Source: Planctomycetota bacterium (GTDB lineage Bacteria; Planctomycetota; Phycisphaerae; SM23-33). From it: 49,327 bases of DNA. Numbering within the stretch: position 1 is the stretch's first letter; each line of letters starts with the position of its first letter. The notes below the pieces were generated by a model. It ran no database searches, had not been told where the DNA came from, and saw nothing but the letters and a program-made list of their open reading frames with translations. Shown piece after piece: positions 1 to 49,327 of the stretch. The translations under genes were made by a program, and so were the position numbers. The stretch covers positions 1 to 49,327 of the forward strand of contig JAJRYB010000131.1 in NCBI GenBank assembly GCA_024275995.1. Reading direction: 5' to 3'.

Positions 1-207
1 CGGATGCGGCTGTTCGTGACGGACGGAATGTTCGACCTGTCAAAACCCGTCCGCCTGCGATACTGGAGCCGGTCGAAAAAATTGAAAATCCCCGTCTCCG
101 CAAAGTGCATGCTGCTGCATTATGCCCAAACGCGCGACCGGACGAATCTCGTTCTCAACGAAGTAACGCTCGACATCACAGGGCAGGTGAAGCTCCGCTA
201 TCCCTAG
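1..207 (+). CDS. C-terminal fragment of an unrecognised protein
   Basis: The reading frame is open from the first base of the window to a TAG at 205-207, so only the last 68 residues are visible and the true start lies outside. The fragment reads like the C-terminal beta-rich tail of a secreted enzyme (it contains VTDGMFDLSKPVRLRY). No catalytic motif is visible and I do not recognise the family. Its end overlaps the convergent end of the endonuclease III gene by 4 bp. An internal ATG at position 4 is not a convincing start because no ribosome binding site can be seen. Confidence 0.55.
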   Translation, partial: RMRLFVTDGMFDLSKPVRLRYWSRSKKLKIPVSAKCMLLHYAQTRDRTNLVLNEVTLDITGQVKLRYP

Positions 208-869
208 ACCTTTCCCGCTGAGGGGCAGAGGTTTTTGAGAGCGAGGGGGCAATGTTCGCAGTCCGGCTTGCGGGCGGTGCAAACGCTCCTGCCGTGGGCG
301 ATCAGCATGTGCGGCAGGCGCGTCCATTCTTCCCGTGGGACCATGGCCATCAGGTCTTTTTCGATTCTATCGCCCTGATTATTTTCGTGTCGCGTGAGTT
401 TCAACCTGCCGGAGATGCGCGTAACGTGCGTGTCCACCACTATCCCCACATTGACGCCGAATGCCGTTCCCAGCACGACGTTGGCGGTCTTGCGGGCAAC
501 GCCCGCAAGCGTCAGCAGCGAGGCCATATCGCCGGGCACCTTGCCGTCGAAATCCTCGATGATCTTCGCGCAGGCGAGGCGAATGTTCCTGGCCTTGTTA
601 CGGTAGAAACCCGTCGAGCGAATGTCCGCTTCGAGCTGCCCGGCCGGTGCGTTTGCGAACGCCCTGGCTGAGCGATATTTTTTGAACAAATCTTTCGTGA
701 CAATGTTGACGCGCACGTCGGTGCACTGGGCGGAGAGGATCGTGGCTACCAGAAGTTGCAGGGGGTTCTTCCTGTCCAGAGAGCAGCCGGCGCGGGGATA
801 GGCCTTCTTCAAGGCGGAGACTATCTTCCCCGCCCGCTCGGTGAGTTTCGCTTTAGATTCCCTTGGCAT
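204..869 (-). CDS. nth: Endonuclease III (DNA glycosylase/AP lyase)
   Basis: Predicted base-excision-repair bifunctional glycosylase/AP lyase for oxidised pyrimidines, 221 aa, the usual length. The helix-hairpin-helix LAGVARKTANVVLG (residues 121-134) carries the catalytic Lys127, and VDTHVTR holds the catalytic Asp146. Four C-terminal cysteines (197, 204, 207, 215) form the [4Fe-4S] loop. Their spacing is C-x6-C-x2-C-x7-C, whereas the family norm is C-x6-C-x2-C-x5-C. The ATG at 867-869 has AAAGGG about 10 nt upstream. The gene appears monocistronic; a palindromic repeat separates it from the radical SAM gene. Confidence 0.93.
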   Translation of the reverse strand: MPRESKAKLTERAGKIVSALKKAYPRAGCSLDRKNPLQLLVATILSAQCTDVRVNIVTKDLFKKYRSARAFANAPAGQLEADIRSTGFYRNKARNIRLACAKIIEDFDGKVPGDMASLLTLAGVARKTANVVLGTAFGVNVGIVVDTHVTRISGRLKLTRHENNQGDRIEKDLMAMVPREEWTRLPHMLIAHGRSVCTARKPDCEHCPLALKNLCPSAGKV

Positions 870-908
870 GTCAATTCGCCCTTTCCCGGCAGACTATCCT
901 GCATTTTT

Positions 909-997
909 CACCACAAAGTTCACAAAGAACACAAAGTTCGCGGAGTTTTTACATCAAACCTTTTGTTGCTTTTGTGACCTTCGTGGCCTTTGTGGTT
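909..997. repeat. Imperfect inverted repeat of CACAAAG units
   Basis: The intergenic stretch carries CCACAAAG (911-918) followed by further ACAAAG units, then after an AT-rich middle the inverse arm, ending in CTTTGTGG (988-995). The arms can pair, so the whole is a REP-like palindrome built of short ACAAAG words. It fills the space between the start of nth and the end of the radical SAM gene and may act as a terminator or simply be a dispersed repeat. I have seen similar CACAAAG-type elements in planctomycete and cyanobacterial genomes; no search was possible here. Confidence 0.6.
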
Positions 998-1011
998 GGG
1001 AAATACGCCGC

Positions 1012-2511
1012 TCATCTTCCGAAGAAAACTCGCACCGCTTTTCGCAGGCTCTCGCGCAGACCCATTTCGCGCATGCGCTGGAATCCTACGCGGGAGAAAA
1101 TTTTTCGCCGCCGCGCGCGGGCGTTTCTGCGGTCCACCATTTTCTCTATCCTGGAAACCAGCTCGCGAAAACGCGCCGGTGGAATATTCGACGTAAAACA
1201 GTTAGCCGGGCTTTGGTGATTATAGAGGCTCGCGTCGTAATCGTCGCCGACCAGGCCGAGTTGCCGGCACTTTTCGAAGGCCTCCGTGCCCGGGTACGGC
1301 GTGAAGATGCTGTAAACCAGCACGTCGCACGCAGCCCGCTGCATCGCCGCGGCGGTATCGGCGAGCGTATCTTCGGTTTCCTGCGGAAAGCCGACCATGA
1401 AAAACGCGACCACTTCCAGCCCGTTCCGCCGGATCGTCTCGCAGGCGTCCAGGGCGCGCCGGATCGTGATATCTTTGCGGATCGCCTGGAGGACCCGATC
1501 GTTTCCGCTTTCGATCCCAAGCTGGATCGAAAAACACCCTGCCGATTTCATCCGCGAGATCGTCTCGTCGTCGACAAGGTTCACGTGCAGCTCGCAGCTG
1601 AACTTCAGCCCGCGGCAGTGCTTGTTGATCGCGTCGCACAACTCGAAGAGATACCGGCGATTGACGCCGAACGTGTCGTCGTCGAAATGCACGAACCTCA
1701 GCCCGCGCTCCTGGAGCGCCCGGATTTCCGCGACAACGTTATCCGGCGAGCGGAAACGCACCCGCCGCGTCCAGATACCGCTCGATCCGCAGAAAAAACA
1801 CCGGTACGGGCATCCCCGCGTCGCAAACACGCTGCGGAAAGCGGGAAGGGGATATTTCTCGAAGTCATCGAGCACTTGCCCGGCTGCGGCGTGGGGAAAA
1901 GGCAGGGCGTCCAGGTCGTCCATGAGCTTGCGGGGAGGATTCTGGACAATCCTGCCGTTGCGGCGAAACACGATGCCATCGATCCCCCCCAGCGGCGCGC
2001 CCGAGCGGATCGCACGGAGCAACTCGACGATCGTCGCTTCTCCCTCGCCGCAGACGGCGATGTCGATATCGTCGCAATCGGCCAGAGCGCCGGCGCCGAC
2101 AAGCGAGGCGTGCGGGCCGCCCAGCACGACGATAGTGGACGGGTTCACCTCTTTCGCAAGGCGTCCGACGATGCGCGCGGAGGCGAAGTTCTGGCTTTTG
2201 GACGAAATACCAACAACGTCAGGTGCGTATCGGACGATGACCGACCGGACCTCCCGCCAGATGGCGGCGCTTGGGTTTCGCAGCGTTTCCAGGTAGCTGG
2301 CGAACCCTTCGGAAGCGAGGAAGCTCACGCGGACAGGTTCGCTCTGGCCGCAGAAATCGGCGTTATACGCGCGCAGGCGCCAGTCGGTATCGCGACGAAT
2401 CACGCCGGAGAGATACCCAAGCGCAAGTGGGAAGCGGTCCAGCGAGTAGGTGCTCTTGAACAGCCGCTGGAAGGGCGGTTCGATCAGCAGGATGCGAGGC
2501 GCACCTTTCAC
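1012..2511 (-). CDS. B12-binding-domain radical SAM protein
   Basis: About 499 aa. The N-terminal half is a cobalamin-binding-type Rossmann domain (starting PRILLIEPPF; later VVLGGPHASLVG), and the radical SAM core has TRGCPYRCFFCGSS, i.e. C-x3-C-x2-C at residues 234, 238 and 241, followed by SPDNVVAEI, HFDDDTFG and FMVGFPQET strands typical of the B12-radical SAM (BchE/P-methylase-like) superfamily. The substrate is unknown; such enzymes methylate or rearrange lipids, cofactors or natural products. I chose the GTG at 2509-2511 because it forms a GTGA overlap with the stop of the upstream oxidoreductase gene, a classic translational-coupling arrangement. The longer frame starts at a TTG (2559) and would overlap by 52 bp. 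Confidence 0.85.
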   Translation of the reverse strand: MKGAPRILLIEPPFQRLFKSTYSLDRFPLALGYLSGVIRRDTDWRLRAYNADFCGQSEPVRVSFLASEGFASYLETLRNPSAAIWREVRSVIVRYAPDVVGISSKSQNFASARIVGRLAKEVNPSTIVVLGGPHASLVGAGALADCDDIDIAVCGEGEATIVELLRAIRSGAPLGGIDGIVFRRNGRIVQNPPRKLMDDLDALPFPHAAAGQVLDDFEKYPLPAFRSVFATRGCPYRCFFCGSSGIWTRRVRFRSPDNVVAEIRALQERGLRFVHFDDDTFGVNRRYLFELCDAINKHCRGLKFSCELHVNLVDDETISRMKSAGCFSIQLGIESGNDRVLQAIRKDITIRRALDACETIRRNGLEVVAFFMVGFPQETEDTLADTAAAMQRAACDVLVYSIFTPYPGTEAFEKCRQLGLVGDDYDASLYNHQSPANCFTSNIPPARFRELVSRIEKMVDRRNARARRRKIFSRVGFQRMREMGLRESLRKAVRVFFGR

Positions 2512-5500
2512 GAACTTGGCGCGGGCTCCGTTACCCGCTGCATCGCGAGGTGCCGGCAAATCCGCTCGGCTGCCTTGCGGCCGGAGTCTATCGCCGTTGC
2601 GACGTAGGACGCGCCGTTGAGAAGGTCGCCGGCGACGAACACGCCGTCGCTGTCCACGGCGAAGTCGTGAATCGACGCCAGGCCATTTTCGTCCAGCGCA
2701 AGGTTCAACTGCTCGGCGATAACGTGCGGGACGGCCGGGTCAAAACCCAGCGCCAGAAGCGCCATGTCCGCACGCAGCGAAAATTCTGACTCGGGCAGTT
2801 CGGTCATCACCGGGCCGTCCGTCGACGGCGTCCACTTGATGCGCACGCCCTGAAGCACCAGCGCCCCGTCACCGTCGCCGTCGCCGTCGAACCGCTTCGT
2901 CAGGACACACCAGCGGCGCAACACGTCGTCCGGGGTATCCCTGAGAGTCGCTGTTTCCGGACGCGCCTGCGCTTCGGGCAGGATTTCCAACTGGTGCACC
3001 TCGCGGGCGCCACCGGCAAGGGCCATCTCCACGCAATCCTCGCCGGTCAGGCCCCCGCCGATTACGGCGACAACCTTGCCCCTGGCGGACAGCTCCGGAT
3101 TGTTCGCGGACGCGTCCGATTGCTCCGGAGCGTTCTGCGCGCGAAGGAAATCTATCGCCTGGTGAACACCTCGCGCGTCGCGGCCTGGGATGTCCAGCTC
3201 CTTAGGCCTCCAGGCGCCGATCGCCAGCAGGACGGCGTCGAATTCGCTTTGAAGCTTTGCTGCCGAAACGTCCCGCCCGACCTCGACGGACATGCGAAAC
3301 TCGACGCCCTCGGAGCGAAGCTGCTCGATGCGGCGATCTATAAGCTCTTTTCCCAGCCGGTGTTGCGGAATGCCATAACGCAGCAGTCCGCCGGGTTTCC
3401 GGTCCTTCTCGAAGATGACGACCTCGTGTCCGCTACGGGCCAATTGCTGGGCGGCTGCAAGGGCGGCAGGTCCCGATCCGACGATGGCGACCCGCTGCGA
3501 AGTTTTTTCCGCACTGCGTGCGGGAACGACCCATCCTTCGTCGAACGCCTGCTCGACGATCTGCTTTTCGATGTCCCGTACCTTTACGGAGAACCCGCCC
3601 AGGGACTGCTTGCACGAACTTTCGCAGAAGGCGGGGCAGATGCGGGCGGTGAATTCCGGGAAGTTGTTGGTTTCCTGCAACCGTTCGAAGGCCTCGCGCC
3701 GGCGGTCCTGGTAGAACAGCTGCACCCACTGTGGAATGGCGCTTCCCAGCGGGCATCCGGCCTCGCGGCAGCGCGCGTTCGTGCAGTTCATGCACTCGGC
3801 CGAGCCCAGCGGGGAGAGCATCAGGCGATAGTCCTCCGCCGTCTCGAACGCAAACGAGTCGACAAGTTTCTCGTATTGCCTGAGATAGCGTTTCTCCTGC
3901 CTGCGCCACAGCGGGAAGAGGGTTCGCAGCCAGCGCATCCGCTTGAGAATTTGCAACGTCGCCGGTCGCAGCGTCATGTTCGCGTTGAAGCGCCACGGCC
4001 AGAGGTTCAACTCCACGTTCCAGAGGTGGTGATAGATGATCGAGTCGCCGTTGGCTGGATTGACGTTGTACTTTTCGCGGTCCCGCGCGTATTTTTCCGG
4101 ACTGGTGGCGAGTTCCGCGGTAAATACCGCATCCTTGATCAGCATCGCGGAGGCGAGATTGTGAACGACCGCCCGCGTCGCGGCGTAGTTGAACTCCCCG
4201 GAGTCTTTCGAAAGCACGCTCCGGACGCGGTCCAGGTATCTGCGGGCGTATTTCAGGCCGCCCCATCGCATGCAATCGTAGGCGCGGACGACGACGTCGC
4301 GTTTCAACTGCTCTTCCAGGTTCTCGGCGTCCGCGACGGTTCGGGCAACCATCCCGCGGAGGGATTCAGCCATCGCCTGTCCCCCGCGGTAACGGCGGAT
4401 CGTCCAGCGGCATTTTTCTTCGAGCGTTTCTTTCCAACCCGTGCGATGCGGGGGGCCCTGGAAGATGTCCATCCGTTCGCACAGTTTGCGACCCATGTTG
4501 AACGCGTAGAGATTCTTGCGGAAGTCCGTGCGGATGGCGTCCTTGATCGCCCAGGCCATCGAATGCATGGACACGGGGATCAGGCCTTTCTGGAAGGCGA
4601 ACCCGAGCATCATGATGTTCGTGTAGAGCTTGCTGCCGAGGTACTTCTCGCAGATCCTGGAAATATTCCTCGCCAGGAAATCTTCCTGCCGGGTGTTTCT
4701 CCGGATAATTTCTTCCATTCTGGCGACGTCGAAGTCTTCCTCGCCCATCAGCCCGCGGATCGTGGCGATCTTGTCCGTGTTGACGACGGCCGCGGTCCGC
4801 TCCGGCGAGGCCATGCGAGTTCTACCTTGCGGGTCCATCGCACGGGCGGCTTCCAGAACGTCCACTCCGATCAGCAGGTCCGCCTTTCCATATGGGATCA
4901 GCGCGGTGGTCGGTTGCTCGGAAATATTGTACACGACCTGACTTACGACACCTCCGTTGCGAATTGCCAGGCCCTTCTTATCGACGAAGATGACCTTGTA
5001 TCCTTCCTTGTGCCCGGCCCGGACGATGATGCTCGTCGCCAGCCCGATCCCCATACCGCCAACGCCCACCAGGCAGCAGCGCCACAACTCACCGTGCTTT
5101 TTCTTGTGCGGCTCGGGTATATCGTCCAGGTGCAAATCCGGAACGCGCGACCTGGGCGGCTTTTTGCGTTTCACCGTTACCTGCTCGAACGCACTGCACG
5201 CGCCCACGCGCTCGCACGCTCCGTCGTTTACGCACCAGGTAATGTCCGTGTCCATCTTCCTGCCATAGTCCGTCATCACATGCCGCAGGCCCGGACAACC
5301 CGTGAACTCGACGCAGGTCAGGCAGAACCGGCAGATATCCACGTTGACGTTCATGTGCGTTTTTCGCGGCAGGTATCCCAGCTTGCGGATGAGCGCGCGA
5401 TCGGCCCGGCGTTTGCGCCGCATTCGCGTGATTCCACATTCCTTGTCAGCGATGATGATCTTCACGCCGTCTGCGAGGAACGTGCGTTCCAGGAGCTTTT

Positions 5501-7262
5501 CGTACTCGCCGCGATTTTCCGGATTCGTCCGCAGGATAAATATGTCGTTTCCGGCGGCCATGCCGCGGACCACTTCCTCTATGTCCTGCGAGGCCGTTGG
5601 GTTTCCAAGCACGTCGTAGTCCACACCCGGAGTGGGCTGGTGCCCCGTCATCGCCGTCGTTCGGTTATCGAGGATAATGAACGTGATGTCCTGTCCGAAC
5701 TTGATAGCCTGTGAGATCGCCAGCTGTCCGGAATGGAAGAACGTCGAATCGCCCATAAAGACGGCCTGCTTGTTCGTGATGAACGGGTCCACACCGCTGC
5801 CGGTTCCACCTCCCAGGCCCATGCCGGACAGGTTGTGCATAAGCGGCGTGGTCGGCGGGAACATGAGCATGGTGTAGCAGCCGATATCGCCGTGGAAGAC
5901 GAGGTCCACCGGATCGTGTTTGTGTGCGCGTTTCATGTAGCGTCGGTCCATGAAACGATTCTTGATGTCCAGGCACAGCGCCGAACTGTCGCGATGCGGA
6001 CATCCCGGGCAGAACGTGGGGGTGCGCATCGACAACTTGCCGACCTCGGCGCGTGCGGTCGTGTCGATCGTTTCGATCTCGCGATCCAGCGCGTCGGCGC
6101 CGGGGGGCAGCGGGAACGCCGACGGCGAGCCCTTGACGGACTTCAGCAGCGGAACAAGTCGCGAGATCAGGATCGATGGGTGCAGGCCCCGCTTCCACGG
6201 TATGCCCGCCAGGCCGTCGGGGAACTTCTTGCCCCATACCTGCATCTCGCCGCCCGATTGGCGTTGCCTCAGGGCTATCTCGTTGACCTGTTCTTCCAGG
6301 AACGAGCGGCGTTCTTCCACGACCACGATCCGCTCGCACTGCTCGGAAAGCTCCCGCACCATCTTTTCGTCCAGGGGGTAGCTGAGGCCGAACTTGAGAA
6401 TCGGAAACTCGCCCAGCAGGCCCAGCTCCCACAGCGTCTGGCTAAGATAGCTGTGAGCCAGTCCGCTGGTGATGAAACCGATCGGCTTGCGATTCTTCGC
6501 GGGATGCTCGATGCGATTGAGACCCAATCGCCTCGCCGCGGCGATCGCCCGCTCGAAGCGGTCCGGCAGCGATTCCTCCTGCCACCACGTCTTGGGCGGG
6601 AGGAGCACATACTTGTCGAGATTTATCTCGTCGGTGTTGAATATCATCTTCTGATGTGTGTTGAACTTCGGATACTCGTTCGCCCGGCACGTTACCGTCC
6701 CGCCGCCATCGGCGAGGTTGGTCGTCAGCACGTACCCGGCGTACAACTCCGACGCGGCGGAAAGCTGGAACGACAGGGAGACGAAGTCCTTGACCTCCTG
6801 CGGATTGGACGGCTCGATTACGGGTACGAACAGGTGCTTCGATATGAACCTGCTATCGGCGGCGACCTGCGTCGAGTCGCTCCACGGGTCGTCCCCGTAG
6901 ACCACCACCGCTCCACCACGGGGGTCCGCCCCGGCGAGATTGCCCAGCGCCAGGGCGTCCGCTGCTACGTGCACGCCGACGGACTTCATGACGATCATGC
7001 CACGACAGCCCAGGGTCTGGGAACCGTTGAGCATCGCCGTGGCGAGGGCCTCGTTGTTGTTGATGACGCACCGGATGCCCTTCTCGTTGAGCAGGTCCTT
7101 GATATGCCCCATCGAATCGAAGAAGCCCGCGATGGGGCTTCCAGGGTATCCGCCCAGAAGATGCACGCCGCCCGCGGTCTCGAGGGCGCCCTTGAGCAGC
7201 AACTCGCTTCCGGTGAATATTTCCGGGCCTTCGCTGGTGATAAATCTCGGATCGACCTTCAT
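2508..7262 (-). CDS. Fused IorA-IorB-GltD-like 2-oxoacid oxidoreductase
   Basis: A 1584-aa protein joining parts that are normally separate. Residues 1 to about 400 resemble the pyruvate/indolepyruvate:ferredoxin oxidoreductase alpha domain. 418-424 is CPGCPHR and 504-545 is the thiamine-diphosphate module (GDSTFFHSGQ, then LDNRTTAMTG). 643-690 is rich in cysteines (CRFCLTC, then CVNDGACERVGAC) that could bind Fe-S clusters. 727 to about 915 is the IorB/gamma domain (GVGGMGIG). About 915-1140 is a linker domain found in fused Ior proteins. 1150-1230 is a GltD-type N-terminal Fe-S domain (C1157, C1160, C1165, C1170), then an FAD site GSGPAALAA (1262-1270) and a second dinucleotide site GGGLTGEDC. 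It predicts CoA-independent or CoA-dependent 2-oxoacid decarboxylation wired to NAD(P)H or ferredoxin; the true substrate is not evident. A short DGDGDGDG run (about 1459-1466) comes from a GAC-GGC microsatellite. Confidence 0.85.
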   Translation of the reverse strand: MKVDPRFITSEGPEIFTGSELLLKGALETAGGVHLLGGYPGSPIAGFFDSMGHIKDLLNEKGIRCVINNNEALATAMLNGSQTLGCRGMIVMKSVGVHVAADALALGNLAGADPRGGAVVVYGDDPWSDSTQVAADSRFISKHLFVPVIEPSNPQEVKDFVSLSFQLSAASELYAGYVLTTNLADGGGTVTCRANEYPKFNTHQKMIFNTDEINLDKYVLLPPKTWWQEESLPDRFERAIAAARRLGLNRIEHPAKNRKPIGFITSGLAHSYLSQTLWELGLLGEFPILKFGLSYPLDEKMVRELSEQCERIVVVEERRSFLEEQVNEIALRQRQSGGEMQVWGKKFPDGLAGIPWKRGLHPSILISRLVPLLKSVKGSPSAFPLPPGADALDREIETIDTTARAEVGKLSMRTPTFCPGCPHRDSSALCLDIKNRFMDRRYMKRAHKHDPVDLVFHGDIGCYTMLMFPPTTPLMHNLSGMGLGGGTGSGVDPFITNKQAVFMGDSTFFHSGQLAISQAIKFGQDITFIILDNRTTAMTGHQPTPGVDYDVLGNPTASQDIEEVVRGMAAGNDIFILRTNPENRGEYEKLLERTFLADGVKIIIADKECGITRMRRKRRADRALIRKLGYLPRKTHMNVNVDICRFCLTCVEFTGCPGLRHVMTDYGRKMDTDITWCVNDGACERVGACSAFEQVTVKRKKPPRSRVPDLHLDDIPEPHKKKHGELWRCCLVGVGGMGIGLATSIIVRAGHKEGYKVIFVDKKGLAIRNGGVVSQVVYNISEQPTTALIPYGKADLLIGVDVLEAARAMDPQGRTRMASPERTAAVVNTDKIATIRGLMGEEDFDVARMEEIIRRNTRQEDFLARNISRICEKYLGSKLYTNIMMLGFAFQKGLIPVSMHSMAWAIKDAIRTDFRKNLYAFNMGRKLCERMDIFQGPPHRTGWKETLEEKCRWTIRRYRGGQAMAESLRGMVARTVADAENLEEQLKRDVVVRAYDCMRWGGLKYARRYLDRVRSVLSKDSGEFNYAATRAVVHNLASAMLIKDAVFTAELATSPEKYARDREKYNVNPANGDSIIYHHLWNVELNLWPWRFNANMTLRPATLQILKRMRWLRTLFPLWRRQEKRYLRQYEKLVDSFAFETAEDYRLMLSPLGSAECMNCTNARCREAGCPLGSAIPQWVQLFYQDRRREAFERLQETNNFPEFTARICPAFCESSCKQSLGGFSVKVRDIEKQIVEQAFDEGWVVPARSAEKTSQRVAIVGSGPAALAAAQQLARSGHEVVIFEKDRKPGGLLRYGIPQHRLGKELIDRRIEQLRSEGVEFRMSVEVGRDVSAAKLQSEFDAVLLAIGAWRPKELDIPGRDARGVHQAIDFLRAQNAPEQSDASANNPELSARGKVVAVIGGGLTGEDCVEMALAGGAREVHQLEILPEAQARPETATLRDTPDDVLRRWCVLTKRFDGDGDGDGALVLQGVRIKWTPSTDGPVMTELPESEFSLRADMALLALGFDPAVPHVIAEQLNLALDENGLASIHDFAVDSDGVFVAGDLLNGASYVATAIDSGRKAAERICRHLAMQRVTEPAPSS

Positions 7263-7308
7263 CGTTTCGGCATTGTACGGAACGCCCCACGCGCGACCAA
7301 GGCATTTT

Positions 7309-7323
7309 CCGGAGCATCTCCGG
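7309..7323. repeat. Small perfect hairpin ahead of the oxidoreductase gene
   Basis: CCGGAG-CAT-CTCCGG in the 69-bp gap between the cyclase stop and the oxidoreductase start. Read on the minus strand it is followed by AAAATG rather than a T-run, so it is at best a weak terminator or an mRNA-processing hairpin between two co-directional genes. Confidence 0.35.
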
Positions 7324-7331
7324 TGAAACCC

Positions 7332-10331
7332 CTACTTTTCGGTGAGTTTCAGGGCGGGACGCCAGGAATCATCCGGCGGCGCGGAAATATACCCACGGCA
7401 CAGTTCGGCGTATATCCGCGCCGGCCCGTCGTTCGGAAGGATTTGGAGGACGACCTCGAACATTTCCACAGCGGCTGCGAAGCGCCGGTTGGCGTACAGC
7501 TCGACCGCGCGGGCGAAGTCGGCACACGCCTTGCGAACGGGTTCCTCGATATCCTCGCTGATGCCCAGAACGTTCCAGACGGAAACCGGCTCATGCTTTC
7601 CGACGACCAGGATGTCTCCGAGCGGGCGTGCGGCGTAATTTTCCGCACCGCGAGCCTCCCGCCACGTCTCGTGCGCCACGAGGATGTGCGTGCCGAACTG
7701 CTTGTTGGCGGATTCCAGCCGGCTGGCGAGGTTCACCGTGTCGCCGATGGCGGTGTAGTCCATCCGCGAGCTGGACCCGCAGTTCCCGACCATGACCTCT
7801 CCGGTAGCGATACCGACGCGCACCGCAAGTTGCGGTGGATCGTCGAACTCCTCGGCGAGTTCGGCGTTCAACTCCCGCACGGCCTGCTGGCAGTCGGCCG
7901 CGGCGTGTATCGAACGTGCGGCGTGGTCTTCCTGCACGACGGGCGCTCCGAACAGCACGAGCAGCCCGTCGCCGAGGAACTTGTTGACGTATCCCCCGCA
8001 GTGGTCCTGGATGACTTCCGTCATGTGATCGAAGTAATGATTCAGCAGTTGCACCGTTCGCTGTTCGCCAAGATTTTCCGAGAGGGTCGTGAACCCCTGC
8101 AGGTCGGAGAAGAAGCAGCTCACGACACGTTTCTCGCCGCCGAGGCGCGCCAGTGACGGGTCGCCGATAAGCCGGTCCACCAGCGCGGGCGACATGGCGT
8201 GGGCGAATATTCCCCGGATATGCCGCTTGGCGCGTTCTTCGGTCAGTTGGCGATACGCCGTAACCACCAGGAACCCCCCCAGCATCGCGACAAGCGGGGC
8301 GACCATCGGCATCCAGATGCTCCATTGCCCGAACACCACCACCGCGTTGAAGGCGACGTACGCAAGAGCGAGCAGGACCATGATCGGACCGGCCTGAAGC
8401 ACCGGACGTGTCGCGGCCAGCAGCGAAACCATCGCTCCGGCGAGCAGGACCACGAGCACGCCCGCTATCGGCGGCGTCCGACGGACGAAGGCGCCCGACA
8501 GGATGGTGTTGAAAATGCTCGAATGCACGAACACGCCGGCGGTTCGCTTGTGCACCGGCGTGGGAACGAAGTCCGCCGCTCCGGTCGCCGTCGAACCGAC
8601 GAAGCAGATTTTGTCCACCACGCGGGATCGCAGCTCGGCTTTCTCGCGCTCGACGTTCGCCAGGAGAAGTTTTACCTCGCCGCGCACCCGATCCACGTGA
8701 TCCAGTGTTTTCGTAACGTAGGATGCCCGTCGCTGATATTCCGCCAGTTCCCTGCGGTACTTCCGTGAGGCCTGATCGTCCCCGTCGGGGCGCGTGGCGG
8801 GCGCTTCGGGCTTGCCGAGGTACAGCCCCAGGCTTTCCGGGTCTCGCAGCTCGACGGAAAGGTCCGCCAACTCCCCGTCGATCCGCGCTTCGATACGGGC
8901 TTCCTCGATTCTCAGCTCGCTCACTCCCCGGGGCAGGTGCAGCGGATCGAACAACAGTGCGCGCTGGCGTCGCAACTGCAGCGCTACGCGGCTATCGTAG
9001 ATCTGCTGCGCGCGGGCGAACAGGCCCGCGACGCGATGAGCGGGCGGGCCGGCAGGATCGTCCGGCGAAGGGAACACGCGTCGGAGCAGTTCGAGATATT
9101 TCAGGCGGAGATAGCTGCGGTTCTTCCGTATCTTTTCCCGCAGCTGCCAGATCGTCACCACGGCGGAGGCGGGAATATGCTGCGGATACGCCTCGCTTGG
9201 CGATGTCCAGTTGATTTGCAGGTATCCGTCGGTGTCCACGGGAATGACGCGCTCGGTGCCGTCGGCGCAGAGAATCGTCACGTTCGATGCGTCCGCGCGG
9301 ATAGTGTAGCTGCCGCCGCGGGAACGCGCGAACTGGGCGGCGGCGATCGTCAGGGCGAATTGCGGGTATACCTGATCGCCGCTTCGACCGAGAAGCGGGA
9401 TGCGCCTCACGACGCCGTCGTCGTCCGGATCGAAAGTCACGAACCCGCTTCGACCTGCGGGCAAACTTTCGGCGAACAGCACCATCGGAGGAACGACGCG
9501 CCCAATCCGGGCGGGGTAGTTGACGGTCTCGCTCGCCGGAACGCTGAACTTTGGAAGAACCTTCATAGCACGATGCCGCAGGTACGCCCTGGTTACGATC
9601 TCACGTTCGGGCGTGTCCGACTGGGCGGACTGGCCCGGCAGCAGCGCCCTGCGGACGCTTTCGAAATCCAAACTGTCCGAAGAGTCCAGTATCGCCGCGA
9701 CACGGCGATCGATCGCGCGTTCCTTGGCGCGCTGGTACGATTCCTTCGCCTCCCGCGACGGCGCCACGCCGGAGGCGGAGAGCACCTCCTCATACGTCAG
9801 GCGCGGGCTGTCCCGCAGGACGGTTTCTAACTTCCGTTCGATGGAAGAAACCTTTTCGCTCAAAAAATCGAGGTGCATCGGCATGAAGACGTTGGGGTTC
9901 CGCAGCGCCGCGATGAGCCGGGCGTCGTCGAAGATAATCCGGCTGCCGCTTCCGAGCATCAATGACGTGCGCGCGTCGAGAACCGTCATCTTGTCCGAAA
10001 CGTGGCGCACTTCCTGCGGTTCCGGAAGAATGATATCGAGCGCCACCGCTCGAGCGCCGCATTCGAGAAGCGTATCGATGATGGCTGCCTGGGTCGCCCT
10101 CGGCCAGGGCCAGCGCCCCACTTTTTCCAGGCTCAGGTCGTCTATGTCTACGTGGACGACGACGTGGTTAGGCGGCGCGGTCGGAAAGTTCCGAAACCTC
10201 ACGTCCAGCGTCAACCATTCCAGGCGGTCGCCCAGGCCGAAGAGGAACCCTACCGCAACCACAAGCGTAGCAAGCAGCCCCAACAGCAGCGCGGAGATCG
10301 GACGCGACGTCCTGACTGGTCCTTCGGACAT
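7332..10331 (-). CDS. CHASE2-domain class III adenylate cyclase
   Basis: A 999-aa sensor enzyme. An N-terminal TM (about 14-35) leads into a long extracytoplasmic CHASE2 sensory domain (VHVDIDDLSLEKVGRWPWPR; later DKICFVGSTATGAADFVPTP). Three TM helices follow around 617-695, then a cytosolic cyclase domain: FFSDLQGFTTLSE (metal Asp, about 739), NKFLGDGLLVLFG (substrate Lys and second metal Asp) and DYTAIGDTVNLASRLE (transition-state Asn and Arg). The Lys/Thr pair at the purine-specifying positions matches class IIIb adenylate cyclases. The roughly 80-residue C-terminal tail looks helical, TPR-like. The start ATG is at 10329-10331. It follows two FecR-domain genes on the same strand, a known association, so those proteins may feed the CHASE2 domain. 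Confidence 0.92.
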   Translation of the reverse strand: MSEGPVRTSRPISALLLGLLATLVVAVGFLFGLGDRLEWLTLDVRFRNFPTAPPNHVVVHVDIDDLSLEKVGRWPWPRATQAAIIDTLLECGARAVALDIILPEPQEVRHVSDKMTVLDARTSLMLGSGSRIIFDDARLIAALRNPNVFMPMHLDFLSEKVSSIERKLETVLRDSPRLTYEEVLSASGVAPSREAKESYQRAKERAIDRRVAAILDSSDSLDFESVRRALLPGQSAQSDTPEREIVTRAYLRHRAMKVLPKFSVPASETVNYPARIGRVVPPMVLFAESLPAGRSGFVTFDPDDDGVVRRIPLLGRSGDQVYPQFALTIAAAQFARSRGGSYTIRADASNVTILCADGTERVIPVDTDGYLQINWTSPSEAYPQHIPASAVVTIWQLREKIRKNRSYLRLKYLELLRRVFPSPDDPAGPPAHRVAGLFARAQQIYDSRVALQLRRQRALLFDPLHLPRGVSELRIEEARIEARIDGELADLSVELRDPESLGLYLGKPEAPATRPDGDDQASRKYRRELAEYQRRASYVTKTLDHVDRVRGEVKLLLANVEREKAELRSRVVDKICFVGSTATGAADFVPTPVHKRTAGVFVHSSIFNTILSGAFVRRTPPIAGVLVVLLAGAMVSLLAATRPVLQAGPIMVLLALAYVAFNAVVVFGQWSIWMPMVAPLVAMLGGFLVVTAYRQLTEERAKRHIRGIFAHAMSPALVDRLIGDPSLARLGGEKRVVSCFFSDLQGFTTLSENLGEQRTVQLLNHYFDHMTEVIQDHCGGYVNKFLGDGLLVLFGAPVVQEDHAARSIHAAADCQQAVRELNAELAEEFDDPPQLAVRVGIATGEVMVGNCGSSSRMDYTAIGDTVNLASRLESANKQFGTHILVAHETWREARGAENYAARPLGDILVVGKHEPVSVWNVLGISEDIEEPVRKACADFARAVELYANRRFAAAVEMFEVVLQILPNDGPARIYAELCRGYISAPPDDSWRPALKLTEK

Positions 10332-10399
10332 AGCGAGAGTCTACCGGCGATTGTGGGGCGCGGACAAGATCAACTTGCCGCTAACGTCCGATGTTGGCG

Positions 10400-11212
10400 T
10401 CAGTCCTTCATACCGGCGCCGATCGTCGCCAGGCGGATAACGGCGTTCCGTCGTCGCAGGCGATCGAGGTTTCCCGTAACCGGACCCAGCAGGGTGTTGC
10501 TGGAATCCTGGTTCTTCAGTATCTTTTTTTCGCTGCGCGACAGTCCCTGCGCCAGCGGGACGGAGGTGAGTTCGCGTTGCAGCCGGGCTACCTCGATGGG
10601 TTGGGCGAGCGTCCCGGCGCCTCCGGAGAGCGATCGCGTGCCTATGACCTCCGTCGGCCTGATGTTGCGTTGCCGAACGCCCGAGGCGATATTCCACTTG
10701 CCCGACGTACTGTGCAGGCCCATGCCCGAATCGCTGCCGTAACCGATCTCGCCGGAAGTTCCGCGAATACTCAGCGTGGAGACGGGGGTCTTGATTTTCC
10801 AGTCCTGCGGGCCGCGGGAGCTGTCTACGCTGGCGCGCACCACGCCGTACTTGAGACCCAGGCGCGCACGGATCTTTCCACCTGGATTGCGAAACTCGCC
10901 GATGCCCATCTTGGTGGCGTTGCGAACGACGACCTCGCCGCGATCGGCGAACTTCAGCACCACGCGCGAACGGAAACCCGTGCGAATTACGGTCTGCTCG
11001 CCGAGCTTGTCGCCGATTCGGACCGGCTTCCAGGTTTTTTGCCCGTCTGAGACAACGAGTTTCTGCGCCATGCCGGTTACAGAGACCACCTCGACGCGCA
11101 TAGATTCGCCCGCCGGGGCGACCGGGGTATCGCCCGCGGCAGCATATGCGCACGCCGCGGCGATGGCGAGAGCTGTGGACAGAACGCACCGGTAAGGTTT
11201 CGATCGCAACAT
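10400..11212 (-). CDS. Secreted FecR-domain protein (copy A)
   Basis: 270 aa with a signal peptide (MLRSKPYRC then a hydrophobic stretch ending AYAAA) and a FecR-type periplasmic domain: VVSVTGMAQKLVVSDG, EQTVIRTGFRSRVVLKFADR, RNATKMGIGEF, TPVSTLSIRGTSGEIGYG. Such domains are thought to monitor or relay envelope signals. The ATG at 11212 was chosen because GGAGG lies 7 nt upstream and a signal peptide starts there; the open frame further upstream adds nothing sensible. It is a tandem paralogue of the next gene, sharing long identical blocks, and lies just upstream of the CHASE2 cyclase. Confidence 0.88.
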   Translation of the reverse strand: MLRSKPYRCVLSTALAIAAACAYAAAGDTPVAPAGESMRVEVVSVTGMAQKLVVSDGQKTWKPVRIGDKLGEQTVIRTGFRSRVVLKFADRGEVVVRNATKMGIGEFRNPGGKIRARLGLKYGVVRASVDSSRGPQDWKIKTPVSTLSIRGTSGEIGYGSDSGMGLHSTSGKWNIASGVRQRNIRPTEVIGTRSLSGGAGTLAQPIEVARLQRELTSVPLAQGLSRSEKKILKNQDSSNTLLGPVTGNLDRLRRRNAVIRLATIGAGMKD

Positions 11213-11384
11213 TTGTCGTCCTCCGCTGTTCTTCACGTGCCCGTCCGTGATGCGCCATATCGTCCGTATCGAGGAACTCGCTCGAAGCGCAGAGGAACAG
11301 ACTTCCAGGTTTCTCCAGTGGGGAACATACGATTCGAGACGAACAGGGACAAACGCCACGAGAAGGAAATGCGGGTCCGGCCCG

Positions 11385-12173
11385 CTACTCGCTATCGCCC
11401 GAACCCCCGATGGCGTGTTGTGATGAGGAACTACCCAGGCGGGCCGGTCGGTTCCCGAACCTGCGCCTTGCCTTGCGTTTTACCGCGCCGAGCACGCTGG
11501 GTCCGGTACCGTGGTTGACGAGGGTCTTCTTTTCGGGTCGCGACAGCCCGCCGAACGTGTCACCCATTTGCATGTCGCGCGCCTGTTTGAATATATTGAT
11601 CGAGCGTGTGAGACCCCCGCCGCCGGACACTAACGTCGAACTCATTTCCGTCGGACGGATTATTCGGGATCGCGAGCCGGTTTTCATGCTCCATCGTCCG
11701 GCGCTGCCCTTGCACCTCGCGCCACCGTCGCCGCTGTAAGCCACGTCGCCGGAAGTGCCTCGAACGGACAGTGTCGCCACGGGCGTCCTTACCTGCCAGT
11801 CGTTCGGGCCCCGGCTGGAATCAACACTCGCCCGCACCGCTCCGTATTTCAGTCCGAGCCTGGTCCGCACACTGTCGCCTGACTTGCGAAACTCGCCGAT
11901 GCCCATTTTCGTCGCGTTTCTGACCGTCACCTCTCCGCGATCGGCGAAACGGAGCACCACGGAAGAACGGAACCCCGTCCGGATCACGGTCTGCTCGCTG
12001 AGTTTCTCGCCCGCCTTGATGGGTTGCCACGTATTTTTACCGTCGGAGGCGACGAGTTTCTGCGCCCGCCCTTCGACGCTCAGAACGGTAATTTGCCCGG
12101 GCTTCGCCTGGGAACCGGAAGAAACCGAACAGATCATCGCCAGTATAAAATAACCGATCAGAAAGTATCGCAA
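11385..12173 (-). CDS. Secreted FecR-domain protein (copy B)
   Basis: 262 aa, paralogous to copy A: both contain EQTVIRTGFRS, FADRGEV, RNATKMGIGEF, RLGLKYG, RASVDSSRGP and a late LSR-EKK motif. A signal peptide (MRYFLIGYFILAMICSV) is present. The most likely start is TTG at 12171-12173, 4 nt after the stop of the lipoprotein gene, with GGAG about 11 nt upstream inside that gene; no ATG precedes the signal peptide. The C-terminal tail is basic (KRKARRRFGNRPAR). The 172-bp gap to copy A shows no clear signal other than the GGAGG of copy A. Function is inferred to be envelope sensing together with the neighbouring cyclase. Confidence 0.85.
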   Translation of the reverse strand: MRYFLIGYFILAMICSVSSGSQAKPGQITVLSVEGRAQKLVASDGKNTWQPIKAGEKLSEQTVIRTGFRSSVVLRFADRGEVTVRNATKMGIGEFRKSGDSVRTRLGLKYGAVRASVDSSRGPNDWQVRTPVATLSVRGTSGDVAYSGDGGARCKGSAGRWSMKTGSRSRIIRPTEMSSTLVSGGGGLTRSINIFKQARDMQMGDTFGGLSRPEKKTLVNHGTGPSVLGAVKRKARRRFGNRPARLGSSSSQHAIGGSGDSE

Positions 12174-12177
12174 AACG

Positions 12178-12723
12178 CTATCGACTCCATGCGGTTTTCA
12201 TGATGGCCGGAACTTCGCCGGTTTGGAGATACGTGTCCGCACGGTTCAGCACGGCGATAAACTCCATACCGGAGACCGGCGTGTACCACGCGCCGGAGGC
12301 TATGAACCCGCGATACTGCAACTCGCGAAGGCAATACCGCTGCGTTGGTCCGGTCAGCGCAAGGATCACCCCTCCCGGCACCTTGCACACCTGGTAGATC
12401 ATGTACGCCAGCTTGCCGCGGGTGATGGGCTTATCGGCTGTGAATCGCCACCTGTTCGGGACGATTCCCCGGCTTTTGAGAACCTCGACGCGCTGGCGGA
12501 ATACCCGGTCGGTGTCCTTGCCGTCCAGGAGCATAAGAGCGCCGCGCATCGCGTCGTTTTCGCTGACTGTGTTCTGCGACGACACGCGGTCGATGAATCC
12601 GGGCGATTCCTCGCCTGCCGCCAGTTTCGCCTGCGGGTTCGTGATTCCGGGCGTCTCGCACCCGGCCAGTCCCGCTGCGATCAACGCCACCGTCACCGTT
12701 GCTGCATATTTGATGTTCGACAT
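12178..12723 (-). CDS. Lipoprotein of unknown function
   Basis: 181 aa with a lipoprotein signal (MSNIKYAATVTVALIAAGLAGC; lipobox LAGC). The mature part has a repeat-free helical domain with RFTADKPITRGKLAYMIYQV, reminiscent of an SLH-like segment (the ITRGKLA turn), so it may touch cell wall or envelope polymer. I do not recognise a defined family. It sits between the porin gene and FecR copy B with gaps of 12 and 4 bp, which suggests one operon. The ATG at 12723 has GCGGGAAAG just upstream. Confidence 0.75.
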   Translation of the reverse strand: MSNIKYAATVTVALIAAGLAGCETPGITNPQAKLAAGEESPGFIDRVSSQNTVSENDAMRGALMLLDGKDTDRVFRQRVEVLKSRGIVPNRWRFTADKPITRGKLAYMIYQVCKVPGGVILALTGPTQRYCLRELQYRGFIASGAWYTPVSGMEFIAVLNRADTYLQTGEVPAIMKTAWSR

Positions 12724-12735
12724 AGCTTTCCCGCC

Positions 12736-14163
12736 TCAGAAGCTGAACGTTACTGCCGTGTAAAGGAACTGCCTGCGATCGTCGTTTCCGAACGCCGAAC
12801 CGGGCTGGAACGCGCCGTAGCGGATCGTCCAGGTCAGGTCGCTGGTAATTCGCCAGTTTGCGTAGATATCCCACTCCCACCCAAGCCAGCGGGAATTGTT
12901 GACCGAAGCGTCAACATCGCTTATCGGGCCGTCTGCCGACTTGTGATAGAAGAACAGCTTCGTCCCGACTTCCAGTTGTTTGAACAACTCGATATCCTCG
13001 AGCGGGAAGAAGCTCGCGCCGAGCATATACATATTCAGGTTGGAGACGCGCGGGCTGAAGGCGATACCGGTATCGCGGAAGCCGAAGGCGTTGAACGCGT
13101 TGTCCTTCGTACCGGCGCGGTTTCCGCCGATCGTCGAGGTTGAAGAGCTTCGACGATCGGAATCGCCACTGGCGAAGATATACTCAGCCGTCACCTTCGG
13201 ATGCGTTTTGGTCTGGAAGAGGTACTCCAGCAGCAGGTTGTACGCCACCGCGCAGATTTCGTCCTGCGTTCCACCGGTTACGCCCTCGCCGTAGGTTCTC
13301 CCCAACTCGCCGACCAACTCGGTCTGGTATCGCAGGTTCGGCAGTATGATAGTTCCCTCGCTACCGATACCGATGTACCGGCTGGAGTAATCGTACGCCT
13401 GGAGCGGATCGGCGGGATCGGCGTTGGTGTGATCGTTATTCTCCATGAAGTAGGCGAACGGGCGGTGATGGTCCAGTCCGTTGTACGCCACCTCGACGCC
13501 CCAGATGCATCGCTGCTGATCGCGGGAGACGGCGTCGGAGTCGTCTATGTTCCTGGTGTTGCGGATCGTCATGCCCAGAAACGCCATGAATTCCCAGTTG
13601 CCCACGGTGGCGTTGAACTGGACCATGTCCAGGGGCATGGACAGCACAAAGGAGGTTCCGATAGCTGCGAACTGCCGGCCCACCTTCACTCGCAGACTCG
13701 CCGGAGGCGCCGTACCGGTCTGGTTCCGAAGCATCTGACCGAGGTCGAACTGGTACCAGGCGCGCTCTACCTGGGGATTGGTGGTTTCGTCGCCCGTTAC
13801 GTCGCCGGGGTTGTCGCCGCTGTTCCAGTCGTCCCACCCGACAAGCCCGCGAACGTAGAACTTGTGCACACCGCGTATGTTGGCGCTTCCCCACAGGCGG
13901 AGCTGGTACTGCCTCAGCGTGCGGAAACGTCTCGCCGGGGGATCGTCATACTTGAACAGCGCGAAGTTGAACCACCCGCCGCCGTCAAGCCCGATCTCCC
14001 TTGCCTGGGGAAGCTGCTGATCCAGGCGCACGCGAAGCTGCTCATCGTAGACGCGCCGTCCCGCCTCCTGCTGGGCCTGGGCGGGTTCGCACCACGCCAC
14101 GATAAGGAAGCACAACACGGCCGCGGAAAACCGGGACGTCTTTCCAATATTCATGCCTGCCAT
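12736..14163 (-). CDS. Outer-membrane beta-barrel porin (alginate-export type)
   Basis: About 475 aa with a signal peptide ending in PAQAQ. The body alternates aromatic beta strands (RQYQLRLWGSANIRGVHKFY, ASLRVKVGRQFAAIG, LTWTIRYGAFQPG) and ends in Phe (FLYTAVTFSF), the signature of an outer-membrane barrel. The arrangement of RLWG, GRQF and a C-terminal solvent-facing helix region resembles the alginate-export (AlgE-like) porin family. The ATG at 14163 is preferred because AGAGG lies 5 nt upstream; an ATG at 14154 is possible. It is the first gene of the minus-strand envelope cassette. It implies an outer membrane. Confidence 0.8.
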   Translation of the reverse strand: MAGMNIGKTSRFSAAVLCFLIVAWCEPAQAQQEAGRRVYDEQLRVRLDQQLPQAREIGLDGGGWFNFALFKYDDPPARRFRTLRQYQLRLWGSANIRGVHKFYVRGLVGWDDWNSGDNPGDVTGDETTNPQVERAWYQFDLGQMLRNQTGTAPPASLRVKVGRQFAAIGTSFVLSMPLDMVQFNATVGNWEFMAFLGMTIRNTRNIDDSDAVSRDQQRCIWGVEVAYNGLDHHRPFAYFMENNDHTNADPADPLQAYDYSSRYIGIGSEGTIILPNLRYQTELVGELGRTYGEGVTGGTQDEICAVAYNLLLEYLFQTKTHPKVTAEYIFASGDSDRRSSSTSTIGGNRAGTKDNAFNAFGFRDTGIAFSPRVSNLNMYMLGASFFPLEDIELFKQLEVGTKLFFYHKSADGPISDVDASVNNSRWLGWEWDIYANWRITSDLTWTIRYGAFQPGSAFGNDDRRQFLYTAVTFSF

Positions 14164-14277
14164 AACCACCTCTGCAACATGTCCGATAAAATGCGACTTA
14201 TGAGTCGCGGTAGTCTCTCACGATCCCTTAATAAGGGCAACAGGAAATCGAGAAAGCTCCCGATGCGCCGAATGCGT

Positions 14278-14306
14278 TTGAACACCCGGCCCGGCCCGGA
14301 TATTGT
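14278..14306 (+). promoter_or_regulatory. Sigma-70-like promoter for ksgA
   Basis: TTGAAC (14278-14283), 17-bp spacer, TATTGT (14301-14306), about 60 bp ahead of the ksgA ATG in the divergent region. The spacer is all GC. Also in this gap is a small inverted repeat, CCCTT-AAT-AAGGG, at about 14225-14237. Assigned by pattern only. Confidence 0.42.
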
Positions 14307-14367
14307 AACTGTTACGTTTTACTTCGACCTGCCTGCTTCTGAAAGAACAGTCTAAAGATATACCCTG

Positions 14368-15264
14368 ATGCAAACGCTGTCGGAAATTCGTCGATTGCTG
14401 TCGCGGGCCGGGCTTAGCCCCGCCAGGCAGTTCGGTCAGAATTTCCTGATCGACGGGAACCTGCTGGACAAGTTGCTCTCGCTGGCCGAGGGCGATGGGC
14501 GGGATATCGTCCTGGAAGTAGGTCCCGGCACCGGCAGCCTGACCGGGGAGCTGTTATCACGCTTCGAGCGCGTGGTGGCGATCGAGATCGATCGCGGGTT
14601 ATACGAACTTTTGCGAGACACCCTTGGCGATCGGACGAACCTTACGCTCATCCACGGCGACGTGCTGTCGAGCAAGCACGTTATCAATCCGCAGGTCGTC
14701 CGGGCGGTGGAACCTGCCGCCAGGCTGATCGCCAACCTCCCCTACGGTATCGCGACGCCGCTGATCGTCCTGTGCCTGAAAATGACCTGGCGTGGCCTGT
14801 GCCGTATCGATCGCATGACTTTCACCATCCAGCAGGAGCTTGCCGATCGCCTGATCGCCTCGCCGGGTGGCGGCGATTACGGGCCCCTGAGCGTTCTTAC
14901 GGGCCTGCTGGGGCGTGTGACTCCCGGAGCGCCGGTACCGGCAGGGGCGTTCTTCCCGAAACCCAAAGTCGCCAGTCGAATCCTGCGGATCGACTTCGAC
15001 GCCAGCCGCGCCGCCAGGCTGGCGGACGTGGACGTACTGGCGAAGCTGCTTTCGCTGGCGTTCGCCCAGCGGCGAAAACAGATCGGTTCCATACTGAAAC
15101 GCAAGCGATGCCCGTTCCCCGTCGAGGACCTGGAGGCCGCTTTGGACGAAGCACAAATCGACCTGTCATTACGAGCGGAGAGAATCGCTCCCGAGCAGTT
15201 CCGCTCGGCCGCAAACTCGCTGCGACGATCGCAGGACGATTCCGGAGGTGGTGTCGCGCAATAA
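14368..15264 (+). CDS. ksgA: 16S rRNA dimethyladenosine transferase
   Basis: 298 aa. KsgA/RsmA dimethylates two adjacent adenines in helix 45 of 16S rRNA during late small-subunit assembly. The SAM site EVGPGTGSL (50-58), the acidic IEID strand, GDVL and the catalytic motif IV NLPYGIATP (123-131) are present, followed by the FFPKPKVASRIL block and a C-terminal helical domain with FAQRRKQIGSILKRKRC. Typical length. It precedes the TPR and rpsT genes, a plausible ribosome-related neighbourhood. Confidence 0.95.
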   Translation: MQTLSEIRRLLSRAGLSPARQFGQNFLIDGNLLDKLLSLAEGDGRDIVLEVGPGTGSLTGELLSRFERVVAIEIDRGLYELLRDTLGDRTNLTLIHGDVLSSKHVINPQVVRAVEPAARLIANLPYGIATPLIVLCLKMTWRGLCRIDRMTFTIQQELADRLIASPGGGDYGPLSVLTGLLGRVTPGAPVPAGAFFPKPKVASRILRIDFDASRAARLADVDVLAKLLSLAFAQRRKQIGSILKRKRCPFPVEDLEAALDEAQIDLSLRAERIAPEQFRSAANSLRRSQDDSGGGVAQ

Positions 15265-15281
15265 CAACGCCGGCTGGACAC

Positions 15282-15310
15282 TTGTTACCCGCAGCCAACC
15301 GCGATACATT
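15282..15310 (+). promoter_or_regulatory. Candidate promoter for the TPR gene
   Basis: TTGTTA (15282-15287), 17-bp spacer, TACATT (15305-15310), 38 bp before the ATG of the TPR protein. The same -35 word TTGTTA occurs ahead of rpsT. Confidence 0.35.
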
Positions 15311-15348
15311 ACACCGACACCGGAGAGGATATCAGAAAGGCGTACTGC

Positions 15349-16734
15349 ATGGCGCAAGCGGAAACCAAAGCGGAAGATCGGCCCGGAAAAGGCAAAGGCA
15401 AGGCATTTTTCGATCGCGCCAATCAGGTCGTGGAAACGGGAAACTGGGATTACGCCATCGAGATGTTTCTCGAAGGCATCAAGCGCGAGCCCGACAACGT
15501 AGAGCAGGGGCATCAACCTCTGCGCGAAGTAGCCATGAAACGCAAACTCCAGGGCGGAAAAGGTCCGGGGCTTGGCGAGAAACTCAAGCACGGGCGTGCC
15601 AAGGACCCGATCGAGGCGCTCGTCAACGCCGAGTTCCTGCTGGCGAAGGAGCCAGGCTCGGTCGCCTTCATGGAGCGCGTGCTGAAGGCCGCCAAGGCTC
15701 TCGATCTTCACGATGTCATAATGTGGATCGGAAACATCCTGCTGGAATCGCAGCGGCAGGCGGAACGTCCAAGCATGAAGGTGCTCACGATGCTGATGCA
15801 GTCCTTCGACGACATCGGGGAGTACGCCGCGGGCGTGCAGGCCTGCCAGATGGCGATGAACCTGTCGCCGGGAAACGGCGATCTGCAATCCGCCATGACG
15901 GAACTGTCCGCAAAGTACACCATCCAGAAGGGCAGGTACGACCAGGAGGGCGAATTCGCCAAGGGCGTCAAGGATATGGACAAACAGAAGGAGCTTGTCG
16001 AGGGGGATCGGCTGGCGCAGAGCAGCGGCTTCCTCGCCAAGCAGCTCGAAAAGGCCAGGCAGGATTATCAGGCCGATCCGAGCATTCCCGGAAAAATTAA
16101 TGCCCTGGTCGACGCGCTGGTGAAGTTCGAAGACGCAGCCTACGAGAACGAGGCCATCGACGTCCTCACGAAAGCCCATCGTGATATCGGCGCGTACCAG
16201 TTCAAGATGAAAATCGGCGATATCAAGATGCGCCAGATGACACGCCGATACCGCAAGCTCCGCGACGAAGGCGACAAGAAGGCGATGGGCGAGCAGCTCA
16301 AGAACCAGCTGGCGTTCGAGCTGGAAGAATACGCCGAACGTGCGGTGAACTACCCGACGGACCTGTCCATCAAGTACGAGCTGGGCCGACGACAGCTTCT
16401 TGCGGGGCAATACGACGAGGCGATCGCCTCTCTCCAGCAGGCCCAGCGGGACCCGAAACGTCATGTCGCGGCGTTGAACCTGCTCGGCCAGGCGTTTGCA
16501 CGCAAGGGTTGGCACCGCGAGGCGGCAGAGACCTACGAACGCGCCCTCGATACGGAAATGTCGGAAGATCGCGCCAAGGAGGTCCGCTATAACCTCGGCG
16601 ACTGCCTGGAGAAAATGGGCGAGACGGAAAAGGCCCAGCAGCAGTTCTCGGAGGTCGCACAGGTGGACTACAACTACCGGGACGTGCGGCAGCGTCTCGA
16701 TAAGCTGCGCGCGGGGGACGAGAAGCAGGGATAG
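15349..16734 (+). CDS. Cytosolic TPR-repeat protein
   Basis: 461 aa, no signal peptide, strongly charged and helical. Clear TPR units occur near the N-terminus (FFDRANQVVETGNWDYAIEM) and at the C-terminus (ALNLLGQAFARKGWHREAAE; VRYNLGDCLEKMGETEKAQQ); the central part is a Lys/Glu-rich solenoid (TRRYRKLRDEGDKKAMGEQL). It probably scaffolds protein-protein contacts; the partner is unknown. The ATG at 15349 follows AGAAAGG about 9 nt upstream. It lies between ksgA and rpsT, and each has its own promoter candidate. Confidence 0.82.
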   Translation: MAQAETKAEDRPGKGKGKAFFDRANQVVETGNWDYAIEMFLEGIKREPDNVEQGHQPLREVAMKRKLQGGKGPGLGEKLKHGRAKDPIEALVNAEFLLAKEPGSVAFMERVLKAAKALDLHDVIMWIGNILLESQRQAERPSMKVLTMLMQSFDDIGEYAAGVQACQMAMNLSPGNGDLQSAMTELSAKYTIQKGRYDQEGEFAKGVKDMDKQKELVEGDRLAQSSGFLAKQLEKARQDYQADPSIPGKINALVDALVKFEDAAYENEAIDVLTKAHRDIGAYQFKMKIGDIKMRQMTRRYRKLRDEGDKKAMGEQLKNQLAFELEEYAERAVNYPTDLSIKYELGRRQLLAGQYDEAIASLQQAQRDPKRHVAALNLLGQAFARKGWHREAAETYERALDTEMSEDRAKEVRYNLGDCLEKMGETEKAQQQFSEVAQVDYNYRDVRQRLDKLRAGDEKQG

Positions 16735-16797
16735 GGCTGGGACGAAGAGGGTATACCTAGCCCCTAATTCCAAGTCCCTGGACCCCGTTTTTTATCC

Positions 16798-16825
16798 TTG
16801 TTATGCGCCAACGAGGCTGTATAAT
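16798..16825 (+). promoter_or_regulatory. Promoter of rpsT
   Basis: TTGTTA (16798-16803), 16-bp spacer and a perfect TATAAT (16820-16825). A second TATAAT follows at 16837-16842 within a direct repeat GTATAAT, so transcription may start at two nearby points. The rpsT GTG lies about 60 nt downstream. Confidence 0.6.
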
Positions 16826-16887
16826 CGTCGCCTTCGTATAATTGGCTGGACCTACAGACCGTCGTGATACGGCAGGAGAAACCGCAG

Positions 16888-17154
16888 GTGGCACATTCCG
16901 ATTCAGCAGAGAAACGAATTCGTCAGAACGTAAAGAGGCGTGCGCGCAATCGTTGGCGCAAGGACCAGGTAAAGAGCGCGGTTCGCGGCTTCGAGCAGGC
17001 CCTGCAAGAGGGCGACAGGGGCGCCGCGACAGAGCAGTTGAAGCAGGTCTATAAGTGTCTGGACAAGACCGCCGCAAAGGGCGCGATCCACAAGAACGCC
17101 GCCGCACGCAAAAAGGCCCGCCTGGCGAAACAACTTGACAAAGCTGCAGGCTGA
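16888..17154 (+). CDS. rpsT: 30S ribosomal protein S20
   Basis: 88 aa, highly basic, three-helix primary rRNA-binding protein of the small subunit. The GTG start at 16888 is chosen because it gives the family N-terminus MAHSDSAEKRIRQN and GGAG lies 9 nt upstream; an in-frame GTG at 16864 adds eight residues foreign to the family. The C-terminal TAAKGAIHKNAAARKKARL helix is characteristic. It has its own promoter and terminator, so it is likely monocistronic. Confidence 0.95.
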   Translation: MAHSDSAEKRIRQNVKRRARNRWRKDQVKSAVRGFEQALQEGDRGAATEQLKQVYKCLDKTAAKGAIHKNAAARKKARLAKQLDKAAG

Positions 17155-17191
17155 CCCGCCGCGGTTGTTCTGACCGGCATTCCCAAACTCG

Positions 17192-17220
17192 CCCCCGTCG
17201 CTTTTGCGTCGGGGGTTGTT
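17192..17220 (+). terminator. Terminator of rpsT
   Basis: CCCCCG-T-CGC-TTTT-GCG-T-CGGGGG followed by TTGTT: a strong stem with one internal T-T mismatch and a short T-rich tail, 37 bp after the rpsT stop. Confidence 0.6.
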
Positions 17221-17251
17221 CATTGGTTACATTTCACGAAGGAAGGTCGAC

Positions 17252-17869
17252 ATGACCGGTCCAAAGGGTCGATTCGTCAGCCGGGGCGGCGAAAAACTCG
17301 ACGCCGCAATCGAAGCGTTCGACCTGGACGTTCACGATCTTTCGTGCGCGGACTTCGGTTGCAACGTCGGGGGCTTCACCGATTGCCTTCTCCAGCGAGG
17401 CGCTTCCAGGGTCTACGCCGTGGATACCGGCTATGGACCTCTCGCCTGGAAACTCCGCAAGGACGCCCGCGTAATCGTGATGGAGCGGACCAACGCACTA
17501 CATACAGCGCCGCCCGAGACGGTGGACCTGGTAGTCTGCGACGTTGCGTGGACGCCGCAGGAGCGGGTAATCCCGGCTGCTCTTGCCTGGTTGAAGCCCC
17601 GCGGCAGGATTATTTCGCTCCTCAAACCGCACTACGAACTGACGAAACTCCGCGGACGAAAACCACTCGCAACTTTGACCGACGGGCAGTCGCGAGACGC
17701 CTGCCGGGAAGTCTGCGAGCGACTCGCCGGAACAGGCCCGATAGTGCGGGCGATCACGCCAAGCCCGATTCGCGGAAAGGGCGGAAACGTGGAATACCTG
17801 CTATTAGTCAGTCCAGGCGCGCCGCCGGAAGGAAAAAGGCTTGTTGACGATTCGCAAGGTCATTCATAG
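17252..17869 (+). CDS. TlyA-type rRNA 2'-O-methyltransferase lacking the S4 domain
   Basis: 205 aa. It closely follows the catalytic half of TlyA/hemolysin A methyltransferases: RFVSRGGEKLDAAI, CADFGCNVGGFTDCLLQRGA (SAM site), VYAVDTGYGPLAWKLRKD, VMERTNA, LVVCDVAW, LLKPHYEL and GGNVEYLLL. The FtsJ-like Lys-Asp-Lys-Glu residues are all retained. The N-terminal S4 RNA-binding domain (about 60 residues in normal TlyA) is absent: the protein begins a few residues before RFVSRGG. The ATG at 17252 has GGAAGG 5 nt upstream, and the longer frame to 17204 also has no S4 sequence. TlyA modifies 16S and 23S rRNA; the target of this short form may differ. Confidence 0.85.
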   Translation: MTGPKGRFVSRGGEKLDAAIEAFDLDVHDLSCADFGCNVGGFTDCLLQRGASRVYAVDTGYGPLAWKLRKDARVIVMERTNALHTAPPETVDLVVCDVAWTPQERVIPAALAWLKPRGRIISLLKPHYELTKLRGRKPLATLTDGQSRDACREVCERLAGTGPIVRAITPSPIRGKGGNVEYLLLVSPGAPPEGKRLVDDSQGHS

Positions 17870-17963
17870 AATTAAGCTGCCCCGAGTTGACGGGCGCGGC
17901 GTCGGCAGGAGCCATCTTTTGTTGTACGTTTTTGAAAAACCTTTCACACTTGAGGCTGGATGA

Positions 17964-19139
17964 ATGGGCAAGATCCGAGTGGCAATCGCAGGGGTGGGTA
18001 CTTGCGCCTCGTCCCTGATCCAGGGCATCCATTATTACCACGCACAGATCGCCTCCGGCAGTGCGGATGCTGCGGTGGGACTGGCGCATCCGATCCTCGG
18101 GGGGTTCGCGCCGGACGATATCGAGATAGTAGCCGCAATCGACATTGATCAGCGCAAGGTGTCCAGGCCGCTTCACCAGGCCATCTTCGCTCCGCCCAAC
18201 AACACCAAGGTATTCTTCGACGATTTCACGTCCGACGTAACGGTCGCCATGGGCAACGTGCTGGACGGGGTATCGGAGCACATGTCCGCCTACCCGGACC
18301 ACCAGCGATTCCTGCCGGCCGACCTTCCCGACGCCACACAGGAGGAAATCGAATCGCTCCTGCGCGAAAGCGGCGCGGAAATCCTGATGAACTACCTGCC
18401 CGTCGGTTCGCAGAAGGCGACGGAATTCTACGCCGAGTGCTGCCTAGCTGCCGGGGTGAGCCTGATCAATTGCATTCCGGTGTTCATCGTTTCGGATAAC
18501 GCCTGGGCGGAGCGTTTCCGCCGGGCGGGTATCTGCTGCGTCGGCGACGACGTGAAAGCGCAGGTCGGCGCTACGATTACGCACCGCATCCTTGCGAGGA
18601 TGATGCACGAGCGCGGCGCGACCATCGACGCTACGTACCAGCTCAACACCGGGGGCAACACCGACTTCCTTAACATGCTCAACCAGGCACGTCTGGATTC
18701 CAAGCGGGTCAGCAAGACCGAGGCCGTCCAGTCACAGCTCGACGTTCCCCTGCCTGCCGACCAGGTGCACATCGGACCCAGCGATTACGTGCCCTGGCAG
18801 AAGGACAACAAGGTCTGCTTCCTGCGTCTCGAGGCGCGCGGGTTCGGGGGCGTGCCGCTGAACCTGGAGCTGCGCCTCAGCGTGGAAGACTCGCCCAATT
18901 CCGCCGGTGAAACCATCGACGCGATCCGCTGCTGCAAACTGGGACGCATGCGCGGGCTGGCTGGACCTCTGACGGAGATTTCCGCTTACACCATGAAGCA
19001 CCCCCCCGTGCAATATACCGACGCCGTAGCGCGGGAAATACTCGAGGATTTCATCGCGGACAAGCCCGCGCCCGAGGTGAACGGCGCTTACCGGGGCGAG
19101 TCGAAACCGGAAATCCCCGACCAGGTCCACGCGGAATAG
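17964..19139 (+). CDS. ino1: myo-Inositol-1-phosphate synthase
   Basis: 391 aa, the bacterial/archaeal length. It converts glucose 6-phosphate to inositol 3-phosphate with bound NAD. Recognisable blocks are VAIAGVGTCASSLIQGIHYY (NAD site), LMNYLPVGSQKATEFYAECC, GVSLINCIPVFI, GDDVKAQVGATITHR and QLNTGGNTDFLNM, the most conserved Ino1 stretch. The start ATG at 17964 has GAGG 8 nt upstream. Its neighbour 107 bp downstream is a CDP-alcohol phosphatidyltransferase, so the inositol phosphate made here probably becomes a lipid headgroup. Confidence 0.95.
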   Translation: MGKIRVAIAGVGTCASSLIQGIHYYHAQIASGSADAAVGLAHPILGGFAPDDIEIVAAIDIDQRKVSRPLHQAIFAPPNNTKVFFDDFTSDVTVAMGNVLDGVSEHMSAYPDHQRFLPADLPDATQEEIESLLRESGAEILMNYLPVGSQKATEFYAECCLAAGVSLINCIPVFIVSDNAWAERFRRAGICCVGDDVKAQVGATITHRILARMMHERGATIDATYQLNTGGNTDFLNMLNQARLDSKRVSKTEAVQSQLDVPLPADQVHIGPSDYVPWQKDNKVCFLRLEARGFGGVPLNLELRLSVEDSPNSAGETIDAIRCCKLGRMRGLAGPLTEISAYTMKHPPVQYTDAVAREILEDFIADKPAPEVNGAYRGESKPEIPDQVHAE

Positions 19140-19182
19140 CTTCACTGCGCCACACGGGCGCCGATACGCACAACACCAGGCC

Positions 19183-19204
19183 AACCCGGCCTGCTCCCGG
19201 GTTT
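19183..19204 (+). terminator. Hairpin after ino1
   Basis: AACCCGG, 7-nt loop, CCGGGTT, then TTGTG. A 7-bp perfect stem with a poor T-tail; it may partly terminate ino1 before the phosphatidyltransferase promoter. Confidence 0.35.
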
Positions 19205-19210
19205 GTGACC

Positions 19211-19238
19211 TTACGAAATATGGCACATCTGGTATACT
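19211..19238 (+). promoter_or_regulatory. Extended -10 promoter giving a leaderless start
   Basis: TTACGA (weak -35), 16-bp spacer, then TGG-TATACT (19233-19238), an extended -10. Only seven bases separate TATACT from the ATG at 19246, and no Shine-Dalgarno is present, so the A of ATG would be about +1. Confidence 0.45.
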
Positions 19239-19245
19239 CCCTCCC

Positions 19246-20046
19246 ATGATCGGACGATTCGTCGGTAATCTGCATATCGCGCTGCGGGACTTTCTCGCCC
19301 GTCGGCTGGTGCGCATCGGCGTGACGCCGAACATGCTGACGCTTACCGGAATGGTAATCACCACGCTCATCGGCGTGTGCCTGGCGATCGGGGCCGGGAG
19401 CGATTTCGGCTGGAGCCTCTCGCCGGCGGCACCGGCGAATCTTTACCTGCTGATCGCGATGGTCCTGATGTGGCTGGCGTCGGCATGCGATATTCTCGAC
19501 GGCGCCGTCGCACGCCTCGCCGGTAAGTCCACCCGCTTCGGCGCTTTCCTCGACAGCACCCTGGATCGTTACAGCGATTTTGCGATCTACGCCGGTATCG
19601 CCGTTCATTACGCGATCATCTCGCCGGCCAACGCCACCTTTGTCCTCCTGTGCATGATAGCCTTCTTCAATGCGTTCATGATCTCCTACACGCGAGCACG
19701 AGCGGAAGACCTCATCGAGCGATGCAAGGTCGGATACTGGCAGAGGGGCGAAAGGTCGGCTGCGATTTTCATAGCCGTCCTGTCCTACAATATCCCCGCG
19801 ATGGTCCTCCAGCAGGCGCTGCTACCGGCGATCACGGTACTGCGACGGATTTTCTACACCAAGGCGGTACTGGAAGGCAAAACGCCGATCGAAGATCCAC
19901 GCCTCGGCCCGTGGTGGATGCGTATCCAGTTGTGGCGATATCGGCGAATGTCGCTTCCCTACGATATCGTCACTCTCGCCAACATCGCCTGGCTGCTCCT
20001 GGCCCGTTTCGAGGCGCGCGACGTGCTGCGGGAATGGTTCACCTAG
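19246..20046 (+). CDS. CDP-alcohol phosphatidyltransferase, probably phosphatidylinositol(-phosphate) synthase
   Basis: 266 aa integral membrane enzyme with about six TM helices. The full CDP-alcohol motif is present: D82-x2-D85-G86-x2-A89-R90-x8-G99-x3-D103-x3-D107, the metal and CDP-lipid site. The family moves a phosphatidyl group from CDP-diacylglycerol to an alcohol. Directly after ino1, the likely acceptor is inositol 3-phosphate, giving phosphatidylinositol phosphate as in actinobacteria. The acceptor cannot be proved from sequence; glycerol 3-phosphate is the main alternative. Its 3' end overlaps the convergent miaB gene by 8 bp. Confidence 0.88.
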   Translation: MIGRFVGNLHIALRDFLARRLVRIGVTPNMLTLTGMVITTLIGVCLAIGAGSDFGWSLSPAAPANLYLLIAMVLMWLASACDILDGAVARLAGKSTRFGAFLDSTLDRYSDFAIYAGIAVHYAIISPANATFVLLCMIAFFNAFMISYTRARAEDLIERCKVGYWQRGERSAAIFIAVLSYNIPAMVLQQALLPAITVLRRIFYTKAVLEGKTPIEDPRLGPWWMRIQLWRYRRMSLPYDIVTLANIAWLLLARFEARDVLREWFT

Positions 20047-21412
20047 CGCGCCGGCCGAACAGCGTCAGGCTTGTCGCGTCGTAAACCGAGACGTCCGCGT
20101 ATGTCCCGGCCAGCGAGTCCGGCCCGTCAAACACCACGATGTGATCCCACCTGCTCCTGCCGATGAGCTGCGTCTTGTCTTTTGTCGCCGGCGACGCCTG
20201 GCGATTGGCGCGCGGGGACGGTCCCTCCACCAGAACCTCCACCGTCCGGCCGATCATCGCGCGATGATGAGCCAGGGAAACTTCCGCCTGAACGGCGAGC
20301 AGCTCGTTGTTTCGGCGTTTCTTGACATCGAGGGGAACGTCGTCCGCGAGCCTGCGGGCCGCCGTCGTCCCGTCGCGCGGCGAGTACTTGAAGATAAAAG
20401 AATTCTTGAACCCGCTGCGGCGGATAAGCTCCGCCGAGGCTGAGTGATCCTCTTCCGTTTCGCCGGGAAAGCCCACGATGAAGTCCCCCGCCAACACGAC
20501 CGACGGTACTATCGCCCTGGCGCGGGCTATGAAATCGTCGTACTCGCTGCGGGTGTATCCGCGGTTCATCGCGCCGAGAACCCGGTCCGATCCGCTCTGG
20601 GGCGGGCAGTGAATGTACTCGCATACGTTCGGCAGGTCGCGCATCGCCTGGAGAATATCGTCGTCGAAGCCCACGGGATGGCTGGTTACGAATCGAAGGC
20701 GTCGCAGACCCCCGATCGGCGAGAGCATGCCAAGCAGGTCGCCGAATCGCACCGTCCGCCCACCGTCGGAAAAGTTGTAGCTGTTGACGGTCTGGCCGAG
20801 CAGCGTTATCTCGCTTCGCCCGGTATCGACGAGCCGGCGAACCTCCGCGGCGACGTCCTCGGGGCGACGGCTCGTTTCCGGCCCGCGCACGAAAGGCACA
20901 ATGCAATAGCTGCAAAACTTGTCGCACCCCCGCATTACGCGAACGTACGCCTGACTCGCGCTCGGCACGAGATCAGCGTCGCGCGCAGAGTCCAGCGACT
21001 CGATATCCGCGCCGCTTTTGCGTTCGCCCCGACGTGGATCGAGAGCGACGCGCCCCTGTCCCGCTCCCGCTTCCGCAATAAGATCCCCCAGTTCGTGCAG
21101 GCGTCCCGGCCCGCAGACGATGTCCACACATGCGTATCGCTTGCGAAGATCGTCGCCCAGGCGCTGCGCCATGCACCCCAGCACGCCGACGATCATCCGC
21201 CTGCCCCGGCCACCGCGATGCATCTGTTCGCCAAGGCGCGAGTGGACCTTCTCCTCGGCGTGTTCGCGGACCGAGCAGGTGTTGTAGAGCACCACGTCGG
21301 CGCCGCGCCCGTCGCGGACCATCTCGTGCCCGGCCTGGACGAGCACGGACGCCACCAGCTCGCTGTCCAGGCGGTTCATCTGGCAGCCGAATGTCTCCAG
21401 GTATACTTTCAT
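20039..21412 (-). CDS. miaB: tRNA-2-methylthio-N6-dimethylallyladenosine synthase
   Basis: 457 aa methylthiotransferase. The N-terminal UPF0004 domain has its three cluster cysteines (C10 in TFGCQMN, C46, C80), the radical SAM core has CDKFCSYC (163, 167, 170), and a C-terminal TRAM domain follows (RTVEVLVEGPSP to the end). HCPPQSGSDRVLGAMNRGYT matches MiaB rather than MtaB or RimO. It adds the 2-methylthio group to i6A37 of tRNAs reading UNN codons. The ATG at 21412 begins MKVYLETFGCQMN, the family N-terminus. Confidence 0.93.
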   Translation of the reverse strand: MKVYLETFGCQMNRLDSELVASVLVQAGHEMVRDGRGADVVLYNTCSVREHAEEKVHSRLGEQMHRGGRGRRMIVGVLGCMAQRLGDDLRKRYACVDIVCGPGRLHELGDLIAEAGAGQGRVALDPRRGERKSGADIESLDSARDADLVPSASQAYVRVMRGCDKFCSYCIVPFVRGPETSRRPEDVAAEVRRLVDTGRSEITLLGQTVNSYNFSDGGRTVRFGDLLGMLSPIGGLRRLRFVTSHPVGFDDDILQAMRDLPNVCEYIHCPPQSGSDRVLGAMNRGYTRSEYDDFIARARAIVPSVVLAGDFIVGFPGETEEDHSASAELIRRSGFKNSFIFKYSPRDGTTAARRLADDVPLDVKKRRNNELLAVQAEVSLAHHRAMIGRTVEVLVEGPSPRANRQASPATKDKTQLIGRSRWDHIVVFDGPDSLAGTYADVSVYDATSLTLFGRRAR

Positions 21413-21457
21413 AGCGGGAGTATCATATCAAACGCCGTCGCCGAGCGGCAAAAACGA

Positions 21458-21486
21458 TTGACTTCCGGCGGGACGATCGTGACAAT
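21458..21486 (+). promoter_or_regulatory. Promoter of the HTH-GspE gene
   Basis: TTGACT (21458-21463), 17-bp spacer, GACAAT (21481-21486) in the divergent gap after miaB. Further down is a small hairpin AGCTTC-ACG-GAAGCT at about 21510. The GTG start follows 73 bp after the -10. Confidence 0.45.
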
Positions 21487-21558
21487 TTCCGGCTGGAGAT
21501 AGTAAGCTTCACGGAAGCTGTTCGCCGAACGTCGGCACGACACCAAAAGGAGGTTTTG

Positions 21559-23310
21559 GTGAGTCCGTCCGCGGAAAACCGCAATAGTGGCAAGGATCCC
21601 AAGCGGCTTTACACCGCCTACCAGGTAGCCGACCTGCTCGGCGCGACCCCGGGCGCCGTAATGGACTGGATGCAGAAAGGCTGGCTGCCTTACAAGCGCC
21701 TGCCGGACGGTCCTGTCCGTATCAGCGAGAAAGGTCTGCTGAAGTTCCTTAAAGGTCGCGGCGTCGCAATCGAGCTGGTGATGGCGAAGGCGGTCCTGCG
21801 CGATCAGGAGCGCCGCCGGAAGCGCGGCGAATCGCCCGATACGCCTCTCGCGAACGCCAAGCCGCTGCCGCTGCCCGCCTTCGTAACCGCAGCCGCCGAA
21901 CACCAGCCCGAATCGGAGGAGGCCCAAACCATGAAAACGCACGACGAACCGTTTCGCGACGACGCTAAGCTGCGCGATGACGTAACGGACTTGGAATCCG
22001 AAGCGCTGCTGGAGATGGAGGCCTCTCCGATAAACCAGCCGCCGGAGGAAATGGACCTCGGGCCGATAGACGTGGACGAAGAATACAGGAAAGTCTCCGA
22101 CGACGAGCGGATCGATACTGCCGAACCCGCGCCGCCGCCCGACAGCGCCGCTGCGCAGGTGGCGGATGCTATTCTCCGGGACGCCGTTTCGAGCGGCGCG
22201 TCGCACGTGCACCTGTCCGCCGGCGAGCAGGGGCTGGACCTGCGGATGCGGATTCGCGGTGTGCTGCATGAAAAACCGACCTTCAGGGATCGCCTTCCGA
22301 AAGGACTGGCGCCGCAATTGATCGGGCGCCTCAAGTCGCTGGCGTCGCTGGATGGCGAACCTGTCCGCAGCGCGCGGAGCGGCGGGTTTACCGCGGCCGT
22401 CGGCGGCAAAAACGTCGAGATGCAAATGAGCGTGCTGCCGACCGACGATGGCGAGAAAATGGTCATCCGCCTGCCCCGCGCGGCGGTGGAACTGATGAGC
22501 CTCGCCGAACTGGGCCTGGGCGGCGCGGACGAAGCCGACCTCCGCGCGCTGCTCGCGCAGGAGTCCGGGCTTATCGTGCTTGCCGCCCCGCCGAGAAACT
22601 GCGCAAAGGCGACGCTGCTTGCGATGCTGGAGGAAATACGAACCGCCGGGCGCAACGTAGTCACCCTGGAAAAGACCATCGCCGGGCAGATCGCAGGCGC
22701 CGCAAGAACGCGGGTGGACGTTCACGGCGGGCTGTCGTTCGCCGAGGCGTCGGCAGCGCTGGGCGAGCAGGACGCCGACGTTGTTCTGATAGAGGAGTTG
22801 CGAGATCCGGCGACGGCGGCGGAGGCGGTGGAAGCGGCAGTGGACGGCGCGCTGGTGCTTGCGTCCATGCGGGCAAGCAGCGCGGTCTCCGCCGTGAGCG
22901 ACCTGCTCGAAATGGGCATCGAGCCCTGGCCGCTGGCATCCGTGCTGCTGGCGGTCGTCGCGCAGCGATCGGTAAGGAAACTTTGCGACGTCTGCAAGAA
23001 GCCCCTCGAACCTGACGCCCAGAGCCTCGCCGCGGTCGGCTTGAAACTCTCCGAGACGGACGGTCCGATTTTCGGCCCGCTCGGCTGCGACAAGTGCGCC
23101 AAGACCGGATTTTCCGGACGAATCAACCTCTTCTCGATGCTGCGGACCGGCCCGTCCGTCATGGCTGCGATCCGTCGGGCATCGGAGCCGGACGTTCTGC
23201 TGGAAGCTGCGAGGCAATCCGGAGCGAAATCGCTGCAAAGCGCCGCGCGCGAAGCGATCCTCGCCGGTAAAATCAGCCCCGCCCAATGCCGCCGCGCTCT
23301 GGCGCGGTGA
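21559..23310 (+). CDS. Xis-like HTH protein fused to a degenerate PilB/GspE-type ATPase
   Basis: 583 aa. Residues about 18-70 form a MerR/excisionase-type winged helix (LYTAYQVADLLGATPGAVMD; PVRISEKGLLKFL). About 85-195 is an acidic, Pro-rich linker. About 198-584 has the fold order of type II secretion/type IV pilus ATPases, but catalytic motifs are eroded: the Walker A place reads APPRNCAKATLL instead of GxxGxGKTTT, the Asp box reads TLEKTIAG, and the His box reads LVLASMRASSA. The Walker B place keeps DVVLIEELRD. The zinc tetracysteine (CDVC 477-480, CDKC 511-514) is intact. GTG at 21559 is used, with AGGAGG 5 nt upstream. No pilus genes adjoin it. A DNA-binding regulator or non-hydrolysing assembly factor is more likely than a secretion motor. 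Confidence 0.8.
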   Translation: MSPSAENRNSGKDPKRLYTAYQVADLLGATPGAVMDWMQKGWLPYKRLPDGPVRISEKGLLKFLKGRGVAIELVMAKAVLRDQERRRKRGESPDTPLANAKPLPLPAFVTAAAEHQPESEEAQTMKTHDEPFRDDAKLRDDVTDLESEALLEMEASPINQPPEEMDLGPIDVDEEYRKVSDDERIDTAEPAPPPDSAAAQVADAILRDAVSSGASHVHLSAGEQGLDLRMRIRGVLHEKPTFRDRLPKGLAPQLIGRLKSLASLDGEPVRSARSGGFTAAVGGKNVEMQMSVLPTDDGEKMVIRLPRAAVELMSLAELGLGGADEADLRALLAQESGLIVLAAPPRNCAKATLLAMLEEIRTAGRNVVTLEKTIAGQIAGAARTRVDVHGGLSFAEASAALGEQDADVVLIEELRDPATAAEAVEAAVDGALVLASMRASSAVSAVSDLLEMGIEPWPLASVLLAVVAQRSVRKLCDVCKKPLEPDAQSLAAVGLKLSETDGPIFGPLGCDKCAKTGFSGRINLFSMLRTGPSVMAAIRRASEPDVLLEAARQSGAKSLQSAAREAILAGKISPAQCRRALAR

Positions 23311-23354
23311 CAAAAAACCACCCGGTGCGATTATCCCGCCATCGCCAGCTTTGA

Positions 23355-23383
23355 CTCTTGCGTTACGTAGCCTCTTGCGTTAC
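23355..23383. repeat. Short direct repeat upstream of transketolase
   Basis: CTCTTGCGTTAC occurs at 23355-23366 and again at 23372-23383, 17 bp start to start. It lies in the 118-bp gap before the transketolase gene and might be an operator, or a -35 and -10 coincidence (TTGCGT-N17-TACCGT). Confidence 0.4.
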
Positions 23384-23428
23384 CGTATCGGGCTTCCCAC
23401 GCATTGAAATGAAAGGTTGAAGCATACA

Positions 23429-25384
23429 ATGGCCGACTACAAAGACCTGGACCGCAAGGTCATTAGGCTTGGAAAACAGATCGTCAGGATGTGCACCGAG
23501 GCGGGTAGCGGACACCCATCGAGCGGGCTGAGCATTCTGCACATGACGGCTGCGCTTATGTACCGCGTGATGCGTTACGATCCGAAGAACCCCTGGAGCA
23601 GCTCCGCCGACCGCCTGGTGCTGAGCGAAGGGCACGCGGTCCCCGCGGTCTACGCCGCCTATTGCGACCTCGGCGGCGTTGTCGGAACGCCCCAGCGACC
23701 AAGCCAGTTGAGCTTCGACGACGCACTGACGCTCCGCGCGGCAGACAGCGTGCTGGACGGGCATCCCAATCCCGCCATCGGATTCCCCTTCTTCGATGCA
23801 GCCACCGGCTCGCTCGGACAGGGCCTTTCCGTCGCCGCGGGCGTGGCGTGCTCGGCAAGATTGGACGAAACGGACCGGAAGGTCTACTGCATCGTCGGCG
23901 ACGGCGAAAGCCGGGAAGGGCAAATCTGGGAGGCGCTGGATTTCATCGTCGATCACAAACTTACGAACGTCGTGACCATCTTCAACGCCAACGGGCAGGG
24001 ACAGAGCGATTACGTCTCCACCCAGCAGTCCTCCGACGCCCTGATCGCCAAGCTGACGGCGTTCGGGATGGACGTGAAGGTGATCGACGGTCACAACTGG
24101 GACGAGATTTTCGCCGCACTGTCAGCCGAGGCTGCGGACAAACCCATTGCGATCGTCGCCAATACGGTCAAGGGCTGGGGCGTCAAGGAATTCCAGGCGT
24201 CGAACTATCATGGAAAGCCGCTGGCGGGCGATCAGCTTGCTTCGGCGATGGCGGACCTGGACGCAAAGGCGGTGGAACTTGGCGTTGCGGACGCCGAAGA
24301 CACCCCGGCGATACAGGTGACCATCCCGGCCGAGCCAACCAAGGCAGCGCCGGAAGGTGAGATTTCGGCAGGCTCCTTCGCCGATGCGCTAATCGCCAAC
24401 GGTATGGCCGACGCGCTCGAGGAGAAAAAACTCTCCCCCCGCCGGGCGTACGGGGCGGCACTTGCTGCGATGGGTAGCGACGAGCGAATCGTCGCGATGG
24501 ACGGAGACGTGAAGAACTCCACCTTCGCGACCTTCTTCGCCGAGCAGCATCCGGAAAGATACTTCGAAGCGCGCATCGCCGAGCAGAACATGATCTCCGC
24601 CGCGGTCGGTCTGGCGCAGACCGGAAAGATTCCGTTCGTCTCCAGCTTCGCGAAGTTCCTCGTCCGCGCGTACGACCAGTTGGAGATGGCCGTCATCACC
24701 AACGCCAACATCAAGCTGTGCGGTTCGCACGCCGGGGTGTCGCTGGCTGCGGACGGACCCAGCCAGATGGGCCTTGTGGACCTTGCGTTCATGCGAAGCT
24801 TCGCACGCACGACGCGCGTAGACGGACAGCCCGCCTGCCGTTTCTTCCAACCATCCGACGCCGTCGGCGCCTTCAAGCTGACCGAGCTGATGGCCAATAT
24901 CGACGGGATGTGCTACATGCGGACGCACCGGCCCGACGTGCCGCTGCTCTACGAGGAAACCGAGCAGTTCACCGTCGGCGGGTTCAAGCATCTTGCCGAC
25001 GGCGAGGATATCGCCATCGTCGCCGGCGGGTACATGGTGCACGTCGCACGAGAGGCGATGGAGATCATCGAGGAAAAGGCCGGCCTGTCCGCCAGCCTGG
25101 TGGACGCATATTCGATGCCGCTGGCGACCGAGGAGATACTCCGGATCGGCGACGACTGCCGCGGGCAGATTCTCGTCGTCGAGGACAACTACTCCGGTGG
25201 AATCGCCGACGAGCTGGCCGCCGCCGCCGCCAAGAGCGACCTGGGCGTAATGGTCCACTCCATGTACGTCAGTGACATCCCCAAGAGCGCCCGGACACCC
25301 GAAGAAACGCTCCGGATGGCGCACCTGTCGCCGGAAGACATCGCCAACACGGTCCAGAAAATATTCGACAAGTCGGAAGGATAA
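23429..25384 (+). CDS. tkt: Transketolase
   Basis: 651 aa, full-length fused form. It moves two-carbon units between sugar phosphates in the pentose phosphate pathway, using thiamine diphosphate. Signatures: AGSGHPSSGLSI near the N-terminus, LSEGHAVPAVYA, the TPP motif GDGESREGQIWEALD, the pyrimidine-domain DGDVKNSTFATFF and the C-terminal domain VVEDNYSGGI. The ATG at 23429 gives MADYKDLDRKV, a normal start; a TTG 12 bases earlier is the only alternative. The gene ends 71 bp from the convergent esterase gene. Confidence 0.94.
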   Translation: MADYKDLDRKVIRLGKQIVRMCTEAGSGHPSSGLSILHMTAALMYRVMRYDPKNPWSSSADRLVLSEGHAVPAVYAAYCDLGGVVGTPQRPSQLSFDDALTLRAADSVLDGHPNPAIGFPFFDAATGSLGQGLSVAAGVACSARLDETDRKVYCIVGDGESREGQIWEALDFIVDHKLTNVVTIFNANGQGQSDYVSTQQSSDALIAKLTAFGMDVKVIDGHNWDEIFAALSAEAADKPIAIVANTVKGWGVKEFQASNYHGKPLAGDQLASAMADLDAKAVELGVADAEDTPAIQVTIPAEPTKAAPEGEISAGSFADALIANGMADALEEKKLSPRRAYGAALAAMGSDERIVAMDGDVKNSTFATFFAEQHPERYFEARIAEQNMISAAVGLAQTGKIPFVSSFAKFLVRAYDQLEMAVITNANIKLCGSHAGVSLAADGPSQMGLVDLAFMRSFARTTRVDGQPACRFFQPSDAVGAFKLTELMANIDGMCYMRTHRPDVPLLYEETEQFTVGGFKHLADGEDIAIVAGGYMVHVAREAMEIIEEKAGLSASLVDAYSMPLATEEILRIGDDCRGQILVVEDNYSGGIADELAAAAAKSDLGVMVHSMYVSDIPKSARTPEETLRMAHLSPEDIANTVQKIFDKSEG

Positions 25385-25455
25385 CCGCGCCGGACCCCCT
25401 TGGCTGGGGTTACTCCTTCGCCCAATCAGCGCGTAACCGACGCGGACTTCGTGTT

Positions 25456-27096
25456 CTACTTCCGCACGCCGCCGGTCCAATCGTCCGTGCGGAACGGGCT
25501 GGCTGGGAGTCCTTCGGCGTTATACAGGTTGCCGATGGGGTTGTCCGCCCATGAATATCGGACAGCCTTCGGCTCGGCTACCTGCTCGCAGGCGAGAATA
25601 ACTTTGTCGCCGACGATCTTCGCCTTCGCCCAGTACCACTTGCGGTCGGCGCCTGCGACGGCGAAACCCTTCAGTTTCTCGCCACCCTTTGCGACAAGCC
25701 CGCCGCCGACGTGATCGAAGCTCAGCGCGATCTTTCCACCGTCGATCTTCATCGCCTTGAAGATAGGCCCGGAATAGACGATCTTTTCCCCGTACACGAT
25801 CGCCCTTGCAGCCAGTGCGAGTCGCCGCCCGATGAGCTGCTTGTTCTTCGGGTGTAAGTTGAACTGGTTGTCCTTGCCGGAAAGATTGTCGATGGCACAG
25901 GCCATTCCGGTGGCGGGCAGGGCGAGCGTTTTCAACTGCGCTTCGCGCAGGAAAGGCCAGGCTGCTTTCTCCTGCACGGGCTGGGTCTGGGGGACACGGT
26001 AGTTGGCCAGCTGCACGAACAGAAACGGCATCTCGTCCCTTCCCCACCGCGTCCGCCAGTCGCGAATCATCGCCGTGAACAGCGTGCGATACTCAAAGGC
26101 GCGGCTGATACTTCCAGCGTTGGCTTCGCCCTGGTACCAGATTGCGCCGCGAATCGATAGTGGAATCAACGGCGCGATCATGCCGTTGAACAGTGACGCA
26201 GGCCTGTGCGGACTCTTGCGCAGATCGTAGAATCGCGGCCGGTGCGGCAGGCGTTTCGCCTTGCCGCCCGCTGCGACGATCTTCTTGTTCTCCTCCTTGG
26301 CTTTGGCGACGGCCTGGCGCCACGCGCCGAGGCGGGCCTCGTATTGCTTGCGGGCGGCTTCGGGATCGAACTTCTTCATTCGCGCATCCCACTTCTCCAA
26401 TCGCGGTCTTAACCGTTCCAGCTTTTTCAGGGCATCGCGCGAGGTCCACGCCTCGACCGCCGTGCCACCCCAAGTCGAGTCGATCAGGCCGATCGGGACC
26501 TTCAGACGCTTATGCAGATCCCGACCGAAGAAATATGCCACAGCCGAGAAACTCCGCGCCGAGGCGCTGCTGCATGCCACCCAGGGGCTACGAGTATCTT
26601 TCAACGGCTCGCCTGGTGTAGCCCTGCTGACGGTGAACAGACGGATTTGCGGATACTTATCCGCCTCGGCGATTTCCTTCGCGGCGTTATCGATCCCGGC
26701 AAGGGACATCTGCATGTTGGACTGCCCGGAACACAACCAGACCTCACCGACGAGGATATCGGAAAAACTGACGGTCGCGGTTTTACCGGCTATCGTCATC
26801 TTCGCGGGCTTGTCCGAAGCCCGAAGCGACTTGAGCGTAACGCGCCAGTTTCCCTTGGCGTCGGCTGTCGCCGAGACGCTCTGCCCGGCGAACGTAACGG
26901 TTATTTTCTCGCCCGGCGAAGCCCAGCCCCAGACCACGACGGGCAGCTCGCGCTGGAGCACCATGTGATCGCCGAAGACGCCCGATACCTTCAATGCGCC
27001 GGACTGCCCGGTAGCATCCGCGACGGCGTCCTTCGCGACGACAGGCTTAGAGATGCACGCAAACGCCGCCAGTACGAGAATCACACTAGAAGTCAT
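25456..27096 (-). CDS. Secreted sialate O-acetylesterase-like protein
   Basis: 546 aa with a signal peptide (MTSSVILVLAAFACISKPVV). SGNH-hydrolase hallmarks of the sialate 9-O-acetylesterase family: VGEVWLCSGQSNMQMS with the nucleophile Ser (about 126), GGTAVEAWTS, RGAIWYQGEAN and a beta-rich N-terminal domain starting VFGDHMVLQRELPV. Expected substrates are acetylated sugars on glycans; sialic acid itself may not be the true one. The start at 27096 is chosen for the signal peptide and AGG 8 nt upstream; the frame continues 58 residues further without signal-like sequence. Monocistronic. Confidence 0.88.
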   Translation of the reverse strand: MTSSVILVLAAFACISKPVVAKDAVADATGQSGALKVSGVFGDHMVLQRELPVVVWGWASPGEKITVTFAGQSVSATADAKGNWRVTLKSLRASDKPAKMTIAGKTATVSFSDILVGEVWLCSGQSNMQMSLAGIDNAAKEIAEADKYPQIRLFTVSRATPGEPLKDTRSPWVACSSASARSFSAVAYFFGRDLHKRLKVPIGLIDSTWGGTAVEAWTSRDALKKLERLRPRLEKWDARMKKFDPEAARKQYEARLGAWRQAVAKAKEENKKIVAAGGKAKRLPHRPRFYDLRKSPHRPASLFNGMIAPLIPLSIRGAIWYQGEANAGSISRAFEYRTLFTAMIRDWRTRWGRDEMPFLFVQLANYRVPQTQPVQEKAAWPFLREAQLKTLALPATGMACAIDNLSGKDNQFNLHPKNKQLIGRRLALAARAIVYGEKIVYSGPIFKAMKIDGGKIALSFDHVGGGLVAKGGEKLKGFAVAGADRKWYWAKAKIVGDKVILACEQVAEPKAVRYSWADNPIGNLYNAEGLPASPFRTDDWTGGVRK

Positions 27097-27109
27097 CCCA
27101 AAACCTGCT

Positions 27110-27146
27110 TTGCCGGCGAAAACGCGGGATTTTTTCGATCCGGCAA
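27110..27146. repeat. Inverted repeat in the esterase leader
   Basis: TTGCCGG (27110-27116) pairs with CCGGCAA (27140-27146); inside, CGAAAA pairs with TTTTCG. The long imperfect stem lies 14 bp ahead of the esterase ATG. The arms match those of the hairpin at 39028-39045. The rest of the 27097-27306 gap shows only a weak GAATC-GATTC palindrome. Confidence 0.5.
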
Positions 27147-27306
27147 GGAGCGGAAAGGACGTCGAATCAAGACGATTCGTCGAGTTTCCGCGACACCGCC
27201 GGGCGGAAAAAGACCCGTTTGCAGCCCAAATCGAGGTTTCGGGATGGCTTCTAAAGATTTTCAAACGCATGTCCGTTCTCCTTCGGATCAGGCTGGTATC
27301 GAAACT

Positions 27307-27882
27307 TTACAGTTTCAAAAAGTTGCGCAGAAGATCGTGCCCGATATCCGTCAGGAAACTTTCCGGGTGGAACTGCACGCCCTCGGTGGGATGGGTCCGG
27401 GAGCGGATGCCCATCAGCTCTTCCTGGTCGACCGTCCAGGCGGTCTGCTCGAAATCTTCGTCAAGCCCGTCGGTCTCCACGATCAGGCTGTGGTATCGCG
27501 TCGCGGTGAATGGGTTGGCAAGGCCCTCGAAAATCGATTTCCCGTCGTGTCGTATTTCGGAAGTCTTTCCGTGCATCAGCCGGGTCGCCCTTACGACCTT
27601 CCCGCCGAACACCTGCCCGATACACTGGTGGCCGAGGCAGACGCCGAGGATCGGTATCTTCCCGTGGAAATGGCGGATGATATCGCAACTGTTTCCCGCT
27701 TCGTTCGGCGTGCACGGGCCTGGCGATATGATCAGGTGGGTGGGCTTTACCTCCGTCTCGATGGCGTCGGGGGTAATCGCGTCGTTGCGGAATACCCGCA
27801 TTTCGTGCGCCTCGCCGAGTTCGCCGATGCGCTGCACAAGGTTGTAGGTAAAGCTGTCATAATTGTCGATCAGGCAGATCAT
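27307..27882 (-). CDS. Anthranilate/aminodeoxychorismate synthase glutamine amidotransferase subunit
   Basis: 191 aa class I glutamine amidotransferase. ICLIDNYDSFTYNLVQ is the TrpG/PabA N-terminus; SPGPCTPNEAG is the oxyanion region; C82 in GVCLGHQC is the nucleophile; H172 and E174 in QFHPES complete the triad. It feeds ammonia to TrpE or PabB for tryptophan or folate; no partner subunit gene is in the window, so trpG and pabA cannot be told apart and it may serve both. The ATG at 27882 matches the family start; the upstream extension to 28038 is not family-like. Confidence 0.92.
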   Translation of the reverse strand: MICLIDNYDSFTYNLVQRIGELGEAHEMRVFRNDAITPDAIETEVKPTHLIISPGPCTPNEAGNSCDIIRHFHGKIPILGVCLGHQCIGQVFGGKVVRATRLMHGKTSEIRHDGKSIFEGLANPFTATRYHSLIVETDGLDEDFEQTAWTVDQEELMGIRSRTHPTEGVQFHPESFLTDIGHDLLRNFLKL

Positions 27883-28094
27883 CCGGGCATGGTATCCCCC
27901 GCCGCACGCACGGTCAAGACAATGGGCATACGGCACGGACCTTTTGCGGGACGGTGGAAAAATCCCGTGTTTCCTGTAACCCCGGGCGGCGCGGAAACAC
28001 ACACCGGGCAGGCGAGCATGGTTAAAGTCTATAATCACCGCCTGGAAAAGTTATAATAACAACGGCTGGACTACTCGCTGGACGGGAGAACATC

Positions 28095-29357
28095 ATGGCC
28101 GGCAGAGGAACGTTTATCGTCTTGGGACTAATCGCATTTCTCATTACCTCGACGGGATTCTCCGACGAGAAGGCGCCTGCCGCAGAAGCGCGTATCGCAC
28201 CGTTGATGAAGCTGCTGCGCACCACGGACCAGCCGCGCGTTGCGATGGCGGCCTACGCCCGGGCAAACGCGATCGACAGGGACAACACCGATCTGCACGT
28301 TCTGTACATGCGTCGGATGGTGAAGTTCGGCCTGCCGCAAATCGCCAGGTACCCGGCCCGGCGCCTGGTGGCGATGGACAAGGCAAACGCAATGGCGTGG
28401 GGGCTTATCGGATACGTCGCCGGTCGGCAGGGTAGATACGGCGAGGCGCTCGCGGCGTCAATTCGTTCCGCGCACCTGGATGAGGACGACCCGTCCGTCC
28501 TGAACAACCTCGGACAACTTGTCGCATGGTACGATCGCACTGATAATCCGCCTCGCATCGAAGATGCGGATCGGCGACTGCTCGCCAGGCGCAAAGAGCG
28601 GTGGTCGCGGCGCGGCGCATACGCAGCCGCACAGACACGCATCGGAAAGGCCTTCGAGAAGCGCACGTCACTGCGTCAGGATTTGGCGAAGAAGATCGAC
28701 GCCGCGGAGAAGGTCGCCGCGAAAACCTATCGCGAGGCGATCGCAGCCGACGAGGGTCTTCGCCGCCTGGACGTGGAGATCGCCAATCATCGGGATCGTA
28801 TCGACCTGCTCCTGAGGGATTATTACTACGCGACGCTGTACGTGGGGTTCCAGAATCGGCTTGTTCTTACGTCCGACTACGGCCCGTACATTTATTATCC
28901 GCGCTACTACTACCTTTACCGTGACGAACTCGACAGGCGCATCCGGCGCGCCCGTCGGGAACGCGACAAACTCAAAATCCGCCGCGACGCCCTTGCCGCA
29001 ATGGGCGCCGCCGTGGCGGCTGACTATCGGCGTAAACGCCGCACGCTGGCGGACCTTCTCCGTCGAACGGAGTCCAGCTCGGAGCTGATCGAACGGGGGT
29101 TCCGTTGGGATCCTCCGGCGATTGACGGGCAGGTGATTCCCGAGCGCAAAGCGGTTCCCGTCGGCAGGGAGGTGCGCCTTCCGGACGACCCGCAGGGCGA
29201 CGCCGAACAAAAACTCAGCCTGGCGATGGCGTATCGCAGCAACGGGATGAACAGAAAGGCGAACGAAATCCTGCGGAGCATTCTCAAGGACTACGGAAAC
29301 ACCCCCTCAGCCGGGCGGGCACGAGCGATCCTGGGCCTCAAACCTGCGGGGAAATAA
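28095..29357 (+). CDS. Secreted TPR-containing protein of unknown function
   Basis: 420 aa with a signal peptide (MAGRGTFIVLGLIAFLITSTGFS). TPR-like helices occupy about 40-140 (RYGEALAASIRSAHLDEDDP) and the last 60 residues (LSLAMAYRSNGMNRKANEIL). Between them is a very basic coiled-coil-like segment and a Tyr-rich patch (YIYYPRYYYLYRDELDRR). I do not recognise the family. The ATG follows GGGAG by about 6 nt. It is divergent from trpG/pabA; the shared gap has two TATAAT words (28030 and 28052) without good -35 boxes. The next gene is convergent, 4 bp away. Confidence 0.75.
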   Translation: MAGRGTFIVLGLIAFLITSTGFSDEKAPAAEARIAPLMKLLRTTDQPRVAMAAYARANAIDRDNTDLHVLYMRRMVKFGLPQIARYPARRLVAMDKANAMAWGLIGYVAGRQGRYGEALAASIRSAHLDEDDPSVLNNLGQLVAWYDRTDNPPRIEDADRRLLARRKERWSRRGAYAAAQTRIGKAFEKRTSLRQDLAKKIDAAEKVAAKTYREAIAADEGLRRLDVEIANHRDRIDLLLRDYYYATLYVGFQNRLVLTSDYGPYIYYPRYYYLYRDELDRRIRRARRERDKLKIRRDALAAMGAAVAADYRRKRRTLADLLRRTESSSELIERGFRWDPPAIDGQVIPERKAVPVGREVRLPDDPQGDAEQKLSLAMAYRSNGMNRKANEILRSILKDYGNTPSAGRARAILGLKPAGK

Positions 29358-29361
29358 GAGC

Positions 29362-29829
29362 CTATTTCAGCAGCGGGAACTCGTCCACCAGCCAGCGACC
29401 CTCCGCGTCGCGCACAAGCACGATCCTGCCCGTCGACGCTTCGTATTTGCTGTCGCGCTCGCCTGTAAAAACGAGGAACAGGCGAAGCTCAAACGCCACC
29501 CTGTCCGACGAAAGCACCTGCCCGCCGGATATCTGATATGCCACGTGACGCGGGTTGGGCAACCCCGTGACGGCGTCCCGCAGGCGTTTATCGGGATACT
29601 TCCGCACGAGTCGCCGGCTCATCATCATCCGGGCTGTGGGATAATCCCGCGTCCGCCACGCCTCGCAGAAACCGTTCGCCACAGCAAGGGCGTAGAGGTG
29701 TTTCTCTTCGAGCGGGCGATCGGCGGGCTGGGTCTGCGGCGAGGGAGTCGATCCGGGCTTGGCCCGGCAACCCGGTAAAATCGCCAGGCACGTCATAAGC
29801 GCTATTATCAGGCGTGCAGTGGTCCGCAT
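29362..29829 (-). CDS. Small lipoprotein of unknown function
   Basis: 155 aa. Lipoprotein signal MRTTARLIIALMTCLAILPGC with lipobox LPGC, a Pro/Gln linker, then a domain that resembles a NTF2/SnoaL-like or DUF4878-type fold (ALAVANGFCEAWRTRDYPTA; ending RDAEGRWLVDEFPLLK). That fold call is a guess from the pattern of a helix pair followed by beta strands. The ATG at 29829 was chosen because it starts the signal peptide; the open frame runs further upstream without one. Confidence 0.72.
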   Translation of the reverse strand: MRTTARLIIALMTCLAILPGCRAKPGSTPSPQTQPADRPLEEKHLYALAVANGFCEAWRTRDYPTARMMMSRRLVRKYPDKRLRDAVTGLPNPRHVAYQISGGQVLSSDRVAFELRLFLVFTGERDSKYEASTGRIVLVRDAEGRWLVDEFPLLK

Positions 29830-29923
29830 GGACTCATACCGTATTGACGCCGGTGGGCGAACGCAACGACTTTTCCCGTGGCGTTTCACGAGGCTCGGAC
29901 CGACGGTTGGCATTCGCTCGGCA

Positions 29924-29953
29924 TTGACCGCGGGGCGCCCGCCTCGGTAAGAT
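29924..29953 (+). promoter_or_regulatory. Promoter candidate for the membrane transferase gene
   Basis: TTGACC (29924-29929), 18-bp spacer, TAAGAT (29948-29953), 87 bp ahead of the ATG at 30041 in the divergent gap. Confidence 0.4.
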
Positions 29954-30040
29954 TCTCTCCTCCACCGGGAACGGTAAAGCGGGAGCGCGGCACTGACTTC
30001 GCACAAACAGAACGATCCGTCGCCTGTGCCGGTTGCGTCC

Positions 30041-32812
30041 ATGGACGTCACGATCGGACGCTTCGTCGTGGTCGGCCTGCTGGTGCTGGCCGCTGCGCTG
30101 TTCTGCGTGATCGTCAACGCGACACTCACGGGCAAAGGCGCCGCCTCCAAGGAGGAAAGCCGCGCCGTCGAGCGGATCGACTACCTGCACCCGTTCATTA
30201 CCTACACGGGCGCACTTGCCGGGGTGCTGGTATGCGCATGGTCGCTGATCGCCGCCGGCGCTCAGTTCGGCCGGTCGACCCGCGGATGGTCGGCGCTGCT
30301 TCTGGTGGCGGCGGCGGCGGCGCTGGTGGCGTGCCATACGCTTCTGCTGGAGATGGTGAGAGGTGCGGGCGCCGACGATTTTCCGATGGCGGAACACTGG
30401 CGATCGCAATTGGCCGTAGCGGCGCTGGCGGTGGCGTGCGCGATATGGGCGCTGCGATGCTGGCATATCCAGGGGCAAAGGATTCACTCGAACCTGTGGG
30501 CGAGCGCGGAAACGCGCATCGAAAACTGCCTGAAACGCGCGACCTGGCGAGACCTGTTGCACTGCCTGGTGAAATTATTCCTCTCGGCTGGACTTATGGG
30601 ACTTCTCGTCGGCGCACCGGTAGCGTGGATCGCCATAGCGCGCACCAACGAACCGCCCAGCGGTTTTATCGGCGTTATTACCCTCAGCGCCGCCGGCGTG
30701 GTGCTGTTCAGCCTGCTGCAGTGCGTGGTGCTCGGCGCTATCCTCGCCGGACTGGTCATATTCGTGAGGCTGGGGTATGCCTCGCAGCGCGCCGCTCTGG
30801 CAATCGGGATGATCGCGGCCTTGTTCGCAACCATCTTCCTGTTCGGCGGGTTGTCACTGTCGTTCTATCAGGAGTTCCGGGAACTGCGCATGCTCTTCGT
30901 CGCGGGCGTCGCGCTGCTGACCGTGGGCCTGTTCTTCGGCGTCGCCGTCTCGCATAACCTGCTGGACCTCTGCCGTGAGAGAGATCGACCGCGCGGACTG
31001 GGCGATCTTGTCCGCATCGTCATTCTATCGGGAGTGCTGATAGGCGTGCTTCCGCTGATCCGACGGATCACAGGGCGCGTCAGGCCGACGCGGAGCGTCG
31101 TCGCCACCGGAGCAATCGTGCTGTCGGCGATGATCCTTATCCTCCTGCCGTGGCTGTTTCCCGGCGTAAGAGACTTCCTGGACCGCATCGAGTTCTTCCT
31201 GGTCTCGATCATCGTCCTGCTTATCGTGCTGCTGGGGCACGTTATCGCGCCGGTAACGAACGGGAACCGGAAGGTCCGCCTGGCGGCCCTGGGCGTGTTG
31301 GTCGCCACCAGCGGACTCCTGGTCGCCTATTCTTATTCCAACAGCGCCATGTCCCACGTCCGCCCGCAAGTTTTCCAGCACAATCCGCTGGGCAAGTGCA
31401 GCCTCCATATAGTCGAACGGGTAATCGGTTCGTCGACGTCGAATCCCGACCCGGTCTCTGCGCTCCCGGACAAGACGCCCCGGTTCAAGGCCTCACCGAC
31501 AAAACGCGAAGCGATTATGGACGAGTTGCGGACCCGGCGCCCGCTGATAATTTTCATAATCTGGGACGCCGCCCGTCCGGACCGGATGAGTTTTTACGGG
31601 TACCGGCGAACGAAACCACCGCTGCTGCCGACCACGCCGATGCTCGACGCGAACCGCGGCGCGTTCGTGCAGTTCACCAACGCGTTTTCGCAGGCGACGG
31701 CGACGTCGTGCTCGATGCGGCACTTCTTCACCGGACGCTATTCGTCGCGGTGGATGCTTCGCGATAAGGGCGTCGGGGCCTTCTGGACAAACGAACTGAT
31801 GCGGGCCGGGTACGACACGTTCTTCCTGAACATTATCGGTAGCGATTACAACGGTATCAGCCTGGACGCCTTTTCCCGCGACATGCCGGACGATCTGAAG
31901 TCCCGGCTGGAATTGCTGGATTGCGACGGTTGCGCGAAGCACGAGCGAAACGCAAACGCGCCGCGACGACTTGCGTCTACGCGCGAGAGCGACGCCGAAC
32001 AAAACGGAAAAATCAACTTCGTGGAATGCAACCGGCAGGACGAGCGGCAGACGGTGCGCGACCTGCTGGCGATGCTGGAAACGAAGAAGGACTCCGGAGG
32101 CGCCGGAAGCTTCGCCTACATCCACATGGACGCTACGCATACGCCGTGGCGCAAGCACGCCGGTATCGTCGATTACGGCGACGAGAAGCAGGACCTCTAC
32201 GACAACTCGATGCGCTACGAGGACACGGTCACCGGCGAACTGATCGCCGGTTTGAAAAAACTCGGCATGTGGCGACAGACCGTGTTCATCCTCACCGCGG
32301 ACCACGGAACCGGACTTGGCGACCACACCACCTACGGCGGGTACCACCCCTACCTGGAACAGATCCGTATTCCCCTGCTGATCAAGATTCCAGGGGTTAC
32401 CGGCAGGCGAGTGGACGCCCTTGTGGGACTCTTTGACGTCGGACCGACGCTCGTCGATGCATTCCGCTCGCAGCACGCGAACGATTACGAAGGAAGAAGC
32501 CTCTGGCCGGTCATTCTCGAAGGGGAGAAGTGGAACGATCGCCTGCTGTTCGGCCTGGACTCGTTCGCCGACAACTATTACCTTGTACATGCCGACGGGC
32601 TGCACTACATCCGCCATCGAGAGTTCGATTACGAACAGCTCTTCAACTGGAAGACGGACCCGCTCGAGAAAACCAACCTGATAAACGTGGATCGCCCGGC
32701 CACCATTCGCGCACGAACGCTCATGGACTGGTTCCTGAACGTCTACGGGCGGGGGCGCACGTTCAACGACCCGCACCACTACTCCGGATCGTCCAAGCCC
32801 CCCCGGTCCTGA
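30041..32812 (+). CDS. Polytopic membrane sulfatase-superfamily (alkaline phosphatase fold) transferase
   Basis: About 923 aa. Residues about 5-430 hold a dozen hydrophobic helices; about 500-900 is a sulfatase-like domain: IIWDAARPDRMSFYGYRR (metal Asp), ATATSCSMRHFFTGRY (nucleophile loop), FILTADHGTGLGDH (metal Asp-His), PLLIKIPG and a C-terminal FNWKTDPLEKTNL. In formylglycine sulfatases the nucleophile loop is CxPSRxxLLTG; here the Cys position is Thr, as in phosphoethanolamine and lipoteichoic-acid transferases. It is therefore more likely a Thr-nucleophile transferase or phosphodiesterase acting on envelope lipids or glycans than a sulfatase. ATG 30041 is preferred; a GTG at 30026 is possible. 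No good ribosome binding site is visible. Confidence 0.8.
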   Translation: MDVTIGRFVVVGLLVLAAALFCVIVNATLTGKGAASKEESRAVERIDYLHPFITYTGALAGVLVCAWSLIAAGAQFGRSTRGWSALLLVAAAAALVACHTLLLEMVRGAGADDFPMAEHWRSQLAVAALAVACAIWALRCWHIQGQRIHSNLWASAETRIENCLKRATWRDLLHCLVKLFLSAGLMGLLVGAPVAWIAIARTNEPPSGFIGVITLSAAGVVLFSLLQCVVLGAILAGLVIFVRLGYASQRAALAIGMIAALFATIFLFGGLSLSFYQEFRELRMLFVAGVALLTVGLFFGVAVSHNLLDLCRERDRPRGLGDLVRIVILSGVLIGVLPLIRRITGRVRPTRSVVATGAIVLSAMILILLPWLFPGVRDFLDRIEFFLVSIIVLLIVLLGHVIAPVTNGNRKVRLAALGVLVATSGLLVAYSYSNSAMSHVRPQVFQHNPLGKCSLHIVERVIGSSTSNPDPVSALPDKTPRFKASPTKREAIMDELRTRRPLIIFIIWDAARPDRMSFYGYRRTKPPLLPTTPMLDANRGAFVQFTNAFSQATATSCSMRHFFTGRYSSRWMLRDKGVGAFWTNELMRAGYDTFFLNIIGSDYNGISLDAFSRDMPDDLKSRLELLDCDGCAKHERNANAPRRLASTRESDAEQNGKINFVECNRQDERQTVRDLLAMLETKKDSGGAGSFAYIHMDATHTPWRKHAGIVDYGDEKQDLYDNSMRYEDTVTGELIAGLKKLGMWRQTVFILTADHGTGLGDHTTYGGYHPYLEQIRIPLLIKIPGVTGRRVDALVGLFDVGPTLVDAFRSQHANDYEGRSLWPVILEGEKWNDRLLFGLDSFADNYYLVHADGLHYIRHREFDYEQLFNWKTDPLEKTNLINVDRPATIRARTLMDWFLNVYGRGRTFNDPHHYSGSSKPPRS

Positions 32813-32831
32813 GAGGCACGATTACCGGCGC

Positions 32832-33089
32832 CTATGGGACGTTAACGAGTTCCTTCACCTCGGGGATTTGCTCTTTGAGATGTCGCTCGACGCCCATCTT
32901 GAGAGTCATCGCCGCCGAAGGACAACCGCGGCAGGCCCCCTGCAAGCGAACGGAGACAACGCCGCATTCCTCGTCGACGCTGACCAGTTCGATATCGCCT
33001 CCGTCGGCCTGAAGAAGCGGACGGATTTTCTCCATCACGTCCGTAACGCGTTCGGTCATCGTTCCACCGGTTTCTGCCTGGTCAGTCAT
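32832..33089 (-). CDS. NifU-like C-terminal domain (Nfu) Fe-S scaffold protein
   Basis: 85 aa single-domain Nfu: MEKIRPLLQADGGDIELVSV then GACRGCPSAAMTLKMGVERH, with the C-x2-C pair that holds a labile [4Fe-4S] cluster between two subunits for delivery to apo-enzymes. The window encodes many Fe-S clients (Nth, MiaB, IorAB fusion, LeuC partner). ATG 33089 is chosen: GAGAGG lies 5 nt upstream and the family does not need the 17 residues before it. Transcription is divergent from nrdJ. Confidence 0.9.
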   Translation of the reverse strand: MTDQAETGGTMTERVTDVMEKIRPLLQADGGDIELVSVDEECGVVSVRLQGACRGCPSAAMTLKMGVERHLKEQIPEVKELVNVP

Positions 33090-33251
33090 ATCTACCTCTC
33101 TGCATTTGTCGTTCGGGCGCCGGCGCGGCGCCGCAAGCATCTATTATAGAATTCGACCGCAACGTTACAACGCCCTTATCTGCGTGTAATCGCTTCATGA
33201 TCGACAGGAAACAACACCTTATCTACTGCTTGAATGGACTCGTGACGGCGA

Positions 33252-33289
33252 CTACAATATATGGGGGTCTGGGAAACCACATATTGGGT
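33252..33289. promoter_or_regulatory. NrdR-box pair I upstream of nrdJ
   Basis: Two imperfect 16-bp palindromes, centred at 33259/33260 (core CAATATATGG) and 33281/33282 (core CCACATATTG), resemble the NrdR consensus ACACWATATATWGTGT. Centre spacing is 22 bp, about two helical turns. Confidence 0.5.
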
Positions 33290-33318
33290 TTTCGCATCGA
33301 CCAGGTGTTTAAAGGTGT

Positions 33319-33340
33319 GGGCAGGAAAAAGTGCCTGCCC
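33319..33340. repeat. Perfect hairpin between NrdR-box pairs
   Basis: GGGCAGG (33319-33325), 8-nt loop, CCTGCCC (33334-33340). No T-run follows on either strand. It could be an attenuator element in the nrdJ leader or a remnant repeat. I looked for a cobalamin riboswitch around it and did not find the conserved core. Confidence 0.45.
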
Positions 33341-33372
33341 CAAGCCACGGATGGTTCGACAGTTATGGAGAG

Positions 33373-33420
33373 TCACAATATTTTGGAGACATCGCGCTTG
33401 ACGGATACCATATATTGGGA
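33373..33420. promoter_or_regulatory. NrdR-box pair II upstream of nrdJ
   Basis: Palindromes centred at 33380/33381 (core CAATATTTTG) and 33412/33413 (core CCATATATTG); spacing is 32 bp, three helical turns, the arrangement usual for NrdR pairs. They lie about 200-240 bp ahead of the nrdJ ATG. Together with pair I they fill most of the 521-bp gap 33090-33610, which has no other gene. Confidence 0.6.
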
Positions 33421-33610
33421 TTATGTTGTAATTCTGTCGTGGCGTGTCGGTTTTTACCACACTTCAGAGACGTTGCCCGCCCGGCGAGGTTGACGGTCCC
33501 GTCGAGCGATGGCGTTTTTGGTTCGCTTTGGTGGAGACGAAGCCCGGTTTGCTCGGCGCGTCCGGCAGGTATCCGCGATGGTTTCACCTTTCGATGTCGG
33601 GAGAGTTGTT

Positions 33611-36600
33611 ATGGCGCTGCGTGATTCAAGTGAACCCCTCGATTCGTCGGAGTCTGCAAGGCCGGAGGACACCAATCGCTCAGGGTCCGAAGGGTTGAAG
33701 GTCGAGCACGTTTTTTCCACGCCGGGCGTGCACCCGTTCGACGAGATCGACTGGGAAAAACGTTCGGCGCGCATCAGCGACGACAAGGGCAACACGATCT
33801 TCGAGCAGGCGGACGTGGAAGTGCCTGCCCAGTGGACCCAGTTGGCGACCAACGTAGTCGTCAGCAAATATTTCTACGGCGAGCAGGGAACTTCCGAGCG
33901 GGAACGGTCCGTCAGGCAGCTTGTTCATCGCGTCTGCCGAACGATTGCCGACTGGGGCGCCCAGGACGGTATCTTCGCCTCCGACGCCGACGCGGAGCGA
34001 TTCTACAACGAGCTGACCTACATGTGCGTGAACCAGTATTCCGCGTTCAACTCGCCGGTCTGGTTCAACGTCGGCCTGTTCCACCAGGCGGGCATCGAAG
34101 GATCGAAGGGCAATTATCACTGGGACCCCAAGGCCGGGCGCCCGGTCAAGACGACCCGCAGCTACGAGTTTCCGCAGGCTTCGGCGTGTTTCATCCAGGG
34201 CGTCGAAGACTCGATGGAAGACATCATGCGCCTCGCCCAGGCGGAGGCGATGCTGTTCAAGTTCGGCAGCGGAACCGGTACGGACCTTTCCACGCTTCGC
34301 AGCTCGCGGGAGAAACTCGCCGGCGGCGGTACGCCGTCCGGACCGTTGAGTTTCATGCGCGTCTACGATCAGATCGCCGGCGTGATCAAGTCCGGTGGAA
34401 AGACTCGCCGCGCCGCGAAAATGCAATCGCTGCGATGCGATCATCCGGACATCCGCGAGTTCATCACGTGCAAGATGGAAGAGGAGAAGAAGGCCTGGTC
34501 GCTCATCGAGCAGGGTTACGACGGTGGGTTCAACGGCGAGGCGTACAGCTCGGTCATGTTCCAGAACGCCAACCTGTCCGTGCGCGTCACGGACGATTTC
34601 ATGCAGGCGGCCCTTGACGATGCCGACTGGCAGACCTACGCGGTAACCGACGGCAGGCCAATGGAGAAGCACAAGGCAGGCGAGCTTCTGCGACTGATTG
34701 CCGAGGGAGCGTACGTCTGCGGCGATCCGGGCGTGCAGTATCACTCCACGATCAACCGATGGCACACCTGCCCGGACAGTGGCGAAATCTGCGCGTCCAA
34801 TCCGTGCAGCGAGTACATGTTCCTCAACGATTCAGCCTGCAACCTCGCCAGCCTGAACCTCATGAAATTCCGCCGACCCGACGGAGCGTTCGATACGGAG
34901 CGGTTCCGTTCTGCGGTGCGCCTGCTGATTATCGCGCAGGAACTCATGGTGGACCACGCAAGTTACCCCGTCGAAACGATTTGCCGAAACAGCCACGACT
35001 TCAGGCCTCTGGGCCTGGGATACGCCAACCTCGGCGCATTGATCATGTCGCTTGGCCTGCCTTACGATAGCGACGATGGACGTGGAACCGCCGCGGCGAT
35101 AACGGCGCTCATGACGGGGACCGCATACACCACCAGCGCCGCCATTTCCGGAAGGGTCGGACCGTTCGCCCAGTTCGAAAAGAACCGCAAGGGCATGTTG
35201 ACCGTCATGGAAATGCACCGTCTCAAGGCGCGGGAGCTTTCCGAGGACCACTGCCCGAAGGACCTGCGAGCCTCGGCGATAGCCGCCTGGGACGAGGCGA
35301 TCGATTCCGGCCGCAGAAACGGATACCGCAACGCGCAGGTGACCGTCCTGGCGCCGACCGGGACGATCGGGTTCATGATGGACTGCGACACGACCGGTAT
35401 CGAACCGGATATCGCCCTGGTGAAGTATAAGCAGCTCGCCGGCGGAGGGGTGTTCAAGATCGTCAACAACACGGTGCCGATGGCGCTGGAACGGTTGGGT
35501 TATTCCAGTCAGCAGATTTCCGAAATCATCGAGCACATTGACGAACATGACACGATCGAAGGCGCGCCGCACCTGCGCGACGAGCACCTGGGCGTATTTG
35601 ATTGCGCGTTCCGCCCCGCCAACGGTCGTCGCAGCATTCACTACATGGGGCACATCCGAATGATGGGCGCCGCTCAGCCGTTCCTGTCCGGCGCCATTTC
35701 CAAGACCGTCAACATGCCCACCGAGGCGACGGCAGACGACATCAGGCAGGTTTTCATCGACGGGTGGAAGCTGGGACTCAAGGCGGTCGCCATCTACCGC
35801 GACGGTTCGAAACGCACCCAGCCGCTCAACGTATCGCAGGAACAGATCGACGGGGAAAAAATCGACGAGACGTTCAGCCTCGAGGATATCGAGGCCGCTC
35901 GCCGCACGCCGCATCGGAGGCGCCTTCCCGCTACCCGCCCGTCAGTAGCGCACAAGTTCGAGGTGGCGGGACACGAAGGATATCTGCATGTGGGCCTCTT
36001 CCATGATGGAAGCCCGGGCGAACTGTTCATCACGATGGCGAAAGAAGGTTCCACCGTCGGTGGAATGATGGACGCGTTCGCGACCTCGATCAGCCTGTGC
36101 CTGCAATACGGCGTTCCGCTCGAAGCGCTCGTCAAAAAATTCTCACATCAGCGATTCGAACCGTCCGGAATGACGACGAACCGCGACATTCCGTTCGCCA
36201 AGAGTATCGTCGATTACGTTTTCCGCTGGTTGGGCGTCACCTTCCTGGAGGGATACCGCAAGGCGAACACTCCCAACCGACGGAACGATTCGACGAAAAC
36301 GACCGGGCTTCAGACATTGGTCGCCCCGGCTATGAAGAAAGCAGCGCCCGAGGCTGTCAGGGATGACGTTTCCTCGGAACCTGGCCGCGCCGAAGGGGCC
36401 TCTCGCACGGAAGCGAAGAGGCCTGTCGGCGCATCTGGCGCCGGGATATACGCGTCGAGCAAACCGGATGGCGGTAACGGCGGAGTGGCGAAGGACCCTG
36501 CCCGCAAGGCGGTAGCAGGCGTTGCGACGGAAAAACTGACCCGTCGAATGAGAGCTGCGCCCGAACGCGTGGACCAGCAGTTTTCCCATTACCAGGAAGA

Positions 36601-36694
36601 CGCTCCCGCGTGCGATATGTGCGGTTCGATTACGGTTCGAAACGGAAACTGTTACAAGTGCTACAACTGCGGCTCGTCGCTGGGTTGCAGCTAG
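33611..36694 (+). CDS. nrdJ: Adenosylcobalamin-dependent (class II) ribonucleoside-diphosphate reductase
   Basis: 1027 aa. It makes deoxyribonucleotides using B12 in place of an O2-dependent tyrosyl radical, fitting an oxygen-variable or anaerobic life. N397-P-C399-S-E401 is the active-site triad (NPCSEYMF); FNSPVWFNVG, FPQASACFIQ, FKFGSGTGTD, KTRRAAKM and APTGTIGFMMDCDTTG are family blocks. The C-terminus has a zinc-ribbon tail (C1001-x2-C, CYKCYNCGSS) that carries the reducing cysteines. About 80 residues before it (near 910-985) are low-complexity Ala/Gly/Lys linker. ATG 33611 is preferred: GGGAGAG sits 5 nt upstream. Four NrdR-like boxes precede it. Confidence 0.95.
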   Translation: MALRDSSEPLDSSESARPEDTNRSGSEGLKVEHVFSTPGVHPFDEIDWEKRSARISDDKGNTIFEQADVEVPAQWTQLATNVVVSKYFYGEQGTSERERSVRQLVHRVCRTIADWGAQDGIFASDADAERFYNELTYMCVNQYSAFNSPVWFNVGLFHQAGIEGSKGNYHWDPKAGRPVKTTRSYEFPQASACFIQGVEDSMEDIMRLAQAEAMLFKFGSGTGTDLSTLRSSREKLAGGGTPSGPLSFMRVYDQIAGVIKSGGKTRRAAKMQSLRCDHPDIREFITCKMEEEKKAWSLIEQGYDGGFNGEAYSSVMFQNANLSVRVTDDFMQAALDDADWQTYAVTDGRPMEKHKAGELLRLIAEGAYVCGDPGVQYHSTINRWHTCPDSGEICASNPCSEYMFLNDSACNLASLNLMKFRRPDGAFDTERFRSAVRLLIIAQELMVDHASYPVETICRNSHDFRPLGLGYANLGALIMSLGLPYDSDDGRGTAAAITALMTGTAYTTSAAISGRVGPFAQFEKNRKGMLTVMEMHRLKARELSEDHCPKDLRASAIAAWDEAIDSGRRNGYRNAQVTVLAPTGTIGFMMDCDTTGIEPDIALVKYKQLAGGGVFKIVNNTVPMALERLGYSSQQISEIIEHIDEHDTIEGAPHLRDEHLGVFDCAFRPANGRRSIHYMGHIRMMGAAQPFLSGAISKTVNMPTEATADDIRQVFIDGWKLGLKAVAIYRDGSKRTQPLNVSQEQIDGEKIDETFSLEDIEAARRTPHRRRLPATRPSVAHKFEVAGHEGYLHVGLFHDGSPGELFITMAKEGSTVGGMMDAFATSISLCLQYGVPLEALVKKFSHQRFEPSGMTTNRDIPFAKSIVDYVFRWLGVTFLEGYRKANTPNRRNDSTKTTGLQTLVAPAMKKAAPEAVRDDVSSEPGRAEGASRTEAKRPVGASGAGIYASSKPDGGNGGVAKDPARKAVAGVATEKLTRRMRAAPERVDQQFSHYQEDAPACDMCGSITVRNGNCYKCYNCGSSLGCS

Positions 36695-37056
36695 GAACCG
36701 GTAAATAACCGGCAATCGGGCATCGGCAAAACGCCACGGCTGGAAAAAACGCCTTTGCCCGTGTTGGCGGGCGTCCATGGAAGGACGTCCGGTCATGTGG
36801 TTCGAAGATGCTTTTCGCCCGTCTTGGTCCGACGGAATGGACTTCAGCGGTACCGAGCGTCTTCGATTGGGTTTGGTATTGCGGTGCCGGCGCCGCTGAA
36901 CGGAAAGGGACTTTCTCCGGACGCCGCAATGCGAGTGTAACGAAGGTCTGACGGGTATCGGGCGGCGACAGCGGCGCCTTGCCGCCTGGCTTATACCGGG
37001 CGAGTATTTGCAACCCGGGGAAGTATGGATCGAATTACCTTCAATTGTCCTAAAGC
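36695..37056. other. Intergenic stretch with no recognisable feature
   Basis: 362 bp after nrdJ without a convincing gene or transcript. The only structure seen is a GGACGTCC palindrome near 36780 and short GC-rich inverted words. It ends at the -35 of the small-RNA promoter. Confidence 0.5.
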
Positions 37057-37084
37057 TTGAAGCCGTCAGTTTCCGAAGTATAAT
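37057..37084 (+). promoter_or_regulatory. Strong sigma-70 promoter of the small RNA
   Basis: TTGAAG (37057-37062), 16-bp spacer, perfect TATAAT (37079-37084). Transcription would begin near 37090-37092. This is one of the best promoters in the window and no open reading frame follows directly. Confidence 0.65.
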
Positions 37085-37090
37085 CGGAAC

Positions 37091-37204
37091 AAGTTGTCCG
37101 CTGCACCCCTGAACGATGTAGGTCTCCCTCCACCTGCATTAAGGGTAGTGCGGCTAATTCGGGCGATGCCAAGGTCTCCCTCCACCTGGGCGTCGCCTTT
37201 TTTT
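37091..37204 (+). ncRNA. Candidate regulatory small RNA with two C-rich anti-Shine-Dalgarno loops
   Basis: About 115 nt. Hairpin 1: stem 37116-37123 with 37132-37139 (8 bp, one G-U), loop CUCCCUCC. It is capped below by ACCC/GGGU (37105-37108 with 37143-37146) and CCGC/GCGG (37098-37101 with 37150-37153) around a 3x3 internal loop. Hairpin 2: AGGU/ACCU on a 9-bp stem (37162-37170 with 37189-37197), again with loop CUCCCUCC, followed by seven T residues. The 17-mer AGGTCTCCCTCCACCTG occurs exactly twice (37120-37136 and 37172-37188). Each loop contains CCUCC, the 16S anti-Shine-Dalgarno core, so it could pair with GGAGG ribosome binding sites. Its plan (two stem-loops, six C per loop) resembles the actinobacterial 6C RNA. 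Alternative: the leader and attenuator of the next gene. Confidence 0.7.
37162..37204 (+). terminator. Intrinsic terminator of the small RNA
   Basis: The stem 37162-37197 (13 bp with one A-G mismatch, one G-U) is followed by TTTTTTT at 37198-37204. The strongest rho-independent terminator in the window, and its loop is the second C-rich loop. Confidence 0.85.
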
Positions 37205-37211
37205 GCGCCGG

Positions 37212-37240
37212 TTGACATCGAGGCGGCCTTCCCGCATGAT
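37212..37240 (+). promoter_or_regulatory. Promoter of the membrane-protein gene
   Basis: Perfect TTGACA (37212-37217), 17-bp spacer, CATGAT (37235-37240), just downstream of the small-RNA terminator and 142 bp before the ATG at 37382. Confidence 0.5.
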
Positions 37241-37381
37241 GCACGTCGGCAAACCGTTTGATATACGGGAAATTGTTTGGCCTTAAAAAGTAAACGTAAC
37301 ACTCGCATGTCGAATTGCCCACAACTTCGGCAGCAACCCGCTGAAAGCGAGTTGTATGGGCGATTCAAAGGGTAATAAAAT

Positions 37382-38086
37382 ATGCCAGGTCTCGCAGCCA
37401 CACCGGTCCAACTGCCTGATCTCATGAACGCCTTTGCGGACCTCGCCGGCGCATGGCTGTTCCTGCTGGTTCTCTGGGCGCTGATCCACTGCTTTCTCGG
37501 ATGCGTCGTCTTCAGGGCGCTGCTGATCGGAAACGCTCTTCTGGCAGGCGTAATCGTAAGCTGCTTCCTTCTCGGGACGTTCCGCACGGCGCCCGGCGGG
37601 CTGGATTATTTCGTAGCCTCCACCGCCGGTGCGGTGCTGCTGGGACTTGGTGCGTGGTTCGCGGGACGGGGAACCTTCGCGCTGCTTGTGGCGATAAGCG
37701 TCGCGGCGGTTGCCCTGGCGGCGGGGTGGATACTGGGGATCATCGCGGGAATCGCCGCGTTCGTCGTCGCGTACGCGTATTTCCGACGCGTGGCGATACT
37801 GGCAGGGGCGATAGACGGAGCGGCGGTGGCGGTTTTCGCCGTCGTGGCTATGTTCCTCGGCTCGGAAAACCGAATGTGGGATCACGTCTTGGGCTCACAG
37901 CGACAGACCGGTCCGGTGCTGATCCTGCTGGCATTCATCGTCGCCCTCGCGGTGGCGGGCGGATACATCCAGACGAAGCTCCTGGAATTGATACGCACCT
38001 CGTTGACCCCGGAGCATATTCTGCGCAGCGGCAAGCGTGCCCGCAGAAACCGCTCCACGGTTCGCCCGCGGTTCAGCAAATTGTAA
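37382..38086 (+). CDS. Multi-spanning membrane protein of unknown function
   Basis: 234 aa with about seven hydrophobic helices (WLFLLVLWALIHCFLGCVVF; LVAISVAAVALAAGWILGII; VLILLAFIVALAVAGGYIQT) and a short basic cytosolic tail (RSGKRARRNRSTVRPRFSKL). The Gly/Ala-rich helices recall the DUF4203/TMEM198-like fold, but I cannot confirm that. AAAGGG lies 7 nt before the ATG, and a separate promoter is proposed upstream. It is followed after 49 bp by leuD without an obvious functional link. Confidence 0.78.
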   Translation: MPGLAATPVQLPDLMNAFADLAGAWLFLLVLWALIHCFLGCVVFRALLIGNALLAGVIVSCFLLGTFRTAPGGLDYFVASTAGAVLLGLGAWFAGRGTFALLVAISVAAVALAAGWILGIIAGIAAFVVAYAYFRRVAILAGAIDGAAVAVFAVVAMFLGSENRMWDHVLGSQRQTGPVLILLAFIVALAVAGGYIQTKLLELIRTSLTPEHILRSGKRARRNRSTVRPRFSKL

Positions 38087-38135
38087 AAATGGAACAGCCA
38101 CGCGGATCGAGAATCCGTGCAAGGAAAAGCCGAAC

Positions 38136-38696
38136 ATGGAAAACGTGACACGAGGAAAAGCGTTTGTCGTGGGCGACAACGTGGACACCGACCAGATAAT
38201 TCCCGCGGAGTTTCTCAGCTACAACCCCGCGGACCCGGAAGATCGCAAGTTCTTCGGGATGTACGCGATGAGCGGCGTTCCACCGGCGCAGTCCGGGCTG
38301 CCCGGAGGCGGCGTGAGATTCGTACCCGAAGGCGAATTCGCCGCAGATTGGGCCGTGATTATCGGCGGGCGAAACTTCGGGTGCGGCAGCTCGCGCGAAC
38401 ACGCGCCCCTGGCGATCGCGGAGGCGGGGTGCAAAATCGTAATCGCCGAGAGCTACGCGAGAATTTTCTACCGCAACAGTATCAACGGCGGGTACATCGC
38501 GCCGATGGAGACCTCCGCGCGCCTCGTCGAGATGATAGCCACCGGAGACGAAGTGGAAGTGAACCTCGCCGACGGAACGTTGAAAGACCTGACCAACGGC
38601 GCTGCGGCCGAGCTTAAACCGCTGGGCGACGTAGCCGAGATCGTCGCGGCCGGGGGAATCTTCGAGTACGCCAGGCGGAGAGGCATGTTGAAGTAA
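38136..38696 (+). CDS. leuD: 3-Isopropylmalate dehydratase small subunit (LeuD-type)
   Basis: 186 aa, the size of the short archaeal/bacterial LeuD class. GDNVDTDQIIPAEFLS, GGRNFGCGSSREHAPLAI and ARIFYRNSINGG are the swivel-domain signatures. With a large aconitase-fold subunit it interconverts 2- and 3-isopropylmalate in leucine synthesis; a homoaconitate or citraconate role is also possible because the large subunit is not in the window. The ATG 38136 gives MENVTRGKAFVVGDNVDTD. Confidence 0.88.
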   Translation: MENVTRGKAFVVGDNVDTDQIIPAEFLSYNPADPEDRKFFGMYAMSGVPPAQSGLPGGGVRFVPEGEFAADWAVIIGGRNFGCGSSREHAPLAIAEAGCKIVIAESYARIFYRNSINGGYIAPMETSARLVEMIATGDEVEVNLADGTLKDLTNGAAAELKPLGDVAEIVAAGGIFEYARRRGMLK

Positions 38697-38709
38697 TCAG
38701 CCTCAGGCA

Positions 38710-39018
38710 ATGAACGGTATCGACAGGCTTTCGATTCGCGACGTTGACGGCGGGGCGATCCTTTCGGTCAAGGTCGTTCCCGGCTCGTCGCGCGAAAAAA
38801 TCGCCGGGGTCCTGGGCGGCGCGCTGAAGATCACCACTTCCGCCCCGGCGGAGAAGGGCAAAGCCAATGCCGCCGTCGCGAAAACTCTCGCCGGGATGCT
38901 GGGCGTTTCGCCGCGGGACGTGCAGTTGCTGGCCGGGCAAACCAACCCGCGCAAAGAATTCCTCATCGCCGGAATGTCCGCCGCGGCTGTGAGGAAAAAG
39001 CTGAAGGGGCTTTCCTGA
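38710..39018 (+). CDS. DUF167 (YggU/UPF0235) family protein
   Basis: 102 aa. LSVKVVPGSSREKIAGV, TTSAPAEKGKANAAVAKTLA and LLAGQTNPRKEFLIAG are typical of this small conserved family of unknown function. It starts 13 bp after leuD and may be co-transcribed with it. The gene ends 29 bp from the convergent tyrA, with a hairpin in between. Confidence 0.9.
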   Translation: MNGIDRLSIRDVDGGAILSVKVVPGSSREKIAGVLGGALKITTSAPAEKGKANAAVAKTLAGMLGVSPRDVQLLAGQTNPRKEFLIAGMSAAAVRKKLKGLS

Positions 39019-39027
39019 CGGACTCGC

Positions 39028-39045
39028 CCGGCAAAGGCTTGCCGG
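39028..39045. terminator. Convergent-gene hairpin
   Basis: CCGGCAA-AGGC-TTGCCGG, a 7-bp perfect stem with a 4-nt loop between the DUF167 and tyrA stops; it can serve both strands, although it has no T-run. Confidence 0.5.
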
Positions 39046-39047
39046 TG

Positions 39048-39899
39048 TCAGGCGACGGTGTCGCTGCGGCGCTTCTTAGCTTCGGCGAGGAAATTTTCGA
39101 TGCCGGTTTCGTCGGACATTTCCACCAGGTCGCGCAGATGCACCAGCGAATCGTCCATGCGGTCGATCGCCCGGAGAATCGCGGTGCGATTGGTCAGCAT
39201 GATATCCCGCCACACCTCCGGATCGCCGCTTGCGAGGCGCGTCATATCGCGAAAACCCGGCCCGGCGGCAGAAAGCTCCGCCTTGTCCGGCAGGAGCATC
39301 AGCAGGCTCGCGATGGCGTGCGGCAGGTGAGAGACGTTCGCGACGGCCTTGTCGTGCGAGACGGGCGGCATTTCCAGGACGCGCATCCCCAGCGACCGCC
39401 ACAGCCGTTTCGCCCGGCCTACAAGACGCGCGGGAGTGTTCTTCGTCGGCGTTACGATACACGTAGCCCCGTCGAACAGGTTCGCATCGGCGTGCGACGG
39501 TCCTTTCCGTTCGCTCCCTGCCATGGGATGGGAACCAACGAACGGTCCGCCCTTTCCGAGAATCCGCTCGGCATTCCGGACGACCTGCGCCTTGGTCGAA
39601 CCGACGTCCGTTACCAGCGCGCCGCGCTTGAGCTTTCCGGCGATGGATCGCAGGTGCGGCGAAAACGCGCGCACCGGCGTCGCCAGGATCACCAGGTCGC
39701 TGAGACCTGCCACCTCGCCGGCGTCGAAGTGTGCGGAGTCTATCGCCCCGACGCGAAGCGCCTCGTCCAGGCTTTTCCGCCTCCTGCCTACACCGGCTAC
39801 GTGGACCTGCGGATCGCGCGCCTTGATCGCAAGAGCTGCCGAGCCGCCAAGCAGGCCTGCGCCGATAATCGTTACGTGTTGGATTCGTCGGGCATTCAT
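39048..39899 (-). CDS. tyrA: Prephenate dehydrogenase
   Basis: 283 aa. NAD(P)-binding IIGAGLLGGSAALAIK at the N-terminus, DLVILATPV, VTDVGSTK, the catalytic-site GSHPMAGSERKGP (His and Ser) and the helical C-terminal dimer domain. It oxidatively decarboxylates prephenate to 4-hydroxyphenylpyruvate for tyrosine; an arogenate-using form cannot be excluded. No ACT or chorismate mutase domain is attached. ATG 39899; divergent from accA. Confidence 0.92.
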   Translation of the reverse strand: MNARRIQHVTIIGAGLLGGSAALAIKARDPQVHVAGVGRRRKSLDEALRVGAIDSAHFDAGEVAGLSDLVILATPVRAFSPHLRSIAGKLKRGALVTDVGSTKAQVVRNAERILGKGGPFVGSHPMAGSERKGPSHADANLFDGATCIVTPTKNTPARLVGRAKRLWRSLGMRVLEMPPVSHDKAVANVSHLPHAIASLLMLLPDKAELSAAGPGFRDMTRLASGDPEVWRDIMLTNRTAILRAIDRMDDSLVHLRDLVEMSDETGIENFLAEAKKRRSDTVA

Positions 39900-40002
39900 T
39901 TTCGACCGCCAAGGTAACCGTCTCCGGCGGGCAGGTCAATCTTCGCTGTCACTTCGCGATTTGTCCGGGCCAAGGCGCCTCGGCGGCAGGGGGATAATTT
40001 TC

Positions 40003-40031
40003 TTGCAATTCGTCGTAATTCGGGGTGAAAT
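40003..40031 (+). promoter_or_regulatory. Candidate promoter of accA
   Basis: TTGCAA (40003-40008), 17-bp spacer, TGAAAT (40026-40031). Transcription would begin around 40038, just before the hairpin at 40054. A modest match. Confidence 0.3.
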
Positions 40032-40053
40032 AGCCCGCGAATCAGCAAGTTAT

Positions 40054-40078
40054 GAAAGGACGCCGCGAGCGTCCTTTC
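40054..40078 (+). repeat. Perfect 10-bp hairpin in the accA leader
   Basis: GAAAGGACGC (40054-40063), loop CGCGA, GCGTCCTTTC (40069-40078), followed by TT and then the accA ATG 16 nt later. With only two T residues it is not an ordinary terminator; it may control accA translation or stability. Confidence 0.6.
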
Positions 40079-40093
40079 TTGGTATACGCGCCA

Positions 40094-41113
40094 ATGGCAA
40101 AAACCAACAATAACGGCGAGGCTGGATTCCAACTGCCTTTCGAGAGGCCCATCGTGCGCCTCCAGAGGCATATCAGCGAACTGGAGAGCGACCAGGTCGA
40201 GCAGGGACGCGATTACTCCAGCGAAATTCGCCAGTTGCGCTCTCAGTACGTTTCGCTGCTACGGAAAACCTACCAGAATCTCACGCCGTGGGAGACGGTG
40301 CAGGTCGCCCGCCATCCATCCCGTCCGCTGGTCCAGGATTACATCGACAGGATCGTCAAGAATTTCGTGGAGTTGCACGGCGACAGGTGCTTCGGAGACG
40401 ACAAGGCGATCATCGCGGGCCTGGGACAGATCGGAACGGAGCGCGTGATGATCGTCGCCCAACAGAAAGGTCGCGACACCAAAGAAAAGATCACCCGGAA
40501 CTTCGGAATGGCCCATCCGGAGGGATATCGCAAATCGTTACGGCTGATGAAATCGGCTGAGAAATTCTCCCTTCCTGTCGTCACGTTGATCGACACCGCG
40601 GGCGCGTATCCGGGCGTGGGTTCCGAGCAGCGCGGCGTCGCCGAGGCGATCGCGCAAAGCATGTTCCGGATGAGCCGGCTTCGCACGCCGGTTCTCTGCG
40701 TCGTCATTGGCGAGGGTGGAAGCGGCGGTGCGATTGGAATCGGCGTGGGCGATCGCGTGGCGATTATGGAATACGCGTACTACTCGGTGATCAGTCCGGA
40801 AGGTTGCGCGAGCATCTTGTGGCGCACGGGCGATAACGCTCCGGAGGCTGCGGCCGCGATGAAACTCACCGCCCGCGACCTCAAGAGCCTGGACGTGGTG
40901 GACGAGATCGTGCCCGAACCGCTCGGCGGGGCGCACAGGAACGTCACGGAGGCTGCGGGCAACCTGGAGCGGTATATCGTCCGGGCTTTGCGCGAGTTGA
41001 AACGCGTTCCGCTCGATAATCTTCTCGAACACCGTTACGCGCGCTGGCGACGCATGGGCAAGGTGGCCGTTGCCTCGCAGGACACACCCCAGCCCCAGCA
41101 CGCCGAGCAGTAA
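40094..41113 (+). CDS. accA: Acetyl-CoA carboxylase carboxyltransferase subunit alpha
   Basis: 339 aa, normal AccA length. With AccD it moves the carboxyl group from biotin to acetyl-CoA in fatty-acid synthesis. Signatures: QTPWETVQVARHP-like block (LTPWETVQVARHPSRP), ELHGDRCFGDDKAIIAG, VTLIDTAGAYPGVGSEQRGVAEA and VIGEGGSGGAIGIGVGD. The ATG 40094 gives MAKTNNNGEAGFQLPFERPI, the usual N-terminal pattern; the ATG at 40052 would place the leader hairpin inside the coding sequence. A 2-bp gap leads to the DUF1570 peptidase gene. Confidence 0.94.
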   Translation: MAKTNNNGEAGFQLPFERPIVRLQRHISELESDQVEQGRDYSSEIRQLRSQYVSLLRKTYQNLTPWETVQVARHPSRPLVQDYIDRIVKNFVELHGDRCFGDDKAIIAGLGQIGTERVMIVAQQKGRDTKEKITRNFGMAHPEGYRKSLRLMKSAEKFSLPVVTLIDTAGAYPGVGSEQRGVAEAIAQSMFRMSRLRTPVLCVVIGEGGSGGAIGIGVGDRVAIMEYAYYSVISPEGCASILWRTGDNAPEAAAAMKLTARDLKSLDVVDEIVPEPLGGAHRNVTEAAGNLERYIVRALRELKRVPLDNLLEHRYARWRRMGKVAVASQDTPQPQHAEQ

Positions 41114-41115
41114 CC

Positions 41116-42414
41116 ATGCCAGGAAGGCGATTCAAGTTCGATCAGCCGTGCGCCTCGCAGCTGCGGTTGGGGGCGACAGGGCGCGCCGGCGTTTTGTTCC
41201 TTGCCGTATCGTGCGCGAGTGCGCTTGTGATACTCCGCTGCGCCGCCCCGGCCGATGGAGCCGACGCCGAGAAACGACCGGTCCGGACATACGAGTCCGC
41301 TTACTATATTATCCATTCGGACCTGGACCGCGATAAGATCCTGGAGGCGCACGCCAGGATGACGGCAGTGGCCCGGGAGTACCACCGCAGGACCAGGGGA
41401 TTCGCCGGTAAGATCCGCAAGAAGATGCCGTTTTACCTCTTTCGACGGAGGGAAGACTACATCCGCAACGGAGGGGTGCCCGGTTCGGCTGGCTTATTTT
41501 CCGTATGGGGCGGCCGCGCTAAACTGATGGCCTACGCCGGAAACTCGCGCGTCTGGCACACCGTCCAGCATGAAGCATTTCACCAGTTCGCCTATTACGT
41601 AATCCGCGGGAAGATTCCCATTTGGGTCAATGAGGGCCTGGCGGAATATTTCGGCAGCGGTTTGTGGACGGGCGACGGGCTGGTGACCGGCATAATACCG
41701 CCCGCGCGGCTGCGCAGGATAAAACGGCTGATCAAGTCCAATCAGATGCTCCCGTTTGCACGGATGCTCCGGATGAACAGCCGTCAGTGGTCGGCGAGTC
41801 TGAACCTGCGGAACTACGACCAGGCCTGGAGCATGTGCCATTTCCTGATCCATGCCAACGACGGCAAGTACAGCGGCGCTTTCTCGTCGTTCATTTCCGA
41901 CATCTCCCGCGGCAGGCCGGCTGAACACGCCTTCGCCGCGCGGTTCGGAAAGGACATCGAGGCCTTCCAGAAACGCTACAGCGCCTGGTGGCGTAATCTT
42001 CCCGAGCATCCCACGGCGAATCTTTACACCGAGGCCTCGGTCCATGCGCTCACGAGCTACCTGGCGCGCGGGCAGGTGCTTCAGCGCAAATTTACCGACG
42101 CGAAGGCGTTCTTCCGGGCGGCGCGTGACGGTAAGTTGCAGGTGGACCCCCGGCGGATGCCCCGCCTCTGGTTGCCCGACTCGCTGCTGGAAAAGACGCT
42201 GAAGAAGGCAGGGGTACTTGGCGACTGGTCACTGGAAACCGGTAAAAGACGGAAGACGTTGGTCCTGAAACAGGCGGACGGCGCCGTCTTTCGCGGAACG
42301 TACCGTTTGCACGGCGTCAAATCGCCCACGACCAGGGTGGAGGTCATTCCACCGGGCAAGGCGAAGGAGCCGGCCGGCAAAGACGCGAAAGGCAAAGGCC
42401 TCAGCGATTCTTGA
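41116..42414 (+). CDS. DUF1570-type putative secreted metallopeptidase
   Basis: 432 aa. An N-terminal hydrophobic segment (about 24-44) serves as signal or anchor. The zinc site is VQHEAFHQFAYY (HExxH, 152-156) with WVNEGLAEYFGSG 16 residues later (Glu173 or Glu177 as third ligand), a gluzincin layout typical of DUF1570. The C-terminal region is helical with a Lys-rich tail. The substrate is unknown. It starts 2 bp after accA, so they may be co-transcribed, though no functional link is evident. Its 3' end overlaps the convergent flavodiiron gene by 14 bp. Confidence 0.83.
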   Translation: MPGRRFKFDQPCASQLRLGATGRAGVLFLAVSCASALVILRCAAPADGADAEKRPVRTYESAYYIIHSDLDRDKILEAHARMTAVAREYHRRTRGFAGKIRKKMPFYLFRRREDYIRNGGVPGSAGLFSVWGGRAKLMAYAGNSRVWHTVQHEAFHQFAYYVIRGKIPIWVNEGLAEYFGSGLWTGDGLVTGIIPPARLRRIKRLIKSNQMLPFARMLRMNSRQWSASLNLRNYDQAWSMCHFLIHANDGKYSGAFSSFISDISRGRPAEHAFAARFGKDIEAFQKRYSAWWRNLPEHPTANLYTEASVHALTSYLARGQVLQRKFTDAKAFFRAARDGKLQVDPRRMPRLWLPDSLLEKTLKKAGVLGDWSLETGKRRKTLVLKQADGAVFRGTYRLHGVKSPTTRVEVIPPGKAKEPAGKDAKGKGLSDS

Positions 42415-43600
42415 GCTTCGCCGCGACGGCTTGCCCAAGTGCGTAGCATTGCTGCAATTCTTCGGTATCCGGGGCGTGCCTGCTCTTTGCGGGCGCGGAG
42501 ACGATCTCGACGCCCATTTCACCCAGGGACGCCTCGATGAGTGCCGTCGCTTCCCCGCTCCAGCCATGCGACCCGAACGCCGCGCCGAGAAGCCCCTTGG
42601 GTTGCAGGCCCTTGAGGTAACAGAGGCAGTCGGCCAGCGTGGGAAACAACTGCTTGTTGAGCGTAGGCGAACCGACGATCAGCGCACCGGCGTCGAGAAT
42701 TTCCATAGCCACGTCGGACCGGTGCGAACCTTCCAGCGGCATGAGTTTCGCCTTCGCGCCGCCGGCGGTCAGTCCTTCGCCAACGGACCTCGCCATAAGC
42801 TCTGTACTCTTCCACATCGTGTCGTAGACGACGATGGCCTTGTCCGTGCGCACCTGTGCGGACCAGCGGGCGTACGCGTCGATTATCTTCTGCGGATCGC
42901 GCCGCCAGATCGGACCGTGATCCGGCGCGATTATGCGGAAGTTCACGCCGAGCGATCCAGCCTTGTCCAGCGTCTTGATGACGAAGGAAGACAGCGGCAG
43001 CAGGATGTTGGCGTAGTACTTGGCAGCCTCGAAATCCAGCGTCGCCTCGTCGCACTCGTCGTCGAAGAGCTGGTAGGTCGCCAGGTGCATTCCGAAGGCG
43101 TCCTGGCTGAACAGCAGTTCGTCCTCGTGCAGGTAGCTGACCATGCTGTCGGGCCAGTGGCACATCCGCGTTTCGATGAACGTAAGGTTCGCATCGCCCA
43201 GTGAAACGCTCCCTCCGTCGGCGACGACGGAGACCTGATCACCCAGGCCGAATAGCCGCTCGAGCGCAGCGGCGCCGTTTTTCGAGGCGAAGACCTTTTC
43301 CGGACGCGCCGCGTCGATAACGTCTTTCAGGCAGCCCGTGTGGTCCGGTTCGGAGTGGTTGGACACGACGTAATCGATTTTCCCCGGATCGACGATCGAC
43401 GCGATTCGCGCGAACATCTCGTCGCGGAACGGCGCCTTGACCGTATCGATCAGCGTGACCTTTTCGCTCATGACGAGGAATGCGTTGTACGTCGTGCCCC
43501 GGCTGGTGAAGTAGCCGTGGAAATTCCGCGTGGTCCAGTCAACCGCGCCGACCCAATAGACCCTGTCGGTTACCGCAACGGCATGGAAAATATCCTTCAT
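42401..43600 (-). CDS. Flavodiiron protein (A-type flavoprotein, FprA family)
   Basis: 399 aa. The metallo-beta-lactamase-like domain holds all seven diiron ligands: H82, E84, D86, H87 (NHSEPDHTG), H148 (MCHWPDSM), D167 (SQDAFGMH) and H228 (APDHGPIW). A flavodoxin domain follows (VVYDTMWKSTELMA for FMN phosphate, LIVGSPTLNK, GLLGAAFGSHGWSG). It reduces O2 to water and/or NO to N2O, receiving electrons from rubredoxin-like donors. No rubredoxin gene is adjacent. ATG 43600. A 293-bp AT-rich repeat separates it from ferritin, so it may have its own promoter. Confidence 0.93.
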   Translation of the reverse strand: MKDIFHAVAVTDRVYWVGAVDWTTRNFHGYFTSRGTTYNAFLVMSEKVTLIDTVKAPFRDEMFARIASIVDPGKIDYVVSNHSEPDHTGCLKDVIDAARPEKVFASKNGAAALERLFGLGDQVSVVADGGSVSLGDANLTFIETRMCHWPDSMVSYLHEDELLFSQDAFGMHLATYQLFDDECDEATLDFEAAKYYANILLPLSSFVIKTLDKAGSLGVNFRIIAPDHGPIWRRDPQKIIDAYARWSAQVRTDKAIVVYDTMWKSTELMARSVGEGLTAGGAKAKLMPLEGSHRSDVAMEILDAGALIVGSPTLNKQLFPTLADCLCYLKGLQPKGLLGAAFGSHGWSGEATALIEASLGEMGVEIVSAPAKSRHAPDTEELQQCYALGQAVAAKLKNR

Positions 43601-43664
43601 CCAGTTGCTCCCTGCAAACTAATTTGCCCGTAATAATGATTGAATGGTCATGCTTGACGGAAAA

Positions 43665-43888
43665 GCAAATCCGAAATTCGAAACACGAAACAAACATCAA
43701 AAAAAAAAAACAAATTCTAAATAGAAAAACAACTACCGGCTATTCCGCAGGATTGCACGGAATGTGTTCATCTGTTCAATCATTTTGTTTTCGTCTTTGT
43801 GGTTTTTGGTTTTTATCTTTTGTTTCGAGTTTGTTGTTTTGCTTTTTCGTATTTGTTTCGAATTTCGTACTTCGAGTTTCGAATTTGC
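43665..43888. repeat. AT-rich palindromic element of TTCGAA words
   Basis: The left arm carries AAATCCGAAATTCGAAACACG; the right arm carries GTTTCGAATTTCGTACTTCG and GAGTTTCGAATTTG, its inverse. Between them are a run of 12 A residues and T-rich sequence. The stretch is far more AT-rich than anything around it. I take it as a dispersed non-coding element; it also may hold the terminator of ferritin and the promoter of the flavodiiron gene. Confidence 0.65.
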
Positions 43889-43893
43889 TGTAC

Positions 43894-44409
43894 CTAGGCG
43901 CCTTCTGCCGCAGGCGGCGTAGAGACGCGCGCGCCGAGTTCCCTGTCCAGCATGAGAAGCGCGTTTCCGCTCTCGCCGATCAACTGCAGCTTCCGGACGA
44001 TCCCGGACGCCGAGGCCTCTTCCTCGACCTGCTCGGTGACGAACCACTGGAGGAAAATCCCGGCTGCATGATCGCGCTGAGAGGCGGCGAGGTCCACCAG
44101 GTCGTCGATCAGTCCGGTCACCTTCCGCTCGTGAGCATACACCGCCTCAAATACAGCCAGGGAAGTCGCCCACTCAGTCTCCGGCCCGTCGATCGCCGTC
44201 AGCTTGACCTTCCCGCCTCGATCGATAATGAACCGGTAGAACTTGTCGGCATGTGCGAACTCTTCCATCGCCTGCACGCGCATCCACGCGGCGAAACCCT
44301 TGAGGTTCTTGTCCTCGAAGTCCGCCGACATGGACATGTACAGGTAGGCTGAGTACAGCTCGGCGTTGAGCTGGTTGTTGAATGCATCCTGGATCTTCTC
44401 GCATATCAT
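43894..44409 (-). CDS. Bacterial ferritin
   Basis: 171 aa four-helix iron-storage protein. LNAELYSAYLYMSMS, AMEEFAHADKFYRF, ERKVTGLIDDLV and FLQWFVTEQVEEEAS provide the ferroxidase ligands (Glu, Glu-His, Glu, Gln/Glu) of the FtnA type, with no haem-binding Met pattern of bacterioferritin evident. It oxidises Fe(II) and stores it, lowering Fenton damage. It lies 22 bp after tpx in the same direction and is probably the last gene of the defence operon. Confidence 0.94.
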   Translation of the reverse strand: MICEKIQDAFNNQLNAELYSAYLYMSMSADFEDKNLKGFAAWMRVQAMEEFAHADKFYRFIIDRGGKVKLTAIDGPETEWATSLAVFEAVYAHERKVTGLIDDLVDLAASQRDHAAGIFLQWFVTEQVEEEASASGIVRKLQLIGESGNALLMLDRELGARVSTPPAAEGA

Positions 44410-44431
44410 TTTTTATTCTTTCTGCGTCATT

Positions 44432-44953
44432 CTATCCGTTTTGCGCCGCTTTCGCGGCGGCGACGGCAGCGTCGTAATCCGGCTCGTTCGTCAGTTCCAC
44501 CACACGCTCGATATACGCGATTTTCCCGCCCGCGTCGATCACGAAAATTACCCTTGCCAGCAGCCGCAGCCCCTTGATCAGCACGCCGTAGGCCTTTCCG
44601 AACGCCACCTCGCGGTGATCGCTGAGCGTGCGGACGCGCTGGACGCCCGCTGCCCCGCACCAACGCGCCTGCGCAAAGGGCAGGTCGGTGCTGATCGTCA
44701 AGACGAGAACCCCTTCGCCCAGGGCGGACGCCTCTTCGTTGAACCTGCGGGTCTGCCTGTCGCAGACGCCGGTGTCCAGCGAGGGAACCACCGAGACGAT
44801 CAACGTCTTGCCGAAAAACGACGAGAGCTTCTGCTCGGATAAATCGTTGCCAACCAGCACAGCATCCGGCGCGTCCTCGCCGACGTTCAGCTCCGGACCC
44901 AAAAGCGTCAGCGGGTCGCCTTCCATGGTAACGGCACCTTCACGTTCGATCAT
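44432..44953 (-). CDS. tpx: Thiol peroxidase
   Basis: 173 aa atypical 2-Cys peroxiredoxin. Peroxidatic Cys64 in PSLDTGVCDRQTRRF and resolving Cys99 in QARWCGAAG, 35 residues apart as in Tpx. It reduces hydrogen and lipid peroxides using thioredoxin, whose gene ends 1 bp upstream. ATG 44953 has GGGAG 4 nt upstream; a start nine residues earlier at 44980 overlaps trx. Confidence 0.94.
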   Translation of the reverse strand: MIEREGAVTMEGDPLTLLGPELNVGEDAPDAVLVGNDLSEQKLSSFFGKTLIVSVVPSLDTGVCDRQTRRFNEEASALGEGVLVLTISTDLPFAQARWCGAAGVQRVRTLSDHREVAFGKAYGVLIKGLRLLARVIFVIDAGGKIAYIERVVELTNEPDYDAAVAAAKAAQNG

Positions 44954-44954
44954 C

Positions 44955-45506
44955 TTACTCCCTTTCTTCGGCCGGGCCACTCGTGGCGCCGCCGTTTTCC
45001 GATTTCAATAGTTCGATGGCTGAATCCAGCACCTTGCGATAACTTTCCAGCGGTTCGGAACCCATGCGACTGAAAGGCTCGCCTCGCACGAAAACGATTA
45101 TCGTCGGGATCGAGCTGATACCGTAGCGCTGCGCCAGGGCCTTCTCGTCGTCCACGTTGACCTTCAGCACGCGTGCCCTGCCGGCGTATTCGTCGGCGAT
45201 TTTTGCAATCGTAGGCGCCAGCGTGCGGCACGGGCCGCACCAGTCGGCATAGAAATCCACGAGAACCGGCGTCCCGTGATCCGCAAGCGCCCTGTCGAAT
45301 TCTTCCTCGCCCACGCCCTGGGTGCGTTTCCCACCGCCGCGGAAAAAAGTCATAGCTACGACCACGCCGATAAGGCACCCGAAAATCGCGCCGCTCCAGG
45401 GGCTGCCCGTCAGCGGACAGCCGCCCGGACGGCACTTGCCGAAGTATCCCAGCACACCGCCCGCGACCAGTCCGATCGCGCCGCCTATTACAAGTCTCGT
45501 CCACAT
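44955..45506 (-). CDS. Membrane-anchored thioredoxin with DUF6132-like N-terminus
   Basis: 183 aa. Residues 1-55 form two hydrophobic helices joined by GKCRPGGCPLTGSPWSGA, the pattern of small DUF6132 membrane proteins with a Cys-x4-Cys (C25, C30) loop. Residues about 65-165 are a thioredoxin with the active site DWCGPC (C90, C93), PTIIVF cis-Pro loop and family strands. A short Glu-rich tail follows. It likely sits in the inner membrane with its thioredoxin domain cytosolic, and reduces the adjacent Tpx. Fusion of the two parts is unusual; each is normally separate. Confidence 0.88.
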   Translation of the reverse strand: MWTRLVIGGAIGLVAGGVLGYFGKCRPGGCPLTGSPWSGAIFGCLIGVVVAMTFFRGGGKRTQGVGEEEFDRALADHGTPVLVDFYADWCGPCRTLAPTIAKIADEYAGRARVLKVNVDDEKALAQRYGISSIPTIIVFVRGEPFSRMGSEPLESYRKVLDSAIELLKSENGGATSGPAEERE

Positions 45507-45512
45507 TTTTCA

Positions 45513-45650
45513 TCGATCCCGCTGCAGACCCGGTTACTCAAGTCGGCCGCAGCATTGTAAGCAGCATTTTTTGTAGCTGGCCCACGCGCCTCTCGATCCC
45601 GCTGCAGACCCGGTTACTCAAGTCGGCCGCAGCATTGTAAGCAGCATTTT
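45513..45650. repeat. 58-bp perfect direct repeat, 80 bp apart
   Basis: Copy 1 (45513-45570) and copy 2 (45593-45650) are identical over 58 bp, separated by 22 bp. Copy 2 covers the last 11 codons of the cupin gene, so copy 1 holds a duplicated cupin gene end placed just before the thioredoxin start. It looks like a recent tandem duplication. Confidence 0.9.
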
Positions 45651-45983
45651 GAAACGTTTTTTCGCGCGCACGGCGTGCGGCACGTTTGCGGGCATAACGA
45701 CAAGTTGCCCGGCATCGACGGCGAGAGGCTTTCCGCCGATAACCAGTTCCGCCTGCCCGTCCAACACCTGCACCACCGCGTCGAACGGCGCGGAGTGCTC
45801 ACTGAGCGCCTCTCCTTGGTCAAAGGCGAAGAGCGTAATCGTTCCAGCGTCGTTTTCGATAAGCGTCCGGCTGACGATGGAACCTTCCGCGTATGCCACC
45901 GCAGACTGCAAATCCAACGCCTGCGATGGCGTAATTCCCGCGGCGCCGGCGCCGCAGCATCCAGAATCGTTTCCGTCACTCAT
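45618..45983 (-). CDS. Small cupin-domain protein
   Basis: 121 aa. A Cys-rich start (MSDGNDSGCCGAG) leads to a single beta-barrel cupin: GEALSEHSAPFDAVVQVLDG, AGQLVVMPANVPHAV with one to three His as possible metal ligands. The function is unknown; the location after a metal permease and before thioredoxin suggests metal or redox handling. The ATG 45983 overlaps the permease stop by 8 bp and has GGGAG 9 nt upstream. Its 3' end is part of a 58-bp duplication. Confidence 0.85.
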   Translation of the reverse strand: MSDGNDSGCCGAGAAGITPSQALDLQSAVAYAEGSIVSRTLIENDAGTITLFAFDQGEALSEHSAPFDAVVQVLDGQAELVIGGKPLAVDAGQLVVMPANVPHAVRAKKRFKMLLTMLRPT

Positions 45984-47058
45984 GGCAGCTGTCTCCCTGT
46001 TTGTCCTGTTCACATTTGTCCTCGTGTACGTGCTCCGCGCCGCCGTGCGATTCGCGCCGTCGAAGCAATATCGCATTCAGCAGAACGCCAAGCAGGATGA
46101 CGGCGCAGACCGTCTTGAACCACTCCGGCAGCATCCATCCCATCGCCGGACCCGTCGTCACGGACTGCCACGAGTAGATACCGTCCAGCAGAATTCCCCC
46201 TCCAAAGGCAGCGCCTATCATCGTCCCCAGGTATATCACCGCCGTCCTTGGTCCCATGACCTTCCAGACGGTGCCTATCGTAGCGGCGTTGGTGGCAGGA
46301 CCGGTCATGAGAAACGCGAACGCCGCGCCCGGCGAGGCGCCCGCCTGCATGATAAGCGCAAAAGCGATTGGCACCGATGCCGTGGCGCACACGTAAACGG
46401 GAATCCCTGCCGCCATCAGAACAAGTATCTGCATCGCGCCTCGGGGAACGTACGAGGCGAAAAAGTCTTTCGGCATCATCGCCGAGATCAGCGCCGCGAC
46501 CAGCAGACCTATCAGCAGCGGCCAGCCGATGTCACGCGCCAGCGTCACGAAACCGAATCGCATGATTCGTGCGAATTTGCCGGATTGCACGGTATTGCAG
46601 CACGTATCCGTGTGCGGCTCGGCGTCCACCGCTTCGAGCTGGCCTTCCTTCCTGCCGAAGCCGACGATTACCCCCCCGATGATCCCGCTGATAAAGGCAA
46701 CGATCGGGCGGAAGATCGCGAAAACTCCCCCCAGCAGGCTGTAGGTCACGAATATGCTGTCCACGCCCGTCTGCGGGGTGGAGATGAGAAAACTCGTCGC
46801 GGCTGCGTTACTGGCGCCGTGTTTCCGCAACGATGCGGAAACCGGAATCACGCTGCACGAGCAGAGCGGCAGCGGTACGCCGAACGCGGAGGCCTTAACG
46901 ACCGGCCAGATTCCACGTCCGCCGAGGTGACGCTGAACGGTCTGGGTGGAAACGTAGACCGACAGCACCCCCGCAACGAGAAAGCCGCCAAGCAGGTAGG
47001 GCGACATCCCGCCGAGGACTGACCAGAACTCCGATGCTATCTCGACGATTTTTTCCAT
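45976..47058 (-). CDS. SO_0444-type (DUF318) metal efflux permease
   Basis: 360 aa with about nine TM helices. GVPLPLCSCSVIPVSASLRK (C66, C68) and GASNAAATSFLISTPQTGVD are the signatures of the SO_0444/YraQ permease family linked to Cu, Zn or arsenic-type export. The C-terminal tail is His/Cys rich (ESHGGAEHVHEDKCEQD, then GDSCHE), a likely metal-binding tail. ATG 47058. It starts 17 bp after the TIGR02757 gene and is translationally coupled to the cupin. Confidence 0.87.
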   Translation of the reverse strand: MEKIVEIASEFWSVLGGMSPYLLGGFLVAGVLSVYVSTQTVQRHLGGRGIWPVVKASAFGVPLPLCSCSVIPVSASLRKHGASNAAATSFLISTPQTGVDSIFVTYSLLGGVFAIFRPIVAFISGIIGGVIVGFGRKEGQLEAVDAEPHTDTCCNTVQSGKFARIMRFGFVTLARDIGWPLLIGLLVAALISAMMPKDFFASYVPRGAMQILVLMAAGIPVYVCATASVPIAFALIMQAGASPGAAFAFLMTGPATNAATIGTVWKVMGPRTAVIYLGTMIGAAFGGGILLDGIYSWQSVTTGPAMGWMLPEWFKTVCAVILLGVLLNAILLRRRESHGGAEHVHEDKCEQDKQGDSCHE

Positions 47059-47074
47059 GTTTGCGTTCGCCCCC

Positions 47075-47848
47075 TCATACCGTACAACGAGCCAGGAAGG
47101 CGTCCAGGTCCATCTCCGGATGAATCCCCAGGCGCGTCAGCGAAAAATCGTAGCGGACCGGGTCCGACGGGCAAAGCTTTCCGAAGGCGCTGGTAACTTC
47201 CATTGCCGTGCGCGCGTCGGCAGAGGTGCGACTCGTCGCGCCCAGCGCCAGCGCAATTCTGTGCATGTGCGTGTCCAGCGGCACTATTAACCGGCGTTTC
47301 GGTATGCCGCGCCAACCGCCCGGATCGACCCTGTCACGACGCACCATCCAGCGGAGCATAAGGTGAAGACGCTTGCAGGCGCTTCCCTTTGCGGGGTCCG
47401 GCAGAAACTGTCCGCACGCACCGCCCGACGCGCTGTTCAATTCGCCGACGAACGACCTGAGCGCTGGAAGCACTGTTTCCTCGCGACTGTTCGAGCAGGC
47501 GAGAAAACACGCCTCCAGCGACCCATGCCGTTTCAGCGTCCGCCGCACCCCCGCAAGCAATGCCGAAATTTCCTTACCCGTCTGGAAACGATGCCGAAAA
47601 TCCGCGAACAGGACCCGCAGTTTCCCGTCGCTCGTTCGTCGAACGAACGCCGCCGGAGACTGCGAAAGCCGGGCCAGCACCGTCGAGACGCTGCGGAGAA
47701 TCTGTGCCACCCTGCCATAGGCAAGCAGCGCCGCCAGCAGGGCTACGATCTCCCGATCGCGCGGATCGTCGTAAGCGTACAGGAACTCCAGCGGATCGGG
47801 ATGGACATATCGCCGCCGATGTAAACGGCGATACACTTCGTCCAGCAT
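47075..47848 (-). CDS. TIGR02757 (DUF2400) family protein
   Basis: 257 aa from the chosen ATG. DPLEFLYAYDDPRDREIVAL, LLAYGRVAQI, KRLHLMLRWMVRRDRVDPGG and IVPLDTHMHRIALALG are the conserved blocks of this uncharacterised family, which is distantly related in shape to DNA-glycosylase helix-hairpin-helix proteins. ATG 47848 (MLDEVYRRLHRRRY) fits the short family N-terminus; a TTG at 47902 adds 18 basic residues and overlaps rubrerythrin. The role in a peroxide operon is not known; DNA repair is a guess. Confidence 0.85.
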   Translation of the reverse strand: MLDEVYRRLHRRRYVHPDPLEFLYAYDDPRDREIVALLAALLAYGRVAQILRSVSTVLARLSQSPAAFVRRTSDGKLRVLFADFRHRFQTGKEISALLAGVRRTLKRHGSLEACFLACSNSREETVLPALRSFVGELNSASGGACGQFLPDPAKGSACKRLHLMLRWMVRRDRVDPGGWRGIPKRRLIVPLDTHMHRIALALGATSRTSADARTAMEVTSAFGKLCPSDPVRYDFSLTRLGIHPEMDLDAFLARCTV

Positions 47849-47885
47849 ATTTCCATACCGCTGCAATTGACGCTCCTTACGACGC

Positions 47886-48458
47886 TTACCAATTTTCGCC
47901 AAGCACCTCGAAGTGCGCCTGTGTGTGCGCGCAGGCGGGGCATATACCCGGCGCTTCCGCTCCTTCGTGCAAGTAGCCGCAGTTGATGCAGCGCCACACG
48001 ACCGGCTCGTCTTTCTTGAAGACCTTGCTGGCGGCGATATTTTCCGCCAGGGCGAGGTATCGCTTCTCGTGCTGCTTCTCAGCTACCGCGATCGCTTCCA
48101 TAGCCTTCGCGATGCTATCGAAACCTTCCTCGCCGGCGATCTGGGCAAAACCCGGATACATAGCCGTCCACTCGTAGTGCTCGCCGCCTGCCGCCGCCTT
48201 GAGATTGTCCACCGTCTCGCCTATGACGCCGAACGGAAACGCCGCTTCGATCTTCGCCTCGCCGCCCGTCATGAACTTGAACAACCGCTTTGCGTGCTCT
48301 TTTTCCTGGTTGGCGGTCTCCGTGAAGATGTCCGATATCTGTACGAAACCTTCCTTCTTCGCCTTGCTCGCGTAATACGTGTAACGATTGCGAGCCTGCG
48401 ATTCGCCCGCGAACGCAGCCATCAAGTTCACTTCCGTCCTGCTGCCTTTCAGATCCAT
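47886..48458 (-). CDS. rbr: Rubrerythrin
   Basis: 190 aa. The N-terminal ferritin-like diiron domain (AAFAGESQARNRYTYYASKA, TANQEKEHAKRLF, IAVAEKQHEKRYLAL) and the C-terminal rubredoxin domain (WRCINCGYLHEG, CPACAH) are both intact. It reduces hydrogen peroxide with electrons from NAD(P)H via rubredoxin or related donors. It starts 4 bp after the PerR-like gene stops, so they are co-transcribed, which is the classic PerR-rbr layout. Confidence 0.96.
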   Translation of the reverse strand: MDLKGSRTEVNLMAAFAGESQARNRYTYYASKAKKEGFVQISDIFTETANQEKEHAKRLFKFMTGGEAKIEAAFPFGVIGETVDNLKAAAGGEHYEWTAMYPGFAQIAGEEGFDSIAKAMEAIAVAEKQHEKRYLALAENIAASKVFKKDEPVVWRCINCGYLHEGAEAPGICPACAHTQAHFEVLGENW

Positions 48459-48462
48459 GTCG

Positions 48463-48909
48463 CTACCCTTTCTTCCTTGGTTTTGGTTTCACTGGTTTAC
48501 CTCGCCTGACCTGTTTTCGACACCGTGGGCAAAAGCCCAGATACTCCAGCCGATACCCGATTATTTCGTAATCGCACGTCTTGCAAACGCCCTTCCTGAG
48601 ATCGCCCATCGCCTCGCTCGGAATGTCGTCCACCCGCCCGCACCGCAGGCATCGTACGTGGTGATGTGCCGCCGTATCGCCGTCGTATCTCCTCTGCGAG
48701 CCGCACAGGTCCAGTTTCTGGATCAGCCCGCACCCTGCCAACTGCTCCAGGTTCCGGTACACCGTACTCAGGCTGATCCGGGGCCGCTTCTTCCGCACCC
48801 GCAGGAACAGCTCGTCGGCCGTCGGATGCGTCCTCAAACCGCGAAGCTCATCGATGATGACCTTCCGCTGAGAAGTCATCCGCAGTGGTGTTTCGTCCAG
48901 TTCAAGCAT
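48463..48909 (-). CDS. Fur-family, PerR-like peroxide regulator
   Basis: 148 aa. The winged helix has TSQRKVIIDELRGLRTHPTA and ISLSTVYRNLEQLAGCGLIQ. The dimer/metal domain has AHHHVRCLRCG, with the structural CxxC (87/90) and a second CPRC (127/130) making a Cys4 zinc site. The residue corresponding to PerR Asp104 is Asp (CGRVDDIP), whereas Fur has Glu there; this supports peroxide sensing by Fe-catalysed His oxidation. It is first in the rubrerythrin operon. ATG 48909 is used; an earlier ATG adds nine residues. Weak AGG site upstream. Confidence 0.9.
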   Translation of the reverse strand: MLELDETPLRMTSQRKVIIDELRGLRTHPTADELFLRVRKKRPRISLSTVYRNLEQLAGCGLIQKLDLCGSQRRYDGDTAAHHHVRCLRCGRVDDIPSEAMGDLRKGVCKTCDYEIIGYRLEYLGFCPRCRKQVRRGKPVKPKPRKKG

Positions 48910-48934
48910 CGTTAATAACCTAAAACAAGCCTTC

Positions 48935-49009
48935 AACGCAGAGATCGCAGAGGCCGCAGAGAGGAAATATCTTTACAAACCTGCCAGATTTATAAGATTC
49001 CTCTGCGCT
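48935..49009. repeat. CGCAGAG-type palindromic repeat
   Basis: ACGCAGAGATCGCAGAGGCC then GCAGAGAGG on the left and TTCCTCTGCGCT on the right can pair across an AT-rich centre. It lies just before the PerR-like gene and belongs to the same style of dispersed element as those at 909 and 43665. Confidence 0.6.
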
Positions 49010-49022
49010 GGCCCCAGCCTTT

Positions 49023-49087
49023 CCGAAGGCACCTACCGAAGGCACCTACCGAAGGCACCTACCGAAGGCACCTACCGAAGGCACCTC
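49023..49087. repeat. 13-bp tandem repeat, five copies
   Basis: CCGAAGGCACCTA is repeated four times exactly (49023-49074), with a fifth copy ending CTC (49075-49087). No spacer variation, so this is a minisatellite, not a CRISPR array. It sits 115-180 bp upstream of the PerR-like start. Confidence 0.9.
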
Positions 49088-49143
49088 TCCGGAACCGTCA
49101 GGGCTGCGATTAGCTCTGAGGCGAAGCATACCATATTCAGGAA

Positions 49144-49158
49144 TAGGAATCATTCTTA
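49144..49158. promoter_or_regulatory. PerR/Fur-box-like palindrome
   Basis: TAGGAATCATTCTTA has the perfect core GAATCATTC and matches 9 of the 12 fixed bases of the PerR consensus TTANAATNATTNTAA. It lies 235 bp upstream of the PerR-like gene. On the minus strand a TATGCT (49130 to 49125) follows it, which may be the -10 of that operon. Autoregulation is inferred. Confidence 0.45.
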
Positions 49159-49187
49159 AAAAGGCGAAAAGAGAAAAAATTTTCGCC
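49158..49187 (-). terminator. Terminator at the window end (minus strand)
   Basis: Minus-strand GGCGAAAA, 9-nt loop, TTTTCGCC (49187 to 49163), followed by TTTTT (49162 to 49158). It would end a transcript coming from beyond 49187, before the PerR operon promoter. Confidence 0.55.
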
Positions 49188-49327
49188 GGCGTCCCGGCCC
49201 ATCGTTCTTCGGGGGAGTGTCATACCCGTTCGAGGTTCCACCCCACAGATCGCAACCCGCCTGCCGGTGGACAGGTCTGTGGGCTGTGGTCTTTCTCCGC
49301 GGCATCCCGGCCGAACGGTAAGCTGTA
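49188..49327. other. GC-rich non-coding stretch with strong internal pairing
   Basis: CCCCACAGA (about 49240) pairs with TCTGTGGG, inside which CCTG pairs with CAGG; GTCCCGGCC and ATCCCGGCC occur as a loose direct repeat at both ends. No convincing gene, tRNA or known RNA was recognised. Followed on the minus strand by the terminator, so it may be the 3' part of a structured RNA. Confidence 0.4.

Follow-up and report, generated by a model that had tools for sequence, protein, structure and literature searches.

A PilB/GspE-fold protein with eroded ATPase motifs and an N-terminal helix-turn-helix domain in one planctomycete lineage

Assembly motors of the PilB/GspE group are usually studied as ATP-driven engines, and their parts are customarily named N2D, Walker A, Asp box and His box. 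Flagellar control in this group of planctomycetes has, to our knowledge, been little studied. Pilus parts can enter flagella elsewhere: the flagellar motor of Campylobacterota reuses FcpMNO and others, according to one report (PMC11870540). We found no paper on a fusion of a helix-turn-helix (HTH) domain to GspE in the open-licence literature. Here we analyzed such a fusion, HTH-pseudoGspE, encoded in a planctomycete contig of 49,327 nucleotides (the window, meaning the whole stretch of DNA analyzed).

The gene is a single uninterrupted frame, of 584 codons when counted from a TTG at 21556 in the open reading frames of the window. A Shine-Dalgarno-like AGGAGG lies 5 nt from a GTG at 21559 versus 2 nt from the TTG. 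Because its spacing to AGGAGG is better, we favor the GTG, the start also adopted in an earlier sequence-only reading. The gene, its flanks and its domains, with residues numbered from TTG 21556, are as follows.

21548 to 21553, + strand: AGGAGG, Shine-Dalgarno-like, by sequence reading
21559 to 23310, + strand: HTH-pseudoGspE gene, GTG start preferred, in-frame TTG at 21556, 583-584 aa
21607 to 21759, + strand: HTH_17 winged-helix domain, residues 18-68, by Pfam and fold model
21841 to 22134, + strand: acidic linker, predicted disordered, approximately residues 96-193, by AlphaFold2 model and charge
22144 to 22470, + strand: N2D-like domain, residues 197-305, by AlphaFold2 model and structure comparison
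22498 to 23307, + strand: degenerate PilB/GspE ATPase lobe, residues 315-584, by Pfam and structure comparison
20039 to 21412, - strand: flanking gene for MiaB (TIGR01574, above cut-off)
23417 to 25384, + strand: flanking gene for transketolase

We make no claim that either flanking gene belongs to the system; a transketolase gene (74% identical) also adjoins the HTH-pseudoGspE gene of G011. Elsewhere in the window, positions 7332 to 10331 (- strand) encode a CHASE2-adenylate/guanylate cyclase protein of 999 aa.

Profile and structure comparisons agreed with the proposal that a PilB/GspE fold had been fused to an HTH. The window protein matched the Pfam family T2SSE (PF00437) over residues 200-574 with 199.5 bits (8.3e-59; cut-off, 24.9), placing it within the wider family, and it stayed below the curated NCBIfam cut-offs for GspE (TIGR02533, 259.1 bits versus 630.25) and PilB (TIGR02538, 221.7 bits versus 675.65). 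The HTH_17 match was weaker (2.1e-4) and, at 21.9-25.8 bits, below the cut-off of 27. In an AlphaFold2 model (mean pLDDT, 76.8), the HTH and the core are ordered, and the linker between them, at about residues 96-193, has low confidence. The structures in the PDB nearest to the modeled core were PilF, PilB and GspE, the best being PilF 5oiu (Z 34.5 over 384 residues, rmsd 5.0), and in the model both the N2D and the CTD fold are present.

We surveyed related genomes with a profile of the HTH alone. Of the 35 genomes in the window's GTDB family, 19 carry HTH-pseudoGspE, at 21 places; members scored at least 76.9 bits and the next matches at most 61. The sub-threshold matches that were inspected (G000:C28, in the window's own genome, and G012:C70) are HTH proteins some 200 aa long, the first being the following.

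L129:1397-1960, + strand: HTH_17-response regulator protein (G000:C28)

Most of the 35 family genomes contain HTH matches comparable to it in size and score. The distribution of the fusion is restricted. In a class sample of 397 genomes, 22 had a match at E <= 1e-15, namely the same 19 plus three of family f12, and in a phylum sample of 392 genomes only the window's genome and G502 (60.9 bits, in a 207-aa frame) matched. A scan of 84,980 named species by peptide patterns, which reach near relatives only and may have left the window's own record outside the scan, returned 14 loci, all from planctomycete metagenome-assembled genomes titled Phycisphaerae, Phycisphaerales, Planctomycetales or Planctomycetota. 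In phylogenetic trees, the members made up one side of a 100/100 branch, both with the HTH included (40 rows) and with it excluded (38 rows, the core-only tree omitting also the long-branched G002 and G000:C79).

We compared the catalytic and zinc motifs across the alignable members. In the window protein, they lie at these positions.

22585 to 22611, + strand: Walker A position, APPRNCAKA where the ordinary sequence is GPTGSGKTT
22666 to 22686, + strand: Asp box position, LEKTIAG where the ordinary sequence is SEDPVEY
22771 to 22806, + strand: Walker B, DADVVLIEELRD, Glu kept
22861 to 22881, + strand: His box position, ASMRASS where the ordinary sequence is TTLHTND
22984 to 22995, + strand: first CxxC of the tetracysteine motif, kept by motif alignment
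23086 to 23097, + strand: second CxxC of the tetracysteine motif, kept by motif alignment

The motif columns bear out the reported loss of the key Walker A, Asp box and His box residues, with the Walker A Lys of the window protein sitting one column off. The tetracysteine and the order of the elements, also reported as kept, are so in the alignment, where both CxxC pairs are present. The motif table and the trees draw on the 21 member places in 19 genomes and omit three entries: G005, whose frame is interrupted by a run of N, G032, whose C terminus, near a contig end, is unlike the others, and G034, which is in two contig pieces; the entry G029b is one piece of a gene presumed split over two contigs. 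Among the 18 members in the table, Walker A (GxxxxGK[ST]) is intact in one (G014), the Asp box and the His box are each present in none, and the tetracysteine is kept in 16, the window protein included. The Walker A Lys column holds Arg in 12 of the 18, and the Walker B Glu column holds E in 10, D in 7 and K in 1. By comparison, all 21 ordinary paralogues in the same table have Walker A, Asp box and His box intact; a 22nd, G000:C79, was set apart from these controls as itself degenerate. Since the erosion is common to the whole clade and the 21 ordinary paralogues are intact, it is not a matter of chance.

That 22nd paralogue, the second degenerate T2SSE paralogue of the window's own genome (G000:C79:3463-5115, - strand; L042), adjoins a PilT-like gene, has hydrophobic stretches at its N terminus and reads SRGGNGLTS at Walker A, LESKPTI at the Asp box and LGIPASD at the His box.

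The sequence-only reading held that relatives with an intact Walker A would point to recent decay. One such relative exists: G014 has GPPRSGKST at Walker A, yet its Asp and His boxes are gone and Asp replaces the Walker B Glu. Judged by these motifs, G014 is an outlier inside a pseudo-ATPase clade and not proof of recent decay.

Members evolve under purifying selection, with dN/dS of 0.23-0.39 in six comparisons within two genera (for comparison, FliK 0.40 and FlgE 0.17-0.19); the subdomain extremes were up to 0.58 for the HTH alone, with very few changes, and one linker value of 0.56. Mean pairwise identity was highest for the HTH (0.52) and lower for N2D (0.37), the lobe (0.35) and the linker (0.20). 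The survey supports what had been proposed, a pseudo-ATPase family that is conserved and has gained an HTH: it is found in 19 of 35 family genomes as one clade under purifying selection and with motif loss throughout. The family evolves fast, with long branches and a patchy presence, and two genomes have lost the lobe (see below), which would suit a decaying duplicate under relaxed selection and with no present function. We regard this as very improbable, given the dN/dS range, the lack of an internal stop in any of the 18 motif-table frames, the retained HTH and cysteines, and the repeated operon placement described below. A pseudogene or recent decay was ruled out by the dN/dS range together with the clade-wide motif loss.

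The N-terminal domain had been called excisionase-like, and this label is fair as far as the model goes: the structures nearest to the HTH model are the winged-helix proteins BldC (Z 8.7; 29% identity over 56 residues) and Pukovnik Xis (Z 8.5), while a Foldseek search with the HTH model gave no match at E <= 0.001. HTH_17 matched in 15 of 15 members when the N termini were scanned alone (E up to 0.1), and in G056 of family f12 its score exceeds the cut-off. In each of 17 rows, the linker carries a negative charge, between -1 and -44. The net charge of the HTH ranges from -1 to +6 across members, and a simple DNA-binding reading is weakened for those members whose HTH has no net positive charge. 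From the model, the HTH would bind DNA or a partner.

Two genomes of family f12, another family of the class, encode shorter forms of 234-236 aa.

L163:501-1208, + strand: HTH + N2D protein without the ATPase lobe
L165:7328-8029, - strand: HTH + N2D protein without the ATPase lobe

Because the lobe is absent from these two genomes (G056 and G082), HTH and N2D may be the essential parts of the protein. Both lobe-less genes are convergent with a conserved flgL/TPR-like cluster, at 0.4-0.5 kb from the TPR-like gene. In the third f12 genome, G088, the gene was read in three frames that were not joined; its lobe appears frame-shifted, and the contig is too short for a neighborhood.

Member genes are repeatedly placed beside flagellar hook or filament genes. 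The gene lies just before fliK-flgD-flgE in G022, G028, G034 and G014 (fliK of G014 being identified from its position); in G014, genes for flagellin, CheA and CheB also lie upstream. In G008, where Pfam confirmed FliK, FlgD and FlgE, the gene precedes them by about 2 kb. In G025, a flagellin-family gene that we take to be flgL and a TPR-like gene are followed by a gene of 124 aa, with which the member gene shares an overlap of 4 bp. In G027, the member gene comes after flgL, a TPR-like gene and a small gene, from which further genes separate it. Within flgD-bearing genomes, 7 of 16 members lie at most 20 kb from flgD (5 of the 16 at most 5 kb), compared with 0 of 25 ordinary paralogues (p = 5e-4), in a test devised after the pattern had been seen and with a control that counts paralogues at E <= 1e-90 only, leaving weaker ones uncounted. 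Counted by genus, 5 of 12 have a member at most 20 kb from flgD (p ~1e-7 against a simple expectation of 40 kb in 3.5 Mb). The remaining 9 of the 16 members, some on short contigs, are not near flgD; they include the window's own copy, which is distant from the flagellar genes of its genome (C108 and C50). Right after flgE, L048:10250-11407 (+ strand) encodes a protein of about 386 aa that matches PilZ, with relatives in L085, L045 and L041.

Co-occurrence pointed the same way, by p values that ignore kinship and follow the trial of several markers. FlhA was found in 18 of 19 member genomes and 10 of 16 non-members (p 0.032), FlgD in 15 and 6 (p 0.018), flagellin-type proteins in 16 and 7 (p 0.03), and FlhA or FlgD in 19 and 10 (p 0.005). 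HTH-pseudoGspE is not needed for flagella, as 10 family genomes have FlhA without it. Conversely, G010 (90% complete) has the gene and lacks FlgD and flagellin, as do G018 and G020 at lower completeness. Many family genomes carry two FlhA-like genes of clearly unequal score, and some have only the lower-scoring type, with no FlgD or flagellin matches; the lower-scoring type is possibly a second export system.

Upstream of fliK, we found a repeated palindrome, GGAAGAWTCTTCC, together with a sigma-54 promoter (TGGCAC-N5-TTGC), one or two GGAAGAWTCTTCC-like palindromes lying approximately 100-150 bp upstream of the promoter (L044, L048, L085, L045, L041, L174, L178, L179, L180, L181 and others). 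Counting palindromes with up to 2 mismatches and a sigma-54 site about 100-150 bp away, the pair occurs in 11 of the 12 member genomes with an upstream region (not in G000); member genomes G029, G016 and G005, whose upstream stretch is too short, fall outside this count. It also occurs in 3 of 6 flagellated genomes without the gene (G021, G030 and G015), and of the others G006 has palindromes with no sigma-54 match and G017 and G023 have no palindrome. We therefore dropped the palindrome as a binding site of HTH-pseudoGspE. Because it is also found in genomes without the gene, we tentatively assign it to a flagellar sigma-54 activator, of which it is probably the enhancer; genes for sigma-54 activators lie near fliK in G000 and G027. 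In these two genomes the flagellar promoters already have such an activator at hand, which counts against HTH-pseudoGspE as a regulator of flagella. A footprint comparison upstream of fliK, members against gene-less controls, found no member-specific binding site.

These results bear on whether the protein controls flagellar genes as a classical DNA-binding transcription factor, in which the pseudo-motor would only multimerize and so align several HTHs on DNA. The flagellar neighborhood, the conservation of the HTH above all other parts and its closeness to DNA-bound BldC and to Xis speak for such a factor, but the HTH charge is low or negative in some members, no member-specific site was found, and the palindrome and promoter before fliK occur without the gene too. 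On balance, we find this doubtful.

The core could instead act on the pilus side, as an inactive subunit that holds PilB/GspE hexamers back by joining or capping them, with a protein-binding HTH and the flagellar neighborhood a secondary matter. Such a role would draw on the PilB fold kept in the core and on the 14 T2SSE matches in the window's own genome, and a non-hydrolyzing PilB can signal: a Walker A mutant of PilB alters exopolysaccharide output, according to a review (PMC11656802). However, among the neighbors that we listed and labeled by eye, no member lies inside a pilus operon; the conserved neighbors, where there are any, are flagellar; and two genomes lack the lobe. Pilus operon membership was rejected on those same listed neighbors, and we consider a pilus-side modulator unlikely.

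The reading that we put forward, at about an even chance, is that the protein is a pseudo-motor exapted for flagella, where it would work as an oligomeric adaptor or regulator. One planctomycete lineage would have reshaped a paralogue of the PilB/GspE assembly motor, exchanging the customary N-terminal domain for a winged helix of the BldC/Xis type that sits on a flexible, acidic linker. The core has lost the residues for ATP hydrolysis but is under selection and, in the model, still folded; it would hydrolyze no ATP and could serve as a platform for oligomerization and partner binding, while the HTH would bind DNA or a protein. The whole protein may then regulate flagellar production, or act in it as an adaptor, and possibly couple that production to the pilus motors of the same cells. 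The earlier proposal of a regulator or scaffold is plausible. A more specific version, to which we lend only limited credence, is a motor turned into a non-hydrolyzing, DNA-tethered flagellar switch, whose core would sense or join pilus motors while its HTH alters flagellar expression or the placement of the locus. If true, this would be a direct molecular link between the pilus and flagellar programs. A clade in which the fold was retained while the catalytic motifs were lost and an HTH was added would be a clear instance of an engine reused for signaling or scaffolding, and its flagellar neighborhood offers a testable link between the two main bacterial motility machines.

Compared with PilB/PilF and GspE/EpsE, the family has the same N2D and RecA-like lobe fold, the same order of elements, the Walker B Glu in 10 of 18 members and the tetracysteine in 16 of 18. 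It differs in that Walker A (in all but one member), Asp box and His box have been lost, an HTH and acidic linker replace the N-terminal domain, the window protein scores far under the GspE and PilB cut-offs of NCBIfam, and member genes adjoin flagellar rather than pilus operons where a pattern exists. Like BldC, Xis and MerR-type HTH_17 proteins, it has a predicted winged-helix fold, with 29% identity to BldC, but here the HTH is tethered to a PilB-fold core, its charge is variable and its DNA binding is predicted only. The HTH_17-response regulator proteins of the same genomes (such as G000:C28) carry the same HTH family at the N terminus, but they have a receiver domain instead of the pseudo-motor and score at most 61 bits against the HTH profile, versus at least 76.9 for members. 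As in the Campylobacterota motor, type IV pilus components would have been exapted to flagella; whereas the Campylobacterota parts come from PilMNO, PilP and PilQ and build scaffolds of the motor (PMC11870540), the planctomycete protein is a homologue of the cytoplasmic motor ATPase with an HTH. What is new, by its sequence, is a T2SSE-fold protein that lacks the defining catalytic features of PilB/GspE motors and has an HTH added.

Follow-up and report, generated by a model that had tools for sequence, protein, structure and literature searches.

A predicted small RNA with two identical C-rich loops, conserved behind nrdJ in one order of Planctomycetota

The CCUCCUCCC-motif (cuckoo) sRNAs of alphaproteobacteria, whose hosts have Hfq, are present in multiple copies and carry anti-Shine-Dalgarno-like, C-rich loops. 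The two C-rich loops of the mycobacterial 6C/B11 RNA pair with ribosome-binding sites, and either loop is enough (PMC10470900). NmsRA and NmsRB of Neisseria meningitidis are siblings with two anti-Shine-Dalgarno, UC-rich segments (PMC5362039). A 2022 review gives 8 small RNAs across all Planctomycetes, Verrucomicrobia and Chlamydiae (PMC9029176), a superphylum in which such RNAs are barely catalogued.

Our analysis concerns a window of 49,327 nucleotides (the whole stretch of DNA that was analysed) from a Planctomycetota bacterium, in which an earlier note had proposed an undescribed small RNA. From its sequence features and their conservation, the locus near 37091–37204 is confirmed as a real small RNA gene (Table 1). 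On comparative evidence, the small RNA is an undescribed, deeply conserved family of one order of uncultured planctomycetes. The claim of novelty, for which a scan of Rfam had been proposed as a check, has held: no Rfam family matches the small RNA at gathering score, and literature searches did not find an earlier description of it.

Organization of the small RNA gene

The promoter boxes (TTGAAG at 37057–37062 and TATAAT at 37079–37084) agree with the consensus at 10 of 12 positions, compared with 0.3 such sites in shuffles. The transcribed region adopts a three-part fold in which an outer stem encloses an inner hairpin and is followed by a terminator hairpin. The predicted free energy of this fold is -57 kcal/mol (z = -4.5), and none of 200 shuffles was equally stable. 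A 17-mer, AGGTCTCCCTCCACCTG, is present in two exact copies at 37120–37136 and 37172–37188, 52 nt apart, and these copies place the octamer CUCCCUCC in the two hairpin loops (CTCCCTCC at 37124–37131 and 37176–37183), the second of which is followed by seven T residues at 37198–37204. Thus the TTGAAG-N16-TATAAT promoter, the RNA of about 115 nt (about 114 nt in our estimate), the terminator with seven T residues, the common octamer and the 17-mer used twice 52 bp apart are all present as the earlier note had claimed. Its two-hairpin description is correct for both hairpins but overlooked the outer stem formed by 37100–37110 and 37142–37154. The first six bases of the near-invariant 5' segment TTGTCCGCTGCACCC are unpaired and could serve as a second seed.

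The TAAAGnTT-N14-CCGA element, which overlaps the sigma-70-like promoter, resembles a sigma-28-type promoter except that its spacer is longer by two bases, and it is present with exact spacing ahead of nine orthologues.

Table 1. Coordinates of the small RNA, its parts and the candidate target sites in the window
Feature	Position	Strand	Basis or remark
nrdJ, vitamin B12-dependent (class II) ribonucleotide reductase	33509..36694	+	NCBIfam NF005122, 1408 bits vs cut-off 859
Candidate target at nrdJ start: GGGAGAG 33599–33605, in-frame ATG 33611	33599..33613	+	sequence; inferred
TAAAGnTT-N14-CCGA element, overlaps sigma-70-like promoter	37051..37076	+	kept ahead of orthologues
Sigma-70-type promoter TTGAAG-N16-TATAAT	37057..37084	+	sequence; similarly placed sigma-70-type -10 boxes precede the RNA in several orthologues
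Small RNA	37091..37204	+	about 114 nt; 5' end estimated from -10 box; covariance model R1 109 bits, E 1.8e-26
Near-invariant 5' segment TTGTCCGCTGCACCC	37094..37108	+	alignment A1
Outer stem, 37100–37110 with 37142–37154, around hairpin 1	37100..37154	+	fold; covariation
Hairpin 1, loop CUCCCUCC at 37124–37131	37115..37140	+	fold; covariation
Hairpin 2 = intrinsic terminator, loop CUCCCUCC at 37176–37183, then seven T	37161..37204	+	fold; covariation
Cupin start, ATG 45983, AGGGAGAC = 8-nt perfect match to loop GUCUCCCU	45981..45998	-	candidate target only

Conservation, covariation and paralogues

By DNA search, almost all genomes of the same family and order yielded homologues, the named records being metagenome assemblies of Phycisphaerae and other Planctomycetota. 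With the covariance model, each of 38 genomes searched from the order has a match at E<=0.1 (37 at E<=0.001), and the roughly 359 other class genomes sampled have none. The loop 14-mer has about 119 matches in the order, against about 9 for the reversed control, and falls to background outside it. In these searches, genuine homologues came only from one order of Phycisphaerae-type Planctomycetota. Matches with two loops were also seen in Bacteroidales, Streptomyces, Glycomyces and another actinobacterium but were rejected, as they are devoid of the conserved 5' part, the pairing stems and the T run. A match in Oscillospiraceae (L061) comes from a CRISPR array with GTCTCCCTCCACCCGGAGGGAG in its repeat and is unrelated to the small RNA.

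Covariation was analysed in an alignment of 26 homologues with 30 consensus pairs (780 cells). Double-sided changes have occurred in 13 of the 30 pairs, with 5 of 9 pairs affected in hairpin 1 and 7 of 13 in hairpin 2, and 97.2% of the cells are paired as compared with 93.2% in shuffles and 34–50% when the partner is slid. The loops are 99% identical whereas the lower stems are 75–82% identical; the stem tops AGGU/ACCU are 94.7% identical, and CUCCCUCC is present at each of the two loop positions in 24 of the 26 sequences. Selection on structure plus loop, as had been suggested from the window, is borne out by these stems, and the covariance-model search of relatives that had been proposed as a check did find homologues with compensatory changes across the order. 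Recurrence of the same fold with covarying stems across one order places the RNA far beyond chance. G-U pairs account for 101 of the 780 cells, and pairing would drop to 85% on the opposite strand, which argues that the transcript lies on the plus strand.

Besides the locus in the window, the genome under study has a complete second copy on contig 24 and, on contigs 44 and 86, one copy each that consists of a single hairpin. Further one- or two-hairpin RNAs with different stems and the C-rich loops CUCCCUCC, CUCCCCUCCCC and UUCCCCUCCCC are present in relatives, although the list leans towards similar loops because the search model favours them. One relative has three tandem RNAs of about 88 nt and a weaker fourth, the last three being 195 nt apart (G009 contig 140, L140:1714-2427). 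The first loop of these tandem RNAs is UUUUCCUCCUUU, a sequence that matches the usual 16S anti-Shine-Dalgarno tail; the 16S 3' end of this genome itself did not turn up in the sampled stretches. No Rfam family matches any of the paralogues. When a 30% sample of the genome was scanned for terminator loops rich in C, none was found, but this says little because the strict requirement of eight unbroken pairs also misses the terminator of the window itself.

The single-hairpin copies on contigs 44 and 86 (L003 and L004) have a common upstream stretch, TTGATW-CCGCCCAC....GGCGC, which perhaps represents a common promoter with an operator. The second full copy (L045, L062 and L070) has conserved opposite-strand neighbours of its own and a strong TATAAT box, and its setting suggests a possible old duplication with a separate role.

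Candidate targets and proposed mode of action

Shine-Dalgarno use is clear in this genome, with an AGGAG peak near -11 among 567 genes called from a 30% sample. The CUCCC and CCUCC of the loop are complementary to GGGAG and GGAGG, which are present at 32 and 24 of the 567 starts, respectively. Pairing between loop and start region at <= -14 kcal/mol was found for 41 of these genes, compared with 31 for the control and 26 for the reversed loop. The sites at which the earlier note had expected blocking do exist in the window (GGAGG ahead of FecR, AGGAGG ahead of HTH-GspE, GGGAG ahead of tpx/redoxin and AGGGAGAC ahead of the cupin gene), but loop pairing at starts is hardly above control. In summed counts, AGGGAGAC is present ahead of ATG 316 times (a set that includes some antisense matches on the sRNA genes) against 84 when reversed, and the Shine-Dalgarno-matched control AGGGAGCA, which does not fit the loop, 263 times against 103. 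Because enrichment of the control is nearly equal, no genome-wide signal beyond ordinary ribosome-binding sites is seen. A AGGGAGAC regulon was therefore rejected, and there is no recurrent gene family among 31 AGGGAGAC sites. The exact octamer GGAGGGAG was also rejected as a target, as only about 1 in 60 of its sites lies properly ahead of an ATG.

Three genes with GGGAG ribosome-binding sites are grouped on the minus strand at 42401–45998; they encode a flavodiiron-type protein, a thiol peroxidase-like redoxin and a cupin. This group could be a co-regulated oxygen-stress cluster.

The start of nrdJ is probably the ATG at 33611, which has GGGAGAG ahead of it, and not the first ATG of the frame at 33509. 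The sRNA contains UCUCCC, the complement of GGGAGA at this start, which gives a 6-nt match in the window. With nrdJ starts chosen by eye among candidates with a Shine-Dalgarno-like stretch, and with all genomes lying within the order, GGGAG is present at nrdJ starts in 14 of 26 genomes (11 of 21 genera), compared with 32 of 567 genes (5.6%) in this genome. Among GGAG-bearing starts, the preceding G is over-represented at nrdJ (Fisher P = 0.001). The bases around the site vary between genera, and the match is missing in genus g9 and two others. It is possible that shared ancestry lies behind the enrichment. On these sequence grounds, nrdJ itself appears to be the best candidate target of the sRNA.

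Hfq was found in none of the 38 genomes of the order by a search whose control run detects it in five named genomes, including E. coli and B. subtilis. The best reading, with a probability of about 0.6, is that of an Hfq-independent, trans-acting sRNA whose loops block Shine-Dalgarno sites, nrdJ being the likeliest conserved target. Transcription from its own promoter behind nrdJ would give a trans-acting RNA of about 114 nt. Its terminator hairpin would end this RNA and probably the nrdJ message too. Stiff stems would keep the two C-rich loops CUCCCUCC single-stranded, and their pairing with GGGAG/GGAGG-type ribosome-binding sites would keep ribosomes off. The two loops might act redundantly or jointly, and Hfq would not be needed. 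With nrdJ as the likeliest conserved target, a feedback loop might result, though we regard such feedback as doubtful. We infer expression of the sRNA, its Shine-Dalgarno pairing, repression and every one of its targets; that it most likely blocks ribosome binding follows from its analogy to 6C/B11 and the NmsRs.

Position of the gene bears on two other explanations. Of 36 named loci, 25 have nrdJ immediately upstream in the same orientation; of the others, four are truncated before this can be judged and seven are second copies that lack nrdJ. A simple scan of the interval from nrdJ to the RNA detected no intrinsic terminator in 25 of 26 nrdJ-linked loci, so the terminator of the RNA probably also ends the nrdJ message. 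Both observations would fit an element of the nrdJ 3'-UTR that chiefly terminates or stabilises the message, with any action in trans being secondary. However, the two constant loops, the outer stem and a promoter of its own go beyond what a terminator requires, and the seven full second copies stand in loci without nrdJ, some of them with other conserved neighbours; we consider such a role quite improbable. On the downstream side, the terminator precedes a gene at 37382 on the same strand, as a cis-acting leader or attenuator would. The downstream genes of homologues vary in identity and orientation, which argues against a leader function of the RNA for the gene that follows, and no antiterminator is evident for the hairpin. 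A leader of the 37382 gene, ruled against by these non-conserved neighbours, receives hardly any credence from us.

The loops themselves might instead be a site for a protein that binds C-rich RNA, the RNA serving as a decoy or scaffold, like CsrB for CsrA, without pairing to mRNA. Such a site would fit the two loops, presented identically, the constancy of the stem tops (AGGU/ACCU) and the absence of genome-wide target enrichment. Against this, the loops of the paralogues differ (UUUUCCUCCUUU, CUCCCCUCCCC and UUCCCCUCCCC) and yet stay complementary to Shine-Dalgarno sequences, and we judge a protein site unlikely. The design would also suit kissing loops, the RNA being a sponge or antagonist whose C-rich loops engage G-rich ones in other small RNAs, and paralogues could compete for targets. 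Since GGAGGGAG is only 1.5-fold more frequent in the genome than its reversed control (64 against 43, sRNA genes removed), a sponge seems very improbable.

With blocking of Shine-Dalgarno sites as the preferred reading, a wider and speculative extension may be considered. An order in which Hfq was not detected might run a network of sibling C-rich-loop RNAs, whose core member, located in the nrdJ 3' end, feeds back on the GGGAG site of nrdJ and acts as a brake on other GGGAG-type genes, such as those for the peroxiredoxin, the flavodiiron protein and the cupin in the window. We would not expect this to hold; if true, translational braking of those other genes would be tied to the supply of deoxynucleotides. 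The position of this deeply conserved RNA behind nrdJ offers a concrete first target.

Comparison with described small RNAs

The best sub-threshold Rfam match of the small RNA is the ftsZ-DE RNA (RF02985), which scores 18.9 bits (E 0.3) where the cut-off is 72.2. The two have in common a terminator-like hairpin with GGUCUCCCU in its loop, while the other hairpin of the sRNA is unmatched. The CCUCCUCCC-motif (cuckoo) sRNAs differ in their motif, and the sRNA has no Rfam match to them. Like the sRNA, NmsRA and NmsRB have two anti-Shine-Dalgarno segments and sibling copies. However, one of their segments is a single-stranded linker, they belong to Betaproteobacteria, and a relation at the level of Rfam was not found.

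The nearest likeness is to 6C/B11 (RF01066), which is also small and Hfq-independent, with two hairpins whose redundant C-rich loops are proposed to cover ribosome-binding sites (PMC10470900). The resemblance in plan pointed out in the earlier note is real, as two hairpins with C-rich loops are present, yet the RF01066 covariance model does not match the small RNA even up to E = 10. While 6C has a run of about six C, the longest C run in CUCCCUCC is three. Unlike 6C, the sRNA has no Rfam match, possesses an outer stem and uses its second loop as the terminator loop; it lies behind nrdJ in Planctomycetota, whereas 6C is found in actinobacteria. The sRNA is thus close to 6C by design but is not a member of that family. 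A 6C-like design in unrelated sequence and fold suggests a convergent, Hfq-free way of blocking ribosome-binding sites.
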